The position numbers were made by a program, and so were the translations under genes. Below the pieces are notes generated by a model that saw only the letters and a program-made list of their open reading frames with translations, was not told where the DNA came from and did no database searches. Of a stretch of DNA of 64,000 bases, positions 1 through 64,000 are shown in pieces. Position 1 is the stretch's first letter. Each line of letters opens with the position of its first letter. The DNA comes from Pseudohongiella acticola (GTDB lineage: Bacteria > Pseudomonadota > Gammaproteobacteria > Pseudomonadales > Pseudohongiellaceae), in NCBI RefSeq assembly GCF_001758195.1, contig NZ_MASR01000001.1:1-64000 (forward strand), in the 5' to 3' direction.

Positions 1-950
1 GTTTCCAGTGAGCTGGCCGCCGTGTTCAGTGCGCTTTGTGCTTCTTCGGCCGTACCATTGACGATGGCGTTATTGGCTGCAGCGGCAGTGGTGCCGGTGC
101 TTTCAACCGTTTCTGTGGCCACCTGGCCCGGAGGCGCGTCACCGCCACCGGCGCCGCTGCCGGCTGCTGCGGTAGTGAAGCGGCCATTGACGCGGTAGGA
201 GCCTGCGCCAAAGTTTGCTTCCAGCTGATTGCCGTTCAGGTCAAAGACCGTATTGGGTGGCGTCGCTGCGGTGAACGAAGTAAAGGCACCGGTATCAATA
301 CCAAAGCGTGCTTTGGGTGCGCCAGTGGTTTCTTCAATAACGATGCTGTAATCGTACGTGTTGCCGCCGGTATTGAACTCACCCAGAATGTTGGTGAACA
401 GTGAATCAGGCAGCAGGCCGTTGACCAGGTTGGAACCACTGAAGCTGATGCCGCCGCCGCTGATGGCGTAGGGGCCATTGGCATTGGTGTTGTTAAGTGT
501 GGTGGTTGCGTTCAGTGAGCCGGCCCGTGCCAGCACGGTCAGGTTCTGAACCGGAATATCGCCAGTAACCGTGGTGCCGTTGACCGTCAAATTCAGTGTC
601 GCAATGTAGGCCTCCAGGCGACGGTTAGTGCCGACCTCGGAGATGGAAACACCGACTTTAAAGGTATGCGTTTTGTTGGTCGCGCCGACTGAATTGCCCA
701 GGGTGAAGGCAAAGTTGGGAATACCAAAGTTATCAGTCAACGGGATGTTGTTAATCGTGCCGACTGTGCCCGTTGCGTCTACCTGCGCCGAGGTGGAATA
801 CCCCGAGCCGTTACTGAGCGTAAATTGCCCCTGCGTGCCACTCGAGACAATGGTGAAATCATTTGCGTTGGCATAAACGCCAAATCCGGATATAACGCCC
901 GCAATGACCACTTGGCTCAGGCGCGTCTTGTAACGGCTGGTATTTTTCAT
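1..950 (-). CDS. Exported protein of unknown function, C-terminus beyond window edge
   Basis: An open frame runs from an ATG at 950-948 to the window edge without a stop, giving about 316 residues of an incomplete protein. It begins MKNTSRYKTRLSQVV followed by a hydrophobic stretch and ends its likely signal peptide near VYANA, so it should be exported. The mature part is rich in Thr, Asn, Gly and Ser with alternating hydrophobic residues, as in beta-rich surface proteins. From about residue 255 it becomes Gly/Ala-rich and then helix-like (NNAIVNGTAEEAQSALNTAA). I do not recognise the family. An autotransporter passenger or other surface protein is possible, but the diagnostic C-terminus is missing. 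The AT-rich region 951-1197 upstream probably carries its promoter. Confidence 0.7.
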   Translation of the reverse strand, partial: MKNTSRYKTRLSQVVIAGVISGFGVYANANDFTIVSSGTQGQFTLSNGSGYSTSAQVDATGTVGTINNIPLTDNFGIPNFAFTLGNSVGATNKTHTFKVGVSISEVGTNRRLEAYIATLNLTVNGTTVTGDIPVQNLTVLARAGSLNATTTLNNTNANGPYAISGGGISFSGSNLVNGLLPDSLFTNILGEFNTGGNTYDYSIVIEETTGAPKARFGIDTGAFTSFTAATPPNTVFDLNGNQLEANFGAGSYRVNGRFTTAAAGSGAGGGDAPPGQVATETVESTGTTAAAANNAIVNGTAEEAQSALNTAASSLE

Positions 951-1197
951 TAAGGATCCCTCTAAGAGCAGCTTTGTGTATATAAAATAATTAGTGATCA
1001 GCGTGTTGCGTCAATATCTTAATCTGGTTTAATCAGATAGGGGGTGTACAGTAACTCAGCCTTCAATGGCCATAGTCAGTACAATCAGTGCGTTAGGTCA
1101 AGAGTCTAGCACCGAAAGCACACACAGTTACAGTTGTATAGTCAATTTTTTTGCCTGAAAAATCATTATTAATGACAATTTTTGCGAATATGGATTC

Positions 1198-2334
1198 CTA
1201 GCGACGGTTGATCATTTCCGCCAGGGAAAAACGAATACCCAGTTTCAGCTCGGCATACCCGTATAGGGTCTCGGAAAAACTGCCGCTGAGTGGGTTGTTG
1301 TAATGGGGCATGATGCCAACAAATTGATTGGCAAACAGCTTGCCGCCGAGGCCCAGGTGTACCTGCGGTGTCAGCCACCAGTTAACGTTGGCGTAAAAGG
1401 CATGATTGACGGTTGCGGTGTTGCCCAGATCGGTACCACGGAGGAAGGACGGGATCAGGCTACTGTCGCTGCTGTTGATATCCTGCCGGCGGGCGTTGAT
1501 GCGAATGTATTCATAACCGGCCTGCATCGGCAGTCGCGGCAGCACTTGCCAGTTCACGCTGGCCCCCATCAGCAGGTAGTTCTCTTCCAGGTCAAAGGTC
1601 TGCAGAAACTGGTCGCGCAGAAACTGCAGGTCAATTTCGGTGCTTGTGCCGGATGATGAGTCCGACTTGCCATAACCGGCCCAGGCACTGACGGCGATAT
1701 TGGGGGTGATCGGATGCGTCAGAATCAGCCTTGCCCGCCAGCCGTCGTCGCGCAGTCGGTCCATGGCAAAGCGTTGAGGTGGCTCAAAGCGTATGTTTGT
1801 ATTGGCGCTGAACTGGAAACTTTCCAGGAAACCATCAAAATCATCGCTGACATTCTCCACCTTCATGACTTCAAGCGCAGCGCTGGTCCAGGGTCGGGTC
1901 TGGTCAATGGAGGTGCTTTCAAAGAATACCCACTTGGCGCCCCAGTCGGTGCTGCGGGTGTTCAGTCCCTGGCTAAGGTCAAGGATACTGGCACTGACCG
2001 GTTCGCGAACTTTCAGGGTCAACTCCTGATCCTGTTGTCGGTAGAACAGTTCCAGGCCGCGACCAACGCCCAGCCTCAGTTCGCCACGCCAGCCGTCAAG
2101 GTCGCCACTGTTGTCGATCAACCGACTGTTACCGGCCAGTATCTTGTCGCGGAAATTGAATACGTCAATGCTGTCATCCACCAGCAGCAGGTTGCCGCTG
2201 AGCTCCAGTTCGCCGGCCCCCAGACTGTAGGCACTGGTGTGGCCGTTACCAATCCAGCCAAACGGCTGCTGCGCCTGAGCGGGGATCGCTGAAACAGCGG
2301 CAGCAGCAAGCACGAACACAGACAACAAACGCAT
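1198..2334 (-). CDS. Outer-membrane beta-barrel-like protein
   Basis: A 378-residue protein starting MRLLSVFVLAAAAVSAIPAQAQQ, a clear Sec signal peptide cleaved near AQA-QQ. The rest alternates polar and hydrophobic residues with many aromatic residues and repeated strand-like stretches (LKLGIRFSLAEM near the end), as expected of an outer-membrane barrel. I cannot name the family. The start at 2334 was chosen because an AGGGAG ribosome site precedes it and the signal peptide begins there. The frame stays open for 55 more codons upstream, but those run through the palindromic repeat region and are not credible as coding. It is transcribed divergently from smc. Confidence 0.7.
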   Translation of the reverse strand: MRLLSVFVLAAAAVSAIPAQAQQPFGWIGNGHTSAYSLGAGELELSGNLLLVDDSIDVFNFRDKILAGNSRLIDNSGDLDGWRGELRLGVGRGLELFYRQQDQELTLKVREPVSASILDLSQGLNTRSTDWGAKWVFFESTSIDQTRPWTSAALEVMKVENVSDDFDGFLESFQFSANTNIRFEPPQRFAMDRLRDDGWRARLILTHPITPNIAVSAWAGYGKSDSSSGTSTEIDLQFLRDQFLQTFDLEENYLLMGASVNWQVLPRLPMQAGYEYIRINARRQDINSSDSSLIPSFLRGTDLGNTATVNHAFYANVNWWLTPQVHLGLGGKLFANQFVGIMPHYNNPLSGSFSETLYGYAELKLGIRFSLAEMINRR

Positions 2335-2377
2335 GACAATCTCCCTGTTGGTAAGCGGCAAAAGCCTACCACGGCTA

Positions 2378-2495
2378 AAGGGGACGGAGGCAATACTTTT
2401 TCCTGATGGGACGCGCTTATGGGGACGGAGGATATACTTTTTGAAAAAAGTATATCCTCCGTCCCCATAAGCGTATCGTTCCGTCTCCATAAGCG
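2378..2495. repeat. RAYT-type palindrome copy A with flanking half-motifs
   Basis: The complete palindrome lies at 2414-2473 between two divergent genes. Both arms carry GGGGACGGAGG, the inner stem is the ATATAC/GTATAT variant, and the outer stem extends through CGCTT/AAGCG. A solitary left half (GGGGACGGAGGCAATAC) sits at 2378-2398. A second right half, CCGTCTCCATAAGCGG, repeats just outside the palindrome at 2481-2496. The arrangement looks like nested or tandem insertion of one element type. Confidence 0.9.
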
Positions 2496-2585
2496 GCATA
2501 AGCGGGTGTACGCTACCGGCAAAAATCAGCTACACTTCCGTCCTTTGGCAGAACATCAAACAATGGATCGTTGGCAGACCCCTAA

Positions 2586-5500
2586 ATGCGTTTAAAAAGT
2601 ATCAAACTGGCTGGCTTTAAATCCTTTGTGGATCCCACAACGGTCAATTTCCCCAGCAATCTGGCAGCGGTCGTCGGCCCCAATGGTTGCGGTAAATCCA
2701 ACATCATCGATGCCGTGCGCTGGGTCATGGGCGAAAGCTCTGCCAAAAACCTGCGCGGCGAGAACATGACCGACGTTATTTTTAACGGCTCGGGCAATCG
2801 CAAACCGGTGGGTCAGGCCAGCATCGAACTGGTCTTCGATAACAGCGACAACCGCATCAAGGGCGAATACGCCAGCTTCGCGGAAATCTCCATCAAGCGT
2901 AAGGTCTCCCGCGACGGCACCAACATGTACATGTTAAACGGCACCAAGTGTCGTCGTCGTGACATTACCGATATTTTTCTGGGCACCGGTCTGGGCCCGC
3001 GCAGCTACTCAATCATCGAGCAGGGCATGGTTTCGCGCCTGATCGAGTCCAAGCCCGAAGAGCTGCGCATCTTCATTGAAGAAGCCGCCGGCATCTCCAA
3101 ATACAAGGAGCGTCGCCGCGACACCGAGAATCGTATCAAGCGCACGCGCGAAAACATGGAGCGTCTCACCGACATCCGCGACGAGCTCACGCGTCAGTTG
3201 GCACATCTACATCGTCAGGCGCAGGCGGCGGAAAAATACAAAGAATACAAGGCACAGGAGCGTGATCTTAAAGCACAGTATGACGCTTTGCGATGGCGCG
3301 CGCTGGACACCGAAGTGCAGTCCAAGCAGGGCGTGATCAAAGAGCTGGAGCTGCAGATTGAATCCGTGGTCGCCGACCAGCGCGGCCTGGACGCCAGGCA
3401 CGAAGAATTGCTGCTCAAGCACACGGATCTGAATGATGACCTCAGCGAAGTGCAGGGTCGCTACTACAGCCTGGGTGGCGATATCGCCCGTATTGAGCAG
3501 TCGATTGAGCACCACATCGAGCGCATGAAACAGCTGCGCCAGGATCTGGACGAGAACCAGCGCAGCTTTCAGCAGTCACAAAGTGAGGCTCAAGCCGACG
3601 TGCAAAAAATGGCGTCGCTGGAAGAAGAACTCACCGTTCTTGAGCCCGAACTGGAACTGGCCGAACACGCGCAGGAAGAGTCCGCCATCAAGCTGGAAGA
3701 ATCTGAAGAACAGATGCAGCAATGGCAGCAGACCTGGGATGAGTTCAGCCAGCGTTCGGAAGAACCCCGGCAACTGGCCGAGGTTGAGCAGTCACGCATT
3801 CAGCAGCTGGAAAAAATTGTCGAGCGTGGGGTAGAGCGGCGCACCCGACTGCGAGAAGAGCGACAGGGCCTGGGCGAAAACCCGGAGCAGGATGCCATCG
3901 ACGAGTTGTCCGTGCAGATCACCGCCATGGAAGATCAGCTCGACAGCAAGCAAACGCGCAATTCTGAGCTGGCCTCACAGATTGAACAGGAACGCGGCAA
4001 AGGCCAGCAACTGGGCAATGAGCTGGATCAGGCACGCAGCGAACTGCAGCGCCAGAAGGGCCAGTTTGCCTCGCTGGATGCGCTGCAGAAGTCAGCGCTG
4101 GGGCAGACCGACGACAAACTCAATCGCTGGCTGGCGGACAAGTCCCTGGATCAGGGCACACGCCTGGGCGAACGTATAAAGGTCGCAGCTGGCTGGGAGC
4201 CGGCCGTGGAAGCGGTGCTGGGCGATACCCTGCAAGCCGTGTGTGTGGATGCTCTGGATTCAGTGGCCGCAGCTCTGGCGGAATTGCCATCGGGCATGCT
4301 GTCGCTGCTGGAAACGGAAAAGAATGGGGACGCGACAAGTATGGGGACGGAGGAGATACTTTCTGAGAAAGTATCTCCTCCGTCCCCATACTTGTCGTCC
4401 CGATTAACTCCGCTCAGCGACAAAATTACCGCCGACTTTGATGTCAGCCCATTGCTGCAGGGCATCTATGTCGCCGAATCACTGGAGCAGGCACTGTCTG
4501 CGCGCAAAGCACTGACCGGTTCAGACTCTGTGGTCACGGCGCAGGGCCTGTGGCTGGGCCGCAACTGGATACGGGTGCGTAAATCCGTTGATGCCAGCGA
4601 AGGGTTGCTGGCCCGTAAAGGCGAAATGAGCCGTCTTGGCGAGCAGATGGAGATTTTGCAGGAACAGGCTGACGAGCTGCTGGAGAACCAGCAGGCCAGC
4701 CGCGATGCATTGCGCGATCTGGAAGCCGAACGTGAAAACGTGCAGCGCGAGATTGCCCAGGTCAGCCGTGAATACAGCGAGCTGAAATCCCGCCTCAGCG
4801 CCAAGATCATGAAGGAAGAACAGACCACCCAGCGCCGCCAGCGCCTGCAGCATGAGCTGGAAGAGCTGGAGAAGCAGCTGGAAGTGGAGCAGGAGAACAT
4901 TGCCCGCTCGCGGGAAAATCTGCAGAACGCGCTGGACGCTATGGAGCAGGACATTGAGCGTCGCGAAACCCTGATGCAACAGCGCGACTCGCTGCGTGGC
5001 AGTCTCGATCAGATTCGTCAGCAGGCCCGTCACGACAAGGATCACAGCCACCAATTGAGTGTGCGTGAACAGTTGTTGCGCTCGCAGATCAACTCGCTGC
5101 GCGAAACCATGTCGCGCATGAACACTCAGGTACAGCGCGCCAAAGAACGTATCGAGTCCATCGAGAATCAGCTCAACGAGTCTGACATGCCTCTGGAAGG
5201 CAAGCGCACTGAACTGGAGACCCTGCTGCAGAACCGGCTGGAAGTGGAAGACAAAATGAATGCAGCGAAAAAGGCTGCCGACGAAAATGAACACCAGTTG
5301 CGCGCGCTGGAGCAGGAGCGGGCCGGTTTCGAACGCAAGGCAGGCGGGCTGCGTGAGCAGCTAATGGAAAATCGCCTGAAAACCGAAGGTGATCTGGTCA
5401 AGCGTGAAGCCCTGTCCGAGCAGCTGAAAGAGGCGCGCTACGATCTGGACACGGTGCTGGGCAATCTGCCTGACGACCTGACTCAGCAGAGCTGCGAAGA

Positions 5501-6149
5501 TGAGCTGGAAGCCATCGGTAATCGTGTGCAGCGTCTTGGCGCCATCAACCTGGCGGCGATTGAAGAATACGAGCAGCAGTCCGAGCGCAAAGTGTATCTG
5601 GATGCCCAGAACGATGATCTGGACCGGGCGCTGGCCACTCTGGAAAACGCCATCCGCAAGATCGACCGGGAAACCCGTACCCGTTTCAAAGAGACCTTCG
5701 ACAAGATCAATGCCGGCCTGCAGGAGCTGTTCCCCAAAGTCTTTGGCGGTGGTCATGCCTACCTGGACATGACTGGCGAAGACCTGCTCGACACCGGTGT
5801 TGCCATCATGGCGCGGCCTCCGGGCAAGCGCAACAGCACCATCCACTTGCTGTCAGGCGGCGAGAAGGCAATGACCGCGATCGCGCTGGTGTTCTCCATC
5901 TTCCGGCTCAACCCGTCACCGTTCTGTATGCTGGACGAGGTTGACGCGCCGCTTGATGATGCCAACGTAGGGCGTTATGGTCGACTGGTAAAAGAAATGT
6001 CCGACACCGTGCAGTTTGTGTTCATCACGCACAACAAACTCACCATGGAGATCGCCAATCAATTGCTGGGTGTCACCATGCATGAGCCGGGCGTCTCCCG
6101 TATTGTGGCAGTAGATATAGAAGAGGCCGCCGAACTGGCGGCGATGTGA
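2586..6149 (+). CDS. smc: Chromosome segregation ATPase SMC
   Basis: A 1187-residue SMC that organises and segregates the chromosome with ScpA and ScpB. The N-terminal ATPase half has the Walker A motif GPNGCGKSN at about residues 31-39. Long Glu/Gln/Arg-rich coiled coils follow on both sides of a hinge around residues 520-650. The C-terminal half has the signature LLSGGEKA at about residue 1088 and the Walker B/D-loop MLDEVDAPLDDAN near 1115. The start MRLKSIKLAGFKSFVDPT is typical. It heads the smc-zipA-ligA order seen in pseudomonads and relatives. Unusually, a palindromic repeat and its outer half-motif are translated in frame at about residues 575-604, inside the hinge region ([17 protein letters not shown]). 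Confidence 0.97.
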   Translation: MRLKSIKLAGFKSFVDPTTVNFPSNLAAVVGPNGCGKSNIIDAVRWVMGESSAKNLRGENMTDVIFNGSGNRKPVGQASIELVFDNSDNRIKGEYASFAEISIKRKVSRDGTNMYMLNGTKCRRRDITDIFLGTGLGPRSYSIIEQGMVSRLIESKPEELRIFIEEAAGISKYKERRRDTENRIKRTRENMERLTDIRDELTRQLAHLHRQAQAAEKYKEYKAQERDLKAQYDALRWRALDTEVQSKQGVIKELELQIESVVADQRGLDARHEELLLKHTDLNDDLSEVQGRYYSLGGDIARIEQSIEHHIERMKQLRQDLDENQRSFQQSQSEAQADVQKMASLEEELTVLEPELELAEHAQEESAIKLEESEEQMQQWQQTWDEFSQRSEEPRQLAEVEQSRIQQLEKIVERGVERRTRLREERQGLGENPEQDAIDELSVQITAMEDQLDSKQTRNSELASQIEQERGKGQQLGNELDQARSELQRQKGQFASLDALQKSALGQTDDKLNRWLADKSLDQGTRLGERIKVAAGWEPAVEAVLGDTLQAVCVDALDSVAAALAELPSGMLSLLETEKNGDATSMGTEEILSEKVSPPSPYLSSRLTPLSDKITADFDVSPLLQGIYVAESLEQALSARKALTGSDSVVTAQGLWLGRNWIRVRKSVDASEGLLARKGEMSRLGEQMEILQEQADELLENQQASRDALRDLEAERENVQREIAQVSREYSELKSRLSAKIMKEEQTTQRRQRLQHELEELEKQLEVEQENIARSRENLQNALDAMEQDIERRETLMQQRDSLRGSLDQIRQQARHDKDHSHQLSVREQLLRSQINSLRETMSRMNTQVQRAKERIESIENQLNESDMPLEGKRTELETLLQNRLEVEDKMNAAKKAADENEHQLRALEQERAGFERKAGGLREQLMENRLKTEGDLVKREALSEQLKEARYDLDTVLGNLPDDLTQQSCEDELEAIGNRVQRLGAINLAAIEEYEQQSERKVYLDAQNDDLDRALATLENAIRKIDRETRTRFKETFDKINAGLQELFPKVFGGGHAYLDMTGEDLLDTGVAIMARPPGKRNSTIHLLSGGEKAMTAIALVFSIFRLNPSPFCMLDEVDAPLDDANVGRYGRLVKEMSDTVQFVFITHNKLTMEIANQLLGVTMHEPGVSRIVAVDIEEAAELAAM
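4310..4396. repeat. Palindrome copy B, in frame inside smc
   Basis: The palindrome spans 4334-4396: GACAAGTATGGGGACGG on the left and its exact complement on the right, with inner stem AGATACTTTC/GAAAGTATCT and a short TGA loop. The loop triplet is out of frame, so smc reads through. An outer half-motif (GAAACGGAAAAGAATGGGG) precedes it from 4311 and is almost the same as the sequence before the ligA copy. The insert adds about 30 residues to SMC. Confidence 0.92.
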
Positions 6150-6158
6150 CCGCCAGGG

Positions 6159-6284
6159 ATGGCGGAAATGCCGGTTTTGCAGGAGCAAAAACCGGCGAGA
6201 CCGCCAGGGCCAGGAATTGCTCCTGCATTCCTGGCATTACCGCCTTCCATGGCGGGCAGATGGCGGAAATGCCGGTTTTGCAGG
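6159..6284. repeat. 25-bp direct repeat with hairpin downstream of smc
   Basis: The 25 bases at 6159-6183, beginning ATGGCGGAAATGCCGG, recur at 6260-6284. The first copy continues into an inverted repeat at 6170-6196 (GCCGGTTTTGC facing GCAAAAACCGGC), which could act as a terminator for smc although no clear T-run follows. A second imperfect inverted repeat (CAGGAATTGCTCCTG) lies between the copies. The segment is non-coding and abuts palindrome copy C. Confidence 0.7.
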
Positions 6285-6353
6285 GAAGTATGGGGACGGA
6301 GGGAATACTTTTTGATCAGTGCTCAAAAAGTATTCCCTCCGTCCCCATACTTC
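6285..6353. repeat. RAYT-type palindrome copy C
   Basis: A perfect stem between smc and zipA: outer GAAGTAT/ATACTTC, core GGGGACGGAGGG, inner GAATACTTTTT facing AAAAAGTATTC, loop GATCAGTGCTC. It sits 33 bp before the zipA start, so it may affect transcription entering zipA. Confidence 0.92.
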
Positions 6354-6386
6354 GCCAACTATTAACTTGTTAGGAAACAGTAAACA

Positions 6387-8813
6387 ATGGGTTTACGGGA
6401 ACTGCTGATTCTTATACTGATTCTGGCTATCGTGGTCGTGGTACTGCGAGGCCTGTATGTGGCATTGCGTTCCCGTCGCGGGCAGATAAAGATCGCGCTG
6501 GAAAAGAATATTCCCGAATACGACCTGGACGAGCTGGAAATGCGCGAATTGCCCAACGGCGGCGCGCGTATGGTCGGCCGCTCCTTCGCCGAAGTGCAGC
6601 GTCAGAATTCCGCGCATGCGGCCAAAGCCAATGCAACCGCCAGCGGCAAACCGTCTACGCTGCGCCCCGGCGCCCGGGGCCTGAAAACCAATCTGTCCCG
6701 ATCCGCCAGTCGCACAGCCCCGACAGCCGCGGCGGTGCAAAGCATCCCGGAGGCTGAAGAGACCGAGCATCACGACGATCCTCTGTTGATAGATGAAGGT
6801 CTCAATGCACAACAGGGCGTAACGCCTCAGCCCCGGCATGAAGATAACGACGATCCGGCCAGCTACGAACGTGAGCTGGTCGAAGATGAAACCCTCTTGT
6901 TTGACGAAGAACCCCTGGTCAACGTCGGCGACGGAAATTTTGACGAAGAAATGTTGTCAGAACCCGAAGAGATGGAAAAGACTTTAGCGACGGAAGAGCC
7001 CTCCGCGTATAAGGAGCCCTCAGCAGAGGAAGAGCCCTCAGCGAAGGAAGAGCCTTTAGCGAAGGAAGAGCCTTTAGCGGATAAAGAGCCCTCAGCGGAT
7101 GAAGAGCCTTCAGCGGAAGAAGAGCCAGCCGACGCTGAAGAGACCTCTGAAGCGGTATTCAGTTTTGTCGCCGTCAAGGACATCGATGACACCGACGCTT
7201 TCGAAGAGCAGGATGAACTCGACACCCAAGACGAGCGCAATGACGGCTATCAACCCGATGCCATGGACGACGACGTCTATAACACCGATGTGGACGATGA
7301 CAGCACAGATGGTGATGACGACAGCGCTTATGACAGTCCGAATGAAGGCCTGTATGACAGCCCGCACGATTCATTAGCCGATGTCAGTGTCGTCGACCGC
7401 CGTCCACGCAATGACGACGAACTGGACGACGTGCTGGACGAACTGCTGCAAAAATCCGTGGCACCGGAAACGCCAGCGCCGACCGTGCGGCAGGCCGGCG
7501 AATTGCCTGAGCCAGTGCTGACCTGGGACATGATGGCACAGGAGCCAGAATCCGAGCTCAAACCTGAACCAGAACCAGAACCAGAGCCAGTCCATTATGG
7601 CAATGATGATCCGCTGTTCGACTACACCGCCGGCGAAGACGAAACTGATGAACAAGACCGCACTCGGGATGAGGACCTGGATGAAAGCCCTGATGCTGAT
7701 TCGGATGACAGCCCAGGCAACATAGAAACAACCCAAAACCCGAACACTGATTCGCAGTCCGACCCGCATTCGGTCGAGGATGATATGCCAGATTTTGATG
7801 ATGAAACTATAGCCGATCCGAATCCACAGCCGGATGAACAGGATTCCTTTGCCGCACGCGGCAATGATGAGATAGACGTGCTGTTTGATGACGACGATCG
7901 CGAGCGCCGCATCGCCGCCCTGGAAGAGCAACAGGAGACCGCTTCCAAACGATTCATGTCCTGGGCCGGTGGTGCCTTCAGCCGGCTGGGAAGCAGCAAA
8001 ACCCAGGCCGGTAGTAAAGAGGCCGTTGCTAAAACAGAAGTAGAGCCGGTCGCCGATGATGAGGCCGAACGAAACCGAAAAGCAGACAAGAAAGCCCGCA
8101 AGAAGCTGGCCAAGGCCGAAAAACGGCAGGCACGCGAACAGGCCGAGCAAAATGCGGCAGCACCCGTTGATGATGTCGAGGACTACTTTGACGACGATGA
8201 TGGTGTGTCTGCGGTGCGTGAGCAGGAGAGACCTGGCGCTGCCGAAGGCAATACCAGCGCGCCACTCACTCAGAGTCAGCTTGATCTGGGCGACGCCAAC
8301 AGCGATGAAGACGCCTACTATAACGAAGAAGAGCAGGGCGAAGGCCACGAACAGGAACCGCCGGGTTACAGTGAGGTGTTGGTGATCAATGTGATGGCGC
8401 GCCCGGGCACTGAAATGCACGGCGACGACCTGTTGCCAGTGTTGATGAGCAGTGGCCTGAAGTTTGGCGAGATGTCGATTTTTCATTACCATACAGACAA
8501 GGTCGGCGGCCGTAGAAACGGGCCAGTCATGTTCAGCGTTGCCAATGCGCTGAACCCGGGCACTTTTGATCTTAACCGGATCAGTGAATTTGCTACGCTG
8601 GGTGTCTGTTTCTTCATGACCCTGCCCAATGTGGTCAATAACATGGTGGCCTTTGAGCAGATGCTGGCAACCGCTCGCAAAGTACAAGGGGCGCTGGACG
8701 CAGAGCTGAAAGATGACAATCGCTCTGTGATGACGGCGCAGACGGTGGAACATTATCGCCAGCGTATCCGTGACTTCGAGTTACAGGAATTAAAAAACGC
8801 CCGCTCACGCTAA
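6387..8813 (+). CDS. zipA: Cell division protein ZipA with a very long acidic linker
   Basis: ZipA anchors FtsZ polymers to the inner membrane at mid-cell. The N-terminus MGLRELLILILILAIVVVVLRG is a single membrane anchor with the N-terminus outside. The C-terminal FtsZ-binding domain occupies about residues 665-800 (EVLVINVMARPG, MFSVANALNPGTFDL, FFMTLPNV). Its place between smc and ligA is the standard one. At 808 residues it is more than twice the usual length of about 330. The excess is a linker rich in Asp, Glu, Ser and Pro, including six to eight imperfect EEPSA/KEEPLA units at about residues 202-248. Gene boundaries are firm, with ligA starting 13 bp later. Confidence 0.95.
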   Translation: MGLRELLILILILAIVVVVLRGLYVALRSRRGQIKIALEKNIPEYDLDELEMRELPNGGARMVGRSFAEVQRQNSAHAAKANATASGKPSTLRPGARGLKTNLSRSASRTAPTAAAVQSIPEAEETEHHDDPLLIDEGLNAQQGVTPQPRHEDNDDPASYERELVEDETLLFDEEPLVNVGDGNFDEEMLSEPEEMEKTLATEEPSAYKEPSAEEEPSAKEEPLAKEEPLADKEPSADEEPSAEEEPADAEETSEAVFSFVAVKDIDDTDAFEEQDELDTQDERNDGYQPDAMDDDVYNTDVDDDSTDGDDDSAYDSPNEGLYDSPHDSLADVSVVDRRPRNDDELDDVLDELLQKSVAPETPAPTVRQAGELPEPVLTWDMMAQEPESELKPEPEPEPEPVHYGNDDPLFDYTAGEDETDEQDRTRDEDLDESPDADSDDSPGNIETTQNPNTDSQSDPHSVEDDMPDFDDETIADPNPQPDEQDSFAARGNDEIDVLFDDDDRERRIAALEEQQETASKRFMSWAGGAFSRLGSSKTQAGSKEAVAKTEVEPVADDEAERNRKADKKARKKLAKAEKRQAREQAEQNAAAPVDDVEDYFDDDDGVSAVREQERPGAAEGNTSAPLTQSQLDLGDANSDEDAYYNEEEQGEGHEQEPPGYSEVLVINVMARPGTEMHGDDLLPVLMSSGLKFGEMSIFHYHTDKVGGRRNGPVMFSVANALNPGTFDLNRISEFATLGVCFFMTLPNVVNNMVAFEQMLATARKVQGALDAELKDDNRSVMTAQTVEHYRQRIRDFELQELKNARSR
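6988..7127 (+). repeat. Tandem EEPSA-coding repeat within zipA
   Basis: Imperfect 15-18 base units encoding EEPSA, KEEPLA, DKEPSA and similar peptides are repeated in tandem in the acidic linker of ZipA. Units such as GAAGAGCCCTCAGCG and GAAGAGCCTTTAGCG differ mostly at third positions, which suggests slippage expansion followed by drift. Confidence 0.8.
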
Positions 8814-11023
<2,210 letters not shown>

Positions 11024-11758
11024 GTCTTGCGTGGTTGGCCGGGTCGCAGTCGACCAATTATTAGGCCATATTTTTTCTTTAGTACTTTCTTGTACCGGTT
11101 GTCGGCCACGGGCTGACAACAATGTGCAGCGCTGCGAATCAATGTCAATTGATGCTTACTGACAGGTTTATTAAATAGGCGGAGGTAAGCTTCACGCCGT
11201 GCCACAGCAGATTCACCCAGCGCGAGAAACTCTGTATGGGGTTGCATCCATCCGTCAGCACCGAGCGCATTTTCCTTGAAGCTCGACCACCTGTAGTGCT
11301 CGGGGTCTGTCACGATTGAGGCGCGCACTGGATTGAGTTCTATGTAGCGCTGGCAGGTCAGGAAATACCGCTGGGTCTGCACCAGACTGGCGCGATGACG
11401 TCCCTCCCACAGCGTGCCGGTGCGGTTATATTTTTGATTGATGTAGCGGGCATAATTGCTGCCAACAATACGGGTAACCCAGGAGACACCGTCATCGCGA
11501 TACGGTGTCAGAAGAAAATGCACATGATTGCTCATCAAACAATACGCATGGACATGCACATCATAGATGCTGGCATTAATCCGCCACTGTTTGAGGTAAA
11601 AGGAATAGTCAGCATCTTGCAGAAAACAGCGCTGACGATTATTGCCGCGTTGAACAATGTGATATGGCATTCCCGCCACGTAGTGACGCGCACGTCTGGG
11701 CATAGCAAACTCCTTTTGCTAAGTGCATTTCTTCAAAGAGTATAGACAATGCGGCGCC

Positions 11759-11843
11759 GGTTTTTATGGGGACGGAGTGAATATTTTTTGATCATTGGCT
11801 AAAAAGTATTCACTCCGTCCCCATAAAACCGTCCCCATAAAAG
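11759..11843. repeat. Palindrome copy F, upstream of RAYT gene, with tandem half
   Basis: A GTGAAT-subtype palindrome at 11760-11829 with loop GATCATTGGCTA, nearly the same as copy E. The outer stem GGTTTTTAT/ATAAAACC differs by one T. Its right end CCGTCCCCATAAAA is repeated directly at 11830-11843, so a second half-motif follows. Confidence 0.92.
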
Positions 11844-12452
11844 CTACCAGCCCAGCACCCGGCGGATCCAGCTTTTGCTCAACTCGTTGCGGCACACAGC
11901 GTACTGTTGCTGGTAACGATTGGCGTGCTGCTGCACGCGCTCGGCGACCGGCATCAGCCAGGCTTTGTCGCGGTAGCTACCACGATTAAAGCCGGTATGG
12001 CCTTCGTGATAGGCAAGATATAGATTGCGGGCATCATCGCGCTGGATCTGGTTGCGGCGGTAACTGTGTTGGTTGTACCAACCGACAAAGTCCACTGCGT
12101 CACCAAAATTGCTGCGCCGAGCCAGCATATTGCCGGTTTCGCGCCGGTACTCATCCCAGGTCGTGTTTAGCGCCTGCGCATAACCACGCGCCGTTGAGGG
12201 GCGGGTCCACGGAATAAAACCCAGCAGGCGAGTGCGCTGCGGCCGGGCCCGCGCGTGAAAGCCCGACTCCTGATTGATGAAGGCCATGGTGACCGGCACC
12301 GGCACCCCCCAGCGTTCCTCAGTGCGCTCGGCGGCCCGATACCAGGACCGACGCTCCTCAAACATGTCGCAGACATTGCCAGGATTGGCCGGCCGCGTGC
12401 TCAGGCAGGCGGTGAGGGAAATCAACAATGCGGATGTCAGAAACAGTCTCAT
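11844..12452 (-). CDS. Transglycosylase SLT-domain lipoprotein
   Basis: A 202-residue lipoprotein starting MRLFLTSALLISLTACLST; the lipobox LTA-C gives an acylated cysteine at about residue 16. The remaining domain resembles the lytic-transglycosylase (SLT) fold: AINQES-like motif as AFINQESGFHARA with the presumed catalytic Glu, then STARGYAQALNTTWDEY, AVDFVGWYN and YLAYHEGHTGF. It should cleave peptidoglycan glycan strands from the outer membrane side. Related lipoproteins occur in pseudomonads. The start at 12452 puts the signal at the N-terminus; an upstream in-frame ATG at 12479 adds nine residues. The gene is divergent from the acyltransferase and ends beside palindrome copy F. Confidence 0.85.
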   Translation of the reverse strand: MRLFLTSALLISLTACLSTRPANPGNVCDMFEERRSWYRAAERTEERWGVPVPVTMAFINQESGFHARARPQRTRLLGFIPWTRPSTARGYAQALNTTWDEYRRETGNMLARRSNFGDAVDFVGWYNQHSYRRNQIQRDDARNLYLAYHEGHTGFNRGSYRDKAWLMPVAERVQQHANRYQQQYAVCRNELSKSWIRRVLGW

Positions 12453-12485
12453 GCAGGTAGTATAACAACCCTTAAACATATGTTT

Positions 12486-12544
12486 ATGGGGACGGAGGGA
12501 ATACTTTTTGATCAGTGGTCAAAAAGTATTCCCTCCGTCCCCAT
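12486..12544. repeat. RAYT-type palindrome copy G
   Basis: A palindrome between two divergent genes with arms ATGGGGACGGAGGG and the complement, inner GAATACTTTTT/AAAAAGTATTC and loop GATCAGTGGTC. The outer flanks (GTTT left, TCTT right) do not pair, unlike most copies. It lies 20 bp upstream of the acyltransferase start. Confidence 0.92.
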
Positions 12545-12564
12545 TCTTGGCATCAGGGGCAGGG

Positions 12565-14562
12565 ATGGCACCTTCAGCAGACACAGGTTTCAGATACGAC
12601 ATAAATGCGCTGCGCGCGCTGGCAGTGCTGCTGGTGCTGCTGTTTCACTTCCGGGTGCCCGGATTCAGCGGCGGCTTTATTGGCGTTGATGTGTTTTTTG
12701 TCATTTCTGGCTACCTGATGGCGGCGGTCATCGTCACCCGCCTGCAGGCGCAAACATTCGGGCTGGGGCGCTTTTATCTGGCCCGTGCCAAACGGATTGT
12801 GCCAGCAATGGCCGCGCTCATCTGCACATTGCTGGTGATTGGCTGGTGGTCGCTGCCGCAAAGCGATTACCGCGAACTGGCCTCCAACAGTGTCTACGCC
12901 CTGAGTTTTATCGCCAATATCCGCTTCCAGCGCGACGCCGGTTATTTTGCTCCGGCGTCCCACGACAACTGGCTGCTGCATACCTGGTCGCTGGCTGTGG
13001 AAGCACAGTTTTATCTGCTATTGCCGCTACTCATCCTGCTGGTCTGGCGATTCAGGCCCGGCCAACGCCCTCTGCTTTTGGTTATTGCCACCGCGCTGCT
13101 GATTTCCCTGGCGCGTTCAGCCTGGCTGGCATACAACAGCCCCGACAGCGCCTTCTTTCTGTTACAGAGCCGTGCCTGGCAACTTCTATCCGGCGCCGCC
13201 GTGTTTCTTTGCAGTCAGTACCGGTTTGTCAGCATCGCGCAACGATATCCGCGTCGAGTCAGCGCTCTGGGTCTGGTACTGATTCTGGGAACAGCCGTGA
13301 CGGTGGATGCCGCCACAGTCTGGCCAGGACTCTTTGCCATCGCCCCAGTCGTCGGCACTGCGCTGATCCTGATGATTGCCCGACAATCGGCCTGGATGCA
13401 GCTTGCCCCACTGCATTATCTGGGGCTCAGCTCGTACTCCATTTATTTGTGGCACTGGCCCGTATTTGTCGCGCTGGCCTTCATCGGCATGGCCAATAAT
13501 GTATTCGCCATCATCGTTGGTATGGCCGTTGCGATCGGACTCGGACTGTTCTCCTGGCGCCTGATTGAAAACCCCACGCGCAGCAGCACTAGACCAGGTC
13601 TGGTGCTTGCATTGATCATGCTGGGTACACTGACACCGGCGATATTGATCTATCAGCAACAGGGAATTCCCGGCCGACTGGCACCTGATGTGGAGATCGC
13701 CGCGGCCGAGGCGCAGAACTATGACAGCAGGCGAGGGCAGTGCCTGGCTCGCAACGGTTTCGATTTCCCCTGGTGTCAGTATGGCGGCGACGACATTCGG
13801 GCCATTGTGATCGGTGACAGCCACGCCGGCGCCATCTTCACTGCCGTTGCTCGCGCGGCGCAACTTGCAACCTCAGCAACTGATGTTGCGAACCCAAATG
13901 CCGGCGTCCGGGCCAGCGGATACAACAGCTGCGCAACCTTGCAGGACGGCAACAGCGTCAACAATACCGATGGCTGCCGCGCCTTTAATCAATTCCTGCG
14001 CGATCAAATGCAGACGTTGCCTGCTAGCATTCCCGTGATCATCGTCAACCGCAGCAGCGTCTACCCGCTGGGCAGCGCAGTAGCAGAGAACAGCGATTTC
14101 CGGCGACCACTGGTTTATTACCAACGGCCCCAGTCCCGACCCAGTGCACAGCTGACGGAACAATACAGCCAGGATCTAATTGCCACCGCCTGCCACTTTG
14201 CCGAGCAGAGGCCGGTCTATCTGCTGCGACCGATCCCGGAAATGCAGGTGGATGTACCACGCACCATGGCCCGCCGTCAGTTGCTCAATCGCCCCAGTGA
14301 GGTCAGTATCAGCCGTGCCGATTACCAGGAACGCCACGCCGCCGTCTGGCGAGCGCAGGATGTTGCCGTGCAGCAATGCGGCGTGCAGGTGTTGGACCCC
14401 ACGCCCGCTCTGTGTGACAGCGAGCGCTGCTATGGCAGTGAAAACGGCCGGCCGCTGTATTACGACGAAGACCATCTGTCAGAATTCGGCAACAAGAAGC
14501 TGGTGCCTGTGTTTATGGGGATTTTGGGGGACGGTTATGGGGACGGAGGGAATACTTTTTGA
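12565..14562 (+). CDS. Acyltransferase-3 / SGNH-domain O-acyltransferase
   Basis: A 665-residue integral membrane protein of the OafA/YrhL type, which moves acetyl or other acyl groups onto surface polysaccharides. The N-terminal half has the family opening FRYDINALRALAVLLVLLFH and GFIGVDVFFVISGYL, then about ten membrane segments. The C-terminal half is a periplasmic SGNH-like domain with AIVIGDSHAGA as its nucleophile block and YYDEDHLSEFGNK as the Asp-His block. I chose the ATG at 12565, preceded by GGGGCAGGG; the 19 codons upstream lie in palindrome copy G. Its final residues YGDGGNTF and stop are encoded by copy H. It stands just before the polysaccharide regulators and may modify that polymer. 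Confidence 0.9.
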   Translation: MAPSADTGFRYDINALRALAVLLVLLFHFRVPGFSGGFIGVDVFFVISGYLMAAVIVTRLQAQTFGLGRFYLARAKRIVPAMAALICTLLVIGWWSLPQSDYRELASNSVYALSFIANIRFQRDAGYFAPASHDNWLLHTWSLAVEAQFYLLLPLLILLVWRFRPGQRPLLLVIATALLISLARSAWLAYNSPDSAFFLLQSRAWQLLSGAAVFLCSQYRFVSIAQRYPRRVSALGLVLILGTAVTVDAATVWPGLFAIAPVVGTALILMIARQSAWMQLAPLHYLGLSSYSIYLWHWPVFVALAFIGMANNVFAIIVGMAVAIGLGLFSWRLIENPTRSSTRPGLVLALIMLGTLTPAILIYQQQGIPGRLAPDVEIAAAEAQNYDSRRGQCLARNGFDFPWCQYGGDDIRAIVIGDSHAGAIFTAVARAAQLATSATDVANPNAGVRASGYNSCATLQDGNSVNNTDGCRAFNQFLRDQMQTLPASIPVIIVNRSSVYPLGSAVAENSDFRRPLVYYQRPQSRPSAQLTEQYSQDLIATACHFAEQRPVYLLRPIPEMQVDVPRTMARRQLLNRPSEVSISRADYQERHAAVWRAQDVAVQQCGVQVLDPTPALCDSERCYGSENGRPLYYDEDHLSEFGNKKLVPVFMGILGDGYGDGGNTF

Positions 14563-14607
14563 TCAATAGCGCAGAGACTGATCAAAAAGTATTCCCTCCG
14601 TCCCCAT
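14515..14607. repeat. Palindrome copy H, 3' end of acyltransferase gene
   Basis: The palindrome at 14537-14607 has the GGAATAC inner stem and an enlarged centre, TTTTTGATCA and TGATCAAAAA separated by 11-13 bases. It provides the last codons and TGA stop of the acyltransferase. A weaker ATGGGG half-motif lies 22 bp upstream at 14515. Outer flanks do not pair. Confidence 0.9.
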
Positions 14608-14694
14608 TCTCTATTGCCACCGGGGACCATGCGTTTTAGACTGTTCAGCAAATGAACGCTCTGTAATTGCAACTCAGCCGGCAGAATAAAAACA

Positions 14695-15021
14695 ATGCTG
14701 ACAGACGACGCCAGGTACCGGATCCTCAAAGCACTGCAGGCAAAGCCTGATATCAGTCAGCGCGAGCTGGCCCGTGAACTCGGCGTCAGTCTGGGCAAAG
14801 TCAACTATTGCCTGCAGGCGCTGATCGAAAAAGGCATGATCAAGGCGAAAAACTTCGGTAAAAGCAGCCAGAAGCAGCGCTACCTGTATGTGCTGACTCC
14901 CTCGGGCATGGAAGACAAAGCACGCACCACCTCCCAGTTCCTGAAGCGGAAAATCGCCGAGTACGACGCGTTGAAACTGGAAATAGAAGAAATACAAAAA
15001 GAGCTGGAGTCAACGGAATGA
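14695..15021 (+). CDS. MarR-family EPS-associated transcriptional regulator
   Basis: A 108-residue winged-helix protein: TDDARYRILKALQAKPDISQRELARELGVSLGKVNYCLQALIEKG is a clear helix-turn-helix, followed by the wing (SQKQRYLYVLTPSG) and a C-terminal coiled coil ending EIEEIQKELESTE. This matches the small MarR-type regulators found beside exopolysaccharide loci. Its stop overlaps the rfaH start by four bases (ATGA), so the two are co-transcribed. It probably adjusts expression of the polysaccharide locus or of rfaH; target sites are not visible. Confidence 0.88.
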   Translation: MLTDDARYRILKALQAKPDISQRELARELGVSLGKVNYCLQALIEKGMIKAKNFGKSSQKQRYLYVLTPSGMEDKARTTSQFLKRKIAEYDALKLEIEEIQKELESTE

Positions 15022-15548
15022 ACCACAGCAATGCCGAGCAACACCTGCAAAAACAGAACAGCAAAGCCTGGTACCTGCTGCAATGCAAAGCCCGGCAGCA
15101 AAACCGCGCGCAAATGCACCTGGCCAACCAGGGTTTTGAGTTCTACGCCCCCGTGCACCGCGTCAAACGTGTACGCCGCGGCCAATATCAGACCAGCATT
15201 GAAGCCCTGTTCCCCGGTTATCTCTTTATCCAGCTGGACGACGACAGCGACTGGCGCGCACTGCATGCCACACGGGGTATCAGCCGGCTGGTCAGCTTCA
15301 ACGGCCGTCCCCATCAGGTAACTCAGGATCTGATCGACGCGCTCCAAAACCGCTTTGTGCAGCAAATCGAGCCCGAAGCCCTGTACAAACCCGGACAACG
15401 CGTGGTCGTCACCGACGGCTGCTTCAAACACATTGAAGCCATCGTCAAGGCAGTGACATCCGACGACCGCATCATTGTGTTAATGAACATCCTGCACAGC
15501 CAGCAATCCGTGGCGATACCCGCCACCGCGCTGGCCCGGACAGGCTAG
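15018..15548 (+). CDS. rfaH: Transcription antiterminator RfaH (NusG paralogue)
   Basis: A 176-residue NusG-family protein. The NGN domain begins at SKAWYLLQCKARQQNRAQMHLANQGFEFYAP and continues through the conserved ALFPGYLFIQLD; a short C-terminal KOW-type domain follows (YKPGQRVVVTDGCFKHIEAIVKAV). RfaH is recruited to RNA polymerase paused at an ops element and prevents premature termination across long envelope operons. A matching ops sequence lies 111 bp past its stop, in front of the polysaccharide genes, which settles the assignment. It is translationally coupled to the MarR-type gene. Confidence 0.92.
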   Translation: MNHSNAEQHLQKQNSKAWYLLQCKARQQNRAQMHLANQGFEFYAPVHRVKRVRRGQYQTSIEALFPGYLFIQLDDDSDWRALHATRGISRLVSFNGRPHQVTQDLIDALQNRFVQQIEPEALYKPGQRVVVTDGCFKHIEAIVKAVTSDDRIIVLMNILHSQQSVAIPATALARTG

Positions 15549-15551
15549 AGC

Positions 15552-15617
15552 GCGATTTATGGGGACGGAGGAGATACTTTTTGATCAAAAAGTATCTCCT
15601 CCGTCCCCATAAATCGC
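15552..15617. repeat. RAYT-type palindrome copy I
   Basis: A perfect palindrome of the AGATAC subtype: GCGATTTATGGGG...CCCCATAAATCGC with centre TTTTTGATCAAAAA. It begins three bases after the rfaH stop and precedes the ops element, so it is well placed to end the regulator transcript. Confidence 0.93.
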
Positions 15618-15658
15618 CATATATAGTCCACCAAGATGCCGCAGAAATGCACGGGTAG

Positions 15659-15670
15659 GGCGGTAGCGTG
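15659..15670 (+). promoter_or_regulatory. ops element (RfaH recruitment site)
   Basis: The sequence GGCGGTAGCGTG matches the operon polarity suppressor element of enterobacterial envelope operons base for base. It lies 94 bp before the export-protein start, in the sense orientation, directly after rfaH. The preceding bases resemble the longer JUMPstart sequence only loosely. Confidence 0.9.
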
Positions 15671-15763
15671 TCCGACCCCACATTTTCGGGCCAAATGGCG
15701 GGACAAATGGCTGAAAACTATGCAAAATAGACCCCTTTATAAAACACCAGAAAAAGCCACACT

Positions 15764-18700
15764 ATGACTGATTACAAACATGGCCGTCTGGCCCGGTGGA
15801 TACTACTGGCCCTGCTGACAGGTCTCGCGACACTAAGCGCCTCCACAGCCCTGGCACAGGGCGTCACGCTGACCCCGCAGCAAATCCAGCAGCTGCAAAA
15901 CCTGTCCGAAGAAGAGCGCCGGCAGTTGATCGAACAACAGATGGGCAGTGGCAGCGTCAATCAGCAGCCCATCGACAATCCTCAGGTGGTGATGCCCAGA
16001 GATGCCAATGAAGGGCGCCCTCAGGTTAACCAGGGCCAGAATGCCCAGCGCTCCATGCAGTACCAACGTCAGCAACAAACGAGCCCGCAGCAAAATCAGC
16101 AGCCAGACCAGACTCAGCAATACCAGGGCCAGCAAAACCAGTATCAACAGAACCAGCAAGGCCAGTACCAACAAAATCAGTACCAACAAAATCAGGACCA
16201 GCAAAACCAGCAGCAAAACCAGATCTGGCAGAATCAGCGCCCCAATCAAGCGCAGCAAAATCCCAGCCAACAGGAATCCGAACTGCTGCTGGTCAACCCC
16301 TGGCCCCAGTTCCAGCAGCAGCCACGCGACCCATTACGAATCGAACAGCAGCGTCAGCGCTTTGAACAGCCACTGGAACCTTTTGGTTACGATCTGTTCG
16401 CCGGTACCCCGACCACCTTCGCACCAGCCACCAATATCCCCGTGCCCAGCACCTATATCGTCGGCCCCGGTGACACCGTCATCATGCAGCTGTACGGCCA
16501 GCGCAACGTCACCCACGAACTGGTGGTCAGCCGCGAAGGCCAGCTCATGTTCCCCGAAGTCGGCCCCGTTAATGTCAGCGGGCTCAGTTTCGAAGACATG
16601 CGCGCGCAACTGCAGAACATCGTCGCCAACCAGCTGATCGGACAAAATGCTTCCATCACTATGGGTCCACTGCGCTCCATCAACGTGTTTGTGCTTGGCG
16701 AAGCCTGGCGCCCCGGCTCCTACACCGTCAGCTCACTGAGCACCATGACCAATGCCCTGTTCGTCAGTGGCGGCGTCACCACCGTTGGCTCGCTGAGAAA
16801 CATCCGCCTGATGCGCAGCGGCAACCTGGTCACCGAACTCGATCTGTACGACCTGCTGCTGCGCGGTGACACCAGTGGCGATGCCCGCCTGCAACCAGGT
16901 GATGTCATCTTTATTCCTCCGGTCGGCCGTACTGTCGGCATTGCCGGCGAAGTGCGCCGTCCGGCCATCTACGAACTCAAGGATGAAACCAGCGCCGCTG
17001 ATATTCTGGCGCTGTCCGGTGGCCTCACGCCGACCGCATTCCCCGCCGCCTCCCGTATCGAACGCATCAATGAGCGCGGCGAACGCACGCTGATCGACGT
17101 CAATCTCAGCAATACCAACAATACGCCGCCACTGGCCGACGGTGACGTCATCCAGATCCACTCGGTCATGGATCAACTGGAAAGTGTGGTGCTGCTGGAA
17201 GGCCACGTGCAACGCCCCGGTGGTTTCCAGTGGCGTCAAGGTCTCCGGGTCAGTGATGTACTGCCCAGCGTTGGTGCCATGTTGCCCAATCCGGATCTGG
17301 AGTACGCGCTGATCGCGCGCGAAGTGCAGCCCACCCGTCGTATCGAACTGATCTACGTCAACCTGGGCGCCGCCATCAATAACCCCGGCTCTGCCGATGA
17401 TCTGGTGCTGCAACCTCGCGACCAGCTGCATACTTTTGGTGCCAGCCAGAACCGCCAGGTGCAATTGCGCACGTTGCTGGACCGGCTGTACGAGCAGGCC
17501 AGTTTCGAGAATCCGCCACTGGTGGTCGAGGTCAGCGGTAACGTCCGTTTCCCCGGTGAATATCCGCTGGTACGGAACATGACCCTGGGCGCCGCCATCC
17601 GCTTTGCCGGCGGCCTGCAGGCCAACAGTGAACTGGAACACGTGCTGCTGGAGCGCCGCATTGACCAGCGTGGCAACATCACTGTTGAGCGCCATGGCCT
17701 GAACCCGCAAACCCTGAGCACCGAACAGTCAGTGACGCTACGCGAACTGGACGAGATCATCGTGTTGAACGCCAATGAGCCACGTGAAGAGCTGCTGGAA
17801 GACACGCTGGAACAACTGCGCACCCAGGCCACTACCGGACAACCGACACAGGTTGTCAGCGTCAATGGCCAGGTGCGCTTCCCCGGTGACTATCCGCTGA
17901 CTCAAAACCTGACCGTGGATGCCCTGATTGACATGGCCGGCGGCCTGAATGAAAGCGCTGATGCGTCCACTGCCGAGATCACCCGCTTTGATGCCGACCC
18001 GGCCATTGGACGTGAAATCGCCCACGTGGAACTCGATCTGCAAACACCCGGACTGATAGGGCGCGGGTTTCAGTTATCACCCTTTGATCAGCTGGTCATT
18101 CGCCAGATGCCCAATTGGACAGAATACGAAACTGTGTATATCGGCGGCGAAGTGAACTCGCCCGGTACCTATTCCATCACCAAAAACGACACCATCAGTA
18201 CGTTGCTGCAACGCGCCGGTGGCCTGACCAGCTACGCCGATCCGCGAGCCGCCATCTTCCTGCGCGAAGAGCTGCGTGAGAATGAGCAGCGCCTGCTGGA
18301 AGAGTTCCGTGACCAGTTGGAGCGTGACGTGGTCACCCGTCGCCTGCAGGCCGACGGCGAGAACGGCGCCACCGGCAACCTCGAAGTACTGGATTTGCTG
18401 GAACGTGTCAGCAACGTTACCGCCACCGGCCGATTGGTCATCAGTCTGCCGGACATACTGGCCGGGCAGGCGGGGTCCGCAGAAGACCCCATCCTGCGCA
18501 ATGGCGACGAACTGTTGATCCCCCGCACCCAACAGGAAGTTACCGTTATCGGCGAAGTTCACCGACCCACTTCGCACCTGTTCGATCGCAGCATGTCGGT
18601 GGCTGACTATATCGGCAGCAGTGGTGGTTACACACAGGAGGCCGACCGAGGTAGTGTGTACATCATAAAAGCCAGTGGTGAAGTGGTTTCCTACGGCGGC

Positions 18701-18865
18701 GCCCGCTGGTTCTTCCAGGAGCGTTCGCAGATCAATCCTGGTGACAGCATTATTGTGCCATTTGACACCTATCGGCCGAATTACTTACAAACCTGGACCA
18801 GCATTTCCCAGATTCTGTTTAATATCTCTACGACGTTGTTGGCGGTTGAAAGGGTGGGTAACTGA
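15764..18865 (+). CDS. Polysaccharide export outer-membrane protein, multi-SLBB (Wza-like)
   Basis: A 1033-residue export protein that should form the outer-membrane/periplasmic conduit for the polymer. It has a signal peptide ending near TALAQ, a Gln/Asn-rich segment at about residues 65-172, and the Poly_export domain near 225-300 (STYIVGPGDTVIMQLYGQ). A series of SLBB modules follows (INVFVLGEAWRPGSY, GIAGEVRRPAIYEL, LLEGHVQRPGGF, VSGNVRFPGEY, VNGQVRFPGDY, IGGEVNSPGTY, VIGEVHRPTSH). The usual Wza has fewer SLBB units and about 380 residues. No lipobox is seen. The gene is first behind the ops site and overlaps the chain-length gene by one base (TGATG). Confidence 0.93.
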   Translation: MTDYKHGRLARWILLALLTGLATLSASTALAQGVTLTPQQIQQLQNLSEEERRQLIEQQMGSGSVNQQPIDNPQVVMPRDANEGRPQVNQGQNAQRSMQYQRQQQTSPQQNQQPDQTQQYQGQQNQYQQNQQGQYQQNQYQQNQDQQNQQQNQIWQNQRPNQAQQNPSQQESELLLVNPWPQFQQQPRDPLRIEQQRQRFEQPLEPFGYDLFAGTPTTFAPATNIPVPSTYIVGPGDTVIMQLYGQRNVTHELVVSREGQLMFPEVGPVNVSGLSFEDMRAQLQNIVANQLIGQNASITMGPLRSINVFVLGEAWRPGSYTVSSLSTMTNALFVSGGVTTVGSLRNIRLMRSGNLVTELDLYDLLLRGDTSGDARLQPGDVIFIPPVGRTVGIAGEVRRPAIYELKDETSAADILALSGGLTPTAFPAASRIERINERGERTLIDVNLSNTNNTPPLADGDVIQIHSVMDQLESVVLLEGHVQRPGGFQWRQGLRVSDVLPSVGAMLPNPDLEYALIAREVQPTRRIELIYVNLGAAINNPGSADDLVLQPRDQLHTFGASQNRQVQLRTLLDRLYEQASFENPPLVVEVSGNVRFPGEYPLVRNMTLGAAIRFAGGLQANSELEHVLLERRIDQRGNITVERHGLNPQTLSTEQSVTLRELDEIIVLNANEPREELLEDTLEQLRTQATTGQPTQVVSVNGQVRFPGDYPLTQNLTVDALIDMAGGLNESADASTAEITRFDADPAIGREIAHVELDLQTPGLIGRGFQLSPFDQLVIRQMPNWTEYETVYIGGEVNSPGTYSITKNDTISTLLQRAGGLTSYADPRAAIFLREELRENEQRLLEEFRDQLERDVVTRRLQADGENGATGNLEVLDLLERVSNVTATGRLVISLPDILAGQAGSAEDPILRNGDELLIPRTQQEVTVIGEVHRPTSHLFDRSMSVADYIGSSGGYTQEADRGSVYIIKASGEVVSYGGARWFFQERSQINPGDSIIVPFDTYRPNYLQTWTSISQILFNISTTLLAVERVGN
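16000..16290 (+). repeat. Gln/Asn-rich low-complexity coding segment
   Basis: Within the export gene, CAG/CAA and AAC/AAT codons repeat in short units encoding QQNQ, QYQQNQ and similar. The protein stretch is nearly free of charged residues. Codons vary between CAG and CAA, so the composition is kept although the DNA is not a pure tandem repeat. Confidence 0.8.
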
Positions 18866-19851
18866 TGGACAATCAGGACAACACAACCGGCACACACCAG
18901 CAAGCAACAAGCGCTTCCCCGCAATCCTATTCGTCCCAAACCTATCCGCAGTTTGAAGAAGATGAAATAGACCTGCGCGAGCTGTTCGGCATCGTGTGGG
19001 CAGAGAAGTGGCTGATCATCGGCGTGACTGCAATTTTTGCCATTGGCTCGGTCATTTATGCGCTGATGCAGACGGATATCTATCGGGCTGAAGCGGTGCT
19101 GGCGCCAGCGGATAGCGAACAGAATATGAGCGGGCTGGCGTCGCAATTGGGTGGGGCGGCCGCATTGCTGGGTGTCAACGTTGGCGGTACTGCCGGTGAC
19201 GATATCAGCACCGCTATCGCCACGTTGCGATCGCGGCAGTTCATCGGACGCTTTATCGAAGAAAATGATCTGCTGGTGCCGCTGTTTGCCGGCCGTTGGG
19301 ATAAAACGACCGGTGAAAGCGTGATTGATGAAGAAGTTTATAATCCAACAACTCAGACCTGGACGGCTGGAGGACCACCGTCCGATCAGGAAGCGTATCG
19401 GGCGTTTACCGGTATGCTGTCTATCGGTGGACCTGACCGTACTACCGGCATCGTGACCATTGCCATGAACTGGCATAACCCGGTTGAAGCGGCGGAATGG
19501 GTCAATGAACTGGTCGCTGCCATCAATACGCATGTTAGAACCCAGGATGTCAGCGAAGCCAACCGTGCTATCGCGTACCTGCGTGCGCAACTGGAGCAAA
19601 CGCAACTGGTTGATATGCAGCGCGTGTTTTATCAGCTGATTGAGTCACAAACACGCGTAACGATGTTGGCGGATGTGCGTGATGAATATGTGTTTCAGGT
19701 CATCGATCCGGCGATGGTTCCCGATCAAAAGGCTGCACCGAGTCGCTCAAATATTGTCATGGTCGGAATCATGATTGGCGGTTTACTGGCCCTTACTTTG
19801 GTTTACCTCCGGCGAAAATTCATGACTTTACAAAACAAACCTGCAAGTTAA
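18865..19851 (+). CDS. Wzz-type polysaccharide chain-length determinant
   Basis: A 328-residue inner-membrane protein. The N-terminal cytoplasmic part contains [34 protein letters not shown], the Wzz domain opening with the first membrane segment. A periplasmic helical region follows, and a second membrane segment lies near the C-terminus ([20 protein letters not shown]) with the Pro-rich [10 protein letters not shown] just before it, typical of the family. No tyrosine-kinase domain is fused, which fits O-antigen or group-1-like Wzy systems with a separate or absent kinase. It sets modal chain length together with the polymerase at 30863-32344. Confidence 0.9.
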
Positions 19852-19856
19852 CATCT

Positions 19857-20849
19857 GTGGCTCAACATAGCTCAAATCAAAAAATCTATGTGGCAGGCCA
19901 TCGCGGTATGGTGGGGTCGGCAATTGTTCGTGCGCTGCAATCGCAAAGCCAGAACGCTGTGGTTAAACGCACCCACGCAGAGCTTGATCTCACGAACCAG
20001 CAGCAAGTCATGGAGTTTTTCCAGACTGAACGGCCCGATCAAGTGTACCTGGCCGCGGCAAAGGTCGGCGGCATACACGCCAATAATACCTACCCAGCCG
20101 ACTTTATTTATCAGAACCTGATGATTGAAGCCAATGTCATTCATGCCGCTTTCGTTCATGGTGTGAAAAAATTACTGTTTCTGGGCTCAAGTTGCATCTA
20201 TCCCAGACTTGCAGAGCAGCCCATGCATGAGGAATCGCTATTGACGGGGCGTTTGGAACCGACGAACGAGCCGTACGCAATTGCCAAGATCGCCGGCATC
20301 AAATTATGCGAAAGCTACAATAGACAATATGGCGACAGCCATGGTGTTGACTACCGCAGTGTTATGCCAACCAATCTGTATGGTCCCGGAGACAACTACC
20401 ATCCGGAGAATTCCCATGTCATTCCCGCATTGATTCGCCGGTTTCACGAAGCAAAGGTGAACGATGCGGCATCGGTAACTATCTGGGGCAGCGGTACACC
20501 CAAACGCGAATTTTTATACGTCGATGATATGGCGGCGGCCAGTGTGCATGTTATGCAACTGCCCAAAACCACCTATGATCAGTTTACGCAGCCAATGCTT
20601 AGCCATATCAATGTTGGCTGCGGCGACGATGTGTCTATCGCTGCGCTGGCAAGATCGATAGGTGAAGTGGTGGGCTACAGAGGACGTATCGAATTTGATA
20701 CCAGTAAGCCCAACGGCGCGCCGCGAAAGCTGATGGACAGTACTCGTCTGAATACACTGGGTTGGCAAGCCAGCGTAGGCCTGGCTGAGGGTCTGGCTGA
20801 GGCATATCACGACTTTTTATCTTCCAATAAAGCTAGCAACAGTTTATGA
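19857..20849 (+). CDS. fcl: GDP-L-fucose synthase
   Basis: A 330-residue NADPH-dependent epimerase/reductase that turns GDP-4-keto-6-deoxy-D-mannose into GDP-L-fucose. It shows the Rossmann motif [14 protein letters not shown], the characteristic SSCIYP, and [11 protein letters not shown] with the catalytic Tyr-x3-Lys. [30 protein letters not shown] is diagnostic for this enzyme. The start is a GTG five bases after the Wzz stop. The stop overlaps gmd by four bases. Here fcl precedes gmd, the reverse of the common enterobacterial order. A fucosyltransferase-like gene downstream gives the product a use. Confidence 0.95.
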
Positions 20850-21931
20850 CTCAGAAAACCGCTCTTATTACCGGCATTACTGGCCAGGACGGAAGTTACC
20901 TTGCAGAGTTTCTGCTTGAGAAAAACTATATTGTACATGGCATTAAACGCCGGGCCAGCTCATTTAATACACAACGTGTTGATCATGTTTATCAGGATCC
21001 GCATGTGGACAATGCCCGTTTCAAACTCCACTACGGGGACCTGTCCGACACCAGCAATCTGATCCGCATTATCCAGGAAACCCAGCCTGACGAAATTTAT
21101 AATCTGGCTGCGCAAAGCCATGTAGCCGTAAGTTTTGAAAGCCCGGAATACACCGCTGACGTCGATGGCTTGGGTACATTGCGACTTCTGGAAGCCATTC
21201 GTATTCTAGGCATGGAGAAAAAGACACGGTTCTACCAGGCGTCAACCTCGGAACTATATGGCCTGGTTCAGGAAACACCGCAGCGTGAGACCACACCTTT
21301 TTATCCACGTAGCCCTTACGCGGTCGCCAAGCTCTATGCCTACTGGATTACCGTGAACTATCGTGAAGCGTATGGTATGTATGCCTGCAACGGTATTCTT
21401 TTTAATCACGAAAGTCCGCGCCGTGGTGAAACCTTTGTAACCCGAAAAATTACCCGAGGCCTGGCCAATATCAGTCAGGGGTTGGAGCAAAGCCTTTATA
21501 TGGGCAACCTGGATGCCTTAAGAGATTGGGGGCATGCCAAGGATTATGTGCGCATGCAATGGATGATGCTTCAGCAAGAGCAAGCAGAAGACTTCGTCAT
21601 CGCGACCGGCGTGCAATACAGCGTAAGGCAGTTCATAGAAAAGACCGCCGTTGCGCTTGGTATGGACATTAGCTGGCAAGGTTCAGGCCTGGATGAAGTT
21701 GGATACTGGAATGGTAACGCTATCATACGTATAGATCCGCGCTACTTCAGGCCTACGGAAGTGGAGTCTTTAGTGGGGGATGCCAGCAGGGCCGAGGGCA
21801 AACTTGGTTGGGTGCCAGAAATTTCACTAGATGAAATGATTGCCGAAATGGCAGCTCATGACCTGGCAGAAGCCAAGAAGCAAGCTCTGTTGCGGACCAA
21901 TGGTTATTCAGTGTCAGTGACACAGGAGTGA
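20846..21931 (+). CDS. gmd: GDP-mannose 4,6-dehydratase
   Basis: A 361-residue short-chain dehydrogenase that makes GDP-4-keto-6-deoxy-mannose, the substrate for fcl. Motifs: [19 protein letters not shown] (NADP binding), [23 protein letters not shown], and [14 protein letters not shown] with the catalytic Tyr and Lys, then [21 protein letters not shown]. Length and sequence are close to characterised GMDs. It overlaps fcl by ATGA. No genes for GDP-mannose supply (manA, manB, manC) lie in the window, so that pool must come from elsewhere. Confidence 0.96.
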
Positions 21932-21994
21932 ACTCATGAACGAGTGCGTGATAAACCCTTGCTGCGGATACAGGATTCTGTTCGGGGCCCGTCT

Positions 21995-22768
21995 ATGAAA
22001 GCTGTCATACTTGCGGGTGGGCTAGGTACGCGTATTTCCGAAGAAACGCATCTGAAGCCAAAACCCATGATTGAGATCGGCGGGAAGCCGATTTTATGGC
22101 ATATCATGAAGATGTATTCTGCGCATGGCGTGAATGAGTTCGTAATCTGCTGCGGGTACAAAGGTTATGTCATCAAGGAATACTTCGCCAATTACTTTCT
22201 TCATATGTCAGATGTCACCATCGATATGGTTGACAATAAAATGGAAGTCCACAACCAGAAAGCAGAACCGTGGAAGGTGACACTGGTTGATACCGGGGAT
22301 TCGACGTTGACCGGCGGTCGCTTGAAGCGCGTAGCCCCCTATATTGAACACGAAGATGCTTTTTGTTTTACCTACGGTGATGGAGTCAGCGACGTCAATA
22401 TCAGCGCTGCAATTGAATTTCACAAGCAACACGGAAAACTTGCCACAGTGACTGCAGTGCAGCCTCCGGGTCGCTATGGCGCCCTGGAACGCGATGGCTC
22501 TCAGGTAACAGATTTTGTTGAAAAACCACGGGGAGATGGTGGACTCATCAATGGTGGGTTCTTCGTTTTGTCTCCAGGTTGTTTGTCCCTGATCGAGAAT
22601 GACCAAACCAGCTGGGAAGGGGCGCCGCTAACTCAGCTGGCCAGGATGCAGCAAATGATGGCTTTTGAGCACAAAGGGTTCTGGCAGCCAATGGATACTC
22701 TCCGCGATAAAAACCATCTTGAGGAGCTATGGGCAAGTGGTGCAGCACCATGGAAAACCTGGTCGTGA
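21995..22768 (+). CDS. rfbF: Glucose-1-phosphate cytidylyltransferase
   Basis: A 257-residue nucleotidyltransferase forming CDP-glucose. The start [25 protein letters not shown] has the pyrophosphorylase signature; [13 protein letters not shown] and GGFFVLSPG follow. The length equals that of the Salmonella enzyme. The ATG at 21995 was chosen because it begins the conserved fold; 17 extra codons upstream are open but unlikely. It opens a five-gene overlapping block for a CDP-linked 6-deoxy sugar. Confidence 0.94.
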
Positions 22769-23823
22769 CTGAGAAATCTGACTTCTGGTTTGGTAAGCGC
22801 GTTCTGCTTACCGGACACACCGGTTTTAAAGGAAGCTGGTTAGCCTTATGGTTACAGCGAATGGGAGCTGAGATCTCCGGAATAGCATTAGCTCCGAATA
22901 CGTCTCCAAATTTATTTGAGTTAGCAAAGCTATCTGAAGGCATGGATAGCCAGTTCTGTGACGTTCGTGACCGTGAAGCGATCGATAAAATCGTTCGTAG
23001 GGTAGATCCGGAAATTGTATTTCATCTGGCTGCCCAGCCTCTGGTGCGTGCCAGCTATGACGATCCCGTGACGACTTTTGACACCAATGTGATGGGAACC
23101 ACACATGTCCTTGATGCCTTGCGCGGACTGAGCACTGCGAGGGTCGCCGTGATGGTGACCACCGACAAAGTTTATGCCAATAACGAATGGTGCTATCCGT
23201 ACCGGGAGACCGATACGCTAGGCGGTCATGACCCATACAGCGCCAGCAAAGCAGCCAGTGAAATAGTAATCGCCAGTTACCGCGATGCATTCCTGAAGCA
23301 ACAAGGTCTGGCTGTTGCCAGCGCTCGTGCAGGTAATGTCATTGGCGGTGGTGACTGGTCAGAGGATCGACTGATTCCGGACGCAGTGCGAGCCTGGCAA
23401 TCCGACGAGGCTCTTGATATTCGCAGGCCTGATGCTATCAGGCCATGGCAACATGTGCTGGAGCCACTGTTTGGCTATTTGACTCTGGCTGAAAAGCTCT
23501 GGCATCAACCTGAACTGGCCGGTGCGTTTAACTTCGGCCCACCCTCACATGAAGCTGCTACTGTGCGCCACGTTATCGAGGTCGCCCGAGATGCCTTCGG
23601 CCAAGGAGCGGTTAGGTTCGGAGAAGGCAACGCTGGCCCTCATGAAGCGGGCTGGTTATCACTTGAAACAGGGAAGGCGCGTGCAACATTGGGCCTGAAC
23701 CCACAATGGAACTTGACGGATGCAGTCTCGCGCACGATGGACTGGTATCGTGATCAGTTTAAGGGTGCTGAGGCACTCAGTCTGTGTGAGGCCGATATCG
23801 ATGCTTATGAGTCTGGCTTATGA
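22765..23823 (+). CDS. rfbG: CDP-glucose 4,6-dehydratase
   Basis: An SDR enzyme converting CDP-glucose to CDP-4-keto-6-deoxyglucose. It has [24 protein letters not shown] at the N-terminus, [46 protein letters not shown] with Tyr-x3-Lys, and [18 protein letters not shown] with [14 protein letters not shown], all typical of this family. The GTG at 22765 overlaps the rfbF stop (GTGA) and aligns with known N-termini. ATGs at 22729 and 22750 in the same frame are alternatives; the former has a GAGGAG close upstream. It feeds the epimerase, methyltransferase and reductase that follow. Confidence 0.93.
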
Positions 23824-24380
23824 GTCGGTTTGATATAAAGAACCTTCCCCTTGACGGGTTGAAGCTGATTGAGCGTCAGCAGATGGGTGACAGCCGTGGT
23901 TTTTTATCAAGAATTTTTTGTACAAACGAATTGTCTGCCGCCGGATGGAGCGCACCCGTCGTCCAAATTAATCACACCCATACTGCGCGGCGCGGCACTG
24001 TGCGTGGCATGCACTACCAGATACCGCCGCACGCTGAGATCAAACTGGTCTCCTGCCTTCAAGGCGAAATATGGGATGTTGCCGTTGATCTCCGTACTGA
24101 CTCGCCAACCTATCTGCAATGGCATGCAGAGATACTCTCTGCTGAAAACCGACGTGCGTTACTGATACCCGAGGGCTTTGCGCATGGCTTTCAGACGCTG
24201 AGCGATAATGTCTCGCTGTTGTACTGCCACAGTGCAGCCTACCACCCTGATGCCGAAGCAGGATTGAGTGCTCAGGATCCGAGACTGGCTATTCATTGGC
24301 CGCAAGATATAACCGAACTCTCTGCTAGAGACGCTGGCCACAATTTGATTGACCCAACTTTTGATGGAGTAAAGGTTTGA
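23820..24380 (+). CDS. dTDP-4-dehydrorhamnose 3,5-epimerase-like (RmlC family) sugar epimerase
   Basis: A 186-residue cupin of the RmlC family. It has GDSRGFLSRIF, the RGMHYQ motif with the catalytic His region, DVAVDLRTDSPTYLQWHAE and PEGFAHGFQTLSD. Since it lies between rfbG and a C-methyltransferase, its substrate is more likely CDP-4-keto-6-deoxyglucose than the dTDP sugar, epimerising C3, C5 or both. It overlaps rfbG by four bases (ATGA). Confidence 0.88.
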   Translation: MSRFDIKNLPLDGLKLIERQQMGDSRGFLSRIFCTNELSAAGWSAPVVQINHTHTARRGTVRGMHYQIPPHAEIKLVSCLQGEIWDVAVDLRTDSPTYLQWHAEILSAENRRALLIPEGFAHGFQTLSDNVSLLYCHSAAYHPDAEAGLSAQDPRLAIHWPQDITELSARDAGHNLIDPTFDGVKV

Positions 24381-25600
24381 ACTGTCGACACTGCTCAGAA
24401 CCGCTGCAGCATACGTTTGTAGATCTCGGGTTTGCGCCTCCTTCTAATGCCTATTTGACTCAGGCTGACTTGAGCAAACCAGAAAAACACTATCCGTTGC
24501 GAGTAAAAATCTGCACGAATTGCTGGCTCGCACAGACAGAAGATTATGCAGACGCGGATGAACTGTTCAGCCCTGACTATGCCTATTTTTCAAGTACGTC
24601 CAGCGGATGGCTCGCGCATGCAGCCACTTTTGTGACAACGATTATTCCTAAGCTGGGACTGGGACCTGACAGCACGGTGCTAGAGGTTGCTTCGAATGAT
24701 GGCTACCTGCTTAAAAACTTTGTGAGTGCTGGGATCCCCTGTATAGGCATCGAACCAACTGCGAGTACTGCAGCTGCAGCAGAGGAACTGGGCATCCCGG
24801 TGTTACGAGAATTTTTTGGGGAGGCACTCGGCAAAAGGCTGGCCGCATCTCAACAACAAGCTGATCTGATCATCGGCAATAATGTCTACGCCCATGTGCC
24901 CGATATTAACGATTTTACAGGTGGCCTGAAGGCAGCGCTTAAACCGGGTGGCACAATCACGCTGGAGTTTCCGCACTTGATGCGCCTGATTGAGCAAAAT
25001 CAGTTTGATACAATCTATCATGAGCATTTTTCGTATTTGTCGCTCTACACTGTCGAACGAATTTTCAACGCTTCGGGTTTACGCATTTTTGACGTTGAAG
25101 AACTCACCACCCATGGCGGAAGTCTTCGAGTGTATGGCTGTCATACTGATGATATGCGCGATACATCGAGCAATATAGCAACGATCCTGACTGCAGAAGA
25201 ACAAGCTGGATTGCAGAAAATCGAAACGTATGAGTGCTTTCAGGCCAGGGCGAACAAAGTAAAAAACGATCTTCTAAGTTTTCTACTTGATCAGAAGCGA
25301 GCTGGAAAAAAAGTCGCGGCATATGGTGCTGCGGCAAAAGGTAATACTCTTCTCAATTATGCCGGTGTGACTCCTGATCTGGTTCCTTTTGTTTGTGATG
25401 CTGCTGCATCGAAACAGGGGAAATTCATGCCAGGGAGTCATATTCCTATTCTTCCTCCCAGCGAGTTAAAAGAATATTCGCCAGACTATGTCCTCGTGCT
25501 GCCTTGGAATATTGCGGTTGAGGTTAAGGAGCAAAATTCTGACTTGCGAGCTCAAGGAACAAAGTTCGTTACGTCCGTGCCAGGTTTGAGGTTCGAATGA
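24377..25600 (+). CDS. NDP-hexose C-methyltransferase (TylCIII-like)
   Basis: A 407-residue SAM-dependent methyltransferase of the sugar C-methyltransferase family. The N-terminal zinc-binding domain has cysteines in CRHCSEPL and KICTNCWLAQ. The SAM domain includes VLEVASNDGYLLKNF and IIGNNVYAHVPD, followed by YHEHFSYLS, a family hallmark around the active-site His/Tyr. The C-terminal domain (KVAAYGAAAKGNTLLNYAG) is also typical. Such enzymes add a methyl group, usually at C3, to a 4-keto-6-deoxy sugar. It starts with TTG, overlapping the previous stop, with GGAG/AAAGG before it. Confidence 0.9.
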   Translation: MNCRHCSEPLQHTFVDLGFAPPSNAYLTQADLSKPEKHYPLRVKICTNCWLAQTEDYADADELFSPDYAYFSSTSSGWLAHAATFVTTIIPKLGLGPDSTVLEVASNDGYLLKNFVSAGIPCIGIEPTASTAAAAEELGIPVLREFFGEALGKRLAASQQQADLIIGNNVYAHVPDINDFTGGLKAALKPGGTITLEFPHLMRLIEQNQFDTIYHEHFSYLSLYTVERIFNASGLRIFDVEELTTHGGSLRVYGCHTDDMRDTSSNIATILTAEEQAGLQKIETYECFQARANKVKNDLLSFLLDQKRAGKKVAAYGAAAKGNTLLNYAGVTPDLVPFVCDAAASKQGKFMPGSHIPILPPSELKEYSPDYVLVLPWNIAVEVKEQNSDLRAQGTKFVTSVPGLRFE

Positions 25601-26427
25601 GCAATAGGGTTTTGGTAACTGGCGCCACAGGGTTTGTAGGGCGCCAAGTTATGAAATACTTGTCACTGCGTGATACGCGTCTGACTGTTGTAGTGCGCAA
25701 AGGAAAACAGGATTTGCTCTTTTGTCAGAAAAACATTGAGAAAATCATTCAAACCGATGATCTATTCGCTGAAACTGAAGATTGGTGGGCGGACGAATTG
25801 ACTGGAATTGATACCGTTATTCATTTGGCATGGTATGCCGAGCCAGGGTCCTACTTGCAGTCTATTAAAAATATTGATTGTTTAAAAGGAACATTGGCAA
25901 TGAGTAGCGCTGCGAAAAACGCCGGTGTACGTAGATTCATCGGTGCAGGCACCTGTTTTGAGTACGACCTGAGTGCTGGATATCTTTCTGTAGATACGCT
26001 ACTAAAGCCTTTGACGCCGTATGCGGCCTCTAAAGCCGCTGCTTATTATATGCTGTCTCAGTTTTTTTCTACTCAAGCGATTGAATTCGCATGGTGTCGA
26101 TTGTTCTATTTGTATGGGGAAGGCGAGGATAGTAGACGATTAGTGCCCTATCTGCGTCGCAAACTAGGCGCAGGGGAGGTTGCTGAGCTAACCAGCGGTA
26201 ATCAGATTCGAGACTTTATCGATGTCTCGGAAGCTGGAAAAGAAATCGCTGAAGTTGCCCTAGGGAATGTGTGTGGGCCAATAAATGTCTGTTCAGGAAT
26301 TCCGGTTACAGTCAGGGATTTAGCGGAGAGCATTGCGGATGAGTATCAGCGTAGAGATTTGCTCAAATTTGGTACAAGGCCTGATAACTTGTTTGACCCT
26401 CCCTGTGTCGTTGGGATCAGAAACTGA
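25597..26427 (+). CDS. NAD-dependent sugar epimerase/reductase, C-terminus short
   Basis: A 276-residue SDR protein: MSNRVLVTGATGFVGRQVM, VIHLAWYAEPG, FIGAGTCFEYD, TPYAASKAAAYYM with the Tyr-x3-Lys pair, and CRLFYLYGEGED. Related enzymes reduce the 4-keto group of CDP- or dTDP-linked deoxy sugars, which would be the last step after C-methylation. It overlaps the methyltransferase by ATGA. The protein stops at DPPCVVGIRN, earlier than relatives of about 300 residues. One extra base near 26413-26415 would restore the usual VVGDxKL segment and 18 more residues, so a frameshift is suspected. Confidence 0.82.
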   Translation: MSNRVLVTGATGFVGRQVMKYLSLRDTRLTVVVRKGKQDLLFCQKNIEKIIQTDDLFAETEDWWADELTGIDTVIHLAWYAEPGSYLQSIKNIDCLKGTLAMSSAAKNAGVRRFIGAGTCFEYDLSAGYLSVDTLLKPLTPYAASKAAAYYMLSQFFSTQAIEFAWCRLFYLYGEGEDSRRLVPYLRRKLGAGEVAELTSGNQIRDFIDVSEAGKEIAEVALGNVCGPINVCSGIPVTVRDLAESIADEYQRRDLLKFGTRPDNLFDPPCVVGIRN

Positions 26428-26600
26428 TGAGTATCTCTAAGTTCAAAACTAGAGGTATGGAAAAACAAATTGGCTAGCGGACTACCAAGGCGTTTCGGCA
26501 CAGATGGGCATAAATTTGTACTATTTACTATTCAATTCGATCTACGTGGCTTAATAAAAAGCCACGGCGAACTACTGCTTAAACAAAATAGGTATTGATA

Positions 26601-27371
26601 ATGGACGACTTTTCCAAAGAAGTTGCTGAACGTGTAAATGCAATTGAGGATAACAATGAGCTTTGGCAAATAGCTGATTCCTTTATGCGTGAGACCACCG
26701 TACCCAAATATTCTTATAACTTTTCCTGGTTGGATCGCCCCATAATTCAATACCCACAAGACATTGTGGCTATGCAAGAACTTATCTGGCGAGTAAAGCC
26801 AGACTTGATCATTGAGACTGGAATTGCGCACGGCGGATCTTTGATCTTTAGTGCCTCAATGTTGGCGCTTTTGGATATGTGTGATGCCATTAAAAGTGGA
26901 GCGACAATTTCTCCCGGGAAATCGGAGCGAAAGGTGCTTGGTATTGATATAGATATCCGCGCGCACAATCGAGCCGCAATCGAAGCCCATCCCATGCAAT
27001 CGCGTATTCAGATGATTCAAGGTTCCAGTATCGCTCCCGAAGTAGTTGAAGAGGTTAAAGGAATAGCTAAGAATTATGATCGCGTTCTTGTCTGTTTAGA
27101 CTCCAATCACACTCATGCACATGTGCTTTCTGAGTTGGAGGCCTACGCGCAGCTAACGAGCCTGGACAGTTATTGTGTTGTCTTTGATACGCTCGTTGAA
27201 GACATGCCAGCCAATATGTATCCGAACCGCCCCTGGGGGCCAGGGGACAACCCCAAAACCGCTGTGTGGGAGTACCTCAAGTCTCACCCCGAATTCGAAA
27301 TCGATAAAAGTATCCAGAATAAGCTACTTATTACCGTAGCACCTGATGGTTATCTAAAGAGAATTTCATAA
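26601..27371 (+). CDS. CmcI-like (cephalosporin hydroxylase family) SAM methyltransferase
   Basis: A 256-residue protein resembling the CmcI/RhmnO-methyltransferase family: NFSWLDRPIIQYPQDIVAMQELIWRVKPDLIIETGIAHGGSL, then KVLGIDIDIRAHNR and VLVCLDSNHTHAHVLSEL. Members in polysaccharide loci are probably sugar O-methyltransferases, despite the hydroxylase name. I chose the ATG at 26601; a TTG two codons earlier is also in frame. A gap of about 170 bases separates it from the truncated reductase. Codon use is more AT-rich than in the genes before it. Confidence 0.8.
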   Translation: MDDFSKEVAERVNAIEDNNELWQIADSFMRETTVPKYSYNFSWLDRPIIQYPQDIVAMQELIWRVKPDLIIETGIAHGGSLIFSASMLALLDMCDAIKSGATISPGKSERKVLGIDIDIRAHNRAAIEAHPMQSRIQMIQGSSIAPEVVEEVKGIAKNYDRVLVCLDSNHTHAHVLSELEAYAQLTSLDSYCVVFDTLVEDMPANMYPNRPWGPGDNPKTAVWEYLKSHPEFEIDKSIQNKLLITVAPDGYLKRIS

Positions 27372-27443
27372 ACAGTTGTTGTCTAGTCTAGCTGAGATAG
27401 TTCAATTGAGGATACGCAAGTTGATGCTCTGTCAGGTTTCTGT

Positions 27444-28964
27444 GTGATACAGCGTAATCTGATTGCAAATTACCTGGGACAAGGTTGGGTCGCCTTGATG
27501 GGGTTGGCGTTCATTCCGCTATACATTCGGTATCTGGGAATCGAAGCGTATGGGTTGATCGGGTTGTTCGCAGTGTTGCAAGCTTGGCTAAGTTTGCTCG
27601 ACATGGGAATGACGCCAACGCTAAACCGCGAAATGGCAAGATTTACAGGCGGGGCGCATAGCTCAGAGTCTATTCTAGACCTGCTTCGAAGCATTGAAGT
27701 TGTTGCAATCACTGTTGCTTTGTTATTGGCATTGGGAATATGGGCAGGATCAGATTGGCTGGCTAGCGATTGGTTGCGCGCTGAAACACTGTCCGCTGAT
27801 GTCGTCGCCCAGGCATTTGTGATTATGGGTGTTGTGACCTCATTACGCTTCGTAGAAGGCATATACCGTAGTTGTATAATAGGGTTGCAACACCAGGTTC
27901 ATTATAATGTCATCAATAGTTGCTTTGCTACATTGCGTGGATTTGGCGCCTTGGTGGTCGTTGGCTGGATCTCGCCGACTATCGAAGCTTTCTTTATCTG
28001 GCAGGGTGTGGTGTCGTTGCTAACCTTATGTGTTCTGGGTGCCTTCACGTATCGTCTTATACCCAAATCTGTGAGGTCTGGGCGATTTTCTATTCAGGCA
28101 TTGCAAGGTATCAGCCGATTTGCGGGTGGAATGTTAGGCATTACATTTCTAACACTGCTATTGACGCAAATCGACAAAATACTTCTGTCGAAAATACTCA
28201 CTCTCAGTGAATATGGTTACTATTCACTGGCTGCTGTGGTTGCTTCAGCGCTATATATGCTGACCGGGCCGATCACCCAAGCGTGGTTTCCTCGTTTGAG
28301 TGAATTACACGCTACCGATAATCAAGCAGAGTTGATAAGAAAATATCATCAGGGTGCACAGTTGGTTTCGGTGTTGATGGGTAGTGCAGCTATCGTACTC
28401 ATAATCTTCTCGGAAGATGTATTGCAACTTTGGACCCAAGATCATCTCCTCGCAGAACGGGGCTCTATTCTTCTCAGTATTCTGGCATTAGGGAATTTGC
28501 TCAACGGACTTATGTGGATGCCGTATCAAACCCAACTTGCGCACGGATGGACTGATTTGGCCACGCGTATCAATCTTGTTTCGGTGATATTCATTGTGCC
28601 AGCTATCCTTTGGGTAACGCCCCTCTATGGTGCAGAGGGAGCAGCTTGGATTTGGGTCTGCTTGAATGCCGGTTATCTACTAATAGGTATTCATCTTATG
28701 TACCGCCGAATACTCACTGAGGAAAAATGGCGCTGGTATAGATTCGACATTCTTCAGCCACTGCTTGCTGCCACTGGGGTCGCTAGCATTTCAGCCTGGG
28801 TAATGCCGGATTCTCTAACCTGGCAGGTTCAGCTACTTTGGTTGTCGGCGTCTAGTGTGACTACCTTGGTAGCTTCTGCAATGTCATCACAATATGTGCG
28901 GGCAGCGCTAATTACAAAAATCAAGTTACGCCGTAAAGTCACTAGGTCATCGAGCACAATATGA
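27444..28964 (+). CDS. Polysaccharide flippase, Wzx-like (MOP superfamily)
   Basis: A 506-residue multi-pass membrane protein starting QRNLIANYLGQGWVALMGLAFIPLYIRYLGIEAYGLIGLFAVLQAW, the typical N-terminal pattern of oligosaccharide flippases, with about 12-14 hydrophobic segments. It should move undecaprenyl-linked repeat units across the inner membrane for the polymerase. The start is a GTG at 27444; no better ATG is nearby. The stop overlaps the next glycosyltransferase by ATGA. Confidence 0.9.
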   Translation: MIQRNLIANYLGQGWVALMGLAFIPLYIRYLGIEAYGLIGLFAVLQAWLSLLDMGMTPTLNREMARFTGGAHSSESILDLLRSIEVVAITVALLLALGIWAGSDWLASDWLRAETLSADVVAQAFVIMGVVTSLRFVEGIYRSCIIGLQHQVHYNVINSCFATLRGFGALVVVGWISPTIEAFFIWQGVVSLLTLCVLGAFTYRLIPKSVRSGRFSIQALQGISRFAGGMLGITFLTLLLTQIDKILLSKILTLSEYGYYSLAAVVASALYMLTGPITQAWFPRLSELHATDNQAELIRKYHQGAQLVSVLMGSAAIVLIIFSEDVLQLWTQDHLLAERGSILLSILALGNLLNGLMWMPYQTQLAHGWTDLATRINLVSVIFIVPAILWVTPLYGAEGAAWIWVCLNAGYLLIGIHLMYRRILTEEKWRWYRFDILQPLLAATGVASISAWVMPDSLTWQVQLLWLSASSVTTLVASAMSSQYVRAALITKIKLRRKVTRSSSTI

Positions 28965-29884
28965 GCGCTAAGTCAGTACCCGAAGTTGCCTGTGTCAATA
29001 TTCCTCAGGTAACGATAGGAATGCCTGTTTTTAATGGTGAAGAATTTATTGAGGAGGCGTTGGAATCATTATTGGCGCAGTCGTTTTCGAATTTTGAGCT
29101 AATAATTTCCGACAACGCATCAACTGACTCTACCGAGGCAATATGTCGAAATTATGCCAGGAAAGATGCGCGTGTAAGATATTTTCGCCAGACTGAGAAT
29201 CTAGGTTCGGTTGCAAATTTCAAGTTTGTATTGGAAGAGGCAGTTGGTGAGTATTTCATGTGGGCAGCTGCGGATGATCTTTGGGCGCCAAATTTTATAG
29301 AAAAATGCCGCGATCTGCTTGTAAAAGATGAGGATGCAGGTATGGCCATGACGGCCTATGTTTGCTCATCAAGATTTAGTGAGCTATTGAAAATGAAATT
29401 CGAAAACCCCTTAGCGTGTATTTCTATTGAGGACAGAGCGGAACGTGTACGCGCCTATTCAAAATTGCCTTTCTCTACTCATAAAGACAATCTTGTATAC
29501 GCGTTGTGGCGAAAAAGAGCTTTGGTGCACTTGTTGTCTGACTTGGTATCTATAGCTAATCTTAATATCATCGGTACCTCAATGAATGAATACGCTTTAG
29601 CTATGCATAAGGGAAGATATAGTTCAGACGTAGGATTCTACAAGCGGTATAGATACGTTCCGCCCGGGCACTTTTTAGATCCTTTGCTGTCCTTTATCTC
29701 TAGGTTAAAGAGAAGAGCCAAGAACAGAGGGTTTAGCGCTAATGCATCTTACGGCGTTCAATCGCATCTCGCCGATTTGAGAGCCGTGTTGATCAGCGCA
29801 AACTTTACTGACGATTTTGTATCTGAAATTGTGCAAACAAATATTAAGCATCTCAACGGCAATAGACATAATCCAGATGATTGA
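28961..29884 (+). CDS. Family 2 glycosyltransferase
   Basis: A 307-residue GT-A enzyme: VTIGMPVFNGEEFIEEALESLLAQSFSNFELIISDNASTDST is the standard GT2 nucleotide-sugar binding start, and YFMWAAADDLWAP contains the metal-binding Asp cluster. No membrane segment is evident, so it acts at the cytoplasmic face on the lipid-linked repeat unit. Donor and acceptor cannot be told from sequence. It is coupled to the flippase gene. Confidence 0.88.
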   Translation: MSAKSVPEVACVNIPQVTIGMPVFNGEEFIEEALESLLAQSFSNFELIISDNASTDSTEAICRNYARKDARVRYFRQTENLGSVANFKFVLEEAVGEYFMWAAADDLWAPNFIEKCRDLLVKDEDAGMAMTAYVCSSRFSELLKMKFENPLACISIEDRAERVRAYSKLPFSTHKDNLVYALWRKRALVHLLSDLVSIANLNIIGTSMNEYALAMHKGRYSSDVGFYKRYRYVPPGHFLDPLLSFISRLKRRAKNRGFSANASYGVQSHLADLRAVLISANFTDDFVSEIVQTNIKHLNGNRHNPDD

Positions 29885-30049
29885 GCCTATCGCTTGTTTA
29901 TGATTTAGTTTTCGTCTTTAACAAATTCCGCATTGGCTAACGGTGTCCATGTGATTTTTCTTTAACGAGTTGCTTCCTGTATGTAATTGAGATCGCTAAG
30001 TCTAAGTTTGCTCACTTTTTTTAATATTGTATCGAAGTAGGAAATTAGC

Positions 30050-30745
30050 TTGAAAATTGTTGATATAAACGAAAAAAATCGCCAAATTTGGCTGGAAGCA
30101 GCGTTGAAAGCATTGCCTAACGGCGCCAGTTTGCTTGATGCTGGTGCCGGTGAGCTCAAGAATCGTCAGTACTGTGAACACTTGCACTATGTGTCACAGG
30201 ATTTCTGCCAGTACGAAGGCGCGGAGGGCAATGCACCAGAGGAAGGTTTGCAATCGGAAAGCTGGAACACAACACGCATTGACTTAGTAAGCGATATCAC
30301 GGCTATACCTGCGCCTGACGCCAGCTTTGATGCCATCCTTTGCAGTGAAGTGCTTGAACATGTCCCTGATCCGACTCTTGCTTTAGATGAATTTGCAAGA
30401 CTGCTTAAACATGGTGGTAGAGTGATCCTTACGGCTCCGTTCTCTTCCAACGTTCACATGGCTCCGTACCATTATTGTAGTGGATTCTCAAAGTATTGGT
30501 ACGAACACCACCTTGCGAAACGCGGTTTTCGAATCGAGTCGCTTACACCCAACGGCGATTGGTATGCATTATTGCGCCAAGAAGTTACACGCCTAGGTGG
30601 TTTAGAGCGGCAGCGCGGAAATTGGAGCTGGCCATTTGCTTACTTTTATGCGCTCTTGGGTATGATGTATTTCAAGGTACGTGCAAATAAACGAGCTGAA
30701 GACTTGGCGTGCTTTGGCTGGCAGTGCGTTGCCGTAAAAGAATAG
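30050..30745 (+). CDS. Class I SAM-dependent methyltransferase
   Basis: A 231-residue methyltransferase of the type-11 group: SLLDAGAGELKNRQYC is the SAM-binding loop, followed by ITAIPAPDASFDAILCSEVLEHVPDP and FARLLKHGGRVILTAPFSS. It probably methylates a sugar or glycolipid intermediate. The start is a TTG preceded by GTAGGAAA; no in-frame ATG gives the complete fold. It stands between two non-coding gaps of about 165 and 115 bases. Confidence 0.8.
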   Translation: MKIVDINEKNRQIWLEAALKALPNGASLLDAGAGELKNRQYCEHLHYVSQDFCQYEGAEGNAPEEGLQSESWNTTRIDLVSDITAIPAPDASFDAILCSEVLEHVPDPTLALDEFARLLKHGGRVILTAPFSSNVHMAPYHYCSGFSKYWYEHHLAKRGFRIESLTPNGDWYALLRQEVTRLGGLERQRGNWSWPFAYFYALLGMMYFKVRANKRAEDLACFGWQCVAVKE

Positions 30746-30862
30746 AGCTAAAGGGTATCTTGCAATGGCTAGGTAGACAGTAGTCTCGCCTTCAACCCTT
30801 TAAGCCGAAGAAGAATTATAAAACTGGAATGACGATGATTGATAGAAGACCAAATTGCTTAT

Positions 30863-32344
30863 ATGTACTTAAATAGGTCCATTCCTCTACTATTCGCGAT
30901 ACCGAGTACCGAAAAATCTAAAACGGCACTTTTGTTATCGTTATTTATAGCAGCTACAGCGATGGTGCTCTATCTTGCGGCTGTACTTTGGCAAGACTTC
31001 CCATATTTTCTGCTAATGACGATGCTTCTCGGCTTGCATGGAGTATTGAGTTTATATACTACCGGTGCAAACATCTTATTCCTATTTCGGTATTTCTTGG
31101 TTTGGGTTCTCATTTTTGGTACTTCACTGGTTTGGTTTGTTTTTCCAGGAGAGGTATATGTAGCACCATTCGGACTGGAGTTCCAAACTATAGAGAACAC
31201 AAGGGTATTAGTTCTAGCTGGAGTGATGTCTCTTTGCGGATCGTTGGCTGGTTGGCATTGCGCGTTCTTAGGGATAAAGCTAGAAAGTATTCCCAAGTTG
31301 TTGATTACAAATCAGTACGTAAAGAATCTTAGATTTGCTGGGTTACTACTCTCAGTAGCTTTTGCTCTACTTTACGTTTGGAAAGCGGGTGGTATTCTTG
31401 GTGGTGGGCGCGTTTATGCGGGTGGCCAAGCAGGTTTCTCGCTTGAGTTTGGCGTATTTAACCTTTTTCATTTTACCGGTATATCATTAATTCTATTGGG
31501 CAGTGTCGCAATAAAGAACGGCATAGATTGGCGTTATATACTACTGGCAATACTAACTCTGATACCTGGAATGTTGGCTGGCAGCAGGGCAGACTTCCTT
31601 CCACAGGTTTTCTTGCTTTTTCTGTTGCTGTTCAACTCGCGGATTCTACGCCTACTAACAAACTGGAAATATGTGGTAGCCCTCACATATCTGGCCGTAT
31701 TGGTAGCTACTGCCTCATTTGCATATTTTGTTGCAACGTTTATTGCAATTGCGCGTGCTGGCATAGATCCCTGGCTAGCTATGGAGCTGGTTTTTAATAG
31801 CGAGACCGGTCGCCTAATCAGCAACGTTTATGGTCATAAGATGCTTTACTTCGAAACAGGCAATATGATGTTAGGCGGTTTGTATAGTGCTATTGTTCAG
31901 GTTAGAGAAGGCTATACAGGATTGTTGTTTGGGGAAAGTTATTTCAATTACCTTCTAGTTTCACCACCGGCACTCCTTGGGCTGCCCAGACCCTTAGGGC
32001 TGGAATGGGCTACAGAGATCAATGGCGTTACGATGACTCAAGGCGGCATTTTTGAGGTAGCAGAAGCGTATTGGAATTTCGGTTTGGCAGGTTGCTTTTT
32101 TATTTCCTTCCTCTGGTCATTTTTATTCGGTTACTTGCTTCGTCATGGCTTGATGACAAACAACTATTTCTATCTTGCCTGGTATATCGTCTACGGCTTT
32201 CACGGGTTTAGAGCGATTTGGTATCAAAATTTTGGATACTTCAGGCTAATGACCGTAATGTTCGTCATATACATTGTTTGTGTGCCTTTCTATGGATGGT
32301 TTATAGCTAACAGAAGAATACCTTTGAGTGGTAATCTCAGTTGA
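30863..32344 (+). CDS. O-antigen/EPS polymerase, Wzy-like
   Basis: A protein of about 493 residues with ten or more hydrophobic segments and a long periplasmic loop, the general form of Wzy polymerases. Polymerases share little sequence, so the call rests on topology (for example FRYFLVWVLIFGTSLVWF), on GSRADFLPQ, and on its place in a locus with a flippase and a chain-length protein but no other polymerase candidate. I prefer the ATG at 30863; a TTG at 30839 in the same frame would add eight residues. The sequence is clearly AT-rich. Confidence 0.75.
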   Translation: MYLNRSIPLLFAIPSTEKSKTALLLSLFIAATAMVLYLAAVLWQDFPYFLLMTMLLGLHGVLSLYTTGANILFLFRYFLVWVLIFGTSLVWFVFPGEVYVAPFGLEFQTIENTRVLVLAGVMSLCGSLAGWHCAFLGIKLESIPKLLITNQYVKNLRFAGLLLSVAFALLYVWKAGGILGGGRVYAGGQAGFSLEFGVFNLFHFTGISLILLGSVAIKNGIDWRYILLAILTLIPGMLAGSRADFLPQVFLLFLLLFNSRILRLLTNWKYVVALTYLAVLVATASFAYFVATFIAIARAGIDPWLAMELVFNSETGRLISNVYGHKMLYFETGNMMLGGLYSAIVQVREGYTGLLFGESYFNYLLVSPPALLGLPRPLGLEWATEINGVTMTQGGIFEVAEAYWNFGLAGCFFISFLWSFLFGYLLRHGLMTNNYFYLAWYIVYGFHGFRAIWYQNFGYFRLMTVMFVIYIVCVPFYGWFIANRRIPLSGNLS

Positions 32345-32420
32345 TTAGGCTAGTTGTATCACTTTGGTTTCTGATGTTGATTGGACAAAATTCTCACTTA
32401 ACTACAGGCTAATTTACACA

Positions 32421-33308
32421 GTGCAAAAGATTATTCCTCGAATCGTTGGTGGGCTTGGCAACCAACTTTTTTGCTACGCGGCTGCACGGCGCCTTGCTTT
32501 GATTAATGATGCTGAACTTGTCTTAGATCACAAGAGCGGTTTTGAGTACGACACAGTTTATAGACGAAAGTATCAACTTGATCACTTTAATATTGATAGC
32601 CGAAAAGCAAATACCTCAGAACGTTTGGAGCCTCTGTCAAGAATCCGAAGATCGCTCAAAAGGAAGTACAACCAATTTCTTCCATTGGAGAAGAAGACAT
32701 TTTTCACTCAAAAGAGCATAGACTTTGATCCTGATATTCTCTCTTTGAGTCCTCGGGCCAATCTGTATTTGGAAGGCTACTGGCAAAGTGAAAAGTATTT
32801 CAAGGATGTGGAAGACATTATCCGGGATGATTTGAAAATTGTACCTCCAGATGACACTGAAAATATGGCAGTTGCAGAATCGATTCTAGGCTGCAACGCA
32901 GTAGCTGTGCATGTGCGATTCTTTGACGAACCTCTAGATACTGAGTCTAACAATGCCCCTGGTGATTACTACGTTCGCGCAATCGAGAAAATGGAGGCGC
33001 TTGTACCAAATGCCCACTATTTTATATTCTCTGACAAGCCGGAAGCAGCGCGTGTTCGAATTCCATTGCCGGACTCACGTACCACGCTTGTTTCACATAA
33101 TAAAGGCGACGCCAGTGCATATGCAGATCTCTGGTTAATGACATTGTGTAAGCATTTCGTTATTGCAAATAGTACGTTCAGTTGGTGGGGGGCGTGGTTG
33201 GCGACAAACCAGGTGAAAAATGTAATAGCACCTGGTTTTGAGGTGCGTCATGGGAAAATGTGCTGGGGGTTTGAAGGCTTGCTCCCTGCAGAATGGATTA
33301 AATTGTGA
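32421..33308 (+). CDS. Family 11 glycosyltransferase, alpha-1,2-fucosyltransferase-like
   Basis: A 295-residue GT11 enzyme. The N-terminal IIPRIVGGLGNQLFCYAAARRLAL is the hallmark GLGNQ block. YLEGYWQSEKYF and AVAVHVRFFDEP (the HxR GDP-fucose binding motif) follow, with NSTFSWWGAWLA near the C-terminus. These enzymes transfer L-fucose from GDP-fucose, usually to galactose C2, which fits fcl-gmd and galE in the same locus. I chose the GTG at 32421 because the conserved fold starts there; a TTG 19 codons upstream is unlikely. Confidence 0.88.
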   Translation: MQKIIPRIVGGLGNQLFCYAAARRLALINDAELVLDHKSGFEYDTVYRRKYQLDHFNIDSRKANTSERLEPLSRIRRSLKRKYNQFLPLEKKTFFTQKSIDFDPDILSLSPRANLYLEGYWQSEKYFKDVEDIIRDDLKIVPPDDTENMAVAESILGCNAVAVHVRFFDEPLDTESNNAPGDYYVRAIEKMEALVPNAHYFIFSDKPEAARVRIPLPDSRTTLVSHNKGDASAYADLWLMTLCKHFVIANSTFSWWGAWLATNQVKNVIAPGFEVRHGKMCWGFEGLLPAEWIKL

Positions 33309-33321
33309 GTCAATTAGCGTC

Positions 33322-34383
33322 GTGAGAATACTGGTTGTTGGCGATGGGCATTCCAAGATTCACGAAGTGGCAGTAGTACGAGCTCTCGATGAGTTGGGTC
33401 ATGATGTCGAAGCATTCTACTGGTGCAACTATTTTAATTCTCGTGAACCATTGTTGCATTTCTGGAAGCGTATTCAGAACAAGTTTCTACTTGGTCCCGC
33501 TATTTTTAAGATCAATGCTGATCTTGTTCAAGTAGTGGCCCGGTTCAGGCCAGATCTTGTATTCATTTATCGTGGTACTCATATTCTTGCATCTACTATT
33601 AATGCTATAAAGCAGAGTGCCCCTGGTTGTGTTGTTTTCGGATATAACAATGATGACCCTTTTGCAGAGGGTCACTCGCCTTTTCTCTGGCGCCATTTCC
33701 TAAAAAGTACACCATCGTATGATTTAATGTTTGCTTATCGCCATCATAACATTGGTGAGTATTTAAGCATCGGTGCGAAAAGGGCTGAATTGCTAAGATC
33801 ATGGTATTTGCCATGGTCTAACTGCCCAGTTGTTCTTGACGATTCTGATAGAGCACGCTACGAGTGCGATGTGGTATTTGCTGGTCATTTCGAGGACGAT
33901 GGGCGACTTCAGTTACTTGAGAAAATAGTGAGTTCTGGGTTTAGTCTGCGTCTATATGGTCCTCCAGGTGAATGGGATCGTTTGATTGAGAAGTCGCCGA
34001 TATTGAATCACATCGCCCCTATTCGTCAGATTTGGGGCGATGAGTATAACAAGGCGATTAGTGGGGCCAAAATTGCTCTTTGCTTCCTTTCGAAACTCAA
34101 TCGTGATACTTACACAAGACGTTGTTTTGAGTTGCCAGCTATGGGTACGCTCTTGCTATCGGAGTACTCTAATGACCTGGCATCTCTCTATTCGGAAGGC
34201 GAAGAAGCAGAATTTTTTAGAAGCAGCGATGAGTTATTATTCAAAATTTCAAAGTATATCAAGAACGAAAAAGATCGCTGTCGAATTGCCGGAAATGGAA
34301 AGAAAAGAGTCGTTGACGATGGGCATGATATATTTTCTCGGATGAGTTATGTACTTAGCTTTTCTAATGGTATACCGGATTAG
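33322..34383 (+). CDS. Glycosyltransferase (CgeB/GT-B-like)
   Basis: A 353-residue GT-B-type protein beginning RILVVGDGHSKIHEVAVVRALDELGHDVEAF. The C-terminal half has YECDVVFAGHFEDDGR and the family pattern ISGAKIALCFLSKLNRDTYTRRCFELPAMGTLLLSEYS, as in CgeB/spore-maturation-like transferases. The GTG at 33322 was chosen from the start of the first strand; the frame is open upstream into the fucosyltransferase gene. Donor and linkage are unknown. Confidence 0.8.
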   Translation: MRILVVGDGHSKIHEVAVVRALDELGHDVEAFYWCNYFNSREPLLHFWKRIQNKFLLGPAIFKINADLVQVVARFRPDLVFIYRGTHILASTINAIKQSAPGCVVFGYNNDDPFAEGHSPFLWRHFLKSTPSYDLMFAYRHHNIGEYLSIGAKRAELLRSWYLPWSNCPVVLDDSDRARYECDVVFAGHFEDDGRLQLLEKIVSSGFSLRLYGPPGEWDRLIEKSPILNHIAPIRQIWGDEYNKAISGAKIALCFLSKLNRDTYTRRCFELPAMGTLLLSEYSNDLASLYSEGEEAEFFRSSDELLFKISKYIKNEKDRCRIAGNGKKRVVDDGHDIFSRMSYVLSFSNGIPD

Positions 34384-34385
34384 AT

Positions 34386-35246
34386 ATGAAAAAAATTGTG
34401 AAGAAGGTTAAGTGGTCTCTGCGTCGACTAAGGCTGAAGATTCCGAAAGAAGCTTTGGTGCTGGAAGTTGGGTCTGGGGGTAATCCTTATCCGAGAGCAA
34501 ATGTGCTACTAGATGCATATGAAGATACCCAAGAGCGACACTGGGAGGAACTTGTACATGATCGCCCCACGGTTCTTTCGTTTGGTGAAAATCTTCCTTT
34601 TAAAGATAAAGCTTTTGACTTTGTGGTCGCAGCCCATGTTCTTGAACACACGCCATTCCCTGAAAAATTTCTACACGAGCTGCAGCGAGTTGCTTGCGCT
34701 GGATATATTGAAACTCCTGATGCGTTTATGGAGCGAATAAATCCCTATATGGATCATCGGCTCGAAGTGACTTTGCGCGATGGAAGCTTAGTGATTTTCA
34801 AGAAAGCAAGTTGGCTTAATGAGCCAGAGTTAGTTGAGCTATACGAAGCTCGCGCAAAGAAAATAATTACACAAGAAACGATTCCGCAGCACGCAGAAGA
34901 GTTCCACATGCGTTATCATTGGAAGGATAAGATAGATTTTAAAGTCGTAGATCCAGAGATTGATGCAACGTGGGACCCTCCTTCTAAAAAAAATGTAATA
35001 TCTGCTCTTTCAAATGGCCCTAGGTATAAACTCAGAAAATTGGCCTTGATCTTTATTAGTAGAATATTCTCTCAAAATAGGAGAAACGCCAAGCTCGACG
35101 TTATCTCACTTATGCGCTGTCCTGAATGTATTTCAGAAGACCTTGCGAGAAAGTCCTTGTCTGAAGTGGTTTGCAAGAATTGCAGTTCAAGTTATAAAGT
35201 TGATGATATGGTATACAAATTATATAATGGTAATTCTAGTATATGA
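34386..35246 (+). CDS. SAM methyltransferase with C-terminal zinc-ribbon-like domain
   Basis: A 286-residue protein. The SAM domain is KEALVLEVGSGGNPYPRANVLLDAY and LPFKDKAFDFVVAAHVLEHTPFPEKFLHEL. A C-terminal module with MRCPECISED and VVCKNCSSSYKVDD has four cysteines, like a Trm112-type zinc ribbon fused to the enzyme. It probably methylates a sugar in the repeat unit. Its stop overlaps the next glycosyltransferase by ATGA. Confidence 0.78.
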   Translation: MKKIVKKVKWSLRRLRLKIPKEALVLEVGSGGNPYPRANVLLDAYEDTQERHWEELVHDRPTVLSFGENLPFKDKAFDFVVAAHVLEHTPFPEKFLHELQRVACAGYIETPDAFMERINPYMDHRLEVTLRDGSLVIFKKASWLNEPELVELYEARAKKIITQETIPQHAEEFHMRYHWKDKIDFKVVDPEIDATWDPPSKKNVISALSNGPRYKLRKLALIFISRIFSQNRRNAKLDVISLMRCPECISEDLARKSLSEVVCKNCSSSYKVDDMVYKLYNGNSSI

Positions 35247-36268
35247 TGCTGCCATTTCTATCCATTTGTATCCCTAGCTACAATCGGCCTGGTCAGCTTG
35301 AAAAATTGCTTGGCTCTATCGATTGTGACCCTGAACTTGTTGAAGTGGTCGTCTGTGAAGACAATGCACCTAAAAGGCTTGCGGTACGCGAGACGATTAA
35401 ACGCTTCTCCAAGACTTCTAGGTATTTAACGCATTATTATGAAAACGCTACAAATCTTGGGTTTGATGGCAATCTACGTAGACTTGTGGAGTGTGCCTCG
35501 GGCGATTTCATTGTGTTTATGGGTGACGATGATCTTTTCGTGCCAGGTGCCCTGAATCAATTATTAGAGTTTTTGGATAGTCATCGTGATAAGCCTTATG
35601 TGCTACGGACGTATTTGACCGAGCATCCGGATGGGCGAACCGAATACTACCGCTATCTACCGGAAACAACGGTTTTGCCGAAAGGTGAAGCCACTGTTGC
35701 CTGGCTGTTCAAACGGAGTGTGACTATCTGTGGGTTCACCGTGTCGCGAGCAGAGGCTTTGAAGTATGCGACAGCTGATCTTGATGGCACTCTTCTTTAT
35801 CAAGTGTATCTGATGTCACAGGTTTGTTTGCAGAACGATTCCATCTATTGTGATATTCCAGTTGCACATGCTGTCCAGAGTTTTCGAGACGACAAACCGA
35901 TGTTTGGTTCGTCAGAGTCAGAAAAGAGTCGATTCACACCGGGCAGCGTCTCTCATGACAACTCTATCAACTTCACCAAGGCGTATTTCGAAGTTACTTC
36001 ATATCTCGACCAACAGCATGGCACCGAACTGACCAAGTTGGTCCGCGTCGATCTGTCCAAATACTCCTATCCATTTCTATCCATACAACGGAAACGTGGC
36101 ATCCGCTCTTTCTTGAACTATGCCAAACGACTTGAGGTTGAAGTGGGATTTGGCTGCACCAGGTATTTCTACCTTTATAAGTGGGCGCTTTTGTTATTGG
36201 GCGAAAATATATGCGACCGGTTGATCGTTAGAATTAAACGAATAGTGGGTCATACCCCGAACTTCTAG
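35243..36268 (+). CDS. Family 2 glycosyltransferase
   Basis: A 341-residue GT-A enzyme starting LPFLSICIPSYNRPGQLEKLLGSI with VVVCEDNAP and the DxD-type block FIVFMGDDDLFVPGALNQLL. The acceptor and sugar donor are not predictable. It is coupled to the methyltransferase upstream; base composition returns toward the genomic norm in its second half. Confidence 0.88.
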   Translation: MMLPFLSICIPSYNRPGQLEKLLGSIDCDPELVEVVVCEDNAPKRLAVRETIKRFSKTSRYLTHYYENATNLGFDGNLRRLVECASGDFIVFMGDDDLFVPGALNQLLEFLDSHRDKPYVLRTYLTEHPDGRTEYYRYLPETTVLPKGEATVAWLFKRSVTICGFTVSRAEALKYATADLDGTLLYQVYLMSQVCLQNDSIYCDIPVAHAVQSFRDDKPMFGSSESEKSRFTPGSVSHDNSINFTKAYFEVTSYLDQQHGTELTKLVRVDLSKYSYPFLSIQRKRGIRSFLNYAKRLEVEVGFGCTRYFYLYKWALLLLGENICDRLIVRIKRIVGHTPNF

Positions 36269-36284
36269 AGAAGTAGCATCAAGA

Positions 36285-38147
36285 ATGTGTGGAATTGTAG
36301 GAATTGCATCCAGTATCCCGTTGTCGCAACGCGAGTGGCTCAAGCACGGCAGCGATGCCATCACGCATCGTGGCCCGGATGATGAAGGGGAGTGGTGGTC
36401 AACGGACGGCCGGGTAGGCTTGGCTCATCGCCGCCTGGCAATCCTTGATCTTTCGCCAGCGGGGCATCAGCCGATGCTGGATCGCAGCAGCGATCTGTCT
36501 ATCGTATTCAACGGCGAGATTTATAACTTTCGTGATGTCCGCAAAGAATTGATAGCAAAGGGTCACGATTTTCACTCTGGTTCTGACACTGAGGTGGTGT
36601 TAGCGGCTTACCGGGAATGGGGTACGAAGTGTCTCACTCATTTCAACGGTATGTTTGCGTTTGCGATATACGATGCCGTTCGCCAAACACTTTTTTTGGC
36701 TCGTGATCGTGCAGGTGAAAAACCACTATTCTACTACCACTACAATGGCGAATTGCGCTTTGCGTCAGAACTGAAAGCATTGCTGGCGGACCCTGATTTG
36801 CCTCGTCAGATCGATTCCGACGCGCTCGACTGTTACCTGTCAATGGGTTATATACCCGGCGCGCTCTGCATTCTAAAGGGGTATAACAAGCTACCCGCGG
36901 CGCATGCCTTGAGTTTTGATCTGGCCAGTGGGAAAGCGTCGGTGTGGCGCTACTGGCAGGTGCCCGAGCTCTCTGATGACAGTGCTTCAGCCGATGAAAC
37001 GTCTCTTCTGGATGAACTGGAATCGCTGCTGGATGACGCAGTACGCCTGCAGATGGTGGCTGATGTGCCTGTCGGTATCTTGCTGAGCGGCGGGGTCGAC
37101 TCGAGTCTGGTGACAGCGATGGCGGTTCGGCATTCCAGCAAGGTTCGCACCTTCAGTATCGGTTTTTCAGGACATGGCGAGCTTGATGAAACACCCCATG
37201 CGCGCCTGATTGCCAGGCACTTTGGGACTGATCATACAGAGCTGACTGCGGAGCCTGCGACTGCTGAACTAATGATGGCATTGGCGCAGCAATTCGATGA
37301 GCCAATGGCTGATTCATCCATGTTTCCGACCTGGCTCGTGAGTCACCTGGTACGTCAACATTGCACTGTTGCCTTGGGCGGAGACGGTGGCGACGAACTC
37401 TTTGGTGGTTATGGGCATTATAGCCGCCTGCTTGTGCAGCAACGCACGTTAAGCCGTGTGCCCAAGGTTTTGCGTCATGGCTTCGCTCAGCTTGCAGAGT
37501 CAGTGCTGCCTGTTGGCGTTAAGGGGCGCAATTTTTTACAAAATCTTGACGTGGATCTCAAATGTGGTTTGTCTAACAATTCCAGTCTATTCGACAGAAC
37601 AACACGCAAGAAGCTACTTCGTGCATTTTCCTCGCACAGCTTAGCTGCTGAGTCTACTAGGCGCGCACGCGTGACTGCGCATGAAGACCTGTTACAGCGT
37701 GCCACTCGTTTCGATTTTCAAGACTATCTCGCGGAAGATATCCTGGTTAAAGTTGATCGGGCCAGTATGCTGAACTCACTGGAAGTTCGCGCTCCATTGC
37801 TGGACTATCGCTTGATCGAATTCGCATTTGGTAAGGTGCCGTCTCGATTGAAGGCGACTGAGACCGAAAAAAAGATACTGCTGAAGCGCCTAACGTCGAA
37901 ACTGTTGCCGCCTGAGTTCGACCGAAAACGCAAGCAGGGCTTCTCCATTCCAATGGCCTCATGGCTAAAGGCTGGCCCATTCAGAGAGCTTTTCTGGGAC
38001 ACACTTACCAGCGCAGACTGCATGTTTGATGCGGTGACTGTGAGGGGGCTGCTGGACGGTCAGGACAAAGGTCGCAGCAATGGTGAGCGACTGTTTGCGT
38101 TGACCCAGTTCGAACTGTGGCGCAAGACCTATGGTGCGAGCCTTTGA
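36285..38147 (+). CDS. asnB: Asparagine synthase, glutamine-hydrolysing (AsnB family)
   Basis: A 620-residue enzyme. The N-terminal glutaminase domain starts MCGIVGIAS with Cys2 as nucleophile and shows ITHRGPDDEG and SDTEVVLAAY. The synthetase domain has the PP-loop VGILLSGGVDSSLVTAM. Within polysaccharide loci such proteins often amidate a carboxyl group on a sugar acid instead of aspartate, but no uronic acid dehydrogenase is visible here, so the substrate is open. It lies downstream of a GT2 gene in the same direction. Confidence 0.92.
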   Translation: MCGIVGIASSIPLSQREWLKHGSDAITHRGPDDEGEWWSTDGRVGLAHRRLAILDLSPAGHQPMLDRSSDLSIVFNGEIYNFRDVRKELIAKGHDFHSGSDTEVVLAAYREWGTKCLTHFNGMFAFAIYDAVRQTLFLARDRAGEKPLFYYHYNGELRFASELKALLADPDLPRQIDSDALDCYLSMGYIPGALCILKGYNKLPAAHALSFDLASGKASVWRYWQVPELSDDSASADETSLLDELESLLDDAVRLQMVADVPVGILLSGGVDSSLVTAMAVRHSSKVRTFSIGFSGHGELDETPHARLIARHFGTDHTELTAEPATAELMMALAQQFDEPMADSSMFPTWLVSHLVRQHCTVALGGDGGDELFGGYGHYSRLLVQQRTLSRVPKVLRHGFAQLAESVLPVGVKGRNFLQNLDVDLKCGLSNNSSLFDRTTRKKLLRAFSSHSLAAESTRRARVTAHEDLLQRATRFDFQDYLAEDILVKVDRASMLNSLEVRAPLLDYRLIEFAFGKVPSRLKATETEKKILLKRLTSKLLPPEFDRKRKQGFSIPMASWLKAGPFRELFWDTLTSADCMFDAVTVRGLLDGQDKGRSNGERLFALTQFELWRKTYGASL

Positions 38148-38184
38148 TATTCTCGTTCAACCTCATCAGTGAAAGGCAGGCAGC

Positions 38185-39195
38185 ATGATTGTGTTGGTAA
38201 CAGGCGGTCTCGGATATATTGGCAGCCATGCCTGTGTGGCGCTGCTGGAAGCTGGATACGACGTGGTCGTTCTGGATAACCTGGCTACCGGCAAAGAAGA
38301 GGTAGTTACGCGTATTGAGAAAATCACCGGTCGCAGATTGGTGTTGGTGATTGGCGATATTCGTGATCGAAGTATTCTAAACAAGGTATTTGATAATCAT
38401 GATATCGGCGCTGTGCTGCATTTTGCCGGCCTGAAATCTCCATCGGAATCGCTGTTGATGCCACTGGCCTATTTCGACTGCAATGTCACTGGCAGCATTA
38501 CTTTGCTGGAAGAAATGCAAAAAAGGGATATCAAGACCCTGGTGTTCAGCTCGTCTGCCACGGTCTATGGCTTGCCGGAAGAGATGCCGGTGACTGAATC
38601 ATGCCGTGCCGAATCACCAACCAATCCGTATGGCAAATCCAAATTGATGGTTGAGCAGGTCCTCAGGGATCTGACAGCGACCGAGTCTGAATGGCGCGTC
38701 GCTTGCCTGCGCTACTTTAATCCGGTTAGTGCGCACAGAAGCGGGTTGTTGGGCGAAGATCCAGTGACAGCCCCTAACAACCTCATGCCCTATGTAACCC
38801 GCGTGGCTGCCGGCAGACTTTCCGAGCTGACGGTTTTTGGTGATGACTACCCGACATCAGATGGTACCGGCGTGCGTGATTACATTCATGTCCAGGACCT
38901 GGCCGAGGGACACGTTGCGACTCTACGGTACTTGACGTCTGCCGAAGGTTTTTCCGTTTTTAATCTTGGCACCGGCCGCGGCATTTCGGTGCTGGAACTG
39001 ATCCGTAAATTCGAGGAAGTAAGCGGCAAGCCTATCCCCTATACGGTCGGCCCCCGGCGCCAGGGCGACGTTGCCGAGTGTTGGGCAGATCCTGCAAAGG
39101 CTCAGCGGCTCATGGGATGGCAGGCTCTGCTGACCATCGATGATATGTGCCGGGATGCCTGGCAGTGGGAGCAAAATTGTCAGTCGCACGTCTGA
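38185..39195 (+). CDS. galE: UDP-glucose 4-epimerase
   Basis: A 336-residue SDR epimerase interconverting UDP-glucose and UDP-galactose. Motifs: [69 protein letters not shown] with the Tyr-x3-Lys pair, and RYFNPVSAHRSG. It could supply galactose as an acceptor for the fucosyltransferase, or the N-acetylated equivalent. Confidence 0.94.
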   Translation: MIVLVTGGLGYIGSHACVALLEAGYDVVVLDNLATGKEEVVTRIEKITGRRLVLVIGDIRDRSILNKVFDNHDIGAVLHFAGLKSPSESLLMPLAYFDCNVTGSITLLEEMQKRDIKTLVFSSSATVYGLPEEMPVTESCRAESPTNPYGKSKLMVEQVLRDLTATESEWRVACLRYFNPVSAHRSGLLGEDPVTAPNNLMPYVTRVAAGRLSELTVFGDDYPTSDGTGVRDYIHVQDLAEGHVATLRYLTSAEGFSVFNLGTGRGISVLELIRKFEEVSGKPIPYTVGPRRQGDVAECWADPAKAQRLMGWQALLTIDDMCRDAWQWEQNCQSHV

Positions 39196-39208
39196 AAGAG
39201 CCAGCATC

Positions 39209-40348
39209 ATGCACCTTGCGATAGACGCCAGTAATCTCCGGTTAGGCGGTGGCGTTACCCACCTGTCGAAATTGCTGTCTGCGGCTGATCCGCAAAAGGC
39301 AGGCATCAGGAAGATCAGTGTATGGGCCTGTCAGTCCACGGCGGCAACCTTGCCCAGTCGTCCCTGGCTGGACGTCTGTAGTCCAGACTGGATAGAGTCG
39401 GGGCTGTTCAGCAGAATGTTTGCCCAGCAGTTTCGACTGGCGAAGGAAGTCGAGTCACACGGCTGCGATATATTGTTCTCACCAGGCGGCACCTTGGCTC
39501 GCCGTGTCTCTATACCGACAGTAACCATGTCGCAGAATATGCTGCCATTTGAAGCCTCTGAAGCGGCACGCTTTGGCATACCCAGTGTCATGTGGCTGAA
39601 AATGAAGCTACTGCGTATGTCTCAGGGACGATCTTTCCGGGAAGCTGATGGTTTAATATTCCTTACCCAGTACGCCAAGGATGCGATTACTCAAGCCCTC
39701 GGCCATCTTGATAACCAGACCATCTGTATTCCGCACGGCATTGAAACCAGATTTGTGTGCGCGCCAAGGAAACAAAGGCTGTTGGCTGATTGTACTTTTG
39801 CTAATCCATTCCGCCTGTTGTACGTTTCTATCGCGATGCCTTACAAACACCAGATACCTGTCGCTTTTGCTGTGAAGCGATTGAGGGATAAGGGTTTACC
39901 GGTGGAGGTTCAGTTTGTCGGGGCATCCTGGGGGCGTTATGGCAGTTTGCTGCGCAGCACCCTTGATCAACTGGACCCGGATGGCGAGTTCCTGCAGTGG
40001 TCTGGAAGCTTGCCGTTTGAGCAGCTTCACGATGTCTATATGAATGCAGATGCGTTCGTATTTGCGTCCAGCTGTGAAAACCTGCCTAATATCATGATAG
40101 AAGCGATGGCAGCGGGGCTGCCAATCGCGTCGTCGCGGAAAGGGCCAATGCCCGAAGTCCTGGGGGAGGCCGGTGTCTATTTTGACCCGGACGATCCCGA
40201 TTCTGTCACGCAGGCGCTGGAAACGTTAGCCATTGATGCAACTAAACGGACCGAAATAGCGCAATTAGCATGGCAGAAAGCGACGGTTTATTCTTGGGAG
40301 CGCTGCGCGGATGAGACACTTGCTTTTATTGCGAAAGTAGCTGAGTAG
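39209..40348 (+). CDS. Family 1/4 glycosyltransferase (GT-B)
   Basis: A 379-residue GT-B enzyme: MHLAIDASNLRLGGGVTHLSKLL at the start, LFSPGGTLARR, FRLLYVSIAMPYKHQ and the C-terminal signature YMNADAFVFASSCENLPNIMIEAMAAGLPIASS with the EX7E-type glutamates. The ATG at 39209 starts the first strand. It follows galE closely and precedes the FucNAc cassette. Confidence 0.9.
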   Translation: MHLAIDASNLRLGGGVTHLSKLLSAADPQKAGIRKISVWACQSTAATLPSRPWLDVCSPDWIESGLFSRMFAQQFRLAKEVESHGCDILFSPGGTLARRVSIPTVTMSQNMLPFEASEAARFGIPSVMWLKMKLLRMSQGRSFREADGLIFLTQYAKDAITQALGHLDNQTICIPHGIETRFVCAPRKQRLLADCTFANPFRLLYVSIAMPYKHQIPVAFAVKRLRDKGLPVEVQFVGASWGRYGSLLRSTLDQLDPDGEFLQWSGSLPFEQLHDVYMNADAFVFASSCENLPNIMIEAMAAGLPIASSRKGPMPEVLGEAGVYFDPDDPDSVTQALETLAIDATKRTEIAQLAWQKATVYSWERCADETLAFIAKVAE

Positions 40349-40358
40349 AGATACCTAT

Positions 40359-41387
40359 ATGTTTTCCGACAAAACCTTATTGATAACTGGCGGCACCGGC
40401 TCATTCGGCCACGCTGTGCTGCGCAGATTCCTTGACTCGGACTTGCGCGAGATTCGTATCCTCAGCCGCGATGAGAAGAAGCAGGATGATATGCGTAAAG
40501 AATATCAGTCCCCGCGGCTCAAGTTCTATATCGGTGATGTACGCGACTATAATTCTGTGCTCAGTGCCATGCGTGGCGTTGACTATGTTTTTCATGCGGC
40601 GGCGCTTAAGCAGGTGCCTTCCTGCGAGTTTCATCCACTGGAGGCGGTCAAGACGAATGTGCTGGGCACTGAGAATGTGCTGGAGGCCGCGATAAACTGC
40701 GAGGTAGAGCGCGTTATCTGCCTGAGTACCGACAAGGCAGTCTACCCTATCAATGCCATGGGTATCTCCAAGGCGATGATGGAGAAAGTGGCTGTCGCCA
40801 AATCCAGAAGCAGCAGTTCAACCGTTATCTGTGCGACGCGTTACGGCAACGTGATGGCGTCCAGAGGCTCCGTCATTCCGTTGTTTGTTGAACAGATTCG
40901 CAGTGGTCGGCCGATTTCCATTACCGATCCGACCATGACCCGGTTCATGATGACGCTGGATGATGCGGTGAACCTGGTACTGTTTGCCTTCGAGCATGGC
41001 AATCCTGGCGACATATTTGTGCAGAAAGCACCGGCGTCCACCATCGAAACGCTGGCCCGGGCACTGACCTCGTTGTTGCAGGTGCCTGATCACGATATCC
41101 GCACCATCGGTACGCGCCATGGCGAAAAACGCTTTGAAGCGCTGCTGACGCGCGAAGAGATGGCTGGTGCGGCTGATCTGGGTGACTATTATCGGATACC
41201 GCCGGATCAACGTGATCTGAATTACGAGAAATATGTTGAGCTGGGTGAAACCAGTATTTCCAGCGCGGAAGACTACAACTCTGACAATACCACGCGCCTT
41301 GATGTTGAGGGCATGAAACAGCTATTGATGAAACTGGATTTCATCAAGGCTATTGTGGCAGGCGCACACGTGGAGCCTGAGGTTTAA
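40359..41387 (+). CDS. fnlA: UDP-GlcNAc 4,6-dehydratase/5-epimerase (FnlA/CapE/WbjB)
   Basis: A 342-residue SDR, the first step from UDP-GlcNAc to UDP-L-FucNAc. It has LLITGGTGSFGHAVLRRF, HAAALKQVPSCEFHPLEAVKTNVLGTENV and LSTDKAVYPINAMGISKAMMEK. In the last motif Met replaces the usual catalytic Tyr, as known for this inverting dehydratase group. ATRYGNVMASRGSVIPLF is also typical. The next two genes complete the pathway in the order seen in E. coli O26, Pseudomonas O11 and Staphylococcus capsule loci. Confidence 0.95.
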   Translation: MFSDKTLLITGGTGSFGHAVLRRFLDSDLREIRILSRDEKKQDDMRKEYQSPRLKFYIGDVRDYNSVLSAMRGVDYVFHAAALKQVPSCEFHPLEAVKTNVLGTENVLEAAINCEVERVICLSTDKAVYPINAMGISKAMMEKVAVAKSRSSSSTVICATRYGNVMASRGSVIPLFVEQIRSGRPISITDPTMTRFMMTLDDAVNLVLFAFEHGNPGDIFVQKAPASTIETLARALTSLLQVPDHDIRTIGTRHGEKRFEALLTREEMAGAADLGDYYRIPPDQRDLNYEKYVELGETSISSAEDYNSDNTTRLDVEGMKQLLMKLDFIKAIVAGAHVEPEV

Positions 41388-41388
41388 G

Positions 41389-42510
41389 ATGAACGTATTA
41401 GTAACCGGCGCAGATGGTTTTATCGGTAAGAATCTATGTCTGCGCCTGAGCGAAGAGGCATCGGTATCGGTTATCCCCTTTACCCGAAGTAATACCATAG
41501 ATGATCTCGCCGGCCTGGTAGCCGATGCTGACGCTGTAGTGCATCTGGCGGGTGAAAACCGGCCACAGGATCCGGCCGCATTCGAGCAGATCAACGTGGG
41601 CCTGACCCGCGCGTTGTGTGATGCCATCAGCGCCGCCGGCAAGCGCATACCCTTGATATTGGCATCGTCTGCGCAGGCTGAGTTGGACAACCCCTATGGC
41701 AAGAGCAAGCTGGCTGCTGAGCAGGCAGTGCAGGCGTTGGCGGGGGACGGCGGCAATCCGGTAGCGGTTTATCGCTTGCCCGGTGTCTTCGGTAAATGGT
41801 GCAAACCCAACTACAACTCGGTGGTTGCCACCTTCTGCCATAACCTGGCAAATGATCTGCCGATTCAGATCAATGATCCAGCCCATGAAATCAAGCTGGT
41901 GTATATCGATGATGTGGTTAATGCTTTCATTGACTGGCTGCGCGCGCCGGGCACCGGTTTCCAGTCGCAGGCAGTTGCCCCAGTTTACGAGGTCTCGCTT
42001 GGCGCGCTGGCTGAGCAGATCAAAGCCTTTGGCAATTGCCGGACGTCGTTAGTGTCCGAGCGTGTCGGCACCGGTTTTGTGCGGGCCCTGTATGCCACCT
42101 ATGTCAGCTACCTGCCCACAGACCGGTTTGTGTACGATTTGCCGGTACATGGCGATGAGCGCGGGGTGTTTGTGGAAATGCTGAAGACGCCTGATGCGGG
42201 TCAGTTCTCGTTTTTCACGGCGCACCCTGGCATCACGCGTGGCGGACATTACCATCACAGCAAAACAGAAAAATTCCTGGTGATCAAAGGCCAGGCGCGC
42301 TTTGGTTTTCGTCATATGCACACCGATGAAACATTTTATCTGGACACCGATGGCGACAAACCGCAGATCGTGGAGACGGTTCCCGGGTGGACCCACGATA
42401 TTACCAACATTGGTTCAACCGAGATGATTGTCATGTTGTGGGCCAATGAGATATTCGACCGGGATCGCCCGGACACCATCACAAGCAAGGTTGCGCATGA
42501 AAGAACTTAA
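41389..42510 (+). CDS. fnlB: UDP-sugar C3-epimerase/C4-reductase (FnlB/CapF/WbjC)
   Basis: A 373-residue bifunctional enzyme making UDP-N-acetyl-6-deoxy-L-talose. The N-terminal SDR domain has [19 protein letters not shown] and [13 protein letters not shown]. The C-terminal cupin domain has [28 protein letters not shown], with metal-binding histidines. The ATG at 41389 follows the fnlA stop by one base. Its stop lies 14 bases inside fnlC. Confidence 0.94.
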
Positions 42511-43627
42511 AGTTGTCTCCGTTGTTGGTACCCGGCCGGAAATTATCAGGCTGTCGCGTGTACTGGCCAGACTCGATGAGTGTTGCGAGCATGTACTGGT
42601 GCATACCGGGCAGAATTATGACTATGAGTTGAACCAGATATTTTTTGATGACCTGGGTATTCGTAAACCGGACTTTTTTCTGGAAGCGGCCGGTGCCAAT
42701 GGCGCAGAAACCATTGGTAATGTCATTATTGCTGTCGATGCTGTACTGGCTAAAGTAGCACCGGACTGTATGCTGGTGTTGGGAGATACCAATAGCTGCA
42801 TGTCAGTGATCCCGGCCAAGCGTCGCAAGATTCCGACATTTCACATGGAGGCGGGCAATCGTTGTTTTGATATGCGGGTGCCCGAAGAGATCAATCGCCG
42901 TATTGTTGATCACACGGCCGATATCAATATGCCTTACAGCACCATTGCCCGCGATTATCTGCTGCGCGAAGGTCTGTCACCGGATATGGTTGTCAAAACC
43001 GGCAGCCCGATGTTCGAAGTGCTGCATCACTATCTGCCAAAAATACAATTGTCCGATGTGTTGGCCCGGCTGGAACTTGAAGCCGGCAAGTATTTTGTTG
43101 TCAGCGCACACCGCGAAGAGAATATAGATTCGGATGGAAATTTCAGTAACCTGGTTGCCACACTGAATACCATCGCTGAGACCTATCAATTGCCCGTTAT
43201 CGTGACGACGCATCCTCGTACACAAAAGCGTATTGATACACAAAAAATTGCGTTTGATTCACGTATTCGTCTTCTCAAGCCGCTAGGGTTTACCGACTAC
43301 AACAGGCTGCAGCTTTCTGCCAAAGCCGTGTTGTCGGACAGCGGTACCATCAACGAAGAGTCGTCCATCCTCAATTTCCCCGCGCTCAATATACGCGAAG
43401 CCCACGAGCGACCAGAAGGCATGGAAGAAGCTGCCGTGATGATGGTGGGCCTGGGTGCAGAGCGGGTGATGCAGGCTCTTGCCGTACTGGAGACGCAGGG
43501 CAGGGGTGAGGACAGGGCGTTGAGGCTGGTTGCCGATTACAGCATGCCCAATGTGTCCGACAAAGTTGTACGCATCCTGCATAGTTATACCGACTATGTG
43601 AATCGGGTTGTCTGGAAGCAGTACTGA
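42497..43627 (+). CDS. fnlC: UDP-N-acetyl-L-fucosamine synthase (FnlC/CapG/WbjD, C2 epimerase)
   Basis: A 376-residue enzyme of the UDP-GlcNAc 2-epimerase family: [69 protein letters not shown] and [10 protein letters not shown]. With fnlA and fnlB it gives UDP-L-FucNAc. The ATG at 42497 overlaps the end of fnlB by 14 bases. Confidence 0.94.
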
Positions 43628-43638
43628 GGTTTGCTGGT

Positions 43639-44829
43639 ATGCGAATCGCGCTGATCGCCGATACCTTCCCCCCGCTAAGATCCTCGGGTGCCGTACAGCT
43701 GCGTGATCTGTCCCGCGAGTTCGTCCGTCAGGGACACGAGATCACGGTGATGGTGGCCAGCCCGCAACAGACAGAACCCTGGTTGCTTGAAGACTATCAC
43801 GGTGTGCAGGTGCTCAGATTACACACCCCTCGCATCAAAGATGTGTCTTACGTTCGCCGAACAATGGCCGAGCTGTTGATGCCGTTTTATATGAAGCGCA
43901 ATCTTCAGCGTTCGCCTCTGGCGGCTGCTACCTGGGATGCGGTGGTTTGGTACTCCCCCTCAATTTTTCTGGCGCCGCTGGTCAATTTTCTGAAAAAGCG
44001 GCATCAAATTCCCGGCTATCTGATCATTCGCGATATCTTTCCGGAATGGGCCGTGGACATGGGCCTGATGGGACGTGGTCTGCCGTATCGATTTTTCCGG
44101 ACGGTGGCCGATTATCAGTATTCTGCTGCTGACATTATTGGTGTGCAGACACCGGGCAATCGCGTTTATTTTGAACAGTGGCTCGCTGGCGATGAGGGCC
44201 GGGTAGAGGTGTTGCAAAATTGGTTGTCCGATACCGGTGTCAGCAACTGTTCCATCCGCATAGCGGACACTGCTCTGGCTGGCAAAAGAATCTTTGTGTA
44301 TGCAGGCAACATGGGCGTGGCGCAGGGCATGAACACGATTCTGGCGTTTGCACAGGCCATGTCGGAAAAACCTGAGGTTGGATTTGTGTTTGTTGGCCGC
44401 GGCAGTGACAGCGAGCGTTTGCGAGCCGAGGCGCTCAGGCGCAAACTGGATAATGTGTTGTTCTTCGACGAAATAGACCCCGATGAAATCCCGGGTTTGT
44501 ATCAGCAATGTGATGTGGGCATCGTGGCACTTGATGTGCGCCATAAGACACATAATATCCCCGGCAAATTTATTTCTTACATGCAGGCGGGTTTACCGGT
44601 GCTGGCGATGATCAATCCGGGCAATGATCTGCAGCAGCTTATTGTGTCCAATAATGTTGGTGTTGTATCCACGCAGGCAGATGCGGATGTGCTGACCGGC
44701 AAGGCCAGTGAGCTGTTATCGCGACTGGAATCCGACCAGGAGATTTCTGGCCGCTGCCGGTCATTGTACGAACAGCTTTTTGCCCCGGAAATTGCCGTTT
44801 CCCAGATCGTGAGAGCATTGCAGTCATGA
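43639..44829 (+). CDS. wbuB: L-FucNAc glycosyltransferase-like, WbuB
   Basis: A 396-residue GT4 enzyme: MRIALIADTFPPLRSSGAVQLRDLSREFVRQGHEITV, then LIIRDIFPEWAVDMGLM, FVYAGNMGVAQGMNTILAFA and a C-terminal domain with IPGKFISYMQAGLPVLA. WbuB follows fnlABC in E. coli O26-type loci and is thought to transfer L-FucNAc; position and sequence match. Its stop overlaps wbuC by ATGA. Confidence 0.9.
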   Translation: MRIALIADTFPPLRSSGAVQLRDLSREFVRQGHEITVMVASPQQTEPWLLEDYHGVQVLRLHTPRIKDVSYVRRTMAELLMPFYMKRNLQRSPLAAATWDAVVWYSPSIFLAPLVNFLKKRHQIPGYLIIRDIFPEWAVDMGLMGRGLPYRFFRTVADYQYSAADIIGVQTPGNRVYFEQWLAGDEGRVEVLQNWLSDTGVSNCSIRIADTALAGKRIFVYAGNMGVAQGMNTILAFAQAMSEKPEVGFVFVGRGSDSERLRAEALRRKLDNVLFFDEIDPDEIPGLYQQCDVGIVALDVRHKTHNIPGKFISYMQAGLPVLAMINPGNDLQQLIVSNNVGVVSTQADADVLTGKASELLSRLESDQEISGRCRSLYEQLFAPEIAVSQIVRALQS

Positions 44830-45323
44830 GCATTGTGCAGTTCACACCCGACTATCTGGATTCCCTGGTCGAAGAAGCGTCCAGATCACCGCGCCTGCGC
44901 CAACACCGTAATATTCATACCAGCTACGAAGATCCTTGCCAGCGCTTTTTGAATGCCATTGGCATGGACAGTTACATACGTCCCCATCGACATAAACTGG
45001 ACCCGAAGGCAGAGACACTGGTGGCTGTTCGTGGATTGTTCGCGCTGGTGAGCTTTGATGACAGTGGCAAGGTTGCGGAGGTAATCCGTTTTGGTACGGA
45101 GCGCCATGATCAGGGCGGTGCGCTGGCCGTGGGCGTGGATACGGCACCGGGTGTCTGGCACACCATTATTGCGCTGGAGCCGGGGGCAGTGTTGCTGGAA
45201 ATAAAGGCGGGACCGTTCCGGCCTGATGCCGCCAAGGAGCCGGCAACCTGGGCGCCGGAGGAGCAGACGCCTGAAGGCCAACAGTATTTGAACGACTTGA
45301 GATTACTGATCAGCAAGCGGTAG
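44826..45323 (+). CDS. wbuC: WbuC-family cupin metalloprotein
   Basis: A 165-residue protein with DPCQRFLNAIGMDSYIRPHRHKLDPKAETLVAVRGLFALVSFDD and GVDTAPGVWHTIIALEPGAVLLEIKAGPF, the WbuC cupin pattern with clustered histidines. Such genes sit next to wbuB in O-antigen loci, but a firm biochemical role is not known to me. It is the last gene of the polysaccharide run; a convergent lipoprotein gene starts 37 bases on. Confidence 0.88.
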   Translation: MSIVQFTPDYLDSLVEEASRSPRLRQHRNIHTSYEDPCQRFLNAIGMDSYIRPHRHKLDPKAETLVAVRGLFALVSFDDSGKVAEVIRFGTERHDQGGALAVGVDTAPGVWHTIIALEPGAVLLEIKAGPFRPDAAKEPATWAPEEQTPEGQQYLNDLRLLISKR

Positions 45324-45359
45324 TGGACCGAAGCCTGTAAACTTTCCTCACTGATGTCA

Positions 45360-46385
45360 CTAATATTCCAGCCGCGCCGTCAGCGTCCCGTTCGCCGAAT
45401 GCAACACCAGCGCACCCAACTCCGTCACATCAAACCGCTGTAAGTCTCTCAGGTTCTCCATCACTGTCTGCTCCTGCGCCATCAGTGCCGGTGCGCAGGC
45501 TATGCGGGTGGTGGCAATCTGGTTGATGGAAAAGCCTTCGCCGCTTAGCTGGTATTGTCCCATCAGGTTGTTGCAGGTGGCGCGACCGGTCACACGGCCG
45601 TCAGGCCAGAAGTTCAGGGTCACCCGTGAGCTGTCGATGATGCCACGTCCATTGATGTCTTCCAGCACCCATTCTGCACCCTGTATCAGTCGCGCCGGAT
45701 TGCCGCCACAGCCGGTGAGTGTGCTGCCATCGACCTGCAGGGTGACCTGTTTGGGGTGAGGCATGCCGGTCATGCTGTCGCGGCAAACCTGATCACTTAT
45801 CTGGCCGGTGATGGCCTGGCTACGAAGCGCACCGTTGTCGCGCTCGAAGGTGTAAGGCTGCGCCGATTGCGCCACTTCACCAGCTTGGTTGGCAGGTTGG
45901 TTGACAATCTTGTTGGAAAGCTGATTGAGCTGCAACAGGCCGCGCTCCAGCGTCAGCAGCCAGAACGGTTCATTGCCGGAAGCACGAAACGGCTCCACAA
46001 TCGCGCCAGGTGGTATACATTCCGGGTAGCTCATGCCCTCGAGCGTCAGCGACGCTTGCTCGCCTTTAAACCACAGACTGTTCTCAGCCTCGGTGTCGGC
46101 AACATAGCGTGCCCCGGACGCACTGATGCGCTGCTGCATGTCAATCTGCTCACCCCGCACCGTTAGCTGCACAACCTCACCTTGCCCGCGCACGCTGATT
46201 GGCAGCACTCCGCACTGCAGGTCGGCACTGAAGCGCTGGGCGCCAACTGTGTTGTCAGTTGGGTTGTTGGCGTTGTCCAGGGCGCAGCCTGCAAGCATGA
46301 TGCAACACAGCCAAGGCAGGGAACGAGCCAGGGGCCGGGTGACGATTTGTGTAAGCTTCAATGTGTTTTCCTGTGGTAAAGCCAA
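45360..46385 (-). CDS. META-domain (HslJ-like) lipoprotein
   Basis: A 341-residue lipoprotein. The signal segment SLPWLCCIMLAGC ends in a lipobox with Cys33. The middle part resembles COG3650 domains (FRASGNEPFWLLTLERG, YTFERDNGA, CRDSMTGMPHPKQVTLQVDG). The C-terminal META domain is GAEWVLEDINGRGIID, VTLNFWPDGRVTGRATCNNLMGQYQLSG and ACAPALMAQEQTVMENL. Envelope stress or heat-shock roles are proposed for HslJ relatives. The start at 46385 is the first ATG giving a signal; later starts are possible. Confidence 0.85.
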   Translation of the reverse strand: MALPQENTLKLTQIVTRPLARSLPWLCCIMLAGCALDNANNPTDNTVGAQRFSADLQCGVLPISVRGQGEVVQLTVRGEQIDMQQRISASGARYVADTEAENSLWFKGEQASLTLEGMSYPECIPPGAIVEPFRASGNEPFWLLTLERGLLQLNQLSNKIVNQPANQAGEVAQSAQPYTFERDNGALRSQAITGQISDQVCRDSMTGMPHPKQVTLQVDGSTLTGCGGNPARLIQGAEWVLEDINGRGIIDSSRVTLNFWPDGRVTGRATCNNLMGQYQLSGEGFSINQIATTRIACAPALMAQEQTVMENLRDLQRFDVTELGALVLHSANGTLTARLEY

Positions 46386-46390
46386 AGGAA

Positions 46391-46440
46391 GGTAAAGGGG
46401 ACAGAGGGATTAGCGCACAAATTCCTCCGTCCCTGTTAGC
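46391..46440. repeat. Degenerate palindrome copy
   Basis: A decayed relative of the RAYT-type palindrome: GGGGACAGAGGGATT on the left faces AATTCCTCCGTCCC on the right, with a short centre TAGCGCACA that lacks the T-run and GATCA loop. It lies between the divergently ended genes at 45360-46385 and 46455-47006. Confidence 0.7.
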
Positions 46441-46454
46441 GGCCTTTAGCGTTT

Positions 46455-47006
46455 TTAGTGTCGACCTTCAGCCAGTTCTTCCAGCATTTTGGCGTTGAAG
46501 TCAGGAATATCATCGGGGCTGCGACTGGTGACCAGGCCTTCGTCGACCACCACGGATTTGTCGACCCAGTTGGCGCCGGCGTTTTCCAGGTCCACCTTGA
46601 CGGTTTTGAACGATGTCATGGTTCTGCCTTTGACTACTCCTGCGGTGATCAGCACCTGGGGGCCGTGGCAGATGGCAAACGTGGGTTTGCCGGCCTCGAC
46701 AAAGTCACGTGCAAAGGCGACCGCGGCGTCGTTACCTCGCAGCGCATCCGGGTTGGCGACGCCGCCGGGGATCAGTATTGCATCAAAATCGCTGCTACTG
46801 ACCTGGTCAATGGTTTTGTCCACGCTGAAGTGATCTCCCAGCGTGCCTTTATGCATGCCATGAATGGGTCCCTCGCTCAGAGAGACCACTGTGGTTTCCA
46901 CACCGGCATCATTTAATGCCTGGCGTGGCTCTGAAAATTCGCTCTGTTCGAAGCCGTTAGTGACCAGTATCGCCACTTTCCTGCCTTTTATTGCATTATT
47001 GTCCAT
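46455..47006 (-). CDS. PfpI/DJ-1 family protein (type 1 glutamine amidotransferase-like)
   Basis: A 183-residue protein of the PfpI/YhbO group: KVAILVTNGFEQSEFSEPRQALNDAG, FDAILIPGGVANPDALR and the nucleophile elbow PTFAICHGPQVLITAGVVKGRTMTS with the reactive Cys. Relatives act as protein/nucleotide deglycases or stress chaperones; I cannot decide between them. A strong GGAGGAG site precedes the ATG at 47006. No signal peptide. Confidence 0.93.
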   Translation of the reverse strand: MDNNAIKGRKVAILVTNGFEQSEFSEPRQALNDAGVETTVVSLSEGPIHGMHKGTLGDHFSVDKTIDQVSSSDFDAILIPGGVANPDALRGNDAAVAFARDFVEAGKPTFAICHGPQVLITAGVVKGRTMTSFKTVKVDLENAGANWVDKSVVVDEGLVTSRSPDDIPDFNAKMLEELAEGRH

Positions 47007-47256
47007 AATGTACTCCTCCAGTTCTCAGGAACATAGCTGTCTGGGCGTTGACTAAATAGTTACAACCCAACTATTCAGACAACTGATCAGGCTGCGTGTT
47101 CACTTAAATTTCCAGTCGAGATGGCTGACATGTATGGCTGATATGTTTGACTGACATGTAAAGAGAACATGCATATGCAACCAGTTGCCCTTGGTGGCAG
47201 TAAACTACGCAGTTGACACAGGAACGTGTAATCATAGTAACTTTCAGGAGCAGCAA

Positions 47257-47958
47257 ATGAACATCAATAAGGCACTCACCAGCCTGGTCTTCACCATACT
47301 CGCCACCTTCACCATCCCCGCTTTCGCCGGCGGCACCGCCGTCCTTGAAGCCGGCAGCGGCGCCAACCGCATCAATACCACCATCGAATTTAATGACGGC
47401 AATATGCGTATGGGCACTGCCGTACCTGGCTTTGATGGTTATATGGTGATGACCGAGACCGGCATCTACATGGTGACCGGCATGGGTGGCCGACCCATGG
47501 TGCTGGATCTGGGCGCGATGATGAGCTTGATGGGTGGTATGGCGGGGGAGATGATGCAGTCGCAGGGCATCAGCCTGAACAATGGCATCGGGCAGTTCAT
47601 TGAGATGCGTGATGCCGGCCGCAACGAGGCAGTTGCGGGTGTGCCGGGCCTGGTCTATGACCTGACCTATGCCAATGAACAGGGCACCCGGCAGACCGAG
47701 GAGATTGTGCTGGGCCGTGATGCGACCTTGCGCGAACTGACCGAAACACTGGCCACCTGGGGCCGGATGATGGCGGCATACCTGAGCGTTGACCTGAGTG
47801 AATACCAGGGCGCGATGGATGATCTGCTGCAATATGGCGATGGCATTTTGCGGCTGGGCTCGGGCTACCGGCTGGTGTCGCTAGACGAGACGGCGCCAGA
47901 CCCGGCGCGCTTCACACTACCGGCGGCTCCGCAGCAGATGCCGAGCTGGATGCCCTGA
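47257..47958 (+). CDS. Exported protein of unknown function
   Basis: A 233-residue protein with a clear signal peptide (MNINKALTSLVFTILATFTIPAFAG) behind a CAGGAG ribosome site. The mature protein has a Met- and Gly-rich middle (MVMTETGIYMVTGMGGRPMVLDLGAMMSLMGGMAGEMM), then DAGRNEAVAGVPGLVYDLTY and a C-terminal stretch ending PQQMPSWMP. The pattern is similar to periplasmic proteins with DUF4412-like folds, but the match is weak. It ends 12 bases before palindrome copy J. Confidence 0.75.
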   Translation: MNINKALTSLVFTILATFTIPAFAGGTAVLEAGSGANRINTTIEFNDGNMRMGTAVPGFDGYMVMTETGIYMVTGMGGRPMVLDLGAMMSLMGGMAGEMMQSQGISLNNGIGQFIEMRDAGRNEAVAGVPGLVYDLTYANEQGTRQTEEIVLGRDATLRELTETLATWGRMMAAYLSVDLSEYQGAMDDLLQYGDGILRLGSGYRLVSLDETAPDPARFTLPAAPQQMPSWMP

Positions 47959-47970
47959 TTCAGGACGATG

Positions 47971-48038
47971 AGAATGGGGACGGAGGGAATACTTTTTGAC
48001 CATTGGTGGTCAAAAAGTATTCCCTCCGTCCCCATTCT
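47971..48038. repeat. RAYT-type palindrome copy J
   Basis: Arms AGAATGGGGACGGAGGG and complement, inner GAATACTTTTT/AAAAAGTATTC, centre GACCATTGGTGGTC which itself is self-complementary at its ends. It follows the exported-protein stop and could terminate its transcript. Confidence 0.93.
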
Positions 48039-48136
48039 TTCTTGGGTTACGGTCACCATGATTCGATGGAACGAATTGCCCCAGATGTTGACTAAATCTG
48101 TAGGAGCACTATGGATTTGAAAAGGAGGACACGTCT

Positions 48137-49453
48137 ATGCTTACGCGAGCTAGTGTATTTGCGCTTACCGGAAGTATCTTGCTTTTGGGTGCCTGTGGGC
48201 AGGAAGCAGATCTGCCCGTTTCGGCAAACGTGGGGGAAGACCCGCAGTTGCCTGAACCTTCCACGTCAGTAGTACCCACCATGCAGGTTGCAGAGGCTGT
48301 AGGCTGGTCAGAAGGGCGCATGCCTGATGCAGCGGCAGGGACTGAGGTATCTGTGTTTGCCGATGATCTACTGAACCCGCGCTGGTTATATGAACTTCCC
48401 AATGGGGACATCCTGGTCGCCGAGAGCAAGGCACCGGAGGGCTCCAGCCCTGAGGGGCTAAAAAGCTGGGCCGCCGGGCTGGTCAAGGGTCAGGCTACGT
48501 CAGATGCGCCAAATGCCAACCGGATCACGCTTCTGCGCGACAGTGACAGTGATGGTCAGGTGGATGAGCGCCATATCTTTCTGGAAAATCTCAATTCACC
48601 TTTTGGCATGGCACTGGTAGGTGACCATTTTTATGTCGCCAATGCTGATTCGCTTGTCAGGTTCCCTTATCAGGCCGGTCAGGACACCATTAACGCAGAG
48701 CCGGAAATGGTTGAGGACCTGACCCTGGGGTCGCTTAATCACCATTGGACAAAAAGTCTGATCGCCAGCCCTGATGGTGGCCACTTGTACATCGGTATCG
48801 GTTCCAACAGCAATGTCGGCGAGAACGGCATGGATGAGGAAGAGGGCCGCGCCGCCATCTGGCAGGTTAATGTGGCCACGGGTGAATCACGCATTTATGC
48901 AGAAGGGCTGCGCAACCCGGTGGGCATGGCTTGGCATCCACAGACCGGCGCTTTATGGGTCTCTGTGAATGAGCGCGATGAGCTGGGTAGTGATCTGGTC
49001 CCTGACTATATGACCAGCGTGCAAGAGGGCGGTTTTTATGGCTGGCCGTGGCGTTATTACGGAGATCGCGTAGATGAGCGTGTAGAGGCGCCCATGCCAT
49101 ATCAGGATGATGAGGTATTGACCCCTGATTACGCGCTGGGGCCGCACACAGCGTCTCTGGGGCTCACCTGGATCGGCAATGAGACAGCGATGCCGGCGCC
49201 ATTCGCGCAAGGCATGATCGTTGGTCAGCATGGTTCATGGAACCGTGAACCGGCCAGTGGTTATAAGGTGATTTTTGTGCCTTTCCAGAACGGTGAGCCC
49301 GCCGGAGATCCGGTTGACCTGCTAACCGGCTTCCTCAGCGATGACGAGGAATCGGCTTATGGCCGGCCGGTCGGAGTCTTGGTGAACAGCGCTGGCAGCG
49401 TGCTGGTCGCCGATGATGTGGGCGGCCGCGTCTGGCGTGTCAGCGGCATGTGA
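48137..49453 (+). CDS. PQQ-dependent sugar/sorbosone dehydrogenase-like lipoprotein
   Basis: A 438-residue lipoprotein (lipobox LLGAC at about residue 20) with a six-bladed propeller of the soluble glucose/sorbosone dehydrogenase family. Motifs: LNPRWLYELPNGDILVAES, NRITLLRDSDSDGQVD, LNSPFGMALVGDHFYVANADSLVRF, YIGIGSNSNVGENG, YAEGLRNPVGMAWHPQTGALWVSVNERDELG and GFYGWPWRYYG. It should oxidise a sugar or related alcohol/aldehyde in the periplasm if PQQ is available; the substrate is not predictable. A strong AAAGGAGG site precedes the ATG. Confidence 0.9.
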   Translation: MLTRASVFALTGSILLLGACGQEADLPVSANVGEDPQLPEPSTSVVPTMQVAEAVGWSEGRMPDAAAGTEVSVFADDLLNPRWLYELPNGDILVAESKAPEGSSPEGLKSWAAGLVKGQATSDAPNANRITLLRDSDSDGQVDERHIFLENLNSPFGMALVGDHFYVANADSLVRFPYQAGQDTINAEPEMVEDLTLGSLNHHWTKSLIASPDGGHLYIGIGSNSNVGENGMDEEEGRAAIWQVNVATGESRIYAEGLRNPVGMAWHPQTGALWVSVNERDELGSDLVPDYMTSVQEGGFYGWPWRYYGDRVDERVEAPMPYQDDEVLTPDYALGPHTASLGLTWIGNETAMPAPFAQGMIVGQHGSWNREPASGYKVIFVPFQNGEPAGDPVDLLTGFLSDDEESAYGRPVGVLVNSAGSVLVADDVGGRVWRVSGM

Positions 49454-49464
49454 CGCGTTCTTAA

Positions 49465-49554
49465 AGAATGGGGACGGAGGGAATACTTTTTGACCAGCAG
49501 TGGTCAATAAGTATTCCCTCCGTCCCCATTCTCAGCCATTCTCACCGTCCCCAT
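49465..49554. repeat. RAYT-type palindrome copy K with extra half
   Basis: The palindrome at 49465-49532 has arms AGAATGGGGACGG and complement, with a slightly broken right inner arm (AATAAGTATTCC). A further half-motif CACCGTCCCCATTCT follows at 49543-49557. It lies between two convergent genes and the AEC stop codon abuts the extra half. Confidence 0.9.
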
Positions 49555-49556
49555 TC

Positions 49557-50465
49557 TCAGACCAGCAGCAACCACAGGGGAATTACGGCGAAGGCCAGCA
49601 GGGTCTGAGCACTGATGATATTGGCCATCAGCGGCGCATTGCCGCCTAGCTGTCGGGACAGGATATAGCCTGATGTGGCGGTTGGCAGGCAGGCCAGCAA
49701 CAGCAATACCTGCTGGCTGAGCAAATCCAGCTCCAGCCACATGGCAAGACCCAGCATCAGGGCCGGAAATACAGCAAACTTGAGCACGCTGGCGAGCACA
49801 ATACCAAGCCAGTCCTGTTTCACTGTGCCCAGGCTGAGCGCAACACCCACCGCCAGCAGCCCCAGCGGCAAGGCGGCGGCTCCGAGCCGCGCCAGTAACC
49901 CTTCGATCCATGCATGGCCCAGTCCCACACCGCTGATATTAAGCGCAACGCCCAGCAGGCAGGCGACAATAAGCGGGTTGCTCAATAATCCTTTTAAGAC
50001 GCCGCTCAGCGTTTTGCTGTTGCCGTCAATGACCAGGGAAAAACAGAGGACGCTGAGTATGTTGGCCAGCGGGATCATGATGCTGACAGCAATGGCGGCA
50101 ATCACCAGCCCGGGGTCACCAAACAGCGCGCTGGCCACGGCCAGGCCAATATAGGTGTTGAAGCGAATGGCGCCCTGGAACATTGAGGTGAAATCCGCGG
50201 CATTGCGACTCGCCAGAGGTTTGAGCAGCCAGGCGAGTGCGCTGGTGAGCAGGAGCGCGGCACAGATGACCAGAGAAAAACGCACAAAATCGGCATTGCT
50301 GAAATCAGCCAGCGCCAGCCGGTGTACCAGCAGCGCCGGGAAGGCAACGTAGTAGGTGAGGCGCTCAATGCCCGGCCAGAATTCGGCGCCCGGGAAATTG
50401 ATCCGGCGCAGCAGCGCGCCAAACAGTATCAGCAGAAATACGGGCCCTAAAGCATCAGCAATCAT
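49557..50465 (-). CDS. AEC-family transporter (auxin efflux carrier-like permease)
   Basis: A 302-residue inner-membrane protein with about ten hydrophobic segments. It opens MIADALGPVFLLILFGALLRRINF and shows FQGAIRFNTYIGLAVASALFG and LLACLPTATSGYILSRQLGGNA, both typical of AEC permeases that export organic acids or related compounds. It begins nine bases after the phospholipase-D-type gene, so the two are probably co-transcribed. Confidence 0.9.
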   Translation of the reverse strand: MIADALGPVFLLILFGALLRRINFPGAEFWPGIERLTYYVAFPALLVHRLALADFSNADFVRFSLVICAALLLTSALAWLLKPLASRNAADFTSMFQGAIRFNTYIGLAVASALFGDPGLVIAAIAVSIMIPLANILSVLCFSLVIDGNSKTLSGVLKGLLSNPLIVACLLGVALNISGVGLGHAWIEGLLARLGAAALPLGLLAVGVALSLGTVKQDWLGIVLASVLKFAVFPALMLGLAMWLELDLLSQQVLLLLACLPTATSGYILSRQLGGNAPLMANIISAQTLLAFAVIPLWLLLV

Positions 50466-50474
50466 CTATGCTCA

Positions 50475-51656
50475 CTAATATATCCTCAGGAACAGGTCGG
50501 CCAGCTTCTTTACCCGACCCCAGAACCAGATTTTAAACCGGTAGTGCAGTGGCAGATTCTTCCATTGCTGGCGAGTCAGTTCCTTACATTGGTCAAAGTC
50601 GCGCTCGAAGCACTGTTGCACCTGGTTTGCCAGATCCGGGTCTAACGCATTCTGGTTGGCTTCCAGGTTCCAGTGCAGGGTCCAGTGATCAAAATTGCAG
50701 GAACCCAGCGAGACCCATTGGTCTATCAAGGCCGATTTCAGGTGCGAGAAACGGGCCTGGTACTCAAAAATTCTGACGCCACTGCGCAACAGCCTGCCGT
50801 AGTAAATCTGCCCGGCATATCGTACCGGTGGCAGGTCGGTGAAATTGCCGCAGACGTGCAGGCGAACATCCACCCCGCGTTTGGCTGCACCCGTCAGAGC
50901 GCGGCGCAGCGAGCGTGGCGGTACAAAGTAGGGCGTGGCCAGCCACACGCGGGTTTTCGCCTGTCGAATGTGGCTGATAAGCGACCGCAATAGATCACGG
51001 TTGTTGCGCGATGCGCTGAACGCCACCCGTCCCAGACCGGGTTTTATCTCGGGCAGGGGGACGGAATCGTGTTTTTGCGCTGGGCTGTCGAGCATGTGTC
51101 GGTAAGGCCTGTCGGCCTGTTGCCAGGACTGCTCGAACAGGCTTTGCCAGTCTTTGACGATATCCCCACGCACAATCAGCATCTGTTCATGCCAGGGGTT
51201 CTGGTGCGTTTCCTGTGACTCATCAATCTCGCAAAATTCGTCGGTAAATCCCAGGCCACCGGTGCAGGCTGTGTGCTGATCGAACAGCAACAGTTTGCGG
51301 TGATCGCGATGCAGGTTGCGGGTGCCTCGGGACCAGTGCAGGGGGTTATAGAAACGCAGTGATACGCCGGCCCGCCGCAATGCCTCGCGCTCTGCATCGG
51401 AAAAGTACAGACTGCCACTGGCATCAAACAGGCAGCGTATTGTGACGCCTCGTTCCGCCGCTGATGTTAACGCTGCCACCAGTCGCCGGGTCGCATTGCC
51501 GGATGTCACCAGGTACATTTCGATGTCGATACTGTACTCGGCCTGTTCGATCAATTGCAGGATGCGAGGGAAAAACACCACGCCATCGATCAGCAATTCG
51601 AATTGACAGTCTTCGCGCCAGTTGAACGGTTCCGTCTGTTTTTTGCGTATGTCCAT
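50475..51656 (-). CDS. Phospholipase D / cardiolipin synthase family protein
   Basis: A 393-residue protein with two HKD motifs: HRKLLLFD in the first half and HLKSALID in the second, each followed by the expected Gly/Asn-rich stretch (TGGLGFTDEF, LGSCNFDHWT). This is the arrangement of ClsB/ClsC-type cardiolipin synthases, which join phospholipids at the inner membrane. No membrane anchor is apparent. The ATG at 51656 was chosen; the frame upstream runs through palindrome copy L. The AEC permease gene follows directly. Confidence 0.9.
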   Translation of the reverse strand: MDIRKKQTEPFNWREDCQFELLIDGVVFFPRILQLIEQAEYSIDIEMYLVTSGNATRRLVAALTSAAERGVTIRCLFDASGSLYFSDAEREALRRAGVSLRFYNPLHWSRGTRNLHRDHRKLLLFDQHTACTGGLGFTDEFCEIDESQETHQNPWHEQMLIVRGDIVKDWQSLFEQSWQQADRPYRHMLDSPAQKHDSVPLPEIKPGLGRVAFSASRNNRDLLRSLISHIRQAKTRVWLATPYFVPPRSLRRALTGAAKRGVDVRLHVCGNFTDLPPVRYAGQIYYGRLLRSGVRIFEYQARFSHLKSALIDQWVSLGSCNFDHWTLHWNLEANQNALDPDLANQVQQCFERDFDQCKELTRQQWKNLPLHYRFKIWFWGRVKKLADLFLRIY

Positions 51657-51673
51657 AGGGTGCGTATCATCGC

Positions 51674-51737
51674 GCAATAATGGGGACGGAGGGAATACTT
51701 TTTGCTCAAAAAGTATTCCCTCCGTCCCCATTATTGC
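51674..51737. repeat. RAYT-type palindrome copy L
   Basis: Perfect arms GCAATAATGGGGACGGAGGG and complement, inner GAATACTTTTT/AAAAAGTATTC and a small GCTC centre. It lies between the divergent phospholipase-type gene and cysQ. The outer extension GCAATA/TATTGC is unique to this copy. Confidence 0.93.
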
Positions 51738-51780
51738 AAGTCTGCTATAGTGAAATTTTTCTATACCCGGGGGAATCCCA

Positions 51781-52563
51781 ATGCCAGATAATCCGTTGCT
51801 TGGCAATCGCGCTGAGCTGCTGAACATACTCACCCAGGTGGCCCGGGATGCGGGACGCGTCATCATGGCAATTTACGCCACTGACTTTGCGGTGCGGGAC
51901 AAGGACGATGAATCGCCGGTGACCGAGGCCGATGAGAAAGCGGAGCAGGTGATTGTGACGGCGCTGCGCAAGTTGACGCCGACTGTGCCGGTCATCGCCG
52001 AAGAAGCCATGGCGGCGGGGCATGGTGAGTCGGTCGGGGCGATGTTCTGGCTGGTGGATCCGCTGGACGGTACGCGTGAGTTTGTTAATCGAAACGGTGA
52101 GTTCACCGTGAACATTGCCTTGATCGAAAACGGCGTTCCGGTGCTGGGTGTGGTGTATGCCCCGTTTCTCGATCGACTGTTTGCCGGTGCCACTGGGCAG
52201 GGTGCATTTGTGGTAGAAAGTGACGGGCAGCAACGTCGGATTTCCACACGGGAGGTGCCGGACGCCGGTCTCACTGTGGTCGCCAGTCGCCTGCATGGTG
52301 ACCCGCAGGCGCTGCAGGATTTTCTCGGCGAACGAAAAGTTGCCGAGATGCGCAGCGCCGGTTCGTCCTTAAAGATCTGTCTGATTGCCGCTGGCGAGGC
52401 GGATCTGTATCCACGTTTTGGCCGCACCATGGAATGGGATATCGCCGCTGGCGATGCAGTGCTGCGTGCGGCCGGGGGGCGGCTGACCGATGTTGATGAA
52501 AAACTGATGGGTTACGGCAAGCCTGAATTTGAGAACCCGAATTTTGTCGTGTGGGGGCAGTAA
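51781..52563 (+). CDS. cysQ: 3'(2'),5'-bisphosphate nucleotidase CysQ
   Basis: A 260-residue inositol-monophosphatase-fold enzyme that removes the 3'-phosphate from PAP (and PAPS), clearing the by-product of sulfation and sulfate assimilation. It shows DESPVTEADEKAEQVI, IAEEA, the metal site WLVDPLDGTREFVNRNGEFTVNIALIE and FGRTMEWDIAAGDAVLRAAGG. It is convergent with cysC, with palindrome copy M between the stops. PAP recycling also relates to the sulfotransferase gene further on. Confidence 0.95.
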   Translation: MPDNPLLGNRAELLNILTQVARDAGRVIMAIYATDFAVRDKDDESPVTEADEKAEQVIVTALRKLTPTVPVIAEEAMAAGHGESVGAMFWLVDPLDGTREFVNRNGEFTVNIALIENGVPVLGVVYAPFLDRLFAGATGQGAFVVESDGQQRRISTREVPDAGLTVVASRLHGDPQALQDFLGERKVAEMRSAGSSLKICLIAAGEADLYPRFGRTMEWDIAAGDAVLRAAGGRLTDVDEKLMGYGKPEFENPNFVVWGQ

Positions 52564-52631
52564 GAATGGGGACGGAGGGGATACTTTTTGACCAGCATTG
52601 GTCAAAAAGTATCCCCTCCGTCCCCATTCTT
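52562..52631. repeat. RAYT-type palindrome copy M between cysQ and cysC
   Basis: Arms AAGAATGGGGACGGAGGGG and complement with inner stem GGATAC/GTATCC, a subtype seen only here, and centre GACCAGCATTGGTC. The cysQ stop (52561-52563) and the cysC stop (52631-52633) touch its two ends, so it fills the whole space between convergent genes and is a likely two-way terminator. Confidence 0.93.
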
Positions 52632-53173
52632 CACGTCAGCAGCGCGAGAACCTTGGCAGCGCTTTGCTGAGGCGACTCATTAACTGTTGAGATAATCAGG
52701 GTGGGTGTCAGCGGGATTTCGTACGGTGATGCAATGCCGGTGAAATTTTCGATTTCACCGTTACGCGCTTTTTTGTACAAACCCTTGACGTCTCGCTGTT
52801 CGGCTACGGCTAACGGCGTGTCTATATAGACTTCAATGAAACGGTCGTTGCCAATGGTGTTACGCGCCGCATCACGCTCGGCCCGGAACGGTGATATCAG
52901 GGCCACTATGACGATCAGTCCGGCATCCATCATCAATCTTGCCACTTCAGCAACGCGGCGAATGTTTTCGACACGGTCGCTATCGCTGAATCCCAGATCC
53001 TGACACAGACCTTTGCGGACATTGTCACCGTCAAGTATGTAACAGGCCCGACCTGTATCACGCAGGCTTTGAGCAACCTGATTGGCGATGGTGGTTTTGC
53101 CGGCACCGGACAGGCCCGTTAGCCAAAGCACCTTGGGCGCGCGGGCCGTAACAGAATTCAGAGTTGTAGCCAT
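52631..53173 (-). CDS. cysC: Adenylylsulfate kinase CysC
   Basis: A 180-residue APS kinase forming PAPS from APS and ATP. Motifs: [19 protein letters not shown] (P-loop), [36 protein letters not shown] and [14 protein letters not shown], then [30 protein letters not shown]. Length is normal and it is not fused to CysN. With cysQ it supports sulfate activation, which the sulfotransferase at 58315-60117 would use. Confidence 0.96.
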
Positions 53174-53339
53174 AAGCCTCCGCTGAGTCCAGCATTCATG
53201 TTTCCGAATGGCTGGTTCACAAGGACGCTACAGCCTGAGTTCTCGAGTGTACCAAAAAGGTGCGCGATCGCCCAAGAATTACAGAATAAAGGATGCTTTT
53301 CAGGCGACTACCTATCGATGATGGCGGAACCGGTGCGTG

Positions 53340-55061
53340 TCAGTCTTCCAGCAGGTATTCGTAGCGCTGGTCAGTGAGCATACGCAGGAAGGCGGTCAGA
53401 GCTGCTAATTGACGTTCGCTCAGGGGGAAATTGCCGCGCAGTTTGTGAGTGGCGATACCGTCGGGGTTGTTGGACGCTGCCCAGGGCTGGTCGGTTTCAG
53501 GGTTTATCTGGCCGCTGTCGCCGGACTCGCTGTAGTGATTGTAAAAGCGCATGACAGTGTCGAGTTTGTTGAACGTGCCATTGTGCATATAGGGCGCGCT
53601 GACAGCAACGTTACGCAGACTGGGAACCTTAAAACGACCGTTGACATCGGTGTTGTCGAATTCGCTGCCCAGCGCTGGATTCATGGCCAGTCCGGCGTCC
53701 CGAAAATCACTGCCCAGCCCATTGTTGCTGAGCAACGCGGCATTGATTGGCGTGCCGATATTTTCGTAACGATGATTGCTGAAAACTTCGCGCGGCGCGT
53801 ACGCCATGGTCGATGCCTGGTGGCAGGATGCACAGTTACTGAAACTGGGTGAGAAAAACAGCCCCATGCCGACAACTTCCTGTGTGGTGGCTGATATTTC
53901 GCCGCGCACAAATCGGTCGTAACGCGAATCGTAGCTGTTGAAAGTGTCGCTGCGCAGATAACTGGCCAGGCTGTCCGCGATAGCGGTCAGGACAGCGCTT
54001 TCCGGCCATTGACTGTCAGCAGTGCCAAGAAACGGATGATACCGCTGGCTCTGCATAACACGGCTGGTCAGGTCCGACAGATCCCGCAGGCCCATTTCCT
54101 TGCTGTTAACAAACGGCGACAGCACCTGTTCTTCAAGCGTGGTTTCGCGGCCGTCCCAGAAAAAACCGCCACGGATTTTATCTGCGCCGGAGGTGGCCAT
54201 GGCGGCAGTTTGGTGTGCGCTCTGACGAGGAGCCTGCAGACTGCCAACTGGCGTCATATCCTGAAGTGTGAAGACAGGTGTGGTAGCGACATAGGTGAGA
54301 GAGGGTGCGTTGCGCTGGCCGATCGAGCTGCCATCCGAACCGATGGAGGCACCGTGCCCGGCAGTCAGCGACCGCGGGTCGGCAAATGCGCGCCCCGGAT
54401 CGTGACAACTGGCGCAGGCCTGATTGCCCTGACTTGAGAGTGAGGTGTCAAAAAACAGGGCTTCACCAAACGCCAGTTTTTGCTCTGTTGTTAGCGGTGA
54501 TGGCATCACCGTTGTTGATGTTGCTGCTGAAAGAGCCGCCAGTTGATCTGGCGCCTCCTGTTCAGCTGCTTGCGTTGGCCCGACAGGTGCCGGTGCTGCT
54601 GGTGAAGTCTGCGGCGCCGTTGTTAGCTGTGAGGTCGCATCGTCCTTTCGCTCCAGCAATTGTTTTCGCACCGCGTGCACATCGTTCATACGCACCCGTC
54701 GATTGGCCGTCACTTCGGCTTCGCTATAAGGCGTCGGGTCATCCGCTGCGGCAAAGGTACGCAGCATCCAGTTCATGACCTCGGCCAGATCTGCATCACT
54801 CAACGGCGAATGCGCCGCGCCGGGCACGCGCACCAGATACGAGCGGCCTTCCTTAAAGCTGGCGAAATAACCCAGGTCTTCATTCAGGTCGGGCACAATG
54901 TCGCCCATGCCCGAGCCGTCTTCGATGTGACATCCGCCACAATGCAGCAGGTAGTTGAACTGCGGTGTTGCTGAGCTGGCTATCGCGGGTGCGAAGACCA
55001 GGCCCAGAAACAACGACAGTGTCGCCAGTGGGCGATCAAGGCAGCGCGTTGCTGTCGCCAT
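53340..55061 (-). CDS. mauG: MauG-like di-haem enzyme fused to an N-terminal cytochrome c domain
   Basis: A 573-residue c-type cytochrome with three CxxCH sites: CGGCH at about residue 41, CASCH near 216 and CASCH near 410. The last two belong to a MauG/bacterial cytochrome c peroxidase domain (GQRNAPSLTY, GFFWDGRETTLEEQ, FKVPSLRNVAVSAPYMHNGTF, MRFYN with a candidate axial Tyr at 507). MauG oxidises the precursor amine dehydrogenase to form TTQ. The first haem lies in a separate domain of about 100 residues, joined by a Pro/Ala-rich linker at about 150-190. Usual MauG has about 400 residues and two haems. A signal peptide precedes the first domain. The start overlaps mauA; a TTG two codons earlier is possible. 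Confidence 0.9.
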   Translation of the reverse strand: MATATRCLDRPLATLSLFLGLVFAPAIASSATPQFNYLLHCGGCHIEDGSGMGDIVPDLNEDLGYFASFKEGRSYLVRVPGAAHSPLSDADLAEVMNWMLRTFAAADDPTPYSEAEVTANRRVRMNDVHAVRKQLLERKDDATSQLTTAPQTSPAAPAPVGPTQAAEQEAPDQLAALSAATSTTVMPSPLTTEQKLAFGEALFFDTSLSSQGNQACASCHDPGRAFADPRSLTAGHGASIGSDGSSIGQRNAPSLTYVATTPVFTLQDMTPVGSLQAPRQSAHQTAAMATSGADKIRGGFFWDGRETTLEEQVLSPFVNSKEMGLRDLSDLTSRVMQSQRYHPFLGTADSQWPESAVLTAIADSLASYLRSDTFNSYDSRYDRFVRGEISATTQEVVGMGLFFSPSFSNCASCHQASTMAYAPREVFSNHRYENIGTPINAALLSNNGLGSDFRDAGLAMNPALGSEFDNTDVNGRFKVPSLRNVAVSAPYMHNGTFNKLDTVMRFYNHYSESGDSGQINPETDQPWAASNNPDGIATHKLRGNFPLSERQLAALTAFLRMLTDQRYEYLLED

Positions 55062-55662
55062 GACCAATCACCAGTGCCAGTGTGCAGTGATATGCGTGGC
55101 TGGTTGAGCCAAAGCACCACAGTACGTTGTTGGATTTAGACGGGAAGTAGACCGGGCGATCGCCTTCCGAGCGAGAGCAGCCACAACCACCGCAACTGCC
55201 TTTGCCACAACAGTCGTTGTAGGAGATCAGGTAGTTGCGACCGTCAGTGGGGTTATGGCAGGAACCGACCCAGGCAACCGTTGCTGTCTGTGAACCGGGC
55301 GGGCAGGTAGTCAGCGAGCCACCACAACAGCTGCACAATGAGCCACTGAACGCACAGTAGCGCCAGTAGTCACAACTCAGGGTGTCGCCCATTTCTTCGA
55401 TGTCTGCGACGCCATTGACCGGCGCGGCATTACCGGGCGGCGGGAATGGTGTCGGGGACGATGCCGGTGGTGAAGACGCTGGTTGCGCTGATGCACGCGA
55501 CATCGGCAGCACAGGCAGTGCCCCCATGCCGGCGATCAACACACCAAAGCGACCCAGGAATGAGCGACGTGAAGTGCGCGCCGCCAGCATACGAATGGCA
55601 CCGGTGGTCACCGAGTCCAGATCTTTGATCATTTGTGCAATCAGTTCTTGACGGGTACTCAT
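55036..55662 (-). CDS. mauA: Amine dehydrogenase small subunit (TTQ-bearing)
   Basis: A 208-residue precursor with a twin-arginine signal (TSRRSFLGRFGVLIAGMGALP) and a Cys-rich mature part (CDYWRYCAFSGSLCSCCGG). The two TTQ tryptophans are present: W131 in AWVGSC and W182 in LWCFG, 51 residues apart, the same spacing as W57/W108 of Paracoccus MADH. D150 matches the active-site Asp76. The residue matching Asp32, however, is Ser106. The sequence looks closer to aromatic amine dehydrogenase than to methylamine dehydrogenase. It overlaps mauD by ATGA and mauG by about 26 bases. Confidence 0.95.
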   Translation of the reverse strand: MSTRQELIAQMIKDLDSVTTGAIRMLAARTSRRSFLGRFGVLIAGMGALPVLPMSRASAQPASSPPASSPTPFPPPGNAAPVNGVADIEEMGDTLSCDYWRYCAFSGSLCSCCGGSLTTCPPGSQTATVAWVGSCHNPTDGRNYLISYNDCCGKGSCGGCGCSRSEGDRPVYFPSKSNNVLWCFGSTSHAYHCTLALVIGHGDSNALP

Positions 55663-56282
55663 GAGGCGCCTCCTTCCAGGTGACCTTCTTTAACCAGATA
55701 ATCCTGAATTGACTCGTAGCCGCTTTGCATCGCTGTTACCAGTGATTCCAGGTGTTCGCGGCTGTTCACCAGACCTTTGGAGCGCAGCGCACCGCTTTCA
55801 TCAATCAGCACGGCGTAGGGCAGCTTGCCAACTTCAAAGCGCATGCCCAGTTCCAGAGAGACAATGTACGGGTAGTTCTGCAGTTTCATTTTTTCAATGT
55901 ACTGCAGGTGGGTTTCAGCCTGGCCGCCATCGCTGCCGAAAATCAGGTCGACGTTGTCGCTCAGTGCCATGCTTTTTGCGGTCGGCACCAGCTCCTTACA
56001 GATGGGGCAGGTTGGGGAGACAAACAGCAGCAACTGTGCTTTACCGGCACTGGCACCGTTGGCGGTGGCGCCAATTGCCACCGGTTTGCCATGAATGTCC
56101 GGAATGGACATGTTGGTGATTTTTTCGCCCAGTTTCGGACCTGAGGTTGTCATCAGTGCGCCGGCGGGTGCCAGTCGGGTATGCAGGATACCAATCTGTC
56201 GGGCCAGGGCGATAACGGCAAATATCAGAGCCAGTACCACGAGCGTCAGTAAAATCAGTGTAGCTGCCAAAGCGTTGCTCAT
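55659..56282 (-). CDS. mauD: Amine dehydrogenase maturation protein MauD
   Basis: A 207-residue thioredoxin-fold protein with an N-terminal membrane anchor (ALAATLILLTLVVLALIFAVIAL) and the redox motif SPTCPICKELVP. MauD is needed to form the many disulfides of the small subunit in the periplasm. It lies in the standard mauB-E-D-A order, three bases after mauE. Confidence 0.93.
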   Translation of the reverse strand: MSNALAATLILLTLVVLALIFAVIALARQIGILHTRLAPAGALMTTSGPKLGEKITNMSIPDIHGKPVAIGATANGASAGKAQLLLFVSPTCPICKELVPTAKSMALSDNVDLIFGSDGGQAETHLQYIEKMKLQNYPYIVSLELGMRFEVGKLPYAVLIDESGALRSKGLVNSREHLESLVTAMQSGYESIQDYLVKEGHLEGGAS

Positions 56283-56285
56283 GGC

Positions 56286-56813
56286 TTACTCCTTATCTAT
56301 CAGTAGGGTGTGATTACGGGATAACTGTTCGAACATTGAGTAGCTGAAAGAGCAGGCTGCAACAAACAGCACCGCAAACAGCATGTCCAGTGAGTTCAAT
56401 GGTCGGGTGGCAACTGGCGCAAGCAGCATCAGTGCACCTAAGGTCAGCACGGCGTTGCGCAACAACAGTAAGCCGGATAACGATTGTGGTGTATCACCAC
56501 AGCCGCAATCTATCTGGGAGCGACCGCGACTCATGTTGATACCCATCGCCAGGGCGTACATCGCCAGCAGCGTGGCTGCCAGCAGTGCACCGACCGGACG
56601 GGAAAAGGCAAACAGCAGGCTCGCCGCAACGGCAATCTCCAGCCATGGCAATACTCGGGCCGCCGGCGATACCAGCGACTCAGGCAGAATGCGATACGCA
56701 GCCAGTTGTGCCTCAAAGCGGCGGTGAGCACTGATCTTGTGCCGTGCCGCCAGCAGAAACAGCAATGCCAGCGAGGTGGCAATGACAATGGTAACCAGTG
56801 GATCAATCATCAT
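56286..56813 (-). CDS. mauE: Amine dehydrogenase maturation membrane protein MauE
   Basis: A 175-residue protein with four to five membrane segments (TIVIATSLALLFLLAARHKI, LEIAVAASLLFAF and others) and the motif IDCGCGD, whose cysteines are typical of MauE/DoxX-like proteins. It works with MauD in disulfide formation for the small subunit. It overlaps mauB by ATGA. Confidence 0.92.
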   Translation of the reverse strand: MMIDPLVTIVIATSLALLFLLAARHKISAHRRFEAQLAAYRILPESLVSPAARVLPWLEIAVAASLLFAFSRPVGALLAATLLAMYALAMGINMSRGRSQIDCGCGDTPQSLSGLLLLRNAVLTLGALMLLAPVATRPLNSLDMLFAVLFVAACSFSYSMFEQLSRNHTLLIDKE

Positions 56814-57955
56814 TGCATTCCTTCATACAGTGCCTGCATGGTGCCGGAGACATTTTCCACGGTGCGCAGCAAACGGCCGGATCGAGGATCGCGAACCTGC
56901 AGTCCGTCACTGGTTGCCAGTAACAGCAGGGGGTCATCGCCCGGTGTGATCAGTACGCCGCGCGCGGTGACATCTTCACCCAGTTCAATACGAACACCGC
57001 GGTTGCCGGTGATCATGTTGTAGATCCACAGTTCGGTGCCGGGTTTTTCGAAAGTTTCCTGGCCGCCGCCATCATGCATCAGTGTCGCCAGCAGGGCTTC
57101 GCCATCATGGTAGGCAAAAGGCTGATAGCTGCCGATACGCCAGTTGTCATCAGGTTTGGGCATGACGCCATTGACGTCCGCTGTGCCGTCGCTTTCCGGG
57201 TTGATGTCAAAGGCCTCGGAAACAACCAGGTTATCGCCGTCCAGTGATACTTTTCGCAGCAGGCCCTCAAAGGACATGAACATCCAGCCATCAGCTGCGG
57301 GCACCGAGTAGTCATACACCGGGTCAGTAAAGACGTCGAAGAATGAGGCGCTCTGAATGCGACGTGTTTCCTGCCCGGCTGTATTCAGCTGGATGTATTG
57401 GGCTGTGCCATCGCCGCAGACAGAAATCCAGCCCTCTGCTTCCGGGTAGATGCCGGAACAGCTTGGCAATGACACTTCGCCGACAAAGGTTTCAGATTCG
57501 ATGTCGACCAGGCTGACAGAGGTGGCGGGTGTAATATTCCAGACCCCGGCAAAACGATCGTTGATCAGCCCCATCATGCCTGGATGACCGATGCCTGCTG
57601 CGCGTGCCGGAATCTCGACTTCGCTGATGGCCGTGGCGGTGGCGGCATCATAGATCTGTACCACGTCGGTGCGATCACCCAGGCTGCCGCGCGAGTAGTA
57701 GCTGCCGTATGCGTAGATCAGGCCCGCACTCATGCGCGGTGCCAGCGCCGGAGAGAATGAAGACACCAGCAGCGTACCGCCAATGACGCCCTCGTCGGCG
57801 TCCACCAGGAACACGGTGTCGCCGCGTCGCACTGTGACCCAGTGTTGGTCGAATCCTTCAATGACACCGGTGTCACCGACAACGGTATCCCATTGTGCGT
57901 TGACGACACCAGTGGCCGCCAATGATGCGGCCAGTGCAAGCATACGTATCTTCAT
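56810..57955 (-). CDS. mauB: Amine dehydrogenase large subunit (beta-propeller)
   Basis: A 381-residue periplasmic protein with signal peptide MKIRMLALAASLAATGVVNA. The mature part has the features of the MADH/AADH heavy chain: HWVTVRRGDTVFLVDADEGVIGG, VQIYDAATATAISEVEIPARA, GMMGLINDRFAGVWNITPATSVSLVD and LWIYNMITGNRGVRIELG. It forms a propeller that binds the TTQ subunit in an A2B2 enzyme. It is the first gene of the operon; mauF is absent upstream. Confidence 0.93.
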   Translation of the reverse strand: MKIRMLALAASLAATGVVNAQWDTVVGDTGVIEGFDQHWVTVRRGDTVFLVDADEGVIGGTLLVSSFSPALAPRMSAGLIYAYGSYYSRGSLGDRTDVVQIYDAATATAISEVEIPARAAGIGHPGMMGLINDRFAGVWNITPATSVSLVDIESETFVGEVSLPSCSGIYPEAEGWISVCGDGTAQYIQLNTAGQETRRIQSASFFDVFTDPVYDYSVPAADGWMFMSFEGLLRKVSLDGDNLVVSEAFDINPESDGTADVNGVMPKPDDNWRIGSYQPFAYHDGEALLATLMHDGGGQETFEKPGTELWIYNMITGNRGVRIELGEDVTARGVLITPGDDPLLLLATSDGLQVRDPRSGRLLRTVENVSGTMQALYEGMQ

Positions 57956-58267
57956 TTTTTACCCCTGTTTGCCAAGTTCTGTTGCCGGTTTTTTGTAGCC
58001 GTGTTGTGTCGAAATTCCGGGTTTAGGTCTGCATTGATCAGCTTCATTCTTTTCTCGCTCTGTTGAGATACCAATGACTGCTTTAGCACTGTTCCGTGCA
58101 CTACAATATGTCGCTTCTTTAAGGCCCGGCACCAGTTTGATGCGATTGTTTGGGCCAAACACGGTATTTCCCTGAATTGCCTGTCATACGTCAGTGATAT
58201 TGCAACATCAATGCCGCTTCTGTGGCTGTCCCGTGCATAACGTATCAACCTCAGTCGATTGACGTAT
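57956..58267. other. Upstream region of the amine dehydrogenase operon
   Basis: About 310 bases without a well-supported gene. A minus-strand frame of 98 codons covers most of it (58248-57952) and overlaps the mauB start by four bases, but its composition (rich in Arg, Asn, Gln) and lack of a ribosome site make coding unlikely. The segment probably holds the mau promoter. No convincing operator was recognised. Confidence 0.4.
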
Positions 58268-58342
58268 GAATGGGGACGGAGTGAATACTTTTTGACCAGT
58301 AGCCTCGCAACTGGTCAAAAAGTATTCACTCCGTCCCCATTC
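58268..58342. repeat. Palindrome copy N, 3' end of TPR-sulfotransferase gene
   Basis: A GTGAAT-subtype palindrome with centre GACCAGTAGCCTCGCAACTGGTC, longer than in other copies. On the minus strand it supplies the last residues NGDGVNTF and the stop of the TPR-sulfotransferase (stop at 58315-58317). These are the same residues that end LigA. Confidence 0.92.
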
Positions 58343-60117
58343 TCATTCTTAAGTGCTTGCTGCAGAGGGCTGAGCCAGTCTGTGTAGTGTGCAAAGCGGT
58401 CGCTGTAGGCGGTGGTGACCGGGTTCTGTACCTGTACCGCGCTGAAGGTGGCCACGGGCCGCCGGGTCTTGTGCGGTGACAGACAGGCGTTCTCAAAATC
58501 CAGCTTTGAAAAGCTCAGTAATTCACGAATGCGTGGGCCCGGATCGCGCACCAGTTCAGCGTAGTCGACCACATGGACAGACGCCTGCTGGTGATGCAGC
58601 CAGTGACTGACAATGTGCTCATGGATTCGGTAATAGTGGCCAATATCATTGAGCCGATGCGCACATGGCCAGCTTTTTGAGAATTTGTGGCGATAGATCG
58701 AGAAGCCAACGTCCATGGCCTGGCGCTGCAGGTAAATTATGGGGGACTCCGGGAACATCAAACGAATAAGACCTATCGATCTGAAATTAAGTGGCTGTTT
58801 ATCTACCACATGTGTTTTGTTATCTACCATTGGCAGTGCGTCGAGATAGCGTCGTCGCCAGAGCTTCGCATGTGAGCGTATCAGTGTCCGGGCGGCATCA
58901 ACGCCCTGGTGTCTGGCAACCGCCATCAGCTCTTCATGAATATCGTAAAGTGTTGGCAATTCCCCGGCGCCGTGAACCTGAGAGTGCGACGCGAGAATGG
59001 ATTCGATCAGGGTTGTGCCTGAGCGTGGCATGCCCACAACAAATATCGGTCGAAGCGGCGCTGCTTCAAGTTTGTTCGGTTCCAGATCCTGTTCCTGTTC
59101 TTGTTTTTCTTCCAAAGCCAGGTCCTTAAATATCTCCGGAAGGAGTGCCAGCTCGCTTTCAATAAGCTGTGGCTGATAGACAAAACCCTCCTGTTCAGAG
59201 ATGCCCTGGTTAATGCTGTTGCCTTCTTCCCAGGCAGAAAATGCGCGCTCGAAATCGTTGCGCTGATCCAGCGCGGTGCCCAGGGTAAAACCCAGCATCA
59301 CCCGGTATTCCGGATGCACGCGGGTATCACGGAAGAGGGTGTCGATGGCGCTTATTTCAGCATCACTAAGTCTGCCTTCGCACAGGGCGCCCAGTTCGAC
59401 GTAGGCTGTGGCAAATCCTGGTCGTGCCGCGATGGCGCGGCGACAAAACTGCTCAGCGAGCTCAAGCTCGCCGGTCAGGTGATGCAGACGGCACAACGTA
59501 TACAGCAGCTCGGCATCATTGGGTGCGATCTGCTGGGCACGAGTCAGGCGATCCCGCGCCTGCGAATAGTCCTGTGCCGCGATGGCGAGGCGAGCGGCGC
59601 CAGTCAGGCAGGACGGATCATCGGGTTTTAGTGTCAGTACCGGTTGATAGGCGGCGATGGCATCGCTGAAGCGCGATTCCTCAAAGTGAGCACGTGATAG
59701 TGCCTGCCAGGCTTCGTGCGCGTCGGGATGCGCCTGCGTCCAGCCCTGGGCTATGCGTAGCAGCTCCAGCCAGCGTCGGCCACCAGACGCCAATGCCGCA
59801 GCCACCTGCCATACCAGCACGTTTGCTGGATCCACGTGCTGTGCGCGCGCCAGAATCGGCAGTGCGTCCATTGGCCGCTCCGAACGCGCAACGGTTCTGG
59901 CAAGCAGCAGCAACGCCTGTGGATGGTCGGGGTGATGACGCAGAAGAGATTCAAAGACCGAGGCAGATTCCGCATAGTCACCAGCCTGGTAGAGCACGGA
60001 ACCCAGCATCAGACTGGCATCAAGGTCGCCCGGGTTGCGGGCGACCTCAATACGCAGTCGAACGATGCTCTCAGGTGCGGTGAGAGCCTCGCTTGCCTTA
60101 GTAACGTGTTGTTGCAT
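58315..60117 (-). CDS. TPR-repeat sulfotransferase
   Basis: A 600-residue protein. The N-terminal half consists of tetratricopeptide repeats (DLDASLMLGSVLYQAGDYAESASVFESLLRHHP and similar, to about residue 250). The C-terminal domain has the PAPS-binding loop PIFVVGMPRSGTTLIESILASH and QPLNFRSIGLIRLMFPESPIIYLQR, the 3'-phosphate region of Sulfotransfer_3 enzymes. A Glu/Gln-rich linker lies between them. The target could be protein tyrosine, peptide or glycan. It follows the TonB receptor gene by 33 bases, and its C-terminus is repeat-encoded. PAPS would come from CysC. Confidence 0.9.
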   Translation of the reverse strand: MQQHVTKASEALTAPESIVRLRIEVARNPGDLDASLMLGSVLYQAGDYAESASVFESLLRHHPDHPQALLLLARTVARSERPMDALPILARAQHVDPANVLVWQVAAALASGGRRWLELLRIAQGWTQAHPDAHEAWQALSRAHFEESRFSDAIAAYQPVLTLKPDDPSCLTGAARLAIAAQDYSQARDRLTRAQQIAPNDAELLYTLCRLHHLTGELELAEQFCRRAIAARPGFATAYVELGALCEGRLSDAEISAIDTLFRDTRVHPEYRVMLGFTLGTALDQRNDFERAFSAWEEGNSINQGISEQEGFVYQPQLIESELALLPEIFKDLALEEKQEQEQDLEPNKLEAAPLRPIFVVGMPRSGTTLIESILASHSQVHGAGELPTLYDIHEELMAVARHQGVDAARTLIRSHAKLWRRRYLDALPMVDNKTHVVDKQPLNFRSIGLIRLMFPESPIIYLQRQAMDVGFSIYRHKFSKSWPCAHRLNDIGHYYRIHEHIVSHWLHHQQASVHVVDYAELVRDPGPRIRELLSFSKLDFENACLSPHKTRRPVATFSAVQVQNPVTTAYSDRFAHYTDWLSPLQQALKNENGDGVNTF

Positions 60118-60150
60118 AAACGATTTTCGTCCTGGTACCAGAGCTGGGCA

Positions 60151-63100
60151 CTATTGAAACGGATTAAGACTGCGTAGGCTCTGGAAATCTGCCGAAACAC
60201 CCAGATAGGCAACACGTCCCCTGGGGCCAACCGGCAGGTTCAGGTAGCTTGGATCGGGTTCCTGTTTGGTCAGGTTATTGATGCCACCGTAGACCTCGAA
60301 CCCGTTACTGAAGTTGTAGCTGCCCTGTATGTCATGCACCATGACCGGATCGGTTTTCAGGAAGTCGGAACGGTCTGGCTGTCGTTGAAGTTCCTCGTCC
60401 TGGTAGATGTTCAGTGCACTTTGATAGCGGAAGCGGTAGGTCAGCGCCAACGGTCCGCGAAGCCAGTTCGCACTCAGATTGGCGACCCACTCAGGTGCAT
60501 GCTGGCCCAGCAGCGTTTCCACCATGCCGGCTTCCTCGACCTGTCTTGGCTCCACCGTCGGCTGGGTTTTCAGCGACTCGAGATAGGTGCCGTTGAACGA
60601 CAGCGACAGCATGCCAAGGTTGTCAAGATCGATAGGGTAGTTCATGCTGAAATCAACACCGGATGTGTAGAGGTTACTGACGTTGACCGGTCGCTGCTCC
60701 AGATCCACGATCACACCCACCAGTGCGCCCTGCGTGGCGCGTGAAAACAGGTCGCAAAACGCGTTGTCAGTGGACGGCTGGTCGTAACATCGTTCCACGA
60801 TCTCGTCATCGCTGGGATAGAGAACACCCTGCGACATGTCGATTTCCCACCAGTCTACCGCGGCTACCAGCCCCGGCATCCAGGAAGGTGTATACACAAC
60901 ACCCAGCGTCTGCGTGTTACTGGTTTCTTCTTCCAGTCTCGGGTTGCCACCGCGGACACCGGGCCGGCCTACCGGAGAGGCTGACACAAAGGCGTCAGGG
61001 TCCAGTCCCAGCGCAGCGATTTCAGCCCGACAATTTGCGACCGTGTTGGCTGTCTGCGCGTTCAGGTTGGCTGCTTCACAGGGGTCATCCGGCCTGAACG
61101 AGGACTGATTTTCCGGTTCAAACAGTTCCGCAAGATTGGGCGCGCGTACCGACTCACCCAGCGAACCTCTGATGATGACACTGTCGTTCAGGGTCCAGTT
61201 CACACCAATACTGTAGGCCGTGGTTTCACCAATAGTGGACCAGTCAGAATAACGAAATGCGCCGTCCACCCGCAGTGCCTGCAACAGGGGAGCCAGATCC
61301 TGAAAAACCGGTATGGAGACTTCGGCAAAGGCCTCGGCTACATCATAGGAGGAGCTACTTGGCCGGGTGAAATCCAGCGGTGTCAGACCATTGGGGTTGC
61401 TGCGCAGGGCATCGGGTGTGTTGGCGATTTTTTCCTCGCGATATTCGCCGCCCAGCACAAAGTCCACGGGGCCGGCGGGCATGGCGAGTCCGAGGCCGGA
61501 GCTGTCGCCGGACAGGAAGGCGTTAAAGACGGTCTGCTCGGACTCACCTTTGCTCACGATTGGCGTGCCCGCGTTGGTGATGAAGGCCTGGGCTGCCCCA
61601 TTGGGGTCGTCCGGGTTGATCTGGCCAGGGCTGAAGTAATACTGCGTGCCATCAAGGAAAGGGTTGAAGGGCACGCAACCGCTGTTGGCACCGGGCGTAA
61701 ACGTCATGTTGGCGGCATCGCCCCAGACGCCAGGGTTCCAGGGGGATACCACGGGGTCGGTGGGCGGAACTGCAGCCGGATTCAGATTGGAGCGGCAGGT
61801 AGCCTGACCGGTAGCGGGATCGGTGACGGCGTCCAGCGCGGCAAAATAGCGATCTTCAAGGCGTTGATTGCTGAGCCGGGCGGTAACTTCTGTGATGCCG
61901 TAATTGGCTGAAGCCTCGTAACGCAGCCAGTCGGTGATGTCGCCGCGGAAACCGGCAACGAGCCGGGTGGTGTCGCGGGTGTTGTCGTTCAGAGATCGCA
62001 TCTCAAGGTCGTCGCGTGCCAGGTTGATACTCGGGTCCTGGATGCTTGCCAGCACGTCATTGAACGCATCTGGAATGAACGGGTTATCAAGGCTGAGCTC
62101 CAGTACGGTGGTATAGGAAGAGCTGCGCGGGTTGACGGCGTTAGTGCGTACGAATTTGAATTCGGTGAAGGCGGTGTGGTTTTCATTCAGATCGTAGCGT
62201 CCATTCAGATTGAAGGAATGCGTCTCTAGCTCGGGAATAAGCGACGATGAAAAATAGGCGGTGGGGGTTCCATCTCCCCCCAGATGAGCAAAGCCGGAGG
62301 TTGGCTGCCCGACCTGAAATGGGCTGCCGTCCGCTGACAGGGCGATGGGAGACGGGTAGGTGTACTGTTCGCCGGTGACAGGGTCGGTGCCAAGAATGTC
62401 GTAACGCCCATCCGGAGCAGTGTAAGTAAAGTTACGTGACCCGGGTGGTGTCAGTGTCCGGTCCGGCACATTGGGGTCATCGACGCCGCCGTACTCTGCC
62501 GGGTTATTGTTGATGTACTGTCTGCCACTGATGCCATAGGAACGATCTTTGGTTTCCAGCCTTTCCTGTTTCCGGTATTCGTAGCTTGAAGTGACATTGC
62601 CGCGGCCATCATCAAAGTTGGTGCCAAAAACAAATGATGCAAAAAAGTCTTCCGCGTCGCCTTCGTCTGACATGCCACCCTGGGTTCTTATCGCCACCCC
62701 TTCGAAATCGTCTTTGAGAATAAAGTTGACCGCACCGGACACAGCGTCAGCCCCGTAAACGGCCGAGGCGCCGCCAGTCAGTACGTCGACCCGTTCGATC
62801 AACGCAATGGGAATGGTGTTGGTGTCAACCAGCGGTTCACCGGTTGCCAGCGCGCTGACATGTCGACGACCATTGACCAGCGTCAAGGTGCGGTTATTGC
62901 CCAGGTTGCGAAGATTCAGTGCATTGACACCCACGCGTGAGCCGCCGTCTTCGCCCTGGGTTTCAAAGGACCCGGAGGACCCTACCAGAGCGCCCACCTC
63001 GCTGATGAAATCTTCGATATTGGTGCTGCCTGACTGCTCTACCTGCTCGGCGCCGAGTGAAAGCACGGGTGCCGAGTAGTCGCCTTCAAAACGTGTTATA

Positions 63101-63255
63101 CGTGACCCTGTAACAACAACTTCTTCCAATCTTGGTTGATCTGCGCCGTCCTGGGCATACAGTAGGGAGGTCATCGGAAAAAGCGTTATGGAGATGGCGG
63201 CTGAGAGTAAATTGACTTTGTGTGGAATTTTTTTAGTGCTGTCGTGGGCTGGCAT
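60151..63255 (-). CDS. TonB-dependent outer-membrane receptor
   Basis: A 1034-residue receptor with signal peptide (VNLLSAAISITLFPMTSLLYAQD), a plug domain (RLEEVVVTGSRITR, VDVLTGGASAVYGADAVSGAVNFILK) and a 22-strand barrel ending in aromatic-rich LNPFQ. The plug lacks an N-terminal secretin/STN extension. This subfamily (Oar-like, with the NLRNLGNNRTLTLVNGRRH plug motif) often imports oligosaccharides, peptides or aromatic compounds. It heads a probable operon with the TPR-sulfotransferase. Confidence 0.95.
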   Translation of the reverse strand: MPAHDSTKKIPHKVNLLSAAISITLFPMTSLLYAQDGADQPRLEEVVVTGSRITRFEGDYSAPVLSLGAEQVEQSGSTNIEDFISEVGALVGSSGSFETQGEDGGSRVGVNALNLRNLGNNRTLTLVNGRRHVSALATGEPLVDTNTIPIALIERVDVLTGGASAVYGADAVSGAVNFILKDDFEGVAIRTQGGMSDEGDAEDFFASFVFGTNFDDGRGNVTSSYEYRKQERLETKDRSYGISGRQYINNNPAEYGGVDDPNVPDRTLTPPGSRNFTYTAPDGRYDILGTDPVTGEQYTYPSPIALSADGSPFQVGQPTSGFAHLGGDGTPTAYFSSSLIPELETHSFNLNGRYDLNENHTAFTEFKFVRTNAVNPRSSSYTTVLELSLDNPFIPDAFNDVLASIQDPSINLARDDLEMRSLNDNTRDTTRLVAGFRGDITDWLRYEASANYGITEVTARLSNQRLEDRYFAALDAVTDPATGQATCRSNLNPAAVPPTDPVVSPWNPGVWGDAANMTFTPGANSGCVPFNPFLDGTQYYFSPGQINPDDPNGAAQAFITNAGTPIVSKGESEQTVFNAFLSGDSSGLGLAMPAGPVDFVLGGEYREEKIANTPDALRSNPNGLTPLDFTRPSSSSYDVAEAFAEVSIPVFQDLAPLLQALRVDGAFRYSDWSTIGETTAYSIGVNWTLNDSVIIRGSLGESVRAPNLAELFEPENQSSFRPDDPCEAANLNAQTANTVANCRAEIAALGLDPDAFVSASPVGRPGVRGGNPRLEEETSNTQTLGVVYTPSWMPGLVAAVDWWEIDMSQGVLYPSDDEIVERCYDQPSTDNAFCDLFSRATQGALVGVIVDLEQRPVNVSNLYTSGVDFSMNYPIDLDNLGMLSLSFNGTYLESLKTQPTVEPRQVEEAGMVETLLGQHAPEWVANLSANWLRGPLALTYRFRYQSALNIYQDEELQRQPDRSDFLKTDPVMVHDIQGSYNFSNGFEVYGGINNLTKQEPDPSYLNLPVGPRGRVAYLGVSADFQSLRSLNPFQ

Positions 63256-63690
63256 TTTATGTCCTCACAGTGCGGGTCGGTTACAGAAAAACAACTCTGG
63301 AATGGAGAATTTGTTAATGGTCGCAATGTGATTCGCATTATTCGTGCCAGAATATCCTGGTCCGATCGATGCGCAAAATGAGGGCACAAAAAACGAATGT
63401 GAGGTACAGAATCTGAACTTGTCACTTGCCTGTCACTCAATTGACAAAATGTTGTTAGAGTGGGGCGAAATCCAATTTTGGTGACTAAACGGTGATGAGG
63501 CGGAAAGCAGGCGGAGAGCAGGCAAGCACCCTAATGTGGCGGCTGCATTATTTTGGCCATGGCGTTCGCACATTTTCGGTGCTGGCCTATTCTGTGCCTG
63601 CGCCGCCCCCGGCTGGTGCGAGCGGGCCACAACAGTGCTGTTTATGGTTTTTCTTAGTGGCGCCTATGGGGACCGCTTAAGGGCGGACTT
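63256..63690. other. Non-coding region upstream of the TonB receptor gene
   Basis: About 435 bases with only short overlapping frames on both strands, none with a ribosome site and credible protein features. It should hold the receptor promoter on the minus strand. A TTGACA hexamer at 63441 is on the plus strand and lacks a good -10 partner. Nothing else was recognised. Confidence 0.4.
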
Positions 63691-63726
63691 ATGGGGACGG
63701 AGGGAATACTTTTTGACCAGTGTTCT
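63666..63726. repeat. Half copy of the RAYT-type palindrome
   Basis: A left arm only: ATGGGGACGGAGGG then AATACTTTTTGACCAG at 63691-63720. No matching right arm follows. A further short half-motif ATGGGGACCG lies at 63666. This is either a solitary REP-like unit or a remnant after loss of one arm. Confidence 0.8.
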
Positions 63727-63842
63727 TGCTAATGGCGCGTTGCAATTGTCACAGTAGTTAACCATGGCCGGAGGAGAAGCCGGCCTGGTCTGGGAAGAGG
63801 AAGGGGCAGGGCTTACTTACGTTGAAGCGTAGCCCTGAGATA

Positions 63843-63989
63843 TCAATGTTTTACCTGTTCCTGTTTTTCTTCAGTCTTTGGTTCGCGGTTGATCTGAAAA
63901 TCAGGTGCTGGCTTGCCTTTGTCCCGCTCGCGCTGCTTCTTGGTTTCGGCCATCTTTTCTTTGATTAGGTCTACAAATTTATCTGACAT
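63843..63989 (-). CDS. Small highly charged protein of unknown function
   Basis: A 48-residue frame with a GGAGAG ribosome site ahead of its ATG at 63989. It begins MSDKFVDLIKEKMAETKKQ and continues with RERDKGKPAPDF and KTEEKQEQVKH before a TGA. It is rich in Lys, Glu and Gln, probably helical at the start and disordered after, with no signal or membrane segment. I do not recognise it. The good ribosome site and protein-like composition favour a real gene. Confidence 0.55.
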   Translation of the reverse strand: MSDKFVDLIKEKMAETKKQRERDKGKPAPDFQINREPKTEEKQEQVKH

Positions 63990-64000
63990 CCGGGCTCTCC

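Follow-up and report, generated by a model that had tools for sequence, protein, structure and literature searches.

A palindromic repeat lies in frame within the SMC hinge gene region

The stretch of Pseudohongiella DNA that we analysed (64 kb, hereafter the window) carries smc, the gene for a chromosome segregation ATPase, as an intact open reading frame (ORF) of 1187 amino acids on the plus strand (2586–6149; 1129.5 bits against TIGR02168, cut-off 567.35). It is followed on the plus strand by zipA (6387–8813) and by ligA (8826–10985), which encodes an NAD-dependent DNA ligase of 719 amino acids, and on the minus strand by a gene for a Y1 (IS200-like, HUH) transposase of 236 amino acids (10993–11703; 48.4 bits against PF01797, cut-off 23). 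Inside smc, in the part encoding the hinge, lies a perfect palindrome of 65 bp with 32-bp arms and a 1-nt loop (4333–4397, no strand), which is read in frame as SMC residues 583–604. A first-pass annotation of this DNA had proposed that a palindrome of a repeat family stands in frame within the SMC hinge, and this is borne out, as are its statements that the TGA within the centre TTCTGAGAAA is out of frame and that intergenic copies have other centres. Its estimate of about 30 added residues was too high: the palindrome encodes 22, and the net gain relative to the SMC of a close relative without the tag in this loop (G011; genomes are given by such handles, the source genome being G000) is 12. 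Immediately to the left, the outer half-motif AATGGGGACG (4323–4332, plus strand) is probably the relic of an older element, of which CGTCCC on the right (4396–4401, plus strand) may be the other end. As RNA, the segment 4320–4410 is predicted to fold with −69.2 kcal/mol (z −15), a stability reached by none of 200 shuffled sequences; an Rfam search of the window returned no match.

A structure prediction for the hinge, suggested in the first-pass annotation, is confident around the loop that holds the palindrome and not within it. Block means of pLDDT are 91–96 on either side of the loop and 55–71 over SMC residues 575–604, with values of at least 90 for 120 of the 186 residues modelled and lower ones again near both ends of the modelled piece. 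The predicted fold matches SMC hinge structures (best match 5h69; TM-score by query 0.65, rmsd 5.9), and the model suggests that the loop is flexible. The loop is variable also among SMCs without the element. Residues 575–604 had been put forward as a clean insertion; alignment instead shows a rewritten loop, in which most relatives have palindromes of their own. The result that the first-pass annotation named as a refutation, the same residues at this place in relatives without the repeat, was not seen: the residues of G009, G011 and G012 differ from those of the source. A KNGD shoulder at the loop is common to G000 and its close relative G003.

Further copies lie in ligA and around its neighbours

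A second in-frame palindrome, with 26-bp arms, is found in ligA (9593–9654, no strand), where it encodes LigA residues 256–276 in the part for the adenylation domain. Neither this copy nor the following one figures in the first-pass finding on smc. The latter (10960–11018) supplies the C-terminal residues and the stop codons both of ligA (KNGDGVNTF) and of the convergent transposase gene (KYGDGVNIF), and a palindrome of the same GTGAATA subtype lies on the other flank of the transposase gene (11762–11828). The spacer between smc and zipA holds an intergenic palindrome (6285–6353); the same spacer has other palindrome subtypes in G003 and G013, and no element in G011. We found no element inside the zipA gene of the source genome; a long acidic linker in its product contains imperfect repeats of the EEPSA/KEEPLA type.

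The remaining copies in the window lie in intergenic DNA or at the edges of ORFs. Three are intergenic, one with 33-bp arms and no loop (15552–15617) and two others at 47971–48038 and 49465–49532. One, at 2414–2473, precedes smc and coincides in part with the 5′ end of a divergent ORF; another, at 51674–51737, is within a predicted ORF, near its N-terminus. Each probably lies upstream of the real start of that ORF. A copy on an ORF edge (12486–12544) was taken as intergenic, one touches an ORF end and is otherwise intergenic (52562–52631), and two are at ORF ends (14537–14607 and 58268–58342). On the contig concerned (C1 of the source genome), 17 of 27 copies lie near smc and ligA, no more than 80 kb from the contig start, a descriptive figure that was computed after the cluster had been seen.

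A dispersed and mostly intergenic family

We defined the family by exact matches to the tag GGGGACGGAG followed, after no more than 60 bases, by CTCCGTCCCC, with the reversed pattern as control. The source genome has 33 such matches. Because the reversed pattern has none across all 15 genomes of the genus, the family is beyond what chance would give. Matches, 25–76 bp long among those listed, are present in 13 of the 15 genus genomes, with 4 to 73 in each positive genome, which is few for a REP family. The two genomes without them differ from one another: G001 has 66 palindromes with GGGGTCGGAG and none with GGGGACGGAG, and G012 has palindromes of neither kind. Four genomes (G002, G005, G006 and G014) have 2 to 15 copies of the GGGGTC type alongside the usual tag. 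Of 119 genomes of the bacterial family, 29 have matches: the 13 genus genomes and 16 from beyond the genus. Thirteen of these 16 have 1 to 5 copies, and the other three have 16 (G041), 11 (G113) and 10 (G119).

Three genomes were scanned in full, and 8 of their 92 innermost exact copies lie inside recognisable genes (copies in total: G000, 32; G003, 25; G013, 35), a count that covers exact palindromes with both full tags, misses half-elements and scores copies that merely touch an ORF end as outside genes. The eight are in smc (once in each genome) and in ligA (once in G000, twice in G003 and twice in G013). Ten more copies in these genomes overlap the N-termini of ORFs or lie in ORFs of no known or tested family; we took them, by eye and not from annotation, as upstream of the real start or in spurious ORFs, and one of the ten precedes a recognised domain. 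At least one reading frame is open in each of the 32 G000 copies examined, with a mean of 3.9 of the 6 frames.

Partial scans of two further genomes found in-frame copies in other genes, namely, in G008, in a gene for an Lhr-like helicase (between DEAD and Helicase_C), in one before its CheW domain and in zipA (far from the ZipA_C domain), and, in G014, in a Beta-Casp hydrolase gene (between Beta-Casp and RMMBL). We therefore dropped the idea that smc and ligA are the sole targets, since the genes for the helicase, the hydrolase and the CheW protein and zipA are hit as well.

Most genus members have an element in the same loops

The SMC hinge loop contains the tag in 11 of 14 genus SMCs (G000, G001, G002, G003, G004, G005, G007, G008, G010, G013 and G014), and none of these SMCs has an internal stop; no tag was found in the loops of G009, G011 and G012. 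Among the 28 genomes searched, G006 and G019 gave no SMC match, so that G006 is left out of this count, and G007 is counted as occupied with part of its palindrome hidden by an N-run of 180 inside the loop. Two loops of LigA are occupied to a similar extent: loop A contains the tag in 10 of 15 genomes (G000, G001, G002, G003, G004, G005, G006, G010, G013 and G014), and loop B contains it in 9 of 15 and in G008 holds GGGGACGTAG, which differs little from it, giving 10 of 15 occupied (loop B of G005 ends at a contig end). In six genomes (G001, G002, G004, G005, G006 and G010) the ligA copies consist of the left half and lack the right tag. Outside the genus, the tag is absent from the whole smc ORF in all 79 distinct smc genes inspected, which comprise 12 members of the order and 70 named loci, three genomes being in both sets and the named loci coming from the best 80 of 264; this whole-ORF check was used in place of a hinge-anchored view, which could judge 45 of the 80 named loci. 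On an SMC tree built with the loop left out, occupancy requires three changes, and one gain with two losses fits without being proved.

The tags are translated in three frames, as NGDG, as MGTE or LGTE, and as WGRR, and because three frames are used the encoded peptide seems not to be conserved. As a separate observation, one clade has, in both ligA loops, the left half only, consisting of the tag and GATCAAAAAATGATC or a near version of it. We also note assembly gaps or contig ends on or near elements in the smc loop of G007, on contigs C19 and C26 of G014 and on the ligA contigs of G004 and G005; automatic assemblies may therefore under-report coding copies.

Each species has its own version of the palindrome

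Comparison of the stems (the 9 bases after the tag) at four sites (smc loop, smc–zipA spacer, ligA loops A and B; 7 species entered, 24 site-species cells) gave a mean similarity of 0.687 between sites of one species (31 pairs) versus 0.442 at the same site between species (61 pairs), and permuting species labels within sites reached the observed value in 0 of 5000 trials. All four sites of G003 share GCAATACTT, and three of the four in G013 have GGATTTAGC. The exceptions are the smc copies of G000 and G013, which both have GAGATACTT, and the ligA halves of G001 and G002, which both have GGATCAAAA. In G001 the smc and ligA loops have the changed tag GGGGTC. Such species-specific stems imply either that standing sites receive new copies or that copies are homogenised within a genome.

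Nesting of one copy in another, as in the smc gene of G014, does not serve as a general explanation, for outer tags on both sides were found in just 12 of 152 innermost copies by a strict tag test, and in 0 of 32 in G000. The arms also extend into flanks that are specific to each copy: in G000 the extension is 5.73 nt with a copy's own partner flank versus 1.72 nt between copies. The same symmetry is seen in G003, G007, G013 and G014, which with G000 makes five of seven genomes, and hardly in G002 (2.20 versus 1.79) or G006 (2.86 versus 2.81). These flanks look more like an inverted than a direct target duplication. Hairpin-templated copying of one arm is a possible source of them.

A Y1 transposase gene adjoins ligA

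The gene at 10993–11703 is, judged from its sequence, a relative of the REP-associated tyrosine transposases; the HVH motif is visible (...MSNHVHFLL...), and the score against the model for that group, NF047646, is 63.7 bits, below the cut-off of 80. A sequence search of solved structures with this protein gave no match. In 8 of 15 genomes (G000, G001, G002, G004, G006, G008, G010 and G014) a Y1 gene of this type is next to ligA on the same contig, and G003 has one on another contig than ligA. Seven of these nine loci (G000, G001, G002, G003, G004, G006 and G014) are flanked on either side by a tag no more than 400 bp away; the locus of G010 has one on one side only, and that of G008, where the gene is short (149 amino acids), has none on either side. 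In the other six genomes (G005, G007, G009, G011, G012 and G013) no such gene was found, only a longer Y1 gene of another type. Copy number is higher with the gene than without it (9 versus 6 genomes, Mann–Whitney p = 0.029; the group without it includes G005, which is highly fragmented, with about 700 contigs). Copies do occur in genomes without such a gene (28 in G007, 16 in G011, 36 in G013, and 20 plus 15 in G005). We infer that the neighbouring transposase probably moves the palindrome.

Discussion

The explanation that we favour, with a probability of about 80%, is that a selfish, transposase-associated palindrome persists in permissive loops and is swapped there for the active version of each species; both its mobility and the mechanism of replacement are what we infer from the comparisons above. 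The palindrome would be a copy of a non-autonomous mobile element of the TIR type (TIRYT/TIRtron), with ends tagged by GGGGACGGAG and a variable middle. Such copies would insert at many places, and selection would keep those in genes where the loop is permissive and where length and frame leave the gene open, the sequence of the element being one that may tolerate translation. A loop once occupied would stay a landing place, in which newer copies replace older ones or nest in them, so that the encoded peptide would follow the currently active version of the species and need have no function. As to a stronger form of this idea, we see even chances that the SMC hinge and the two ligase loops are standing docks, where the active version takes over from the copy in place, whether or not the tag has changed. 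If so, these parts of SMC and LigA would change together with the repeats of the genome and not with the gene.

Several observations do not sit easily with a mobile element. The transposase falls short of the NF047646 cut-off, G007, G011 and G013 have many copies without such a transposase gene having been found in them, and the transposase loci of G010 and G008 are flanked on one side and on neither. Nesting accounts for few copies, and copy-specific symmetric flanks are not expected of a simple cut-and-paste element. A competing explanation, to which we give somewhat less than an even chance, is that a single ancient insertion in smc and in ligA was inherited vertically and that gene conversion or hairpin-templated correction, not new insertion, has homogenised the copies of each genome. 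The occupancy of the SMC tree can be read in this way, with one gain after the split of G012 and two losses sufficing for its three changes, and so can the KNGD left shoulder common to G000 and G003; the copy-specific outer arms, which are often perfectly self-complementary, fit the copying of one arm from the other, and the half-elements in ligA of G001 have the changed tag as well. What speaks against this competing explanation is that close relatives can have wholly different stem types at one site (in ligA, GGATTTAGC in G013 versus GAGATACTT in G000) and that the phase of the tag at the same loop differs among close relatives.

It is improbable, in our estimate, that the host retains the palindromes of smc and ligA for some benefit, such as an mRNA hairpin slowing translation from one domain to the next or a DNA hairpin near the transposase through which the operon is regulated. 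High occupancy (smc in 11 of 14, each ligA loop in 10 of 15), a very stable hairpin and the position of several copies at domain boundaries would suit such a role, against which stand the tagless smc loops of G009, G011 and G012, the ligA left halves of six genomes, with which no long hairpin remains, and the use of three reading frames. An error of sequencing or assembly, which the first-pass annotation had raised as a possibility, is very unlikely indeed because tags stand in frame at the same loop in the named records of seven genus genomes. Palindromes do break assemblies, the N-run of G007 lies exactly inside the smc loop, and ligA of G014 is split across two contigs at a copy; the source copy, however, lies within a 2.8-Mb contig with its frame open, and the in-frame copies at the same place in other genomes of the genus are different ones.

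Palindromes in protein genes are best known from Rickettsia, an obligate intracellular group in which their movement is hard to study. The Rickettsia palindromic elements (RPEs) are described as 100–150 bp long and as lying in frame within ORFs, in solvent-exposed regions (PMC10969869, PMC3767692), with a conserved encoded peptide (PMC10969869), and for R. japonica, RPEs of different groups are reported from one and the same site, or close to it, in orthologous genes (PMC3767692). The palindromes studied here resemble RPEs in entering ORFs without loss of frame (PMC10969869, PMC3767692), and differ in their length of 25–76 bp, in the use of three frames, in that we saw no conserved peptide, and in the adjacent transposase gene. 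The first-pass annotation had held that in-frame palindromes are known mainly from Rickettsia, a view that needs widening, as Di Nocera et al. (2013; PMC3733652) list REPs of the GTAG and CGTC types inside genes of several species. According to that paper, intragenic REPs are often in DNA repair genes, including the DNA ligase gene of O. terrae, and recB of two Xanthomonas species has different REPs at about the same site (PMC3733652); its main text has no mention of smc. Our copies are like these intragenic REPs in lying in frame in a DNA ligase gene and in differing between species at about the same site (PMC3733652), and unlike them in having the tag GGGGACGGAG at both ends and no enrichment of GTAG. 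Identity with GTAG-type REPs was rejected on that last ground: GTAG or CTAC is found no farther than 15 nt from an end in 2 of 32, 1 of 25 and 2 of 35 copies, compared with 1754 of 24000, 1405 of 18000 and 2677 of 32000 random positions. The family does share with REPs that its palindromes are many, dispersed and mostly intergenic.

REPINs are paired GTAG-REPs. Those of Pseudomonas and E. coli are short hairpin repeats with a TnpA(REP)-type transposase (PMC3116915, PMC8266576), to which extent they are like our elements; here there is one long palindrome with a species-specific stem, found also in essential genes. Separately from the intragenic REPs, PMC3733652 describes tyrosine transposases flanked by TIRs, and 20 of 26 described TIRYTs are placed in subclass 2.1, which holds RAYT group 1 (PMC6006769). 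Our family is like TIRtrons (PMC3733652) in its Y1/HUH gene between inverted repeats, its moderate abundance and dispersal, and its GGGG-rich motif. The consensus GGGGWSAS is given for some TIRs only (PMC3733652), and GGGGACGG fits it at seven of eight positions, so that the consensus is not matched. Unlike the TIRtrons described there, the family has in-frame copies in smc and ligA genus-wide, the intragenic elements listed in PMC3733652 being GTAG and CGTC REPs, not TIRs. In the open-licence literature we found neither the combination seen here nor a paper on palindromic elements for Pseudohongiella; searches there on the tag and on TIRYT terms gave REP and HUH papers alone as relevant among the matches listed.

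Protein-coding palindromes are thus already known, from Rickettsia and as intragenic REPs, and those described here are a different variant of them. A comparable event is now seen across a genus outside Rickettsia, in genomes that include isolates (LSUCC0112 and Pseudohongiella sp. O18) and not just metagenome bins, with a likely transposase gene beside the targets and with filled and unfilled loops in close relatives. That setting makes two questions testable: by what route REP-like palindromes are dispersed, and whether parts of essential proteins can be rewritten again and again by selfish DNA. As a minor observation, a 26-bp copy elsewhere on contig C1 of the source genome (2533461–2533486) lies between runs of A and T at a gene end, in the manner of a two-way terminator.
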